DNA from: Candidatus Termititenax sp.
Lineage (GTDB): Bacteria; Margulisbacteria; Riflemargulisbacteria; GWF2-35-9; DYQY01
Reading direction: 5' to 3'
Assembly (NCBI GenBank): GCA_020719045.1
Contig: DYQY01000001.1
Span: forward strand, 192,198-228,206
Length of the DNA: 36,009 nucleotides
A model generated the notes under the pieces. It was given only the letters and a program-made list of their open reading frames with translations. It ran no database searches and had not been told where the DNA came from. Shown here piece after piece: positions 1-36,009 of this stretch. Every line of letters begins with the position of its first letter. Position 1 is the stretch's first letter. The translations under genes and the position numbers were made by a program.

Positions 1-590
1 CTTCAAGAATTAAGTTGTTGCCTGCGGATAGAATAGTTATTTCATCAGTTGTTCCGAGTGTAACGGAGGTATTTCTTAGAAAGCACCCATTAGCTGACGT
101 AATAAATTTAGATAAGCTAGGAAATAATTCATTTCCAAAGAACATTGGTATTGATAGGGCAATTAATTGTTTGTCAGCAATGTCGTTCTATAAGGCCAAG
201 AATGTTCTTGTTATAGATATGGGGACTGCTCTTACATTTTCTTGCTGCATTAATTCTAAGTTTGCTGGTGGACTAATTATGCCAGGTTATGGTTTATCTA
301 AGAGTATATTATACTCAAAAACTGCTCAGCTGCCTGAGATAAACAATAATGTTTATGCTGGTCTTTTTAATTCAGACACACAAAAGGCAATGCAAGCTGG
401 AATTTTTAAGATGTATAAGTCATCAATAGATGAGTTAATAGAAGAATATAGAAAATCTAATAACGAAGAGCTAATTGTTGTATTAACTGGCGGTGATTCT
501 TTATTGTTTAAGGATTATTTTAAGAATATTGATGTTGTTAACCCTACGTTACTACTCGAAGGAATAGTTTATATTTCAGGTTTATTATAG
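1..590 (+). CDS. coaX: Type III pantothenate kinase, 3' part (CoaX)
   Basis: Catalyses ATP-dependent phosphorylation of pantothenate, the first step of coenzyme A synthesis, in the cytoplasm. The reading frame is open to the left edge (frame begins at base 3), so the gene is cut by the window. About 195 C-terminal residues remain of a family that is usually about 250-260 long, and the N-terminal phosphate-binding segment is missing. Visible family motifs are GIDRA, the acidic glycine segment VIDMGTALTF, GGLIMPG, a late LTGG and a C-terminal LLLEGI, all in CoaX order. The TTG at 15 is not a credible start because the frame continues upstream. It converges on glnN with a hairpin between them. 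Confidence 0.88.
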   Translation, partial: SRIKLLPADRIVISSVVPSVTEVFLRKHPLADVINLDKLGNNSFPKNIGIDRAINCLSAMSFYKAKNVLVIDMGTALTFSCCINSKFAGGLIMPGYGLSKSILYSKTAQLPEINNNVYAGLFNSDTQKAMQAGIFKMYKSSIDELIEEYRKSNNEELIVVLTGGDSLLFKDYFKNIDVVNPTLLLEGIVYISGLL

Positions 591-595
591 TTTTC

Positions 596-628
596 GGTCT
601 AATAGACCCCCGTTTTGTCCATTAGACC
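596..628. terminator. Hairpin between convergent coaX and glnN, possible bidirectional terminator
   Basis: The arms GGTCTAAT (596-603) and ATTAGACC (621-628) pair perfectly. The stem extends inward as AGAC/GTCC with one mismatch, around a 9-nt loop. It lies 5 nt after the coaX stop and just past the glnN stop on the other strand, the expected place for a shared terminator. No strong T-run follows on either strand, so intrinsic termination is not certain. Confidence 0.45.
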
Positions 629-651
629 AACATTTTATAACTATTACTAAA

Positions 652-2754
652 TTATAGCAAAAATAGCATTTCTGAATATGTTGGCATTGGCCAATATTCT
701 GAACCTACCATTGTTTCTAAAGTATCTACTGTTTGTCTAAGGTCAGCTTGAGCGGTAAATACCTTGTCTCTATAAAGAGCTGCTTGCTTCTCACCATGAG
801 CTACTTGTGCCTTGTCAATAGCCTTTTCTAAAGATTCTGTTTTCTTAAAAGTTTCTGAAAGTAAAGAGTTTAATGTCTTAACTTGTGCTTCTAAGGCAGA
901 ATTCTTTAATCCAATAGACTCTACGCTTGCAAAAGTTGCAATCTGGTCTGCTAAAAACTGGCTTACCGCAGGGATAATCTGTCTCTTAACCATATGTGCT
1001 GAAGTTAATCCTTCAATATTAATGGTCTTTGAGTATCTTTCTAGATAAACCTCATATCTTGCTTCAAGCTCTCTTTTTGATAAAATATTATATTTTTCAA
1101 AAAGCTTAATACTTTCTGGTTTTACAAAAGCCTTAAGAGCATCTACTGTATTTTTTACATTTGGTAATCCTCTTTTTTCAGCTTCAATAACCCACTCTTC
1201 TCCATATCCATTTCCATTAAAAGCTACTCTCTTATGCTTTTTAATTAATTTAACAAGCACATCTTGAATTGTCTTAACTTTGTCAGAAGCTTTTTCTACT
1301 TCTGTTGCTATATCATCAAGGAACTTAGCAACAATTGTATTTAACACACAATTTGGTACTGCTACTGATGATGTTGAACCAACCATTCTGAACTCAAACT
1401 TATTTCCAGTAAATGCAAATGGTGATGTTCTGTTTCTGTCTGTATTATCAGCTGGAACATTTGGTAATGTTTTAACATTCATGCTCAACTTACCTTTTAC
1501 GCTAGCTGCCTTAAATACACCTTTTTCCATACCTTCAATAATTTCTGTTAACTGACTTCCAAGGTAAGCAGAAATGATTGCTGGTGGAGCTTCATTTGCA
1601 CCTAAACGATGATCATTTCCAGGATTTGCAGCAGATGCTCTTAATAGATCCGAGTACTCATTTACAGCTGAAAGTGTTGCAACTAAGAACACTAAGAACT
1701 GTAGATTATCATGTGGATTATCCCCTGGCTCTAACATATTTTGTCCATCGTTAGAAGCTAGTGACCAGTTATTATGCTTACCTGAACCATTAATTCCAGC
1801 ATATGGTTTCTCGTGTAGTAAACAAACTAAATCATGTCTAATTGCAATGTTTGTTAATGCTTCCATAACTAAATGGTTGTGGTCTGTAGCAACATTTGTT
1901 GTTCCATATACAACAGCTATTTCAAACTGAGAAGGCGCAACTTCGTTATGCTTAGTTTTTGCGTTTACACCTAGTTTCCATAGCGCTTCGTCAACTTCGT
2001 GCATGTATGCTGCAACTCTTTCTTTAATAGCACCGAAATAATGATCTTCTAATTCTTGTCCTTTTGGAGCTGGAGCACCAAATAGTGTTCTTCCAGACGT
2101 AATAAGGTCTAATCTCTGATCAAAAAATGATTTATCTACTAAAAAGTATTCTTGTTCTGGACCAACTGTAGATGTAACCCTTGTTGCTTTGTCATTTCCA
2201 AATATTTTAAGAATTCTTAATGACTGCTCATTTATTGCTTCCATTGATCTTAATAGCGGAGTCTTGTTATCAAGTGCTTCACCAGTGTATGAATAAAAAG
2301 CAGTTGGAATACATAATGTGTATGAAGCACCATCATCTCTTAAGAAAGCTGGGGAAGTACAATCCCATGCTGTATATCCTCTTGCTTCGAATGTTGCTCT
2401 AATTCCACCACTTGGGAAAGAAGAAGCATCTGGCTCACCTTTAATAAGCTCTTTACCACTAAACTCTAAAACCATTCCTTTACCACCATCAACTGGGTTA
2501 ATAAATGAGTCGTGCTTTTCTGCAGTAGAACCTGTTAATGGTTGGAACCAATGAGTAAAATGCGTAGCACCTTTCTCTAATGCCCAATCCTTCATTGCAT
2601 TAGCAACAACGCCAGCAATAGAAGCATCTAATGTTTCACCTTCACTAATTGTTTTCTTTAATTTCTTATACACATCTTTTGGTAATCTTGCTTGCATTAC
2701 CTCATCATTAAAAACTAATTCTCCGAATCCATATAAAGCATTTTCTTGTTTCAT
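652..2754 (-). CDS. glnN: Glutamine synthetase type III (GlnN)
   Basis: Makes glutamine from glutamate, ammonia and ATP, in the cytoplasm. At 700 aa it has the length of the GSIII family, much longer than GSI or GSII. Family segments seen are [12 protein letters not shown] (about 64-75), GPEQEYFL (198-205), [10 protein letters not shown] (269-278), NGSGKHNNW (322-330) and [10 protein letters not shown], and it ends with the typical [11 protein letters not shown] tail. The ATG is supported by AAGGAG 10 nt upstream. A consensus promoter at 2836-2865 should give a leader of about 75 nt. It stands alone; no PII protein or glutamate synthase gene is adjacent. Confidence 0.96.
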
Positions 2755-2835
2755 TCTTAATACACTCCTTATCTTAATACGTTTGCCCCCCTATAATAAC
2801 CTACGACTTTGTATACCTTATTATAGCTAATGTGA

Positions 2836-2865
2836 ATTATATTACTTCGAGCTTGGGCATGTCAA
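2836..2865 (-). promoter_or_regulatory. Sigma-70-type promoter of glnN, consensus -35 and -10
   Basis: On the minus strand a perfect TTGACA (2860-2865) is followed by an 18-bp spacer and a perfect TATAAT (2836-2841). The predicted start is near 2829, about 75 nt before the ATG. A second TATAAT at 2820-2825 has no good -35. The rest of the 2755-3064 gap holds the leader with its Shine-Dalgarno site and, at its right end, the promoter of the next gene. No gene or riboswitch was recognised in it. Confidence 0.75.
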
Positions 2866-3029
2866 ACCGTTTATTTATTTGTCATCCAAATACAAATATG
2901 ACCGATATTTTGCTCTACATTTATCTTTATTGCAAAAAACATCTTGCTATTTTAATAGAAAATGCCGACAAAACAATGATTTTTACTTTACGACTTGCAT
3001 AGCATCAACAATTTTCATCTAAACATATT

Positions 3030-3058
3030 TTGACTTACCTCTAATTAGAAAATATAAT
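3030..3058 (+). promoter_or_regulatory. Promoter placed for a leaderless transcript of the 3065 operon
   Basis: TTGACT (3030-3035), a 17-bp spacer and TATAAT (3053-3058) end 6 nt before the ATG at 3065. A start 7 nt beyond the -10 box falls on the A of the ATG, so there is no space for a ribosome-binding site. Confidence 0.75.
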
Positions 3059-3064
3059 GAAGCT

Positions 3065-3841
3065 ATGGCAAAGCTAGACAAACAACAACCTCTTATTAAC
3101 TTTCTTGTGAACAAATATAGCTATGCACTACTTGGGATTGTTAAACATAAGAGCGACTTACTTCACTCTGACGATAAATCAATCAGTAATTTGCTTATAA
3201 TAATGAAAGATAATTTTGAGTTCAAAAAGTTTTACAAGGAGATTCAAGAAGATAAAAATGTTTTCAAGGCTCTTCAGCAAACGGATACTCTTATTATTAC
3301 CCAAAAAGAACTCAAAGATTCTTGTGACATTTTCCCAATTGAATACCTTGAAATGATTGACTCTGAAGAACTAGTCTATGGGAAAAAACTATCTGAGATT
3401 ATTACGATTGATAACAAAAACCTAAGACTTCAAATTGAGTCTAATCTTAGAAGAAACATTATCTTGATAAAAAAATCCTTTATCTATGACAAAAAAAATA
3501 TTGCACAAATAATAGAAGCTTCACTAAATAATTTCATGGTAAGCCTAAAAAACTTACTAAGGTATCATGATATCTCAGTAAAAGAAATGTCAGGCAGAGA
3601 TGTGCTTATAAAAACGGCAGATATCATCGAACTAGACATCCAACTCTTCTTCCTATTAATAAGAATAGCAAACAACCCTAAACTAATTAAAATCGATAAA
3701 CTAAATATAGAAGATGTTTTTTACTTATATCTGAACCAATTAGAGAATATAGTAGCCTTTGTGGATAAGCTTGAGGTTGTGAATAAAGTTAACACTAAAA
3801 AACAAACAACCACAAAAAAAAATGCTAGCACTAATAAATAA
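3065..3841 (+). CDS. Unknown protein leading an envelope operon
   Basis: I do not recognise this 258-aa protein. It has no signal peptide or clear membrane segment and is rich in charged, probably helical sequence. The central segment around FPIEYLEMIDSEELVYGKK followed by LRLQIESNLRRNI looks like a conserved core, and the C-terminus is a Lys/Thr/Asn-rich tail. It opens a four-gene operon and overlaps the TPM-domain gene by 20 nt, which suggests translational coupling and a related envelope role (inference). The ATG sits 6 nt after a TATAAT box, so the mRNA is probably leaderless. Confidence 0.8.
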   Translation: MAKLDKQQPLINFLVNKYSYALLGIVKHKSDLLHSDDKSISNLLIIMKDNFEFKKFYKEIQEDKNVFKALQQTDTLIITQKELKDSCDIFPIEYLEMIDSEELVYGKKLSEIITIDNKNLRLQIESNLRRNIILIKKSFIYDKKNIAQIIEASLNNFMVSLKNLLRYHDISVKEMSGRDVLIKTADIIELDIQLFFLLIRIANNPKLIKIDKLNIEDVFYLYLNQLENIVAFVDKLEVVNKVNTKKQTTTKKNASTNK

Positions 3842-4586
3842 CATTAAATCCTTCAAGTTTGTTTTTTTCTTAACAATTCTTTTATTGCTACCGTTTACCT
3901 TTTCTAATGAACGCATTTTAGATGAAGCTGGTCTTTTAGAACCAAAACATAAGGTGGTATTAGAAAAAATAATTTGGGAATGGGAAGAAAAAACTAAACA
4001 CCAAATAGCAATTGTTACTGTTAAATCACTTGATGGCTCAGAAATAGAAGACTACGCAGTTAAAAAATTCCAAGAACTTGGGATTGGAGATAAAAGCAAC
4101 AACGATGGGCTACTTTTTCTCGTTGCTCCTAATGAAAGAAAATTAAGGATAGAAGTCGGCTATGGTCTTGAACAATATCTTCCTGACGGTCTTGTAGGGA
4201 CCATTAGAGATAACTACATAGTACCTCATTTTAAAAACAACCATTATGCTTCTGGTATTTTACAAGGGACCTACGCACTACTAGTAAAACAAGCCGAAGC
4301 AGAAGGAATTGAACTTCCTAAGCTAGGGGCTGGCGAGCTTCCTTCTCCTCCCTCTAATCAAGTTGCAAACACTCAAGGAAACATGGCTGTAGGCATTATA
4401 TTAATATTAATCGTCCTGATTATGTTAAGCAACAAAACTGGACGGTCTATTCTGCTTTGGAGTCTTCTGGCAAGCTCGATGGGTGGCGGTAGAAGCCATT
4501 CAGGTAGTTTTGGGAGTTTTGGCGGCGGGTTCGGTGGTTTTGGCGGTGGATTCTCAGGTGGCGGTGGCGCAAGTGGAAGATGGTAA
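3822..4586 (+). CDS. TPM-domain (YgcG-like) membrane protein with glycine-rich tail
   Basis: Starts with a signal peptide or anchor (about residues 10-28, hydrophobic FKFVFFLTILLLLPFTF). A TPM domain follows (about 30-165) with typical segments HQIAIVTVKSL, DGLLFLVAPNERKLRIEVGYGLE and LPDG. Next comes a transmembrane helix (about 188-204) and a tail of repeated FGG/FGGG ending GGGGASGRW, the characteristic C-terminus of YgcG-like proteins. TPM domains were named in thylakoid and bacterial membrane proteins and are linked to photosystem repair or phosphatase activity; the bacterial role is unclear. The gene overlaps its predecessor by 20 nt and precedes lemA, a frequent partner. Confidence 0.88.
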   Translation: MLALINNIKSFKFVFFLTILLLLPFTFSNERILDEAGLLEPKHKVVLEKIIWEWEEKTKHQIAIVTVKSLDGSEIEDYAVKKFQELGIGDKSNNDGLLFLVAPNERKLRIEVGYGLEQYLPDGLVGTIRDNYIVPHFKNNHYASGILQGTYALLVKQAEAEGIELPKLGAGELPSPPSNQVANTQGNMAVGIILILIVLIMLSNKTGRSILLWSLLASSMGGGRSHSGSFGSFGGGFGGFGGGFSGGGGASGRW

Positions 4587-4599
4587 GAAAGGGGTAAAA

Positions 4600-5172
4600 A
4601 TGAAAAATAAAACGTTATGGATAATCTTAGGGGTAATTGCATTATTTATAATAGGAGGTATTAGTTGGTATGTTGGAACATACAATAAGCTAATCATTAT
4701 TGATGAGGAAATAAATGAAAAATGGGCTCAAGTAGAAAACGTTATGCAAAGAAGATATGATTTAATTCCAAACCTTGTAAGCACGGTTCAAGGTTATGCT
4801 AAACACGAAAAAGAAATTTTCGAAAATATTGCTGCATCTAGAGCAAAACTTTCTGGTGCAAGTTCGCCACAAGACAAGATGCAAGCTGCCAGAGGAATGG
4901 AGGGTGCATTAAGTAGGCTACTTGTAGTTGTAGAAAACTATCCAACACTAAAAGCTAATGAAAACTTCACAAAACTTATGGATGAATTAGCAGGTTCCGA
5001 GAACAGACTCACAGTAGAAAGACAACGCTACAATCAATCTATCAAAGAATACAACGTCACAATCAGAAAATTCCCAGCCAGTATAATTGCTAATCAGCTT
5101 GGGTATGAGAAAAAAGAAATGTTTCAGATGGATGAGAAAGCTAAAGAAGCACCAAAAGTAAGCTTCAATTAA
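4600..5172 (+). CDS. lemA: LemA family protein
   Basis: A 190-aa membrane-anchored helical protein. One N-terminal transmembrane helix (about 6-25) is followed by the LemA fold, with NEKWAQVENVMQRRYDLIPNLV, GYAKHEKEIFENIAASRAKL, ENYPTLKANENF, ENRLTVERQRYN and FPASIIANQLGY, all strongly conserved in the family. The start at 4600 is chosen over an upstream in-frame ATG at 4483 because it has AAGGGG 6 nt upstream and gives the normal LemA N-terminus. The longer frame only reads through the glycine-rich end of the previous gene. Molecular function is not settled in the family; pairing with TPM proteins is common. Confidence 0.92.
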   Translation: MKNKTLWIILGVIALFIIGGISWYVGTYNKLIIIDEEINEKWAQVENVMQRRYDLIPNLVSTVQGYAKHEKEIFENIAASRAKLSGASSPQDKMQAARGMEGALSRLLVVVENYPTLKANENFTKLMDELAGSENRLTVERQRYNQSIKEYNVTIRKFPASIIANQLGYEKKEMFQMDEKAKEAPKVSFN

Positions 5173-5188
5173 TACAAAGGAGTAAAAA

Positions 5189-6277
5189 ATGAAAAAAGTA
5201 TCAGCTCTAATTCTTCTATTATCTATTTCAACAGTGTTTTCATTCAACAACGCAGAGTACACTTCAGCAAAAGTCATGGGACTTGGTGGAGCATATACTG
5301 CAATAGCAAGTGATGAGATGGCTATGTTCTACAACCCCGCAGGACTTGCATACGTAGACTCTGGAGCAGTAGGGCATCTAAATGTTGAGGGAACATTTAC
5401 CTATGAGGATGGATTCTCTAGCATCATGGACACTATTAAGCAGTTCTCTGGTGGATTCAGCATAAATAACCCCAGCTTATATACTGCTATCGATGGCAAA
5501 TCAGGATCTCTGTTCTATGGTGGGGGCGTCTCATATTTCACTGGAGGAATTGCACTTGGCGCATATACATCTTCTAAGTCATTCATGAAATACACAAGCA
5601 CAGCATTTAATGCTAACGTTGATAACACTTCTATCTTATGTATAGGATTAGCATCAAAAGTAATGGACGATGTTGCCTTAGGTGTTTCACTAAAAGCAGT
5701 AAGGGTAGGCGCGATTAAAGGGTCTGTTACCTATACAGAACTTGCATCAGTAAGTTCGAACTTTGATGGAATGAACCTTGGTGCTGGATCGCTAGAAAAC
5801 AGATACAATCTTGGTGCAAATCTTGGTGCTATGTATAAAGTGGACAACCTATCGTTAGGTGCTTCTATTGAAAATGCTTTTACCCTTGAGGCAAATAAAG
5901 AAACAGCATCATCTAGCATCATCAGTAATAATACTTCGGAAGCACCTAAACCTATTTTAAGGCTAGGGACTGGTTTTGATAATGGATATACCGTTCTTGC
6001 TGCTGATATAGCTAACTTAACTGATGCAAGCAATACTACCTATCACCTAGGGATTCAACAAAAACTACTAGATGTACCATTTATTGAGTGGCTAGGAGGA
6101 ATTACAGCAAGAGCAGGATATTTAACAGGCAAAAAAGATAATATCGATGTATCGTTTGTAACCTATGGAGCTCAACTTAGATTACTTATTGCATACCTCA
6201 ACATTAATGCTGTAAGCAAAACCATTGATAACAACAAGTCAACAGAATACAATTTTTCAGGACAAATAAGCTTCTAA
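5189..6277 (+). CDS. Outer-membrane beta-barrel protein of the PorV/FadL-like (UPF0164) type
   Basis: The 362-aa protein has a signal peptide (about 1-18, MKKVSALILLLSISTVFSF). The family signature follows: AKVMGLGGAYTAIASDEMAMFYNPAGLA, split here as AKVMGLGGAYTAIA and MAMFYNPAGLA. The rest is glycine- and serine-rich alternating sequence ending in an aromatic residue (ISF), typical of barrels assembled by BamA. The NPAG motif is shared by FadL, PorV and UPF0164 proteins, so transport of hydrophobic compounds or a secretion-related role are both possible. AAAGGAG lies 6 nt before the ATG. It is the last gene of the operon and is followed by a terminator. Confidence 0.8.
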   Translation: MKKVSALILLLSISTVFSFNNAEYTSAKVMGLGGAYTAIASDEMAMFYNPAGLAYVDSGAVGHLNVEGTFTYEDGFSSIMDTIKQFSGGFSINNPSLYTAIDGKSGSLFYGGGVSYFTGGIALGAYTSSKSFMKYTSTAFNANVDNTSILCIGLASKVMDDVALGVSLKAVRVGAIKGSVTYTELASVSSNFDGMNLGAGSLENRYNLGANLGAMYKVDNLSLGASIENAFTLEANKETASSSIISNNTSEAPKPILRLGTGFDNGYTVLAADIANLTDASNTTYHLGIQQKLLDVPFIEWLGGITARAGYLTGKKDNIDVSFVTYGAQLRLLIAYLNINAVSKTIDNNKSTEYNFSGQISF

Positions 6278-6288
6278 TCTGACACATT

Positions 6289-6322
6289 ATCCCCCCTCTC
6301 CTAAATGCGAGGGGGGATTTTT
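6289..6322 (+). terminator. Rho-independent terminator after the envelope operon
   Basis: ATCCCCCCTC (6289-6298) pairs with GAGGGGGGAT (6309-6318) around a 10-nt loop, followed by a short T-run. It separates the operon from gatCAB, whose promoter starts only 8 nt later. Confidence 0.85.
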
Positions 6323-6329
6323 ATATGTC

Positions 6330-6358
6330 CTGACTTCAAAAATAATTCATGCTAAAAT
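6330..6358 (+). promoter_or_regulatory. gatC promoter with extended -10, near-leaderless
   Basis: CTGACT (6330-6335), a 17-bp spacer and TAAAAT (6353-6358), preceded by TGC (extended -10). The predicted start near 6365 leaves about 4 nt before the gatC ATG. Confidence 0.65.
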
Positions 6359-6368
6359 ATTTCTTATT

Positions 6369-6659
6369 ATGACAATAGACAAAAAAACAGTTGAACACTT
6401 AGCTAAATTATCCCGCCTTCGTTTTAGTGATAATGAATTAGTTTCGTTCACTAAAAGTCTTGATGACATTTTCCAATATGCTAACTCACTTCAAAAAGTT
6501 AACACCGATGGAATATCACCATCTGCTCATGCGATACCGCTTCAAAACGTATTCAAAGAGGATGAAGTTATTACCTACAAGGATATTGATAAATTGCTAG
6601 ATAATTGTGCTGATGTTGAAAATCACTGCTTTAAAGTTCCAAGGATATTAACAAACTAA
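6369..6659 (+). CDS. gatC: Asp/Glu-tRNA amidotransferase subunit GatC
   Basis: The small (96-aa) subunit that holds GatA and GatB together in the GatCAB complex. The N-terminus VEHLAKLSRLRFSDNEL and the SLDDIFQYANSLQKVNTDGI segment match GatC, and the length is normal. No Shine-Dalgarno site precedes the ATG, which lies 10 nt from a -10 box. The stop shares one base with the gatA start. Confidence 0.95.
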   Translation: MTIDKKTVEHLAKLSRLRFSDNELVSFTKSLDDIFQYANSLQKVNTDGISPSAHAIPLQNVFKEDEVITYKDIDKLLDNCADVENHCFKVPRILTN

Positions 6660-8113
6660 TGAACGACATACTTAAACTTACTGCTATTGAGATTAGCAAA
6701 AAATACCAAACGAAAGAGCTCTCTTGTAGTGAAGTCACAAAGGCCTTTCTTGATAGAATCAGCGCAACAAATACTGAACTAAATTCGTTTGTTTCTATCT
6801 CCGAAAAGACAGCACTTGAAACAGCAAAAATTGTTGATGAAAAAATAGCAAAATCTCAAAGACTTGCTCTGCTTGAAGGTGTCCCAATCGCAATAAAAGA
6901 TAATATGTGCACAAGCGGTGTAGCCACAACCTGTAGCTCCAAAATGCTTGCAAACTTTGTTCCTTCATATGATGCAACTGTTATAGAAAAGATTCGAAAC
7001 AACAATATGCCAATCCTCGGCAAAACAAATATGGATGAATTCGCAATGGGCTCATCTACAGAAACGTCATTTTTTGGTTCAACAAAAAACCCTTGGAACA
7101 CCAACACTGTTCCTGGTGGTTCTTCTGGTGGCTCTGCAGTTGCAATATCCGCACTCCAAGCACCTCTAGCACTTGGTTCAGACACTGGAGGCTCGATCAG
7201 ACAACCAGCCAGCTTTTGCGGAATAGTTGGAATGAAGCCAACTTATGGCGTTGTATCAAGATATGGACTAATAGCTTTTGCTTCTTCACTTGACCAAATT
7301 GGTCCTTTTTCTAAAAATATAGATGACTCTGCAGCACTATTGTCTGTAATAAGTGGCTATGACCACAAAGACTCAACCTCTCAACCAAATATTGATACAG
7401 ACTTCACAAAAATTTCTTCACAAAAAGAAATAAAAATTGGACTTCCGAAAGAATTCTTTGCAAACCTAGACCCTAAAGTTAAAGAATTATATCAAGATAC
7501 TATAAGCATACTTTCAAAAGAAGGTATTATTTTTGAAGAAACAGAACTGCCATCTCTCGAACAAGGAATATCCACCTATTATATTGTTGCTCCAGCTGAA
7601 GCTAGCTCTAATTTAGCAAGGTTCGATGGAGTTAGATATGGCTACAGGAATCAGGAAGCTAAATCACTTGTAGATATGATGGAACTATCCAGAAGCGAAG
7701 GGTTTGGCGCAGAAGTAAAAAGACGTATTCTTATTGGAACATATGTATTAAGTAGTGGCTACTATGATGCGTACTACAAAAAAGCTCAGCAAGTAAGAAC
7801 TATTATGAAAAACGATTTCCAAAAAGCTTTCTCTAAATATGATTTACTACTTTCTCCAACGACACCTACTCCTCCTTTTTCTTTTGGTGAAAAAAGCAAT
7901 CCATTAGAAATGTATATGAATGATATTATGACCATTCCTGCTAACTTGGCTGGAATTCCTGCCCTATCAATGCCTTTTGGCAAAAGCAACAATCTACCAA
8001 TGGGAATACATTTAATGGGTAATTTACTTGAAGATCAGAAATTGTTTTCAATTGCCAAAAAAATAGAACAAATATTAGGGTTTAATATACAAAACCCTTA
8101 CTGGGAGAAATAA
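6659..8113 (+). CDS. gatA: Asp/Glu-tRNA amidotransferase subunit GatA (glutaminase)
   Basis: Amidase-signature subunit that releases ammonia from glutamine and channels it to GatB. The Lys-Ser-Ser triad is intact: K80 (AIKDN), S155 (in GGSSGGS) and S179 (in DTGGSIRQP), with the expected 24-residue Ser-Ser spacing. At 484 aa it is full length. It starts on the last base of the gatC stop and ends directly against the gatB ATG, so the three genes form one tightly coupled unit. Confidence 0.97.
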   Translation: MNDILKLTAIEISKKYQTKELSCSEVTKAFLDRISATNTELNSFVSISEKTALETAKIVDEKIAKSQRLALLEGVPIAIKDNMCTSGVATTCSSKMLANFVPSYDATVIEKIRNNNMPILGKTNMDEFAMGSSTETSFFGSTKNPWNTNTVPGGSSGGSAVAISALQAPLALGSDTGGSIRQPASFCGIVGMKPTYGVVSRYGLIAFASSLDQIGPFSKNIDDSAALLSVISGYDHKDSTSQPNIDTDFTKISSQKEIKIGLPKEFFANLDPKVKELYQDTISILSKEGIIFEETELPSLEQGISTYYIVAPAEASSNLARFDGVRYGYRNQEAKSLVDMMELSRSEGFGAEVKRRILIGTYVLSSGYYDAYYKKAQQVRTIMKNDFQKAFSKYDLLLSPTTPTPPFSFGEKSNPLEMYMNDIMTIPANLAGIPALSMPFGKSNNLPMGIHLMGNLLEDQKLFSIAKKIEQILGFNIQNPYWEK

Positions 8114-9556
8114 ATGAACTGGGAAATTGTCATAGGTCTAGAGATTCATGCTCAAATGTCTACAAAATCAAAACTTATGTGCAACTGTGACGCATCCTTT
8201 ACTAGTGAAGCAAATACTCATATCTGCCCAATCTGTACTGGTCAGCCAGGAATGCTACCTGTTATTAACAAGCAAGTTGTTGAAAGTGCGATGATGATTG
8301 GTCTTGCAACAAAATGTAACATAAGAAAACTAAACGAATTTGCAAGAAAAAACTACTTTTACCCTGACCTTCCAAAAGGTTATCAAATATCTCAATACGA
8401 TAAGCCTATCTGTGAAAACGGAAGCTTAGAAATAGATGTTAATGGTGTTAAAAGAACCATCGGAATTACAAGAATCCATATGGAAGAAGATGCAGGCAAA
8501 CTAGTACACGCAGGAAGCGATAACATAAAAGACGCTTCTTACAGCCTTGCTGATTTGAATAGGTCATCTGTACCTCTTTGTGAAATTGTAAGCGAACCAG
8601 ACTTAAGATCAGCTGAAGAAGCTACTGCCTATGCACAAAAAATAAGACAAATCGTAAGATACTTAGGTGTTTGTGATGGAAATATGGAAGAAGGGTCTCT
8701 GCGCTGTGACGCAAATATTTCTGTTCGACCAAAAGGACAAACTACTCTTGGAACAAAGACTGAAGTTAAAAACTTAAACAGCTTTAAAGCAATCGAGAAA
8801 GCCATCAACATAGAAGTTGAGAGACAGATAGATATTCTTGAAGAAGGTGGAGAAATAGTTCAAGAAACAAGACACTACAATGAAGCAACCAATAGCACTA
8901 AGTCGATGAGAAGCAAAGAAGATGCTCATGATTACAGATACTTTCCCGACCCTGACTTAGTACCTCTTCTAATTGATGATGCTTGGATAAAAAAAGTCCA
9001 AGACGCTTTACCAGAGCTACCGGAAGAAAAGAAAAACAGATACATGAATTCACTTTCATTGTCTGAGTATGATGCAAATGTAATTACGGTTGAAAAAGAA
9101 ACTGTAGCCTTTTTTGAGGAAACTATTAGTTTTGGTGCAAAACCAAAAGATACTGTTAACTGGATTATGAGTGAAGTACTTGGGACACTGAATCAAAAAG
9201 GAATAGAGCTGTCTCAAACAAAACTTACACCTAAATTATTAGCTGAACTACTAATCCTAATAGATAAAAATACAATATCTGGCAAAATAGCAAAAACTAT
9301 TCTTCCTCAGATAATAGAAACTGGTGAAAATGCCGAAAAGATAGTAGCAGAAAAAGGACTAGCTCAAGTGTCTGACCAAGGAGAAATCAAAAAAATAGTT
9401 GAAGCTGTTATAAATGAAAATGCAAAAGTTATTGAAGACATAAAAGGTGGAAATCCGAAAGCCATGGGATTCTTGGTTGGTCAAATAATGAAACGTTCTG
9501 CAGGGAAAGCTAACCCTGGAATAGTCAACGAACTACTAAACGAACTGCTGAGTTAA
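8114..9556 (+). CDS. gatB: Asp/Glu-tRNA amidotransferase subunit GatB
   Basis: Activates and amidates Glu-tRNA(Gln) and/or Asp-tRNA(Asn). The 480-aa protein has VIGLEIHAQ at the N-terminus, an apparently complete zinc site (C23, C25, C38, C41 in CNC...CPIC), YPDLPKGYQISQYD, HMEEDAGK and LRCDANISVRP, followed by the helical tail domain with GNPKAMGFLVGQIMK near the end. Presence of the operon implies that this organism makes Gln-tRNA and/or Asn-tRNA indirectly, at least in part. No terminator is evident directly downstream. Confidence 0.97.
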   Translation: MNWEIVIGLEIHAQMSTKSKLMCNCDASFTSEANTHICPICTGQPGMLPVINKQVVESAMMIGLATKCNIRKLNEFARKNYFYPDLPKGYQISQYDKPICENGSLEIDVNGVKRTIGITRIHMEEDAGKLVHAGSDNIKDASYSLADLNRSSVPLCEIVSEPDLRSAEEATAYAQKIRQIVRYLGVCDGNMEEGSLRCDANISVRPKGQTTLGTKTEVKNLNSFKAIEKAINIEVERQIDILEEGGEIVQETRHYNEATNSTKSMRSKEDAHDYRYFPDPDLVPLLIDDAWIKKVQDALPELPEEKKNRYMNSLSLSEYDANVITVEKETVAFFEETISFGAKPKDTVNWIMSEVLGTLNQKGIELSQTKLTPKLLAELLILIDKNTISGKIAKTILPQIIETGENAEKIVAEKGLAQVSDQGEIKKIVEAVINENAKVIEDIKGGNPKAMGFLVGQIMKRSAGKANPGIVNELLNELLS

Positions 9557-9623
9557 TTTCAATAATCTTACTTTAAAAGGTTTATCATAATATCTTTTGG
9601 GCTAAACATAAATAACACCCTTA

Positions 9624-9830
9624 TTAATTTTGCTTTCTATAAAGAATAATAAAATCAATTAGGTCAATTTCTAGAAAGCAACATATAGCTTCAAGTTCAA
9701 TTTGGTAGTGTACAGTATCGCTACCAATGTCTGGGTTATTTTCAGACAAAGGATCTGTTGGGCTTGGATGGGCAAGCACTTCTAGTGGAACAACAAGTAC
9801 CTCTACTTCTTTTGGATTGGGTTGTATTTT
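9624..9830 (-). pseudogene. Possible gene remnant: startless open frame
   Basis: The minus strand has a 68-codon stop-to-stop frame whose translation looks protein-like (KEVEVLVVPLEVLAHPSPTD, then SENNPDIGSDTVHYQIELEA) and ends LYRKQN. It has no ATG near its 5' end, no Shine-Dalgarno site and no recognised family. It lies in the longest gene-poor gap. A decayed 3' fragment or a chance open frame are both possible. Confidence 0.25.
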
Positions 9831-9943
9831 TTAATTAAATTTTAAAATGTCCCAGAGCTATCTGAGCGAATATAAAATCGCAGATATTTCGATGAACCTC
9901 ACCCACGGAAGATATAAGTATCTTTGAATAATGATTATTGCCG

Positions 9944-10080
9944 TTACCCTCTCCGTTTCATTAAAAATGGAGAGGGTCGCAACATTTTCATCTGTTGAGA
10001 AATAATAGTTATTTTCTGCGGGGAGAGGGTAAAGAATAAGCAAAGTCTCCTTTGCAATAAGCCATGTTAGTGCAACTAAC
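9944..10080. repeat. Cluster of palindromes upstream of lysS, with one left arm and two alternative right arms
   Basis: TTACCCTCTCC (9944-9954) can pair with GGAGAGGGT (9969-9977, 9 bp, short loop) or with GGAGAGGGTAA (10022-10032, 11 bp, long loop). Two further small hairpins follow: GCAAAG/CTTTGC (10040-10055, 4-nt loop) and GTTAGT/ACTAAC (10066-10080, 3-nt loop). The rest of the 9557-10150 gap holds the startless frame above and the lysS -10 box; I see no tRNA and no convincing gene. It may be a REP-like element, a decayed region or a structured RNA. Confidence 0.6.
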
Positions 10081-10135
10081 AAATTAAATGGTATTCGCTT
10101 TAAGCTTAAGTCTTTAAGGTTTTAGCTTTTAGCTA

Positions 10136-10141
10136 TATAAT
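10136..10141 (+). promoter_or_regulatory. lysS -10 box, near-leaderless
   Basis: TATAAT (within GCTATATAAT) ends 9 nt before the lysS ATG, so transcription should start about 3 nt before it. The hexamer 17 bp upstream (TTTAAG) is only a weak -35. Confidence 0.55.
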
Positions 10142-10150
10142 AATTCCGTT

Positions 10151-11638
10151 ATGGAACAACAAGAACACATTGAGCATATAGATGAATTTAAAATCCGAAG
10201 AGAAAAGGTTGCAGAGCTTAGAGCTTCAGGCGTAGAGCCTTATCCAGCATTTTATCATAGAGAGCTAACACTTACTCAGATAAGAGAGCAGTTTCAGAAA
10301 GAAGTTGAAGCAGGCAAAGAAGGCGTGATTGTTTCTACTGCTGGAAGAATTATTGCAAAAAGAGGTCACGGTAAAGCATCTTTTGGTAATCTAATGGATG
10401 AAAACGAAAAGCTGCAAGTTTATGCAAAAGAAGATGTTTTAGGCGCAGAGGCTTATGAGTCTTATATGAAGCTTGATGTTGGAGACTTCATTGGAGTAAC
10501 TGGTGAACTTTTTATTACCAGAACAGGTGAGCTGACAATCAAAGTAACTGAGTATAAGTTACTTTCGAAGTCATTAAACCCACTACCAGAGAAGTTTCAT
10601 GGGTTACAAGATAAAGAACTTAGATACCGTAAAAGGTATTTAGATTTAATTGCAAATCCAGAGATTAAGGACGTATTTGCAAAAAGAAGTAAAATTATTT
10701 CTTTGATAAGAAGAAAGTTTGAAGAAAAAGGTTTTATGGAAGTTGAAACACCAGTTCTACATGCAATAGCAGGTGGTGCAACAGCAAGACCTTTTATAAC
10801 GCACCATAATGCTCTTGATATGAAACTTTATATGAGAATAGCACTTGAGTTACACCTAAAGAGACTCATTGTGGGAGGATTTGAAAAGGTTTATGAAATA
10901 GGTAGAGTTTTTAGAAACGAAGGTATTTCTTATAAGCATAATCCTGAATATACGCTATTAGAGCTGTATCAAGCATATGCAGATTACAACGATATGATGG
11001 ATCTTGCTGAAGACGTTATTTCTTCTTTAGTAAAAGACATGACAGGTAGTTACAAGATTGTTTATGACGGAAATGATATAGATTTTACTCCTCCATGGAC
11101 TAGAGCAACCATGACAGACCTTATTAAGCAGTACTCTGGGATAGACATCAAGGGTAAATCCTTTGAGGAGCTTAAAAAAGAGATTCTTGCAAAAGGAATG
11201 CATCTTAAAGAAGAGCATACATCTGTAGGGCAGTTAATTAATTTCTTATATGATGAAAAAGTAGAGATCAAGCTTATTAATCCAACCTTTGTTACAGATT
11301 ATCCATTAGAGACATCGCCGCTTGCAAAGAAACATCGTGATAATCCAGAATTAGTTGAGAGGTTTGAGCTAGTAGTTAATACAATGGAAATAGCTAACGC
11401 TTATTCTGAACTTAATGATGCTATTGATCAAAGAGGAAGATTCGAAGAGCAAGTTGCGCAAAGAGCAGCAGGCGATGAAGAAGCACATATGATGGATGAC
11501 GATTTCGTAGAGGCACTAGAATATGGAATGCCACCAACTGGTGGACTTGGTATAGGAGTGGACAGGGTTATCATGCTTATTACTGGCCAAACATCAATCA
11601 GAGACGTTCTTTTATTCCCTCATATGCGTCATAAGTAA
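10151..11638 (+). CDS. lysS: Lysyl-tRNA synthetase, class II
   Basis: Charges tRNA(Lys) with lysine. The 495-aa length is normal for bacterial class II LysRS. The OB-fold anticodon-binding domain (about 55-170, with AGRIIAKRGHGKASFGNL) is followed by the catalytic domain. Motif 2 is seen as RVFRNEGISYKHNPEYT and motif 3 as GIGVDR (467-472), and VETPVLHAIAGGATARPF is typical. The ATG has no Shine-Dalgarno site and lies 9 nt after a TATAAT. The gene stands alone between the palindrome-rich gap and a separate promoter for the next gene. Confidence 0.97.
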   Translation: MEQQEHIEHIDEFKIRREKVAELRASGVEPYPAFYHRELTLTQIREQFQKEVEAGKEGVIVSTAGRIIAKRGHGKASFGNLMDENEKLQVYAKEDVLGAEAYESYMKLDVGDFIGVTGELFITRTGELTIKVTEYKLLSKSLNPLPEKFHGLQDKELRYRKRYLDLIANPEIKDVFAKRSKIISLIRRKFEEKGFMEVETPVLHAIAGGATARPFITHHNALDMKLYMRIALELHLKRLIVGGFEKVYEIGRVFRNEGISYKHNPEYTLLELYQAYADYNDMMDLAEDVISSLVKDMTGSYKIVYDGNDIDFTPPWTRATMTDLIKQYSGIDIKGKSFEELKKEILAKGMHLKEEHTSVGQLINFLYDEKVEIKLINPTFVTDYPLETSPLAKKHRDNPELVERFELVVNTMEIANAYSELNDAIDQRGRFEEQVAQRAAGDEEAHMMDDDFVEALEYGMPPTGGLGIGVDRVIMLITGQTSIRDVLLFPHMRHK

Positions 11639-11664
11639 ACAAATCAGCAAATAAAAGCTATAAT
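11636..11664 (+). promoter_or_regulatory. Promoter of the dihydrolipoamide dehydrogenase gene, leaderless geometry
   Basis: TAAACA (11636-11641, overlapping the lysS stop), a 17-bp spacer and TATAAT (11659-11664). The start predicted 7 nt later is 11671, the A of the ATG. Confidence 0.6.
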
Positions 11665-11670
11665 AAACTC

Positions 11671-12975
11671 ATGCACTATGATTTAGTTATAATTGGTGGT
11701 GGTCCAGCTGGCAACGAAGTAGCTTCTTATGTTATTCATAAGGGATGGAAAGTAGCTATCTTTGAAGAGCGTGCGTTTGGTGGAACTTGCCTTAACGTTG
11801 GTTGTATTCCAAGTAAAGGTTATTTGCATAGAGCAAAGTTAGTGTCAGAACTAAAGAGACACAGGATAGAGCATGATAAAGAAAACAAATATTTCTCGTT
11901 AGAAGACTTGCAATCATTTTCCGAAAGAACTATAAACAGAATTTCAATGGGTATCGAGAATCGTATATCCGAGAAAGGTGTGGATGTTTATAAAGAAAAG
12001 GCAGTGTCCTTTGATAAGCAGGAGTTACTGACAGCTAGTGGAGCAAAGATAACTTTTGATAAACTGGTTTTAGCCTGTGGCACAAAGCCTTCTTTCCCAG
12101 GAATACTAAAGGAGATTAAGGATAAGCCAGGTGTTTATACCAACGAAAATATTTTCCAGATAAAAGAGTTTCCAAAAACTATGACAGTTATAGGTGGTGG
12201 AGCTATTGGAATAGAAATGGCATTCTTTTTTGCTAGCTTTGGTGTTTTTGTAGATTTGCTAGAAGCTATGCCTTCAATCTTGGCATATTATGATGATGAT
12301 ATTATTTCTGAGGCAAAAAAGATGCTTAAGAAAAAGAGAGTAAATGTTTTAGAAAATGTTCAGGCAACAGTTATTTCTGATGATTTAACAATAGAGCTAA
12401 GTAATGGAAGTAAACTACAGAACGATATTGTTCTTATTGCTACTGGAAGGAATCTTTGTTTGCCAGATACACAGTTAGAATTAGCTAAGGATAAAAGAGG
12501 TTTCTTGAGTGTGAATGATAGCTTTCAGACTTCTGTTGCAAACATTTATGCAGTTGGTGATGTAAATGGCATTAGCTTGTTTGCACATTCAGCAACAGAC
12601 CAAGGAAAACAACTTGGTAGATATTTTCTTAATAATACTCCTGTAGACCATGAGAGAGTTATTCCTAATGTTGTTTATACTTCTCCAGCAATAGCATCTG
12701 TGGGATTACGCGAAAAAGAATCAGAAGGTTGTGAGGTAATAAAGCTTTCATATGAACAGCTAGGAAGAGCTCATATAGAAAAAGAGACAGAAGGCTTTAT
12801 GAAGATTATTTTAAAAGATGAGGTTGTTGTTGGTGCGCATATTGTTGGCGAGCATGCTGAAGAGATAATTTCTATGATGTGTCTTGCCGTTCAGGAGAAA
12901 ATGACAGTAGCATCACTTAAAAGACTAATTCTTGCGCATCCTACCTATGGGGAACTGTTTGTAGAGGCTTTTTAA
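11671..12975 (+). CDS. lpdA: Dihydrolipoamide dehydrogenase-like flavoprotein (E3)
   Basis: FAD- and NAD-dependent disulfide oxidoreductase that re-oxidises dihydrolipoyl groups of 2-oxoacid dehydrogenase or glycine-cleavage complexes. The 434-aa protein shows the FAD fingerprint IIGGGPAG, the redox pair C40/C45 in GGTCLNVGCIPSK, the NAD fingerprint VIGGGAIGIEMA, the second FAD motif AVGDVNG, and the C-terminal active-site pair H423/E428 in HPTYGE. It is a little shorter than typical E3. Coupling to lipA by a one-base overlap supports lipoate metabolism over glutathione or mercuric reductase. No E1, E2 or glycine-cleavage gene is in the window. Confidence 0.87.
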   Translation: MHYDLVIIGGGPAGNEVASYVIHKGWKVAIFEERAFGGTCLNVGCIPSKGYLHRAKLVSELKRHRIEHDKENKYFSLEDLQSFSERTINRISMGIENRISEKGVDVYKEKAVSFDKQELLTASGAKITFDKLVLACGTKPSFPGILKEIKDKPGVYTNENIFQIKEFPKTMTVIGGGAIGIEMAFFFASFGVFVDLLEAMPSILAYYDDDIISEAKKMLKKKRVNVLENVQATVISDDLTIELSNGSKLQNDIVLIATGRNLCLPDTQLELAKDKRGFLSVNDSFQTSVANIYAVGDVNGISLFAHSATDQGKQLGRYFLNNTPVDHERVIPNVVYTSPAIASVGLREKESEGCEVIKLSYEQLGRAHIEKETEGFMKIILKDEVVVGAHIVGEHAEEIISMMCLAVQEKMTVASLKRLILAHPTYGELFVEAF

Positions 12976-13805
12976 TGAAACCTCCGGCATTTATAGTTAA
13001 CGAATATCGCAAGAAACTATATAACACTAAAAATTTTCCACAAGATATTTGCACCGTCTGCGAGGAAGCAAAGTGTCCTAATAGAGGAGAGTGTTTTTCT
13101 AAAGGTAGAGTTACTTTTTTGCTCTTAGGAGATACTTGTACAAGAAATTGTAGGTTTTGTGGAATTACAAAAGCAAAAGGGGAATTACCTCCGCCACCAA
13201 ACGATGTAGATAAAATTCTAGATACTATAAATAAATTCCAAATAAAGTATTTGGTTTTGACGTCAGTAACAAGAGATGATTTGCCTGATGGAGGAGCTAG
13301 TATTTTTTCTGATGTTATTGAGAAGGTGAGGGCAAAATATCCAGAGGTGAAAATTGAAGTTTTAACTCCAGATTTTAAGGGAGATAAAGCTGCTTTAGAT
13401 AAAGTTCTTCAAATGAAACCTTTTGTGTTTAATCATAATTTGGAAGTGGTTCCTGATGTTTTCCCACTAATTAGACCAGAAGGTGACTTTAATCTTTCTT
13501 TGCAGATATTAGAATATGCCAAGAAAAACTATCCTGATGTTTTAGTGAAAACAGGAATAATGGTAGGCGTAGGGGAGACAAAGGAGCAAGTGCTTTCACT
13601 TCTAAGGGATGTTAAAGCTCATGGCATAGACATTATGACAATAGGACAGTATATAGCTCCAAACAAGAAGTCATTTAATGTAGCAAGATACGTTGAGCCA
13701 AAGGAATATGATGAATATGTTGCTGTCGGGAAGAGCATAGGTCTACAAGTTGTTGCTGGCCCTTTGGTTCGTAGTTCCTATATGGCAGACTCGTATGTTG
13801 TTTAA
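12975..13805 (+). CDS. lipA: Lipoyl synthase (LipA)
   Basis: Radical SAM enzyme that inserts two sulfurs into octanoyl groups on lipoyl domains. The auxiliary 4Fe-4S cluster ligands are C29, C34 and C40 (CEEAKCPNRGEC) and the SAM cluster ligands C55, C59 and C62 (CTRNCRFC). The C-terminal RSSY (266-269) supplies the serine ligand of the auxiliary cluster. At 276 aa it has normal length. It begins on the last base of the preceding stop. No octanoyltransferase (lipB/lipM) or lplA was seen here. Confidence 0.96.
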   Translation: MKPPAFIVNEYRKKLYNTKNFPQDICTVCEEAKCPNRGECFSKGRVTFLLLGDTCTRNCRFCGITKAKGELPPPPNDVDKILDTINKFQIKYLVLTSVTRDDLPDGGASIFSDVIEKVRAKYPEVKIEVLTPDFKGDKAALDKVLQMKPFVFNHNLEVVPDVFPLIRPEGDFNLSLQILEYAKKNYPDVLVKTGIMVGVGETKEQVLSLLRDVKAHGIDIMTIGQYIAPNKKSFNVARYVEPKEYDEYVAVGKSIGLQVVAGPLVRSSYMADSYVV

Positions 13806-13820
13806 AAATAAATATAGTTT

Positions 13821-13829
13821 TGCTATAGT
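13821..13829 (+). promoter_or_regulatory. Extended -10 element of the 13839 gene, near-leaderless
   Basis: TGC-TATAGT; the hexamer at 13824-13829 ends 9 nt before the ATG, giving a leader of about 3 nt. No strong -35 is visible. Confidence 0.45.
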
Positions 13830-13838
13830 GTAATATAT

Positions 13839-14651
13839 ATGAAGAAGCTAATTATTTTTTCTCTTTTACTTTTAACCTTTTCCTTTCCTATCTCTATTAT
13901 TACTAACTCTGGCGAGTTTTTTACTGGTCAGGTGATAGAGGAAAACGATGAGTATATAACGTTAATGGGAGATTCAAGTGTTTATGAGATTTTGAAAGAA
14001 GAGATTAAGGAAAAAGTAATTACTTTTGATGTTGAGAGTCCAGTTATGAAACGGGAGTATGGAAACAGAAAAGGATTGCGCTTTTCTTTTGCTTCAGGAC
14101 TTGGAGAACAGATACCAGTTAATGATCCATACACATATTCCGATGGTAGCACCAAGGACGTGTATATTAATCAGATTTCGGATTTTGGAGTGCACTATTA
14201 TGTTGATTTACCACAAGATTACAGTGTAGAGTTTGGTGTTGGGTTATTAAATAGAATGGCTAATATTTCTGCAAAGTCTAGCAGGAATCAATTTACCTCA
14301 AACTACCTTTCCTTCACTGTCAGAAAAATGATTTTTAGTTCACTTAACGGAGGATATCATTTTAATGTTGGAATAGGTGCAAGCATGTACTCAAATAGCA
14401 AAATGAAGGCTCATTATGCGCCAACTGATTATAATATTAGCTATAAGGATACGCTGGGGTATCATGTTCTAGTTGAGACATGGTCGAATATGCCTAGGGT
14501 CTGGATTTTTGATGATTTAAATTTTGTTATGGGGCTTAGGTGGAACTTTGGTGCAATATTTGAAGCAACAGGTACTGGTTATCCTCAAGAATGGAACTTA
14601 ATAGGGCTTAACGGTTTTCTTTTTAGTACCTCATTCGCTTTTCTCTGGTAG
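13839..14651 (+). CDS. Putative outer-membrane or secreted protein, unknown
   Basis: A 270-aa protein with a clear signal peptide (MKKLIIFSLLLLTFSFPIS). A short segment follows in which ITNSGEFFTGQVIEENDEYITL resembles the small beta domains that read a 'repair/regulate' motif. The rest is alternating aromatic and polar sequence (LSFTVRKMIFSSLNGGYHFNVGIGA) that ends in an aromatic residue (AFLW). This suggests an outer-membrane beta-barrel, but no family was recognised. It follows lipA by 33 nt with its own -10 element and has no Shine-Dalgarno site. Confidence 0.72.
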   Translation: MKKLIIFSLLLLTFSFPISIITNSGEFFTGQVIEENDEYITLMGDSSVYEILKEEIKEKVITFDVESPVMKREYGNRKGLRFSFASGLGEQIPVNDPYTYSDGSTKDVYINQISDFGVHYYVDLPQDYSVEFGVGLLNRMANISAKSSRNQFTSNYLSFTVRKMIFSSLNGGYHFNVGIGASMYSNSKMKAHYAPTDYNISYKDTLGYHVLVETWSNMPRVWIFDDLNFVMGLRWNFGAIFEATGTGYPQEWNLIGLNGFLFSTSFAFLW

Positions 14652-14698
14652 AAATTTTTTATTTGCTTGAAGAATAAATACGTCATTAAAATATTCTC

Positions 14699-14726
14699 TT
14701 GACATTATAACGTAAATAAATATAAT
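14699..14726 (+). promoter_or_regulatory. comM operon promoter, consensus boxes, with flanking TAACGTA repeats
   Basis: A perfect TTGACA (14699-14704), a 16-bp spacer and a perfect TATAAT (14721-14726). The predicted leader is about 23 nt and carries AGGAG (14744-14748) 7 nt before the ATG. TAACGTA occurs at 14708-14714 in the spacer and again at 14738-14744, exactly 30 bp apart; this could be an operator or coincidence. Confidence 0.75.
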
Positions 14727-14755
14727 TATGTTTATATTAACGTAGGAGAAAAAGA

Positions 14756-16273
14756 ATGTTAAGTAGAATATATAGTTCAGCATCAAGAGGGATAGAGCCA
14801 GTGTTGGTTGATTGCGAGGTGGATAGTAGAAATGGAATGCCTTCTATAACAATAGTAGGACTTCCTGATGTAGTTGTAAGAGAAAGCAAAGAACGAGTGA
14901 TTTCTGCTATAAAGAATTCTGGCTACACTGTACCAGTAAATAAAACATTGACCATTAACTTAGCGCCAGCGGAGATAAAGAAAGTAGGCGCTTATTACGA
15001 TTTGCCAATTTCTGTTGGGATGTTAGTAAGTACAGGTCAGCTGAGTATAAATATGCCAGATAAGTTTATGATGATAGGTGAGTTAGGGCTGGATGGAAGT
15101 GTTAAACCAGTGAGTGGCGTGCTACTGGTTAGCATATTAGCTAAAGAAAAGGGGATTAAGTATGTATTTGTGCCTAGAGAGAATGCCGAAGAGGCTGCCC
15201 TGGTTGAGGATGTCAGCGTAATAGCAATAGGTACGTTAAAAGAGTGTATCGAGATACTTTCTTCAGGAGACATAGTCAGATATCAAAAGGAAGAATGCAA
15301 GACAGATAATACTAAGACTACTTTAGATTTTTCAGAAGTTAGAGGGCAGTCTTTTGCAAAAAGAGCAGGCGAGATAGCTGCTTCAGGAGGACATAACTTT
15401 TTTCTAATCGGGCCACCAGGTTGTGGTAAGAGTATGATTGCAAAGCGTTTCCCTTCCATATTGCCTGATTTATCAGAACAAGAGGCACTTGAAGTAGTAA
15501 AGATTCATAGTATTTCTGGAAAAACTAAACGAGGGTCTATTTTTAAGTATAGACCATTTCGTTCACCTCATCATACGATTAGCTATGCAGGGCTTATCGG
15601 AGGAACATCTAATTCTAAGCCAGGAGAGGTAAGCTTGGCCCATAAGGGGGTTTTGTTCTTAGATGAGATACTTGAGTTTGATAGAAAGGCGTTAGAGTCT
15701 CTGAGGCAACCAATGGAGGATGGCGAGGTTACTGTAGCTAGGGCGCTGAATAGTTATAAGTATCCAGCATCTTTTATATTGGTGGCTAGTGCCAATCCTT
15801 GTCCATGTGGATTTGCAACACATCCGAGTATCTCGTGTACTTGTAACTCACATCAGAAGCAACAATATTTTAGGAAAATGTCTGGTCCTCTTATGGATAG
15901 ATTTGATCTAGTTGTTGAGATGAGCCCAGTCTCAGAAGACGAGCTATTTAGTAGCGACAGAGCAGAGAGCTCTATCGACATTAAACAAAGAGTCAAGCTT
16001 GCTAGAACGATTCAGCAAAAGAGGTTTGAAGGTAGACAAATAACTCTAAATGCAGAAATGACGGATAGTGATATTTCATTGTTTTGTAAGGTGGCCGAGA
16101 ATACGACTGATTTTATTAAGAAGGCCATAAAGCGTTATTCTCTTAGCGGTAGAGCACTTAATCGTTTATTAAAAGTTGCTAGAACTATTGCAGACATTGA
16201 ACTGTGTGAGGATATTAAGTTAGAGCATGTCTTAGAGGCATTTCATTTTAGGAGAGTTATGGAATATGTTTAA
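14756..16273 (+). CDS. comM: ComM/YifB family Mg-chelatase-like AAA+ ATPase
   Basis: ComM is a hexameric helicase that promotes branch migration when transforming DNA is integrated. The 505-aa protein has the N-terminal Lon-like fold (MLSRIYSSASRGIEPVLVDC, GLPDVVVRESKERV). Walker A is GPPGCGKS (219-226), Walker B is near GVLFLDE (298-304), the FRSPHHTISYAGLIGG segment is intact, and a Cys cluster C349/C351/C361/C363 (CPC...CTC) is present. Unlike many neighbours it has a 5' leader with a good Shine-Dalgarno site. It overlaps the next gene by 8 nt and leads an operon that ends in a secretin, which points to DNA uptake. Confidence 0.93.
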   Translation: MLSRIYSSASRGIEPVLVDCEVDSRNGMPSITIVGLPDVVVRESKERVISAIKNSGYTVPVNKTLTINLAPAEIKKVGAYYDLPISVGMLVSTGQLSINMPDKFMMIGELGLDGSVKPVSGVLLVSILAKEKGIKYVFVPRENAEEAALVEDVSVIAIGTLKECIEILSSGDIVRYQKEECKTDNTKTTLDFSEVRGQSFAKRAGEIAASGGHNFFLIGPPGCGKSMIAKRFPSILPDLSEQEALEVVKIHSISGKTKRGSIFKYRPFRSPHHTISYAGLIGGTSNSKPGEVSLAHKGVLFLDEILEFDRKALESLRQPMEDGEVTVARALNSYKYPASFILVASANPCPCGFATHPSISCTCNSHQKQQYFRKMSGPLMDRFDLVVEMSPVSEDELFSSDRAESSIDIKQRVKLARTIQQKRFEGRQITLNAEMTDSDISLFCKVAENTTDFIKKAIKRYSLSGRALNRLLKVARTIADIELCEDIKLEHVLEAFHFRRVMEYV

Positions 16274-16862
16274 AGAGATAATTCTTCCATTACATGCAAA
16301 TATTAACGTAGAAGAATGTGTAAGATTAAGACTTTCCGAGTTGCTTCATTTTTCGCCAGAGCACTATTGGTTTTCATATAAGAAGAATGGCGACACAGCA
16401 GTAGTTAAGTATAGTACAGATTCAGTAGAAAGCATGAATTTAATTAAAGTTGAAAATAGCGTTGCAAGAAATAAGAAGACGATGATTTTTCTTTTAATAT
16501 TAGTTGTAATGTTTATAGCCAATTGGTTTGTTTTGTCTCTTAAGAAGCAAAGAATGGTTAGTTTAACATTGATAAGACAAATCGCCAAAAATGAACAATA
16601 TCATTGGCAGCATAAGTTAGCTGTAATAAAGAGTGTAAAAAACAGTAATAACGCTTTTCTTGTAAGGATAAATGATTTAATTATGCAGCCACTTTATATT
16701 AATAATCTCTACGTAGATAAAGAGAAGATCAATTTGGATGCGTATATCCAAGAGCAAGATGCGCAGTCTTTTATGGAGTTTTTGATAGCTAAAGGCTTGG
16801 AGGGTTTTGCAAATTTCACTAAAGAAGGAGATAAGCTATGGGTATCGATCAGAAGTTCTTAA
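16266..16862 (+). CDS. Bitopic membrane protein in comM-secretin operon, PilN/GspL-like by position
   Basis: A 198-aa protein with a soluble N-terminal part (1-70), one transmembrane helix (about 73-91) and a C-terminal part of about 105 residues expected in the periplasm. No family was recognised from sequence. Topology and position (upstream of a smaller bitopic protein and a secretin) resemble the PilN/PilO or GspL/GspM inner-membrane assembly proteins of type IV pilus and type II secretion systems; that role is inference. The start overlaps comM by 8 nt, with AGGAGA upstream inside comM. Confidence 0.75.
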   Translation: MFKEIILPLHANINVEECVRLRLSELLHFSPEHYWFSYKKNGDTAVVKYSTDSVESMNLIKVENSVARNKKTMIFLLILVVMFIANWFVLSLKKQRMVSLTLIRQIAKNEQYHWQHKLAVIKSVKNSNNAFLVRINDLIMQPLYINNLYVDKEKINLDAYIQEQDAQSFMEFLIAKGLEGFANFTKEGDKLWVSIRSS

Positions 16863-17146
16863 ACAAGTCCTTATTTGTTACTTTATGTTTGTGTATTATG
16901 TTACTTTCTTGGAATATAACTGGCTTATTTGGTTCGAGCGTAAAGTATTCATTTGAAACTTTTTCATGTAGCGATAATCAATTAAGTTTGTGGCAGAAAG
17001 TGGATGAAAATAGGTATACGTTAAGTAATTTCAACTCAAATGCGTATTTGTCACTCAAGCAATATTTGAAGAGAACAAATGATAAGAAGTTAGTGTCTTT
17101 TGAAGTTGATAATGGGAGGGCGACAATTGTTTTTGAAGCTGTTTAG
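16838..17146 (+). CDS. Small bitopic membrane protein in comM-secretin operon
   Basis: 102 aa: a short N-terminus, a transmembrane helix at about 11-31 (SLFVTLCLCIMLLSWNITGLF) and about 70 residues predicted outside the cytoplasm. It overlaps the previous gene by 25 nt and the secretin gene by about 20 nt. AAGGAG lies 7 nt before the ATG. It could be a reduced PilO/PilP or GspM/GspC equivalent linking the inner membrane to the secretin, but no sequence motif supports a name. Confidence 0.7.
   Translation: MGIDQKFLNKSLFVTLCLCIMLLSWNITGLFGSSVKYSFETFSCSDNQLSLWQKVDENRYTLSNFNSNAYLSLKQYLKRTNDKKLVSFEVDNGRATIVFEAV
17114..17120 (+). promoter_or_regulatory. Ribosome-binding site selecting a TTG start for the secretin
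   Basis: GGGAGGG lies 6 nt before TTG at 17127. Upstream in-frame candidates at 17100 (TTG) and 17112 (ATG) have no such site, and 17127 yields a well-formed signal peptide. Confidence 0.65.
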
Positions 17147-18071
17147 ATTTTTTGTTGGAATAGTTTTACTAAACTTCTGTTTTGGAGTACAAGCTGTTTT
17201 TAATTATCCTGCTGCAACTCCTGTAGTTACTCAAGCAACTGCTGTTAAAGAGCAAAGCTTTGTGATTGATTATCGTTATTTAGAAGAGGAAGAGATAACG
17301 GCATTATCGCAGAAACTTTTCCCAAGTTTAAAAGTTTCAGTAAATAAAAAGAATAAGAGTATTCTTGTTGTTGGAGAGCAGCAAGATATTAAAAGACTTA
17401 GAACCATAATTACCTCTATTGATAGTAATAGAAAATCTGTATACTTCAAAACATGGTTAATAGAAGTTAGTCACAGTAAGTTATCGGGACTAGGTGTTAA
17501 TTGGCAGAATTACAAAGATGGACTTAGTGTAGGCGATATGACAGATAAGCAAAAACTATTTGATAACTTGAGCGCGCTGGTGAGTAAAGGCGAGGCCAAG
17601 GTGTTAGCTAACCCAACAATTACCTGTCTTGATGACGAGATAGCTTTTATTAAGGTGGGAGATAAAATCCCTTATACTGTGCCCGTGGAGAGTGCATCCA
17701 ATAAGGTTGGTTGGGAGCTTAGATACATTGATTCAGGAATTAATCTATCAATTAGACCAAATATTCTGTCTGATGGATTAGTTTCGTCAGTAATAAAACT
17801 AAAAGTAGACAATGTAAAACAGTGGAAGTCTACAATGGCTGGAGAATATCCTGTGCTTTCTAGTCGGGAAATTAACTTAAAGTGTCAGATAAAGAGTGGG
17901 CAGGAGTTAATACTTGGTGGTCTTATAAATAGTAATGAAAGAGAGAATGTTTCAACGCTTCCAGTTTTAGGAGATATCCCATTTGTTGGGTCAATTTTTA
18001 GTCAAACAACAATGGAAAAGGATGATACGGAAATAGTATTTATCTTATCTCCAGAGATTGTTAACTTATAG
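17127..18071 (+). CDS. Short secretin (PilQ/GspD family)
   Basis: Outer-membrane channel subunit. From TTG 17127 the protein is 314 aa, with a signal peptide (about 1-22, ending FGVQA). One small N-type domain follows (VIDYRYLEEEEITALSQKL to LRTIITSIDSN), then the secretin domain. Hallmarks are SKGEAKVLANPTITCLDDE, VGDKIPY, DSGINLSIRPNI, and the signature LPVLGDIPFVGSIF followed by TEIVFILSPEIV. PilQ and GspD proteins are usually much longer, so this is a minimal form without AMIN domains or extra N-domains. As last gene of the comM operon it probably forms a pore for DNA uptake or a pilus. Confidence 0.9.
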   Translation: MFLKLFRFFVGIVLLNFCFGVQAVFNYPAATPVVTQATAVKEQSFVIDYRYLEEEEITALSQKLFPSLKVSVNKKNKSILVVGEQQDIKRLRTIITSIDSNRKSVYFKTWLIEVSHSKLSGLGVNWQNYKDGLSVGDMTDKQKLFDNLSALVSKGEAKVLANPTITCLDDEIAFIKVGDKIPYTVPVESASNKVGWELRYIDSGINLSIRPNILSDGLVSSVIKLKVDNVKQWKSTMAGEYPVLSSREINLKCQIKSGQELILGGLINSNERENVSTLPVLGDIPFVGSIFSQTTMEKDDTEIVFILSPEIVNL

Positions 18072-18072
18072 G

Positions 18073-18255
18073 TTAGTGATTGTTTCGTGATCTTGCACCA
18101 TTATAGCCGTTATCATAGTTAGGTGGTTCAAATAGTTTTCCGTTTTCTCCATGTTTTTCAACCGACAAATATGGGTTTCTGTAAGGGGTTAATCTTTTTT
18201 TTTCATTGCTTGAAGCGCTTTGTTCTTTTTTATTTAATTCATTGTTTTGTTTCAC
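18073..18255 (-). CDS. Possible small hydrophilic protein
   Basis: A 60-aa frame with GTG start preceded by AAGGGAG (18265-18271) at 9 nt. It is rich in Asn, Lys, Glu and Tyr (PYRNPYLSVEKHGENGKLFE), with no hydrophobic segment and no recognised family. It ends 1 nt from the secretin stop on the other strand and follows the hydrolase gene on the same strand. The good ribosome-binding site argues for a real gene; the low-complexity composition argues against. Confidence 0.4.
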   Translation of the reverse strand: MKQNNELNKKEQSASSNEKKRLTPYRNPYLSVEKHGENGKLFEPPNYDNGYNGARSRNNH

Positions 18256-18300
18256 AGATGAACGCTCCCTTTTGTATTGTAGAGTCGGAAGGGTGTGTTA

Positions 18301-19077
18301 TTACCTAACAGATTTAAGAACAGGGAAATTTTTACGATAAGCATCTAAGAAATCCATGTCTATATTTTCTGTTACAACACACTCTTTGTCATATCCATTT
18401 GCAAGTATTTCACCATGAGGGTCAATGATCATTGATTGACCACAGAAGGATACGCTTTCACTGCTTTGACCAATTCTGTTACAACCAACAACATAGACCT
18501 GGTTCTCAATGGCACGGGCTTTTAGCAGTGTTACCCAGTGGTCTTCTCTTGGGTTTGGGAATTGTGCAACGACAAACAGTATATGCATCCCTTGTTTTGT
18601 AAGGTGGCGCATATTTTCTGGGAAACGGATGTCAAAGCAAATTTGTATTCCTATTTGAGCAAGTTCAGTTCTAAACACAGAAGGTGTTTTTCCAGGATTA
18701 AAATAATTAAGTTCATTTTTTTGAAAGAAGATATGGTTTTTATCGTAGTAGCCCATTACAGCACCTTCATTGGAGATTAAGTATGAGCGATTAAAGAATT
18801 TCTCATCTTTGCTACTTTTTATTGGCATAGAACCAGCAATAATATAGAAATCGTAGTTAAGAGCAATCTGTTGAAGATATTTTAGTATTTCAATAGAGTG
18901 TTTTGAGAACTCGTTATATTCCGTAGGGTTAAAGGATGTTGCAAACATTTCTGGAAGAACGACAAATTTAGATTTTCTGTTAGCAGCAATACCAAATAGT
19001 TTTTCAATAGTTTTAAAGTTTTCAACTGGGTCTTTTTTAACATCGTATTGAAGAACAGAAACAGGAAATCTTTTCAT
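18301..19077 (-). CDS. Carbon-nitrogen hydrolase, omega-amidase-like
   Basis: Nitrilase-superfamily amidase of 258 aa with the complete catalytic triad: E43 (LPEMF), K113 (YYDKNHIF) and C147 (IQICFDIRFPE). Sequence around the active site (FDIRFPE, VVAQFPNPREDHW, CNRIG) is closest to the YafV/Nit2 type that hydrolyses alpha-ketoglutaramate; substrate is inferred. The ATG at 19077 is preferred to a TTG at 19104, because MKRFPVSVLQYDV is the normal family N-terminus and a TAAAAT box lies 7 nt upstream, so the transcript is likely leaderless. Confidence 0.88.
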   Translation of the reverse strand: MKRFPVSVLQYDVKKDPVENFKTIEKLFGIAANRKSKFVVLPEMFATSFNPTEYNEFSKHSIEILKYLQQIALNYDFYIIAGSMPIKSSKDEKFFNRSYLISNEGAVMGYYDKNHIFFQKNELNYFNPGKTPSVFRTELAQIGIQICFDIRFPENMRHLTKQGMHILFVVAQFPNPREDHWVTLLKARAIENQVYVVGCNRIGQSSESVSFCGQSMIIDPHGEILANGYDKECVVTENIDMDFLDAYRKNFPVLKSVR

Positions 19078-19084
19078 ATCTAAG

Positions 19085-19090
19085 ATTTTA
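19085..19090 (-). promoter_or_regulatory. -10 box of the amidase gene, leaderless geometry
   Basis: TAAAAT on the minus strand ends 7 nt before the ATG at 19077; the predicted start is 1 nt upstream of the ATG. No convincing -35. Confidence 0.45.
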
Positions 19091-19122
19091 AAGCATAAAG
19101 ACAAAAAAAGGAAATAGAGAGA

Positions 19123-19773
19123 CTAACTTAAAAGTAGGTTTCTTATGTTATCTTTGATTATTTTTTGTTGTTGTTCTATTGGTTTCAGGCAATCAACAGT
19201 TACAAACTTATAAGATTTTGCCATTAGTTCATATTGTTCAAGTAGTTGAGATTGGTATTTTTTTATGGAAATAGAGGTGTTTGGACTTAGTCCAATGTCC
19301 ATTCCGCTATCATAATAGTCATTTTCTTTTTGTTCTTGCGTAACTCTACCAAGTGCTTCATCAGCATCGATTTTAAAATAAAAAGTTAGGTCTGGTTCAA
19401 TTGCGAACTCGTAAACCTTGTTAATCCAGTCTTTGTTTTGTCCTCTTAGATAATCTTTAGCAATCGAGGTATATACGTATTTATTAAATAAAACGATAAA
19501 TCCAGACTTAAGAGCAGGGATAACTTGATTATGCATAAGGTCGCTAAAGTCTGCGGCATGAATTAGGCTATAGGTTATAGGAATTAAGGATTTTTCTTGT
19601 TTTGCTTCTGCTATGTTAGCTGATACCAGCGGTGAGTTTTTTCTTTTAAGTAAAGAAACACCGTAACCTTCAATTTCAAGCCAATTCTTTGTTAATCCTA
19701 GCTGAGTAGTTTTTCCACTACCATCTAACCCCTCTGCTACGATAAGTTTACCAGGATAGTTATGTTTCTTCAT
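19123..19773 (-). CDS. Thymidylate-kinase-like P-loop protein with altered DRY motif
   Basis: 216 aa, P-loop kinase fold of the dTMP kinase type. The P-loop EGLDGSGKTT (14-23) is intact, but the DR(Y/H) motif found in active dTMP kinases reads FNKYVYT (N97, K98), and the usual Glu-Pro-Gly segment near residue 45 is KRKNSPLV. It overlaps the upstream paralog by 4 nt (ATGA), with AAAGGAAG just upstream, so the two are co-translated. It may be a degenerate partner in a heteromeric enzyme or a kinase for another substrate. Confidence 0.8.
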   Translation of the reverse strand: MKKHNYPGKLIVAEGLDGSGKTTQLGLTKNWLEIEGYGVSLLKRKNSPLVSANIAEAKQEKSLIPITYSLIHAADFSDLMHNQVIPALKSGFIVLFNKYVYTSIAKDYLRGQNKDWINKVYEFAIEPDLTFYFKIDADEALGRVTQEQKENDYYDSGMDIGLSPNTSISIKKYQSQLLEQYELMAKSYKFVTVDCLKPIEQQQKIIKDNIRNLLLS

Positions 19774-20492
19774 TGAAACTTCCTTTTAATTATTTGAAGA
19801 ACTTTTTCTCTAAAAAGTATCTGTTTATCATGTATTTCCTGTGTGCCATCCATTAGAGTGAATCCGAATTCATCTACCATTGTTTCATACTCTGAAATAA
19901 CTTTAGACTGGAATAGCAAATAGCTTTTATATGGATCATTGCTAAGTTTCATATCCATTCCTGCTTCATAGTATTTAGGTTTTCTGGTTTGGGTGATTCT
20001 TTCTAGGCTAACCTCAACAGGCACCTGAAAATAAAAGATACCATCAGGCTTTATAGCAAATGAGTACATATTTCTTAGCCATTCTCTATCACAATTTCTA
20101 GCATAGTCTCGTGCAAGAGCAGTATAAATATATCTATCAGCCAAAACGATATAGCCTGAAGACAAAGCTGGGATAATTGTTTTATATAGTCTATCAGCGA
20201 AGTCAGTTGCATGTAGGAGACTGAAAGTGTTGCTATCTAGGAGTCCTTCTTTCTTTCCTTTTCTAATTGTTTTTGCTACAAGAGCAGATGAGTTCCATTC
20301 AGTAAAAATAACAGGATAACCCTCAGCGATAAGCCATTTTTTAAGTAGGTGTAGTTGTGTAGATTTGCCAGAACCGTCTGTGCCTTCGACAACTAGGAGG
20401 ATTCCTTTGTGTGGGTGTGACTTATATAGGTTACTATTTAAGGTAGACTCTAGGAATTCTGTAGTGTTTTTTTGTTTTTTTTTAAAGACCAT
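19770..20492 (-). CDS. tmk: Thymidylate-kinase-like P-loop protein, first of a tandem pair
   Basis: 240 aa with an N-terminal extension of about 30 polar residues before the kinase core. The P-loop is EGTDGSGKST (36-45) and the DRY motif is intact at D119-Y121 (LADRYIYTALARDY). The segment TEWNSSALVAKTIRKGKKEGLL replaces the common E-x-R-x-P-G-x-T motif of classical Tmk. It is probably the active dTMP kinase or a related nucleotide kinase. It shares the fold and many residues (HA-DF-D, IPAL-SG-IVL) with the next gene, pointing to tandem duplication. A TATTAT or TATAAA sequence lies 11-14 nt upstream of the ATG. Confidence 0.82.
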   Translation of the reverse strand: MVFKKKQKNTTEFLESTLNSNLYKSHPHKGILLVVEGTDGSGKSTQLHLLKKWLIAEGYPVIFTEWNSSALVAKTIRKGKKEGLLDSNTFSLLHATDFADRLYKTIIPALSSGYIVLADRYIYTALARDYARNCDREWLRNMYSFAIKPDGIFYFQVPVEVSLERITQTRKPKYYEAGMDMKLSNDPYKSYLLFQSKVISEYETMVDEFGFTLMDGTQEIHDKQILFREKVLQIIKRKFQ

Positions 20493-20500
20493 GGTTTTTC

Positions 20501-20529
20501 TTGTTTATAATATTTTGGTTTGTTATACT
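20501..20529 (+). promoter_or_regulatory. Promoter of the 132-aa gene
   Basis: TTGTTT (20501-20506), a 17-bp spacer and TATACT (20524-20529). This predicts a leader of about 35 nt containing GAGGGTG before the TTG start, so it is a conventional leadered gene. Confidence 0.45.
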
Positions 20530-20570
20530 ATATCATGAGTTAATTTTATTTGAAAGATGAGGGTGTCTAG

Positions 20571-20969
20571 TTGAATATTCAGGGTCCATCGCAGAATTAT
20601 GCAAATTTAATAAACCAATCGCTATATAATGCTGTTGCTTCAAACAAAGAAAATCCTAGCGCTCAGCAAGTTACTGCAGAGCAAATATTCAATAAGTTTT
20701 TTAAAGGTGTTAAGTCTAAGGATGAGTTTAAGAAGAAGATAAGAAAAACACTTACAAGCATTAATGATAACTTATCTGATGAAGACATAGACAGCATTTT
20801 AGGTTCATTGGAAACAGAGGAGCAACCTCCTTTTTGTGCTTCTTATAGCGAAGAGGGCGTTAGTAAAGAAATGGACTTAAACGACAATGTAATGCGTTCA
20901 GATTTATATGATGTTTTTTTAATGTTTTACCAAGATATTTATGGTGAAGCAGCTAAAAAAATTGGCTGA
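20571..20969 (+). CDS. Unknown 132-aa protein
   Basis: Not recognised. It is a soluble, acidic and Asn/Lys-rich protein with no signal peptide. A helical middle (AEQIFNKFFKGVKSKDEFKK) is followed by an acidic segment DNLSDEDIDSILGSLETEE and a C-terminal YDVFLMFYQDIYGEAAKK. The TTG is preceded directly by an in-frame stop, so it is the only upstream start, and GAGGG lies 7 nt before it. It lies divergently from the kinase pair and 35 nt before the ABC ATPase gene. Confidence 0.68.
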   Translation: MNIQGPSQNYANLINQSLYNAVASNKENPSAQQVTAEQIFNKFFKGVKSKDEFKKKIRKTLTSINDNLSDEDIDSILGSLETEEQPPFCASYSEEGVSKEMDLNDNVMRSDLYDVFLMFYQDIYGEAAKKIG

Positions 20970-21004
20970 TATTATTTCTAAAAACTGGCTTCTAAAGTCC
21001 CAAT

Positions 21005-21793
21005 ATGGTAAAATATAATAGATTATTTTTTGAAAGAAGCCCTCGGTTTCCCCACCCCCTGTACGGCGAGGGCTTCAAGAAACTTTCCATAAGTAACTTA
21101 AGTTTTTCCCTAAATGAACATTGTATCTTTAATAATGTTAATATTGATTTATTACGTCATGATTTGTCTTTAATTATAGGCGAAAACGGAATAGGTAAAT
21201 CAACGTTATTTAAGATAATAACAAAACAGCTCCCAGGTTACAGCGGAGAGGTTATCTTGGATGGTAGAAACACAAGCGAGTATTCAAGTCGAGAATTAGC
21301 TACTAAGATAGCATATCTTCCACAAAAAATTATTTTTGATACACCATATACTGTTTTAGAGATGCTAGCTATGTCTGGTTACTCAAACCAAAAAGAGACA
21401 GAGGGTCTTATTCAAGAAGCATTAAATTTGTTTCAAATCGAAGAAATTATGCATAAAAAGATAACTCAACTTAGTGGTGGTGAAATGCAACGTGCATTAC
21501 TTGCCTCAACCTATGTAGTTGGTGGGCACTTGATGCTACTTGATGAGCCTTTTAGTTTCCTTGATCCTGGTCAAAGAAGAAGGTTTTTTGAGCTTATTGT
21601 AAGATTGCATGAGCAGCAAAAAAGGACGTTCTTTTTAGTTGTTAATAGCCTAGAAGAAATAATGATGTTTAAAGACGTAGAGCGGTTAAAAATATATGTA
21701 ATTAAGGATACCCAGATTGCTAGTTTTGATGAGATAGATAAGAATTTTTCAAAGTTATTTTATGATATTTTCGGTGTAAAGGTAGGCAAGTAA
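21005..21793 (+). CDS. ABC transporter ATP-binding protein, iron-chelate/B12 type
   Basis: ATPase subunit that would power the FecCD-type permease encoded next (3-nt gap). Walker A is GENGIGKST (59-67), the Q-loop is near LPQK (105-108), the signature LSGGEMQRA (156-164), Walker B HLMLLDEP (175-182) and the D-loop SFLDPG. The switch histidine normally found as THD is replaced: LVVNSLEE places N214 there. The first 26 residues precede the usual family start and include RSPRFPHPLYGEGF, encoded by a palindrome at 21036-21076. No in-frame ATG, GTG or TTG exists between that element and the conserved domain, so the ATG at 21005 is used. Confidence 0.88.
   Translation: MVKYNRLFFERSPRFPHPLYGEGFKKLSISNLSFSLNEHCIFNNVNIDLLRHDLSLIIGENGIGKSTLFKIITKQLPGYSGEVILDGRNTSEYSSRELATKIAYLPQKIIFDTPYTVLEMLAMSGYSNQKETEGLIQEALNLFQIEEIMHKKITQLSGGEMQRALLASTYVVGGHLMLLDEPFSFLDPGQRRRFFELIVRLHEQQKRTFFLVVNSLEEIMMFKDVERLKIYVIKDTQIASFDEIDKNFSKLFYDIFGVKVGK
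21036..21076. repeat. Palindromic element inside the 5' coding region of the ABC ATPase
   Basis: GAAGCCCTCG (21036-21045) and CGAGGGCTTC (21067-21076) form a perfect 10-bp stem around a 21-nt C-rich loop. It is in frame and translated as residues 11-24, outside the conserved domain. The GC-rich palindrome in AT-rich coding sequence resembles REP-type or Rickettsia-type in-gene palindromic elements. Confidence 0.65.
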
Positions 21794-21796
21794 AGG

Positions 21797-22759
21797 ATGT
21801 ATAAATTTATTGTACTTTCTATTGTAACTATTCTTGTTTTATTGTTTTCACCTTTTTTTGGTGAAAGATATATTAATATTTTTAGTTTTTTGTATGAACA
21901 GGATTCTTTTTATATTTTACTAAATTATAGGATACCGAGGATAATTTTGGCTTTTTTTGCTGGAGCAGGGTTATCGTTATCAGGGATGATGTTTCAGTCT
22001 TTATTTTGTAATGTACTGGCAACACCTTATACTTTGGGAATTTCCTCTGCCGCTTCTTTTGGGGCATTATGTGCAATGGCTCTCGGTTTTACTTTTAATG
22101 TTTGGATATTCGACCAAACAGTAGTTTTTGCGATAATTTTTGCAGTGTTATCGTTAATAGTTACATATTTGATAAGCAGACGATATGCAGAAGGAAGAAT
22201 GTCTGACATGCTTTTAATCGGAGTTGCAATGAACTTCCTTTTTTCTAGCCTGATTATGTTGCTTCAGTTCCACTTAGATTACTTGAATGCATTTAAGTTT
22301 ATGCATTGGATGTTTGGCAGTATTAGAAATGTTTCTTATGAGGTTGCGATTTTTGAGTTTACGATTATTGTGTTTGTAACAATTCTTGTTTTTGCTTTAC
22401 GTAAGGAGCTAGACCTTCTAAGTTTGGGCGAAGAATTTGCACAAAGTAGAGGTGTGAATGTTGCTTATGTTAGATGGGTGTTGATTGGCATTGGCTCAGT
22501 GTTAATAGGTTCAATCGTAGCTTTTTTTGGCCCAATTGCCTTTATTGGATTGATAGTTCCAAATATCGCAAGAGCTATTTTTGGTGCAGTTCATGGTAAG
22601 TTGATTTTTTCAACTTTGCTCATAGGCGGAAGCTTGTTAGTGGTTGCAGATGTATTATCAAGAGCTATTTTTTCCCCAGTTGAATTACCAGTAGGGATAT
22701 TTTCTTCTGTGATAGGCGCGATTTTCTTTTGTTTTCTAGTTATAAATAGACGGCATTGA
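21797..22759 (+). CDS. ABC transporter permease, FecCD/BtuC family
   Basis: A 320-aa polytopic inner-membrane protein with hydrophobic segments throughout. Family hallmarks are YRIPRIILAFFAGAGLSLSG near the start, NVLATPYTLGISSAASFGA, the LGEEFAQSRGVNV loop that couples to the ATPase, and FFGPIAFIGLIVPNIAR followed by LPVGIFSSVIGAIFF near the end. It transports iron-siderophore, heme or cobalamin; the substrate cannot be told because no binding protein or TonB-dependent receptor is in the window. It is 3 nt downstream of the ATPase gene. Confidence 0.93.
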   Translation: MYKFIVLSIVTILVLLFSPFFGERYINIFSFLYEQDSFYILLNYRIPRIILAFFAGAGLSLSGMMFQSLFCNVLATPYTLGISSAASFGALCAMALGFTFNVWIFDQTVVFAIIFAVLSLIVTYLISRRYAEGRMSDMLLIGVAMNFLFSSLIMLLQFHLDYLNAFKFMHWMFGSIRNVSYEVAIFEFTIIVFVTILVFALRKELDLLSLGEEFAQSRGVNVAYVRWVLIGIGSVLIGSIVAFFGPIAFIGLIVPNIARAIFGAVHGKLIFSTLLIGGSLLVVADVLSRAIFSPVELPVGIFSSVIGAIFFCFLVINRRH

Positions 22760-22784
22760 AGCTTCTAGGTTTTTTTTATACAAT
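22756..22784 (+). promoter_or_regulatory. Promoter of the Fis-HTH protein gene, leaderless geometry
   Basis: TTGAAG (22756-22761, overlapping the permease stop), a 17-bp spacer and TACAAT (22779-22784). The predicted start is 1 nt before the ATG at 22792. Confidence 0.6.
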
Positions 22785-22791
22785 AGAATAG

Positions 22792-23487
22792 ATGGATAAA
22801 AAAGTATATTCTGATATTTTTAAACTTTATGATTTACCACTCTTTTTTGATAGAGAAGATTTCTATGATAAAAGCGTTAGTTTTTTGTATATGCAATTTA
22901 AGTTCAAGGATATTGAGGGAATCAATAAAGAGGACTTGGGCATAGACAGTTCTTTGTTTAACAATGGGGCGATTGTTGCGCTTCTTCAAGACGGTAGCTA
23001 CAGTAATTTATCTGCGAAGAATATTGATGAAGTTAATGATGTAAAAAGCGTAATCATTTGTGTGGATCGTTCAGAGATGAAAGATTTCTTAAGTTTTAGG
23101 ATAGGTAAAATGGCAATGAATATCTTTGAAAATGTTAAAGATGTGAAGTTCTTTTTTACTAAAATAGAGAACTTCTTTTACAGACAGGAAAAAAGTTTTA
23201 AGGAAATTAAGAGTTATCTTCTTAAGCAACGTCAATCAATCCTTGATAAGGAAGTTGTTGTTCAGAGTGAAAGTCCTGCGACAGTCGAGAAGTCTGAGTT
23301 TTTGAGTGTAGCTGCAAAGTATATGCCAGATAAGATTAAGCTAACTAATTCTATTGAGAAGGCTGAAGCAGTCTTGATAAAGGAAATGCTTAGAAGAGCC
23401 AAGGGTAAAAAAGTCGAGGCTGCAAAAAGTTTAGGTATTACCGAAAGAATGATAGGTTATAAGATTAAAAAATACGGATTAGGATAG
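22792..23487 (+). CDS. Putative regulator with C-terminal Fis-type helix-turn-helix
   Basis: 231 aa. The last 40 residues (about 192-231: EMLRRAKGKKVEAAKSLGIT, then ERMIGYKIKKYGL) form a Fis/NtrC-type DNA-binding helix-turn-helix. The N-terminal 180 residues are not recognised; they include LPLFFDREDFYDKS, FNNGAIVALLQDGSYSN and a coiled helical linker. No AAA+ domain is present, so it is not a complete sigma-54 activator. The N-terminal half may sense a signal (inference). A TACAAT box 7 nt before the ATG suggests a leaderless mRNA. The 3' end overlaps the convergent HAD gene by 9 nt. Confidence 0.75.
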   Translation: MDKKVYSDIFKLYDLPLFFDREDFYDKSVSFLYMQFKFKDIEGINKEDLGIDSSLFNNGAIVALLQDGSYSNLSAKNIDEVNDVKSVIICVDRSEMKDFLSFRIGKMAMNIFENVKDVKFFFTKIENFFYRQEKSFKEIKSYLLKQRQSILDKEVVVQSESPATVEKSEFLSVAAKYMPDKIKLTNSIEKAEAVLIKEMLRRAKGKKVEAAKSLGITERMIGYKIKKYGLG

Positions 23488-24159
23488 CTTAGGCGTAATA
23501 ATTTCCCATTTATTTTTTTTAGCAATTCTTTTAAGTAGAGGATTTGGGTTAACAACAACTGGGAATCCAACGCTTTTTAACATATATAAATCAGAGATAT
23601 GGTCAGAAAACGCATAACTTTCTTTAAGGTTCAATTTGTCTTTTTTTTCTAACTCAGCAATCCTTTTTGATTTTTCTTCACCATGGCAAGGAATTCCGTC
23701 AGGTTTAGTGGAATAATAACCGTTTTCTTCAACTAGTTCAGTAGCAACAACCTTACCAAACCCAAAGTGTTTTTGGAATTTTTTTGCTATAGGTTCAATA
23801 GTAGACGTGACAAAGTAAACCTCATATCCTTGCTCGTGGAGGTCTCTAATTCTTTTTTCAACATCAGGATAGATTAATTGCTTAATATCAGAATCAAACC
23901 ACTTCTGGATTAATTCATCTAAGTCAGCAACGGTATGGCTATTAAGTAGCGGAGTAAGCAGCTCACTAGACTTGTTTATTACCTTACTAAAATCATTTAT
24001 CCAGTTCATTTTGTACAGTAAATACCAATAAAGAACCCTTAAAATTAATCCAACAGGCAATAGCTTTTGCTTGTATAAATGCTGGACAAGTAGGTTCAGA
24101 GAACCGTTAGGGATAAGGGTTTTGTCTATATCTGAGAAAACTGCTTTTTTTGATTGCAC
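23479..24159 (-). CDS. HAD-superfamily subfamily IB phosphatase
   Basis: 226 aa with HAD motif I FSDIDKT, motif II threonine/serine in VYFVTSTIEP, and motif IV SDHISDLYML with a preceding Lys in the conserved GEEKSKRI segment. The helical cap (LLVQHLYKQKLLPVGLILRV) and the Cys/His-rich PDGIPCHGEEK place it in the SerB-like IB group (phosphoserine or lipid-phosphate phosphatases); the substrate is unknown. Start is GTG at 24159, 7 nt after a TACAAT box with a TTGATT at 17 bp, so the transcript is probably leaderless. Confidence 0.87.
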   Translation of the reverse strand: MQSKKAVFSDIDKTLIPNGSLNLLVQHLYKQKLLPVGLILRVLYWYLLYKMNWINDFSKVINKSSELLTPLLNSHTVADLDELIQKWFDSDIKQLIYPDVEKRIRDLHEQGYEVYFVTSTIEPIAKKFQKHFGFGKVVATELVEENGYYSTKPDGIPCHGEEKSKRIAELEKKDKLNLKESYAFSDHISDLYMLKSVGFPVVVNPNPLLKRIAKKNKWEIITPKLS

Positions 24160-24166
24160 ATGTTAA

Positions 24167-24195
24167 ATTGTATGCTATCTCGGGGTTCAAATCAA
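24167..24195 (-). promoter_or_regulatory. Promoter of the HAD phosphatase gene, leaderless geometry
   Basis: On the minus strand TTGATT (24190-24195), a 17-bp spacer and TACAAT (24167-24172). The predicted start is 1 nt before the GTG start codon. Confidence 0.62.
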
Positions 24196-24269
24196 GAAAA
24201 TACATTCAGTTTTTGCAAGAAATAGTGTACTATGTATCATAATAATTCAATATGTAAGAGGAGAAAGTA

Positions 24270-24485
24270 ATGAAAATTTTATTAATAATAATACAACTTG
24301 TTTCTGCAATATCGTTAATCGTTATGGTTTTATTACATTCAGCAAAGGGAGAGGGCTTAGGTTCAATAGGTACTACAGCAAGGATGTTTTCAAGTCAGAA
24401 AGGACTTGAAGCTGGCCTAAATAGGATTACAACAATCTTTGCATCAGCATTTCTTGGTTCTGCTTTTCTTTTAAGTATTTTCTAG
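24270..24485 (+). CDS. secG: Preprotein translocase subunit SecG
   Basis: 71-aa inner-membrane subunit of the SecYEG channel. Two transmembrane helices (about 3-21 and 53-71) flank the typical loop LLHSAKGEGLGSIGT. GAGGAG lies 6 nt before the ATG. It is the smallest well-identified gene here and stands between the divergent HAD phosphatase gene and an unknown gene pair. Confidence 0.92.
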   Translation: MKILLIIIQLVSAISLIVMVLLHSAKGEGLGSIGTTARMFSSQKGLEAGLNRITTIFASAFLGSAFLLSIF

Positions 24486-24519
24486 AAAAGTAAGTATAAT
24501 AGAAGTATACGGAGGGGTT

Positions 24520-25179
24520 ATGCAGCTAACTTTAAAAGCAAAATTAGATTTTTTATGGCAGGATTTTGTTGCCTTTATCGATCAAGGTGTTAAAGAAGGT
24601 CAGTTTGCTAAAGAATTTAAAGATAATTTTAAGACTCTAACAAGACAAGAAGTGTTGTCAGTAAAAAATGAAGGCAAGAATATGCCGGCACTTAGAGCCA
24701 ACGAAGAAGCAATTGCTGGAAAAGTTATTCTTACTTTAAACGATGTTGCAAATCTAGTTGATGCAGGTTACCAAGACTTTATAGATGGTGACTATAAAGG
24801 CTTTATGTTGATGCTTGAGAAATATGTAGAGAATCAAGATTCAACTGTGTTTAACCAGGTAAATGCATCAATGTTTGAAATGTCTGGCAATCACTATATG
24901 CCATTTCTAAACGAAAAGGGGAAAATGGCTTTTACGAGTAAGTCAGATGAGCTATCTGAAATAATCCCAGCTTCTATTAAATGTGCTCCGTATTACTTTG
25001 ACTTTGTAAATAAACAAATTTCTTGGCAAGATGACATCGTTTTCAAGGGTGAAGTTCCTTCAGTTGAGGATGTTGCTGTTAAAGTTATTGATGCAGAAAA
25101 TGAAAGACTGAGGGATATTTCTCTACTAATGTTTAATGCTGAAAATTTAAAAATAATAGGATTTAATAATTACTTATGA
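24520..25179 (+). CDS. Unknown 219-aa protein
   Basis: Not recognised. It is a soluble protein with no signal peptide; the N-terminal half is helical (LTLKAKLDFLWQDFVAFIDQ) and the C-terminal half more beta-like (VFKGEVPSVEDVAVKVIDAE). GGAGGGG lies just before the ATG, a strong ribosome-binding site. It overlaps the next coiled-coil gene by 4 nt (ATGA), so the two products probably act together. Position ahead of the flagellar region is suggestive but not evidence of a flagellar role. Confidence 0.75.
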   Translation: MQLTLKAKLDFLWQDFVAFIDQGVKEGQFAKEFKDNFKTLTRQEVLSVKNEGKNMPALRANEEAIAGKVILTLNDVANLVDAGYQDFIDGDYKGFMLMLEKYVENQDSTVFNQVNASMFEMSGNHYMPFLNEKGKMAFTSKSDELSEIIPASIKCAPYYFDFVNKQISWQDDIVFKGEVPSVEDVAVKVIDAENERLRDISLLMFNAENLKIIGFNNYL

Positions 25180-25673
25180 GTATTGATAGTTTTTTTTCAA
25201 AAATGACTTTACTTGAGGCTCTTCAGTCAAAAGAATTGAGAGTTTATCAGAATTTTCTAGATAGCTTACAGCGCCATATAAAGGTACTTCTTCCGAACGT
25301 AGATAAGGCAGATGTTTTAAATGAGATGATGGTTACCAAGAAGACCATGATGGATGAAGTTACTGCTATCGAGGAAGAGCTTTCACATATTAGAAGAGAG
25401 ATAGCTGAACTTGCTAGTTCAGGAAGTGTTTTGTCATATGATGATGTGGAGCGCATAAAGGGTAAAGATATTCAGATTATCGAAACAATTTCTCAGATAT
25501 CTAGATGTGAACAAGAGCTTACAAAAAGGATTCAGGAAAGAATGGAAGATATAAGTAGTAGACTTAAAGAGATAGGTAATACTAAGAAAATTAAAAAACA
25601 GTATGGTAGTGCTTATGGCGAGCCAGAGATAAAAAAGAATACTGATAGGTCTTATTTAGACTATTCTGGTTGA
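25176..25673 (+). CDS. Coiled-coil protein, possibly FlgN-like chaperone
   Basis: 165 aa, nearly all helical with heptad-like segments (VTAIEEELSHIRREIAELAS and ISQISRCEQELTKRIQERME). A C-terminal KKIKKQYGSAYG could be compared with the end of FlgN-type export chaperones. Its size, predicted helical hairpin and closeness to flagellar genes are the only support, so the assignment is weak. It is coupled to the previous gene by a 4-nt overlap, and its 3' end overlaps the convergent MerR gene by 13 nt. Confidence 0.68.
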   Translation: MSIDSFFSKMTLLEALQSKELRVYQNFLDSLQRHIKVLLPNVDKADVLNEMMVTKKTMMDEVTAIEEELSHIRREIAELASSGSVLSYDDVERIKGKDIQIIETISQISRCEQELTKRIQERMEDISSRLKEIGNTKKIKKQYGSAYGEPEIKKNTDRSYLDYSG

Positions 25674-26350
25674 ATCTCAAGCTCTTGAACAAGAGCATCT
25701 ATTGATTCTCCGTTCCTAATGCGATTAAGATAGTTTTCTCTAACTGAAGGAAGGTTTTCTGTTGTGCCATTCTTTTTTATCCAGAGGAGGATTAGTTGAT
25801 CAACAGAATATTTACTAGTTGAAGTTGTGTTTTCAATAGTTTTTTGAGCTTTTTTAATTAGATTAGGGTCAGATTTTAGAATGGTTATTATTTTTTCCCA
25901 AGTTTCATTTTTTTGTTGTTTGACTCTATGCGCTTTGTCCTGAAGTTCTTTTAGTTTTAGAATGTTTTCTTCGTTATAGGCAGAATATGGATAGCCTGGA
26001 ATAGAAGCTTCTATTTCCTGTATATGAAAAAGAATATTTAGAATCTCTTCGTTTTCGGCAAGATACTTTTCTTCGGTTTCTTTTAGTAGTAGAAAACGAT
26101 TATTGCTCTGAATTGAAGATGTAGGCTTAACAAAAGTGCTACTTCTAATAAAGGCCTCACCAAGCGAATTCCCCTTTTTTTTAAGTCCGATTATTTGTTT
26201 AATAATCTTGATATCGGAATCACTGTAAAAGCGTACATTTCTTTGCCCCTTTTCAGGTTTAATGTATCCCTTTTTTTCCCAGTACTGAAGCTGTCTATGT
26301 GTGCATCCAGTTTCAGTGCAGACTTCTTTGCTTTGGTATTGAATTGCCAT
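25661..26350 (-). CDS. MerR-family transcriptional regulator
   Basis: 229 aa. The N-terminal winged helix-turn-helix (YQSKEVCTETGCTHRQLQYW, then EKKGYIKP and RFYSDSDIKIIKQI) is clearly MerR-like. The remaining 160 residues are mostly helical, with a long dimerisation helix and no obvious metal-binding Cys pair. The ATG at 26350 is preferred to the TTG at 26368, since the -10 box TATACT lies 6 nt before it and the domain starts normally from there. It is divergent from flgB with only 91 bp between start codons, so it may control itself and the flagellar operon (inference). Confidence 0.82.
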   Translation of the reverse strand: MAIQYQSKEVCTETGCTHRQLQYWEKKGYIKPEKGQRNVRFYSDSDIKIIKQIIGLKKKGNSLGEAFIRSSTFVKPTSSIQSNNRFLLLKETEEKYLAENEEILNILFHIQEIEASIPGYPYSAYNEENILKLKELQDKAHRVKQQKNETWEKIITILKSDPNLIKKAQKTIENTTSTSKYSVDQLILLWIKKNGTTENLPSVRENYLNRIRNGESIDALVQELEIQPE

Positions 26351-26356
26351 ATGGAT

Positions 26357-26362
26357 AGTATA
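26357..26362 (-). promoter_or_regulatory. -10 box of the merR-type gene, leaderless geometry
   Basis: TATACT preceded by TGT (extended -10) on the minus strand, ending 6 nt before the ATG. The predicted start coincides with its A. Confidence 0.5.
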
Positions 26363-26406
26363 ACACAAAAAATGTTTTAAGGCTGTTAATTAAGTCCTTG
26401 AATTTA

Positions 26407-26435
26407 TTGACACTCCCTTATGGCGTTGCTATTAT
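26407..26435 (+). promoter_or_regulatory. Flagellar operon promoter, leaderless geometry
   Basis: A perfect TTGACA (26407-26412), a 17-bp spacer and TATTAT (26430-26435) preceded by TGC. The start predicted 7 nt later is 26442, the A of the flgB ATG. The boxes are sigma-70-like, not sigma-28- or sigma-54-like. Confidence 0.75.
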
Positions 26436-26441
26436 TGAAAC

Positions 26442-26840
26442 ATGTTTTTCGATATGGGAATAGAAGCTATAAAAGAAGGGTTGTCATTATCAGCTACACA
26501 GCAAGGTTTGATAGCTGAGAATATTGCCAACATATCGACCCCAAAGTATAGACGGCAGGAGGTAGATTTTAGGAGTGCACTAACAAGGCTTATGGGAAAT
26601 AAGCTTGACGTTAATAGGACACACATGAGTCATATGTCTTTTGATTTTAGTCCTGACCAGATGCAAGCAATAATTAAAAAAGACAATGTTACAGCGGTAA
26701 ATTCAGTTGGAAATAATGTGGATATAGACAAGGAAATGATGAATATGGCAACAAATAGTACGTATTTTAATGCTTTATCAACTTATACAAGTAAAAAGTT
26801 TAATATCTGGAACTCTGTTATTTCTGAAAGAGTTCTTTAG
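26442..26840 (+). CDS. flgB: Flagellar proximal rod protein FlgB
   Basis: 132-aa rod subunit next to the MS ring. The N-terminus has the rod/hook signature (LSATQQGLIAENIANISTPK, then YRRQEVDF), and the C-terminal helix (DIDKEMMNMATNSTYFNALS) is typical. It is the first gene of the flagellar basal-body operon. No Shine-Dalgarno site is possible in the predicted leaderless mRNA. Confidence 0.93.
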   Translation: MFFDMGIEAIKEGLSLSATQQGLIAENIANISTPKYRRQEVDFRSALTRLMGNKLDVNRTHMSHMSFDFSPDQMQAIIKKDNVTAVNSVGNNVDIDKEMMNMATNSTYFNALSTYTSKKFNIWNSVISERVL

Positions 26841-26853
26841 TGGGGGTTAGTAA

Positions 26854-27285
26854 ATGAGCTTTTTTAGTTCAGCGTCAGTAATTGGTAGTGGAATGAGTGT
26901 TCATCGTGAAGTGATGGATATTATTGCCGAAAATTTAGCAAATATTAACACTTTGGAAACAGAAAATGGTGAGCCTTTTCAAAGGAAGATACCAATAATT
27001 AGTGCAAAGCAAGGAAACGTCCACTCTTTTTCAAATTTACTTGGTAATCGGATGCAAAGCGAAGTTCAGATTTCTTCTATTAAAAGAGATGAGTCGCCTC
27101 CAATTATGCTTTATGACCCAACGCACCCTATGGCTGACGAAAAAGGGTACATAAAAAAACCTAATATTAGTCAGACGATGGAGATGGTTAGGATGATGGA
27201 TGCCGTTAGGGCGTATGAAGCTAATGTTGCAGTTTTCAACTCATCAAAAGCAATGGCTCAAAGAGCGTTACAGATAGGAAGTTAG
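26854..27285 (+). CDS. flgC: Flagellar proximal rod protein FlgC
   Basis: 143-aa rod protein with the N-terminal rod signature (MDIIAENLANINTLETENGE) and a C-terminal AYEANVAVFNSSKAMAQRAL helix. It is 13 nt after flgB and 3 nt before fliF. In most bacteria fliE lies between flgC and fliF; here there is no room for it. Confidence 0.94.
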   Translation: MSFFSSASVIGSGMSVHREVMDIIAENLANINTLETENGEPFQRKIPIISAKQGNVHSFSNLLGNRMQSEVQISSIKRDESPPIMLYDPTHPMADEKGYIKKPNISQTMEMVRMMDAVRAYEANVAVFNSSKAMAQRALQIGS

Positions 27286-27288
27286 TAA

Positions 27289-28806
27289 ATGTCAGAAGTT
27301 TTAAAAAGAATTTATGAGCAGATTCAGATATTATTGAATCAGCTTAATTTTGCTCAGCGAGTTACTTTAGGTTTGCTGGGATTTATTGTTTTTGCTTCAT
27401 TTATAGGTATTGGTATTTGGGGAACAAGGCCAGATTTTGTTACGCTATATGCTGGACTCGAGGAAGAAAGTACTGGAGAGGTAGTAAAGAAGCTTGATGA
27501 GAAGGATATTCCGTATAAGATTGGTCCAAATGGTTCATCAATCATGGTTCCATCAAAATATGTCAGGTCACTTAGGGTAGAATTAGCTACAGAGGGCATC
27601 CCAAAAGGAACTGCGTCTGGTTATGAGTTGTTTGACCAGTTTAAATTAGGAGTTACAGAGTTTACACAAAAAGTGAATTATCAAAGGGCATTAGAGCAAG
27701 AGCTAGCAAGAACCATTTCAAGTATTTCTCAGATAAGGTCAGCTAGAGTTCATATTGTTTTGCCAGAAGAGTCTGTTTTTGTTGCTGATAAGGAAAAAAC
27801 AACAGCATCACTTGTCTTAGATGTAACTGGTTCATTATCTCAATCGCAAATAAACGGAATAGTTCATTTGGTGGCAAGTTCGGTTAAAGGTCTATCGCCA
27901 AAGAGCATAACAATAGTAGATACAGACAGTAATGTTTTATATGTATACGAGGAAGATGGAATGGTGGATTCAGGGCTTAGTAATAGGCAAATGAACCTTC
28001 AGAAGCAGTATGAGAATGTGATTGAGGGAAGAATATCCAGTATGTTAACTCAGATTTTTGGTAGCAATTCCTCAGTTGTTAGGGTGAATGTGAAAATGAA
28101 TTTTGACAAGCTTGAGTCAGAGAGCGAAATATTTATGCCAGCAGAAGACCCAATACTTAGAAGTGCTCGTACAATGGAAGAGAATTTCGATGGAAATAAT
28201 GCTGCTAATCCAGCTAATATTGGTGGCAATTTAGATAAATCAAATTATGGTAAAACAGACGAGACTACAAACTATGAAATTTCAAAAAAGATAGAGAAAT
28301 TTGTTAAGGCTCCTGGATATGTTGAAAGGATTTCGGTTGCAGTTATTTTGGATAGACAGATTTCAGAAGAGCAAACTGCTTTATTAAAAGACGCTATTTC
28401 TTCTGCAGCTGGAGTTGAGACGCAAAGAGGCGATGTTATTTCTTTAAGCAATTTAACTTTTGATAAAACTAGTATGGAAACAACAAAGAAAGAAATGGCT
28501 CAGCAGAGACAGATGACAATGATTATGGGAGTAGCAAAGAACGTAGGATTAGGCTTACTGCTTGTGTTAACTGTTTTGTATGCATGGACAAGACTAAGGA
28601 AACTGCAGGCGGTTTCAACAGCAGGAGGTTCATTTGGTGTTAATATGACCGACGCAGGAAGAAGTGCAATGCCTGGGTCTGGTGAAGAAGAAGTGTATGC
28701 TCAAGAAGAAAGAAGAACAAACATGAGAAGAGGCTTAGATGAATTAGTTCAGGACAATCCTGAGGTTTTCGCGCGAATATTAAAAAAATGGTTAAGTGAG
28801 GGTTAA
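27289..28806 (+). CDS. fliF: Flagellar MS-ring protein FliF
   Basis: 505-aa inner-membrane ring protein. Transmembrane helix 1 is at about 25-45 and helix 2 near the C-terminus (VGLGLLLVLTVLYAW). Between them are ring-building motifs (YKIGPNGSSIMVPSKYVRSL, VNYQRALEQELARTISS and RSARVHIVLPEES). The C-terminal tail (LVQDNPEVFARILKKWLSEG) is the expected FliG-binding segment. AGGAAG precedes the ATG. It may assemble with FliG, whose gene follows by 5 nt. Confidence 0.96.
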   Translation: MSEVLKRIYEQIQILLNQLNFAQRVTLGLLGFIVFASFIGIGIWGTRPDFVTLYAGLEEESTGEVVKKLDEKDIPYKIGPNGSSIMVPSKYVRSLRVELATEGIPKGTASGYELFDQFKLGVTEFTQKVNYQRALEQELARTISSISQIRSARVHIVLPEESVFVADKEKTTASLVLDVTGSLSQSQINGIVHLVASSVKGLSPKSITIVDTDSNVLYVYEEDGMVDSGLSNRQMNLQKQYENVIEGRISSMLTQIFGSNSSVVRVNVKMNFDKLESESEIFMPAEDPILRSARTMEENFDGNNAANPANIGGNLDKSNYGKTDETTNYEISKKIEKFVKAPGYVERISVAVILDRQISEEQTALLKDAISSAAGVETQRGDVISLSNLTFDKTSMETTKKEMAQQRQMTMIMGVAKNVGLGLLLVLTVLYAWTRLRKLQAVSTAGGSFGVNMTDAGRSAMPGSGEEEVYAQEERRTNMRRGLDELVQDNPEVFARILKKWLSEG

Positions 28807-28811
28807 CCTAT

Positions 28812-29831
28812 ATGGCAACAACTGATGTTATCGCCGGCAAGAAAAAGGCTGCCACGCTACTTTTATCTTTACGAAAAGAACAGATAGTTCTTGCACTCAA
28901 ACAGTTAAGTGAGTCAGAAGTTGAAGAAGTTACTATGGAGATTGCAAGAATACAGAAAGTTTCTCAAACTGATCAAGATAAAATAATAGAAGAGTTTATG
29001 AGGGAAGTTAAAGAAGCTGGCGGGAAAGTTAATTTTGGTGGCATAGATTACGCTAAGGACCTTTTAGAAAAAGTATTAGGGAAAGAAAAGGCAACAAACG
29101 CCTTGAAGGATTTTAGAGATGATTTTGGCTTAACTCCTTTTGAGTTTCTGGATAAAGCAGATCCAGAGCAGGTAATAAGATTTATTCAAGACGAACAACC
29201 ACAAACAATAGCTCTTATTTTGGCTTATTTGAATCCTAAAAAAGCAGGGCAGATACTGTCCTTGCTGCCAGAAGATATTCAGCCAGAAGTAGCCAGAAGA
29301 ATCGCCGTAATGGATCAAACACCTCCAAACATTGTAAGACAGATTGAAGGTGTACTTACTGCAAAGATTTCTTCAGTGATTAGTCATCAAGATTTCTCAA
29401 CTCAGGGAGGAATTAATTCTTTGGCTGAAGTAATTAATAGTGTAGATAGAAGTACAGAGAAGAAGATTTTGGAGTATTTAGAAGAGGTTGATCCTCAATT
29501 ATCTGTAGAGGTTAAGGATTTAATGTTCGTTTTTGAAGATATTATTAGCTTCGAAGATAAACAGATGCAGAGACTATTGCAAGAAGTAGATATGAAAGAT
29601 CTACCGATGGCACTTAAGACAGCAAGCGAACAGTTGAAAGCATTGATATTTAAGAATTTATCAGATAGAGCAGTTGAAACTCTCAAAGAAGAAATGGAGT
29701 TTATGGGTCCAGTGAGAGTTAAGGAAGTTGAAGAGGTTCAGCGTAAGATAGTAAATATTGTAAGAAATCTAGAAGAAGCAGGAGAAATATACATTTCAAG
29801 AGGCGGCGAAGCTGCAGAAGAGTTTGTTTGA
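28812..29831 (+). CDS. fliG: Flagellar motor switch protein FliG
   Basis: 339-aa rotor protein that transmits torque and binds FliF and FliM. The N-terminal domain (GKKKAATLLLSLRKEQIVLA), the middle EHPQTIA-like segment (FIQDEQPQTIALILAYL) and the C-terminal torque domain (FVFEDIISFEDKQMQRLLQE, then PVRVKEVEEVQRKIV) are all present, so it is complete. GAGGG lies 8 nt before the ATG. The stop shares a base with the fliH ATG. Confidence 0.97.
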   Translation: MATTDVIAGKKKAATLLLSLRKEQIVLALKQLSESEVEEVTMEIARIQKVSQTDQDKIIEEFMREVKEAGGKVNFGGIDYAKDLLEKVLGKEKATNALKDFRDDFGLTPFEFLDKADPEQVIRFIQDEQPQTIALILAYLNPKKAGQILSLLPEDIQPEVARRIAVMDQTPPNIVRQIEGVLTAKISSVISHQDFSTQGGINSLAEVINSVDRSTEKKILEYLEEVDPQLSVEVKDLMFVFEDIISFEDKQMQRLLQEVDMKDLPMALKTASEQLKALIFKNLSDRAVETLKEEMEFMGPVRVKEVEEVQRKIVNIVRNLEEAGEIYISRGGEAAEEFV

Positions 29832-30532
29832 TGAAAACAGGAAAGATAATTAAAGCAGAGGAGGCTGTGGCAAGGAAGCTGACGTCAGTAGCTCCAGTTC
29901 TTTCATCTTATTTTACCGAAGAAATGGTTGTTGAGATGCTAAAAGAAGGAGAGAAGATTGCTTTAATTATTAAAGAAAAAGAAGACGAGATGATGAGTAA
30001 AGTAAGGGAACATGTTGAGGAAAAGAAGATTCAACTCCAAGCTCAAATGGAAGAGATAAGGCAAAAAGGTTATAACGAAGGATTTGAAGCAGGTAGGCAA
30101 GAGTATCTTTCAACTGTTAAAGATTTTATTACAGATATGCAACAAATTAAGCTTAAAACAGGTTTGGTAGCAGAGGATTTTCTTCAAAATGTTGAAAAAC
30201 AGATAGTTGGTTTCTCTTTAGCAATTGCGGAGAAAATAACCAGGATTTCTTTTAAGAATAACACAGAGGCATTAGTTGTCTACATAAAAGGACTTTTTGA
30301 TAAGGTAAGCATCAAAGATAGCGTAACAATCAAGGTTCATCCAAAGCAGTTTGATTGGCTAAATAAACATAAAGAAGAGCTTTCACAGTATTTAGGGGTA
30401 GATAATTTGGGTATTCAGAAGGATTCCAATATTGATGAGTGCGGAGTGGGCATATCTATGGATACTGGCTTTATGGATGCTAGTATTAGCTCAATTTTTT
30501 CTCAGCTAGAGAAAAAGATTCTAAATGAGTAG
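29831..30532 (+). CDS. fliH: Flagellar export ATPase regulator FliH
   Basis: 233-aa stator-like protein that holds FliI at the export gate. It has a charged helical N-terminal half (EEKKIQLQAQMEEIRQKGYN and the conserved GFEAGRQEY) and a C-terminal V-ATPase subunit-E-like domain (VEKQIVGFSLAIAEKI, TIKVHPKQFDWL). The ATG at 29831 overlaps the fliG TGA and is preferred to the TTG codon just before it. Its end overlaps fliI by 8 nt. Confidence 0.9.
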   Translation: MKTGKIIKAEEAVARKLTSVAPVLSSYFTEEMVVEMLKEGEKIALIIKEKEDEMMSKVREHVEEKKIQLQAQMEEIRQKGYNEGFEAGRQEYLSTVKDFITDMQQIKLKTGLVAEDFLQNVEKQIVGFSLAIAEKITRISFKNNTEALVVYIKGLFDKVSIKDSVTIKVHPKQFDWLNKHKEELSQYLGVDNLGIQKDSNIDECGVGISMDTGFMDASISSIFSQLEKKILNE

Positions 30533-31838
30533 TATTGATTTACAGAAATATATAAACAAGCTAGACCAGATTGAGCCAGTTATTACAAAGGGAATGGTTA
30601 AAGACATTTCAGGCTTAGTTATTGCTGCCACTGGTCCAATGGCTCCAATAGGCCATGTGTGTTTAATCCACAATAAGGCTGGAGATGTTATTCGTTCCGA
30701 GGTGGTTGGTTTTGGCAATGGAAGAGTGCTTTTAATGCCACTTGGAGAGATGGAGGGCATAAGTGCTGGTGACTTGGTAGAGTCTGTAGGCAAGTGTTTG
30801 ACTGTGCCTGTTAGTAATAATCTACTGGGGAGGGTTTTAAGTGGCTTAGGGGAGCCCATAGATGGGAAAGGTGATGTCGATGTCACTAAAAGGGTGCCAG
30901 TTTATGCTCAGCCACCTAACCCGTTGTTAAGAGAGAGAATCAATAAGCATTTAGGCGTAGGAGTTAAAGCCATCGATGGTTGTTTAACTTTTGGTCGTGG
31001 TCAAAGAATTGGAATATTTGCTGGTTCAGGTGTTGGTAAGTCAACCTTGCTTGGTATGATAGCTAGGAATACAGAAGCAGATATAAACGTTATAGCTTTA
31101 GTTGGAGAACGAGGAAGAGAAGTTAGGGACTTCATAGAGAAGTCACTAGGAGAGGAAGGGTTAAAACGGTCTGTAGTAGTTGTTGCAACATCTGACCAGC
31201 CAGCATTAATAAGAATAAAGGCAGTTTTAACAGCAACAGCAATTGCTGAATATTTTCGAGATCAGGGTAAAGATGTTTTGCTCATGATGGATTCAATTAC
31301 CAGATTTGCAATGGCGCAGAGAGAAGTAGGGTTAACAATTGGTGAACCGCCTACGACCAAAGGGTATCCTCCTTCTGTTTTTGCAATGCTACCAAAGTTT
31401 TTAGAGCGTGCAGGAACTAGTGACAAAGGCAGTATTACAGGCATTTATACGGTATTAGTAGACTCGGACGATATGAATGAGCCAATAGCTGATGCCTCTA
31501 GAAGTATTTTAGATGGACATATTGTGTTAGACCGTAAGATAGCGTCAAAGAATATTTGGCCTGCGATTGATGTGTTAGGCAGCCTTAGTAGAGTAATGCC
31601 AGACGTAGTGACTAAAGAGCACATGAAGGCAAATTATAGGCTAAGAGAGCTTGTAGCAGTGTATCGAGACGCTGAGGATTTAATAAATATTGGTGCATAT
31701 GCTGCTGGAAGTAATCCAAAGATAGATGAAGCAATCAAGAAGATGGATGGAATTCTTAGTTTTTTAAAGCAGGACGTTGATGAGAAATATGTTTTTGACG
31801 ATGAAGTTAGTATTTTAAAGAGAGCTGTAGGAGTTTAG
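30525..31838 (+). CDS. fliI: Flagellum-specific ATP synthase FliI
   Basis: 437-aa ATPase that energises flagellar protein export. The P-loop is AGSGVGKST (166-174). RGREVRDFIEKSLGEEGLKR, the LLMMDSITRFAMAQREVGL Walker B region and PPTTKGYPPSVFAMLPKFLE are characteristic of FliI/YscN ATPases rather than the F1 beta subunit. Length is normal. Confidence 0.97.
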   Translation: MSSIDLQKYINKLDQIEPVITKGMVKDISGLVIAATGPMAPIGHVCLIHNKAGDVIRSEVVGFGNGRVLLMPLGEMEGISAGDLVESVGKCLTVPVSNNLLGRVLSGLGEPIDGKGDVDVTKRVPVYAQPPNPLLRERINKHLGVGVKAIDGCLTFGRGQRIGIFAGSGVGKSTLLGMIARNTEADINVIALVGERGREVRDFIEKSLGEEGLKRSVVVVATSDQPALIRIKAVLTATAIAEYFRDQGKDVLLMMDSITRFAMAQREVGLTIGEPPTTKGYPPSVFAMLPKFLERAGTSDKGSITGIYTVLVDSDDMNEPIADASRSILDGHIVLDRKIASKNIWPAIDVLGSLSRVMPDVVTKEHMKANYRLRELVAVYRDAEDLINIGAYAAGSNPKIDEAIKKMDGILSFLKQDVDEKYVFDDEVSILKRAVGV

Positions 31839-31839
31839 G

Positions 31840-32268
31840 GTGAAGAAGTTTATTTTTAGAATGCAGCGTGTTTTGGATATTAAGGAAAAGAAAGAGGAGA
31901 TGCTCAAGCAAGAGCTTGGAAAATTGATACAGAGAAGAGTTGCACATGAAGAGGTGAGAGATTATTTTATTAAGCAAATGAATGATGAGTTTAATAAAAT
32001 GAGAGACAGTAAATCGTTTTCAAGTGCAGATCAAACATTAGAAGAGAATTATATTCATGCCTTAAAGAATAATATTTATAAACAGAAACTGATAATTACT
32101 GATTGTGAAAATAAGATAGATAAGAAGAGATTAGAAATTCTGGAGAACAGAAAAGAAATTAAAGTTTTAGAGAAGCTAAAGGAAAAGCAAAAAGAGCAGT
32201 ACATGTATGACTATATGCTTCTTGAGCGTAAAGAAATGGATGAAGTAGCTTCAAGAGTTACTCTCTGA
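31840..32268 (+). CDS. fliJ: Flagellar export chaperone FliJ
   Basis: 142-aa coiled-coil protein that inserts into the FliI ring. It begins FIFRMQRVLDIKEKKEEMLK, the usual FliJ N-terminus, and is helical and very charged throughout. Start is GTG with AGGAG 6 nt upstream, one base after the fliI stop. The 3' end overlaps the convergent gspE-like gene by 18 nt. It is the last gene of the flagellar operon in view. Confidence 0.87.
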   Translation: MKKFIFRMQRVLDIKEKKEEMLKQELGKLIQRRVAHEEVRDYFIKQMNDEFNKMRDSKSFSSADQTLEENYIHALKNNIYKQKLIITDCENKIDKKRLEILENRKEIKVLEKLKEKQKEQYMYDYMLLERKEMDEVASRVTL

Positions 32269-33147
32269 AGGTAGAAATATTTCAAAGTCAGCGGTTCTGT
32301 TATGTTCATCTTTTTTAATTAGTCGTTGATTGAATACGCCTAGTAGTGCTTCTTGGATAAGTAGTTCCTTTATTTCAAAATCAATAAACCTTGCGATAGC
32401 TGATTTTGCAGTATTTGTATGCATGGTAGCAAATACTAGGTGTCCAGTCATGGCTGCCCTAATGGCAATTTGAGCTGTTTCCTGGTCTCGTATTTCTCCT
32501 ATCAAGATAACATCTGGGTCATGTCTTAGTACAGACCTAAGAATATTGGAGAAGGTCATGCCAATTACTTCATTTACCTGTATTTGGGTAAAGGCTGGGA
32601 CGATGTATTCAATTGGGTCTTCAATGGATACAATATGTAGGTCCGGTGATTGGTTATGTAGATGCTTAATTAGCGAGTACAGCGTGGTTGTTTTGCCGCT
32701 TCCGGTTGGTCCAGTAGTAAGAATCATGCCTTCTTTCTTGCTCAGTAGCAACTGTGTTTTTTCTAAAAGATTTTCATTCATTCCAAGCTGGTGTATGCTT
32801 GGGATATTATTTCCTTTTGGAAGAATTCTTAGTGCTATGTTTTCACCAAATAGAGAAGGAATAATAGATATTCTTAAGTCGTGTTCCTCATTTTCAGTAG
32901 CAAAGCTAAACCTTCCGTCTTGGGCATTTAATGAATTAGATGAACTTAAGTTAGCTAGCACTTTTATTCTGTTTACAATAGAAGAGTAGATTTCAATTGG
33001 TAGTGTGTTGGTAGTTACAAGCTTACCAATTATACGGTTTTTTACTATTACACTTTGATCAGTTGGGTGGATATGAATGTCTGTCGCATTATTCTTTATT
33101 GCGTTTTTGATAATCTCATTTATTTGATACACCGGATTTGATTGCAC
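32251..33147 (-). CDS. Minimal GspE/PilB-type secretion ATPase
   Basis: 298-aa hexameric ATPase for pilus assembly or type II secretion. It has a short N2-like domain (ATDIHIHPTDQSVIVKNRII), Walker A GPTGSGKT (146-153), an Asp box (SIEDPIEY), Walker B (DVILIGEIRDQETA) and a His box (HLVFATMHTN). GspE and PilB are usually 500-570 aa; the N1 domain is missing, and the four-Cys zinc motif after NQRL is absent (NQRLIKKDEH). Start GTG 33147 has AAGGAGGT 8 nt upstream, so the short form is not a mis-called start. It may serve the secretin encoded at 17127-18071. Confidence 0.88.
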   Translation of the reverse strand: MQSNPVYQINEIIKNAIKNNATDIHIHPTDQSVIVKNRIIGKLVTTNTLPIEIYSSIVNRIKVLANLSSSNSLNAQDGRFSFATENEEHDLRISIIPSLFGENIALRILPKGNNIPSIHQLGMNENLLEKTQLLLSKKEGMILTTGPTGSGKTTTLYSLIKHLHNQSPDLHIVSIEDPIEYIVPAFTQIQVNEVIGMTFSNILRSVLRHDPDVILIGEIRDQETAQIAIRAAMTGHLVFATMHTNTAKSAIARFIDFEIKELLIQEALLGVFNQRLIKKDEHNRTADFEIFLPSESNS

Positions 33148-33961
33148 GTAAAAATACCTCCTTGGAGATATTATAACGTAAACTCTTTAAAAACCAAAAC
33201 ATTTCTCCTAAAATTCCTTGTCCTGCTAACATCCCGAGTCCATTAATTGTTTGTAGACCTAGGGATGAGGCTATTTTCATCAGTTTTGTTTCGGGTGGTG
33301 AATAGATGATATCTACTACCAAGCAAGTCTTTTTGGCTAATGAAAGTTGTTCGTAACTCAGTACGCTTTGGTCTATCGTGTTTTCCATGCCAATTGGTGT
33401 TGTATTAATGATTAAATCCATATCAGGTATGACGTTAATGAAGTCTTTTGCTAAGATTGTTTCTATTCTATTGTCAGCGTATTGAGTTTTAATTCCATTA
33501 GCTCTCTCGCTAGAAATATCAGAAACCACTATCTTTTTACATTTTTCATTTAAGGCTGTGTAGGTAATTGCTTTAGCTGCACCACCAGCTCCTAAAAGTA
33601 AAATATTCTTATTTAGTAGCTCGAAGTTTGCATCTTCTTTAAGCATTAAACTAAAGCCAGGAGCATCTGTGTTTGTCCCAATGTATTTTCCGTTTACAAG
33701 TTTTACTGTGTTTACCGCTCCAATCTGTTTTGCTGTATCAGTTAGTTCATCGCATAGCGGTAGCGCATCTTCTTTATAGGGAATGGTTACGTTGAATCCT
33801 TTAAATTTCTTAGACTTAAAAAGTTCACCAAGCTCTTCTTTTTTTAATGGATAAGAGACATAAGTTGCATCAATATTTTCTTCGGAGAAAAAGAAGTTAT
33901 GTAAAGCAGGGGAAAGAGAATAACCTAGCGGGTACCCAATTACGGCATATTGTTCTGTCAC
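33116..33961 (-). CDS. aroE: Shikimate dehydrogenase (AroE)
   Basis: NADPH-dependent reduction of 3-dehydroshikimate in aromatic amino-acid synthesis. From GTG 33961 (281 aa) the sequence begins with VIGYPLGYSLSPALHN. The catalytic pair is K63 (VTIPYKED) and D99 (NTDAPG), and the NADP loop is LLGAGGAAKA. The GTG overlaps the cheB stop by one base and is preferred to a TTG at 33973 by that coupling and by the usual family N-terminus. It lies between chemotaxis genes and a secretion ATPase with no functional link to either. Confidence 0.93.
   Translation of the reverse strand: MTEQYAVIGYPLGYSLSPALHNFFFSEENIDATYVSYPLKKEELGELFKSKKFKGFNVTIPYKEDALPLCDELTDTAKQIGAVNTVKLVNGKYIGTNTDAPGFSLMLKEDANFELLNKNILLLGAGGAAKAITYTALNEKCKKIVVSDISSERANGIKTQYADNRIETILAKDFINVIPDMDLIINTTPIGMENTIDQSVLSYEQLSLAKKTCLVVDIIYSPPETKLMKIASSLGLQTINGLGMLAGQGILGEMFWFLKSLRYNISKEVFLRAIKSGVSNK
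33156..33163 (-). promoter_or_regulatory. Strong ribosome-binding site fixing the short gspE-like start
   Basis: AAGGAGGT on the minus strand lies 8 nt before GTG 33147, inside the 3' end of aroE. It is the best Shine-Dalgarno match noted in the window and shows that the ATPase really begins without an N1 domain. Confidence 0.7.
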
Positions 33962-34995
33962 TAGGTGCACCAACCAAGAATAGTTTCAGGCACCTTATCG
34001 AGAGGAACTTGTTTTTCGACAGCACCAGCTTCGAAGGCAGCTCTTGGCATTCCATATACGACGCAGCTAGCCTCGTCTTGTCCTACTATTCTAGCTCCCT
34101 CTTTTTTCATTGTAAGTAGCCCAGCAGTTCCATCATTACCCATTCCTGTCAAAATGGCGCCAATAGCATTTCTTCCAGCATTTTTAGCTACAGATTGAAA
34201 TAGCACGTCAGCGGCAGGGCGTTGATAGCATACTTGTGGACCTTTATTTAGTCCTACACTGTATCTTGCACCACTTTTATTAAGCACCATATGGAAATCC
34301 CCAGGAGCAATGTAAATTTTGCCGTTAGAAATAATGTCTCCTTCTTCTGCCTCTTTCACGTCACATACGCAGGCATCATTAAGAGAGTCTGCAAAGCTTT
34401 TGGTAAATCCCGGAGGCATATGTTGTACAACCATAATACACGGACTGTTTTTTGGAAATTGAGGCAATATTTTTCTTAAAGCAAGCGTTCCACCTGTTGA
34501 AGAACCAATTGCAATTATTTTATCTGTAGTAGTAATAATATAATTCTTTGTTGAATGGGTAGGAGCATTTGTTGCGATAGTTTTTTTGTAATTAACTATA
34601 TTAATAGTTGCAGCTATTTTTATTTTTCTTCCTAACTCCATTATAAGCTCCATGCCGCTACTTTGAGCGTTTGGCTTACAAAGAACATCGATAGCCCCTA
34701 GCTCCATGGCCTTTATCGCATTTGCGCTATTTTTTGGCGAAACTGAGCTAACAATAATCGTTGGAGTTGGGAAATACGTCATTATTTTCCCAAGGAAAGT
34801 AAGTCCGTCCATTCGTGGCATTTCAATATCCAGAGTAATTACATCTGGTTTTAGATTCACAATTTGGTCTCTAGCGTGAAAAGGGTCAATCGCTGAGCCA
34901 ATAACTTCAATGCCAGGGATTTTATTTAGACCTTCAGTAAAGGTTTTTCTAATTAAGGCAGAATCATCTACAACAAATACTCTTACGTTATTCAT
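33961..34995 (-). CDS. cheB: Chemotaxis protein-glutamate methylesterase CheB
   Basis: 344-aa response-regulator methylesterase that resets chemoreceptors. The receiver domain has D10/D11, phospho-acceptor D56 (VITLDIEMPRMDG) and K108. After a linker the esterase domain has the S166 (GSSTGGT), H192 (VVQHMPPGF) and late Asp (GMGNDGTAG) triad, so it should be active. It overlaps cheR by 8 nt and is coupled to aroE by one base. Confidence 0.96.
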   Translation of the reverse strand: MNNVRVFVVDDSALIRKTFTEGLNKIPGIEVIGSAIDPFHARDQIVNLKPDVITLDIEMPRMDGLTFLGKIMTYFPTPTIIVSSVSPKNSANAIKAMELGAIDVLCKPNAQSSGMELIMELGRKIKIAATINIVNYKKTIATNAPTHSTKNYIITTTDKIIAIGSSTGGTLALRKILPQFPKNSPCIMVVQHMPPGFTKSFADSLNDACVCDVKEAEEGDIISNGKIYIAPGDFHMVLNKSGARYSVGLNKGPQVCYQRPAADVLFQSVAKNAGRNAIGAILTGMGNDGTAGLLTMKKEGARIVGQDEASCVVYGMPRAAFEAGAVEKQVPLDKVPETILGWCT

Positions 34996-35824
34996 TTATA
35001 TAAATAGAAGGGCCAAAATTTTTCTTATTCATAGTGTTTAAGCTTTCAGAAGAACCAAGGAACAAAAAGCCACCTGGTTTGAGTATTTTAAAATAGTTGT
35101 TTACTATTTCCTCAACAGTTTGTTTGTCAAAATATATCAATACGTTTCTACAAAAAATAATATCAAATTGTTTACCAAAATTGTAAGGCATATCCATTAA
35201 GTTATACAGACTAAATGTGATGTTTTCTCTTAATATGTCTCTTACTTTATTTTTACCACCCATTTCATTAATACCTTTTTTGAAGTATTTTGTGATTAGC
35301 GATTGGTCTAGGTCGCCCAACATTTTTTGGTCGTAGACGCCACGAACAGCTTCTTGAATCATATTGGTAGAGATGTCTGTTGCTTGAATATTTATTCTTG
35401 TAGATAATCTACCAATCTTTTCAAAATATTCTCTAAGTATTATTTTTAAGGTGTAGGGTTCAGAACCGTTTGAGCAACCAGCTGACCAGAGGTTTATTTC
35501 TGGTTGGTTGTGTATTCTTGGTAGGACACTTTGTTTTAAGATATCAAGCTGAAAGTTTTCTCGATTAAAGTAAGTAACATTCGTAGAGATAGCGTCAATA
35601 AATACTGCCCAGTGTTCATCGTTTACGGGAAGTTTTGTTAAATAGTCATGGTACTGATCATAGGTAGAAAGGTTAAGGTTCCTAAGTATTTTGGAGAGCC
35701 TGCTTTTGAGAAACTCTTGTTTGTTAGAAGAAAGATATATGCCATAGCGTTTATAAATAATGGAACGTATTTTGTCGTATGCGTCTGTAGAAATTGAATT
35801 TACGTCCATGACAAATTTATTCAT
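34988..35824 (-). CDS. cheR: Chemotaxis protein methyltransferase CheR
   Basis: 278-aa SAM-dependent methyltransferase for receptor glutamates. It has an N-terminal helical domain (YKRYGIYLSSNKQEFLKSRL) and the SAM-binding region WSAGCSNGSEPYTL, FDIIFCRNVLIYF and PGGFLFLGSSESL. The ATG follows the cheW stop after 3 nt (TAA-TGA-ATG), so cheW-cheR-cheB are co-translated. Confidence 0.96.
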   Translation of the reverse strand: MNKFVMDVNSISTDAYDKIRSIIYKRYGIYLSSNKQEFLKSRLSKILRNLNLSTYDQYHDYLTKLPVNDEHWAVFIDAISTNVTYFNRENFQLDILKQSVLPRIHNQPEINLWSAGCSNGSEPYTLKIILREYFEKIGRLSTRINIQATDISTNMIQEAVRGVYDQKMLGDLDQSLITKYFKKGINEMGGKNKVRDILRENITFSLYNLMDMPYNFGKQFDIIFCRNVLIYFDKQTVEEIVNNYFKILKPGGFLFLGSSESLNTMNKKNFGPSIYINE

Positions 35825-35827
35825 TCA

Positions 35828-36009
35828 TTATTCAACCATAGCTTCTTTAAATTGTTCTGCTAAATCCAAACATTCTGCATCTCTAAGAACTTTATCAATA
35901 TTCAGAAGAATCTTAATAGACTTGTTTAGCTTAGCGATACCCTGGATATAGGAGCTATCGAAACCACTACCCATTTTAGGAGGGTCACTGATGTTTTCAT
36001 CAGGTATTG
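35828..36009 (-). CDS. cheW: Chemotaxis coupling protein CheW, C-terminal part
   Basis: The last 60 residues of a gene that continues past the right edge. SSYIQGIAKLNKSIKILLNI followed by DKVL is the conserved CheW C-terminal segment, preceded by PPKMGSGFD and ending EAMVE. CheW links receptors to CheA kinase. A CheV protein or the C-terminal domain of CheA would look similar over so short a stretch, but they normally extend differently. It leads directly into cheR. Confidence 0.75.
   Translation of the reverse strand, partial: IPDENISDPPKMGSGFDSSYIQGIAKLNKSIKILLNIDKVLRDAECLDLAEQFKEAMVE

Follow-up and report, generated by a model that had tools for sequence, protein, structure and literature searches.

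An overlapping comM–secretin operon in a Margulisbacteria genome: a candidate envelope part of a DNA-uptake pilus

Described secretin systems and the layout of the operon

In natural transformation, ComM acts as a helicase in DNA recombination. Type IVa pili have a PilMNOPQ operon (comABCDE or hofMNOPQ in Gammaproteobacteria), which has been linked with DNA uptake in a number of species. In V. cholerae, the pilus secretin has been considered in relation to competence (PMC7545093). Type II secretion has GspL, GspM and GspD; according to PMC3815138, the cytoplasmic region of GspL corresponds to PilM and its periplasmic region to PilN. For monoderm Com systems, the relevant passages of PMC6668835 describe PilMNOP homologues as lacking or rare nearby, and present a filament phylogeny in which the secretin was lost once, early, as the monoderm Com system arose. 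The Margulisbacteria phylum is described, in a passage of PMC6784892, as being without isolated representatives, and our search of the open-access literature returned no account of competence in it.

We analysed a 36,009-nt stretch ("the window") of a genome from the Margulisbacteria group, an uncultured relative of cyanobacteria, represented by a 1.75-Mb assembly of 31 contigs that is 99% complete. The operon comprises a sigma-70 consensus promoter (14699–14726, + strand), followed by comM (14756–16273, +; 505 aa, a YifB family Mg-chelatase-like AAA ATPase), followed by a gene for a 198-aa bitopic protein (16266–16862, +), followed by a gene for a 102-aa bitopic protein (16838–17146, +), followed by a gene for a short, 314-aa secretin (17127–18071, +), with overlaps of 8, 25 and 20 nt, in gene order. 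The initial annotation had described these four genes as one overlapping unit behind a consensus promoter, and both the genes, at these coordinates, and the promoter are confirmed.

Comparison with the described systems reveals a mixture of shared and divergent features. Like PilMNOPQ, the operon encodes, in this order, a PilN-like protein, a bitopic protein where PilO would stand and a secretin; unlike PilMNOPQ, it begins with comM, appears to retain PilM only as a short N-terminal part joined to PilN, has no PilP that we could find, and encodes a secretin of 314 aa with a single N domain. Like GspL of type II secretion, the 198-aa protein has a cytoplasmic piece, a transmembrane (TM) segment and a periplasmic domain, with PulL/PulM fold matches, and the secretin scores best as GspD; unlike type II secretion, the cytoplasmic part spans ~70 aa, no GspC was found, and the secretin is without most N domains. 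With the monoderm ComG pilus, the genome shares a ComGB-like platform, weak similarity to ComGA, ComGD and ComGF, ComEA and ComEC; unlike that pilus, it encodes a secretin and a GspL/PilN-like partner.

The promoter matches the consensus TTGACA-N16-TATAAT at 12 of 12 positions and is one of two perfect sigma-70 sites in the window, against 0.05 expected. A sister genome keeps the −35 element, the −10 element and the intervening AACGTAAATAAA, and promoter-like TTGAC(A/G)...TAAT sequences lie upstream of comM in L052–L054. Separately, three ACGT tetramers spaced ~30 nt apart (14680–14741) flank the promoter on both sides, in the sister genome as well; such a triple is expected 0.03 times across the 158 kb examined, and the tetramers possibly constitute an operator. 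A regulatory motif common to competence genes was considered and rejected, as no such triple is present near the other competence genes examined.

ComM, the secretin and the two bitopic proteins

The comM product scores 569 bits against the YifB family model TIGR00368 (cut-off 362), contains the Lon-like N domain/ChlI, Mg_chelatase and Mg_chelatase_C domains (PF13541, PF01078 and PF13335), and retains intact GPPGCGKS, LFLDEI and CPCG...CTC cysteine motifs. Judged by family score, domains and motifs, it is a full YifB/ComM with the features of a ComM/YifB helicase.

The secretin assignment is equally clear, with 132.9 bits against PF00263 (cut-off 27.5) and one Secretin_N domain detected below threshold. 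Among NCBIfam-type family models GspD gives the best score; among solved structures in the PDB the best relatives are GspD and PilQ, and the weakest is a virion export protein. Two start codons are candidates, TTG at 17127 (314 aa) and ATG at 17112 (319 aa); the sequence GGGAGGG precedes the TTG both here and in the sister genome. This is the sole secretin found in the genome.

Direct searches of Pfam, NCBIfam and the PDB with the 198-aa and 102-aa proteins gave no meaningful match, and evidence for the 198-aa protein comes from its relatives and its predicted fold. The protein has a single hydrophobic stretch from approximately residue 74, preceded by ~70 residues. Its syntenic counterpart in L064 exceeds the Pfam PilN cut-off (23.9 vs 22.8 bits), and two more syntenic counterparts fall slightly under it. 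Profile comparison links the order's 198-aa family to the L064 group over an N-terminal piece (E 3e-4, with a probability of only 39%); with a second group, the link runs through the periplasmic domain (E 3e-7, probability 93%). The predicted structure, a moderate-confidence model built on four sequences (mean pLDDT 69), consists of a beta-alpha-beta-beta unit, a long TM-bearing helix and a beta-beta-alpha-beta-beta unit. The top 50 Foldseek matches of this model include, at E > 0.1, the 236-residue PulL structure 5tkw, which we take to be the cytoplasmic part of PulL, and the PulL/PulM C-terminal domains 8a9w, 8ab1, 8a9x and 5hl8. Taken with the correspondence of GspL to PilM–PilN, the PilN and profile links and the PulL-like fold indirectly suggest, with moderate strength, that the 198-aa protein is a reduced GspL-type (PilM–PilN) homologue.

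The reduction would affect the cytoplasmic part: with ~70 residues ahead of the TM segment and no PilM_2 match, the protein does not have a complete actin-like GspL/PilM cytoplasmic domain. A PilM_2 search gave one sub-threshold match, covering 43 profile positions in a 342-aa frame that is possibly MreB. A genome search with the PilN model returned nothing, and this model is insensitive, since it found matches in only 2 of 14 control genomes.

The 102-aa protein has a single hydrophobic stretch from approximately residue 12, with a predicted fold of one TM segment followed by beta-beta-alpha-beta-beta, and relatives keep a protein in its position. A fold search with its model was uninformative, since it returned mainly kinase fragments, and profile comparison with the syntenic small proteins gave no link. 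It fits a PilO/GspM-like protein by position, topology and predicted secondary structure only. The initial annotation had placed inner-membrane partners where PilN, PilO and PilP would be; structure and profile comparison bears this out for the 198-aa protein through its PilN/GspL links and leaves the 102-aa protein with no informative match, while no PilP-like protein occurs among the operon's genes. In other families (L055, L056, L060, L063, L067 and L070), a lipoprotein of ~120 aa is encoded directly upstream of the secretin; it looks PilP/GspC-like by eye, and a Pfam search with two of these lipoproteins gave no match.

Conservation of the operon and other pilus and transformation genes

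We searched 95 genomes for the secretin, obtained matches in 85, and compared genes in stretches from 40 of the matching genomes. In all five other secretin-positive genomes of the order (G001–G005), comM is followed by homologues of the 198-aa and 102-aa genes and then by the secretin gene, with the G004 contig beginning inside comM and the small proteins of G002 and G005 paired by position and alignment rather than by BLAST; a sixth genome of the order (G006, 86% complete) gave no secretin match. The comM–secretin adjacency pointed out in the initial annotation is thus kept across the order, and was seen in this order only: outside it, no comM was found within the stretches compared. The block of comM and the triad (the two bitopic proteins and the secretin) is kept, with tight gene overlaps, in at least two families. 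Upstream flanks vary between these families, whereas nitrilase and thymidylate-kinase genes downstream are shared in part; only on the upstream side does conservation of the block therefore go beyond general synteny. At 19123–20492 (−) of the window lies an overlapping pair of adjacent thymidylate-kinase-like genes, which are kept near the secretin in the order.

The triad itself has a wider distribution. Many families outside the order have a bitopic protein of 150–310 aa, a bitopic protein of 90–165 aa and a short secretin. That the triad is part of a pilus-family machine is best supported by a row of genes in L073, from the same class (7126–11747, −), comprising a prepilin peptidase gene, four prepilin-like genes (one with a ComGD/GspH-like match), a GspL/PilN-like gene, a gene at the PilO position and a secretin gene. 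A first collection scan with the secretin detected no relatives, and a second with an alignment detected three, the named ones being Candidatus Marinamargulisbacteria metagenome-assembled genomes.

The host genome contains genes characteristic of diderm natural transformation: comEC, comEA (SLBB plus helix-hairpin-helix), dprA, motor, platform, prepilins, prepilin peptidase and secretin. Of the genes by which the initial annotation proposed to recognise a transformation system, comEC, dprA and prepilin genes are present and a clear pilT is not, absences here being the outcome of family searches on the 99%-complete assembly. ComEC (645 aa, L013:7248–9185, −) has no Lactamase_B match in its C-terminal part, and its nuclease-like domain may therefore be missing or degenerate.

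Two motor/platform sets can be recognised. On contig C31, PilB and PilC genes adjoin genes for small prepilins, which have no detectable homology to the L073 pilins past the N-terminal helix. Contig C17 encodes the second of the genome's two PilC-type platforms, a ComGB-like one with relatives in the rest of the order; a GspF-like platform is present in the genome, and GspG-like prepilins are encoded on C28 and C17. In the window, outside the operon, lies a candidate motor gene (32251–33147, −) for a 298-aa GspE/ComGA-type ATPase with 292 bits against PF00437 (model scores: GspE 315, PilB 277, ComGA 272 and PilT 207 bits), located between genes for flagella and for the shikimate pathway. Over the core it shares 44% identity with PilB of this genome, and it stops before the cysteine-rich C-terminal part of PilB; together with the C17 platform, it may form a second pilus motor. 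These are the only two strong PF00437 matches in the genome, and for both, the PilB/GspE models outscore PilT, whose cut-off neither reaches. No motor or pilin gene is linked to the operon in the host genome.

Candidate functions and significance

We consider it probable that the operon supplies the envelope-spanning components of a type IV pilus for DNA uptake and expresses them together with ComM. This reading draws on the overlapping operon and its conserved promoter, the gene order in G001–G005, the PilN/GspL homology of the 198-aa protein, the L073 row, and the sole secretin in a genome with ComEC, DprA, ComEA, a prepilin peptidase, PilB, platforms and prepilins; the analysis shows gene content, conserved order, the further parts in the genome, and homology for ComM, the secretin and the 198-aa protein. 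The presence of comM in one operon with the pore suggests that the pore serves DNA uptake, and the grouping of ComM with pore and alignment proteins is in keeping with a pilus for DNA uptake. Against it count the comM–triad linkage in this order only, the occurrence of comM, comEC and dprA also in bacteria not known to be transformable, the absence of a PilP-like protein and of a clear PilT from the search results, the lack of a sequence or fold match that would assign the 102-aa protein, the E ≥ 0.1 of the 198-aa fold matches, and the separation of the operon from motor and pilin genes.

Specifically, the secretin would form the outer-membrane pore, and the 198-aa and 102-aa proteins would form an inner-membrane alignment complex linking the pore to an ATPase and a platform of the pilus, whose genes lie elsewhere. 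Through this pore, a pilus would draw DNA into the periplasm, ComEA and ComEC would take one strand inward, DprA would pass the incoming strand to recombination, and ComM, from the same transcript, would extend the recombination joint. We infer the role of the 102-aa protein, the joint action of the parts, DNA as the cargo, its movement by a filament, and the tie of ComM expression to uptake; either motor set might use the pore. The word "streamlined" in the initial annotation describes the envelope part only, since motors, platforms and prepilins are encoded elsewhere in the genome, and DNA uptake is a putative function.

A possible but rather unlikely account makes the triad a general type IV pilus or type II-like envelope part, serving adhesion, motility or protein export, with comM co-transcribed for no functional reason. 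The occurrence of the triad, unaccompanied by comM, elsewhere in the phylum, the confinement of the comM linkage to one order, the GspD top score of the secretin, and the GspG-like prepilins and GspF-like platform are in line with this account; however, the comM–triad block persists with tight overlaps in at least two families despite differing upstream flanks, and ComEA, ComEC and DprA accompany the sole secretin. Type IV pili that also take up DNA are present in many Gram-negative species, and the two motor/platform sets with one secretin mean that the pore may be shared, yet a general adhesion or motility pilus that also takes up DNA, with ComM co-expressed, is improbable here, with no clear PilT-type retraction ATPase. 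We give almost no credence to a secretin of phage type (filamentous phage export), or another remnant of a mobile element, beside comM, since, although the secretin is short and has a virion export protein as its weakest PDB relative, its best PDB relatives are GspD and PilQ, GspL/PilN-like partners recur across the phylum, and the triad adjoins pilin genes in L073.

Returning to the DNA-uptake pilus, its relation to monoderm systems admits a further proposal, which we regard as unlikely: a ComG-like competence pilus of a diderm that retained its secretin and GspL/M-like partners, representing the state before secretin loss at the monoderm origin. The ComG-type assignments involved are tentative and come from weak model scores. 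If true, the presence of a secretin in a Com-type pilus of a diderm would be notable given the filament phylogeny described above, and would bear on the gain or loss of secretins by competence pili. If the DNA-uptake reading is correct, structural work would gain a very small set of alignment-complex proteins and secretin (~200, 100 and 314 residues), and the placing of a recombination helicase and an outer-membrane pore on one transcript would tie both ends of natural transformation together genetically.
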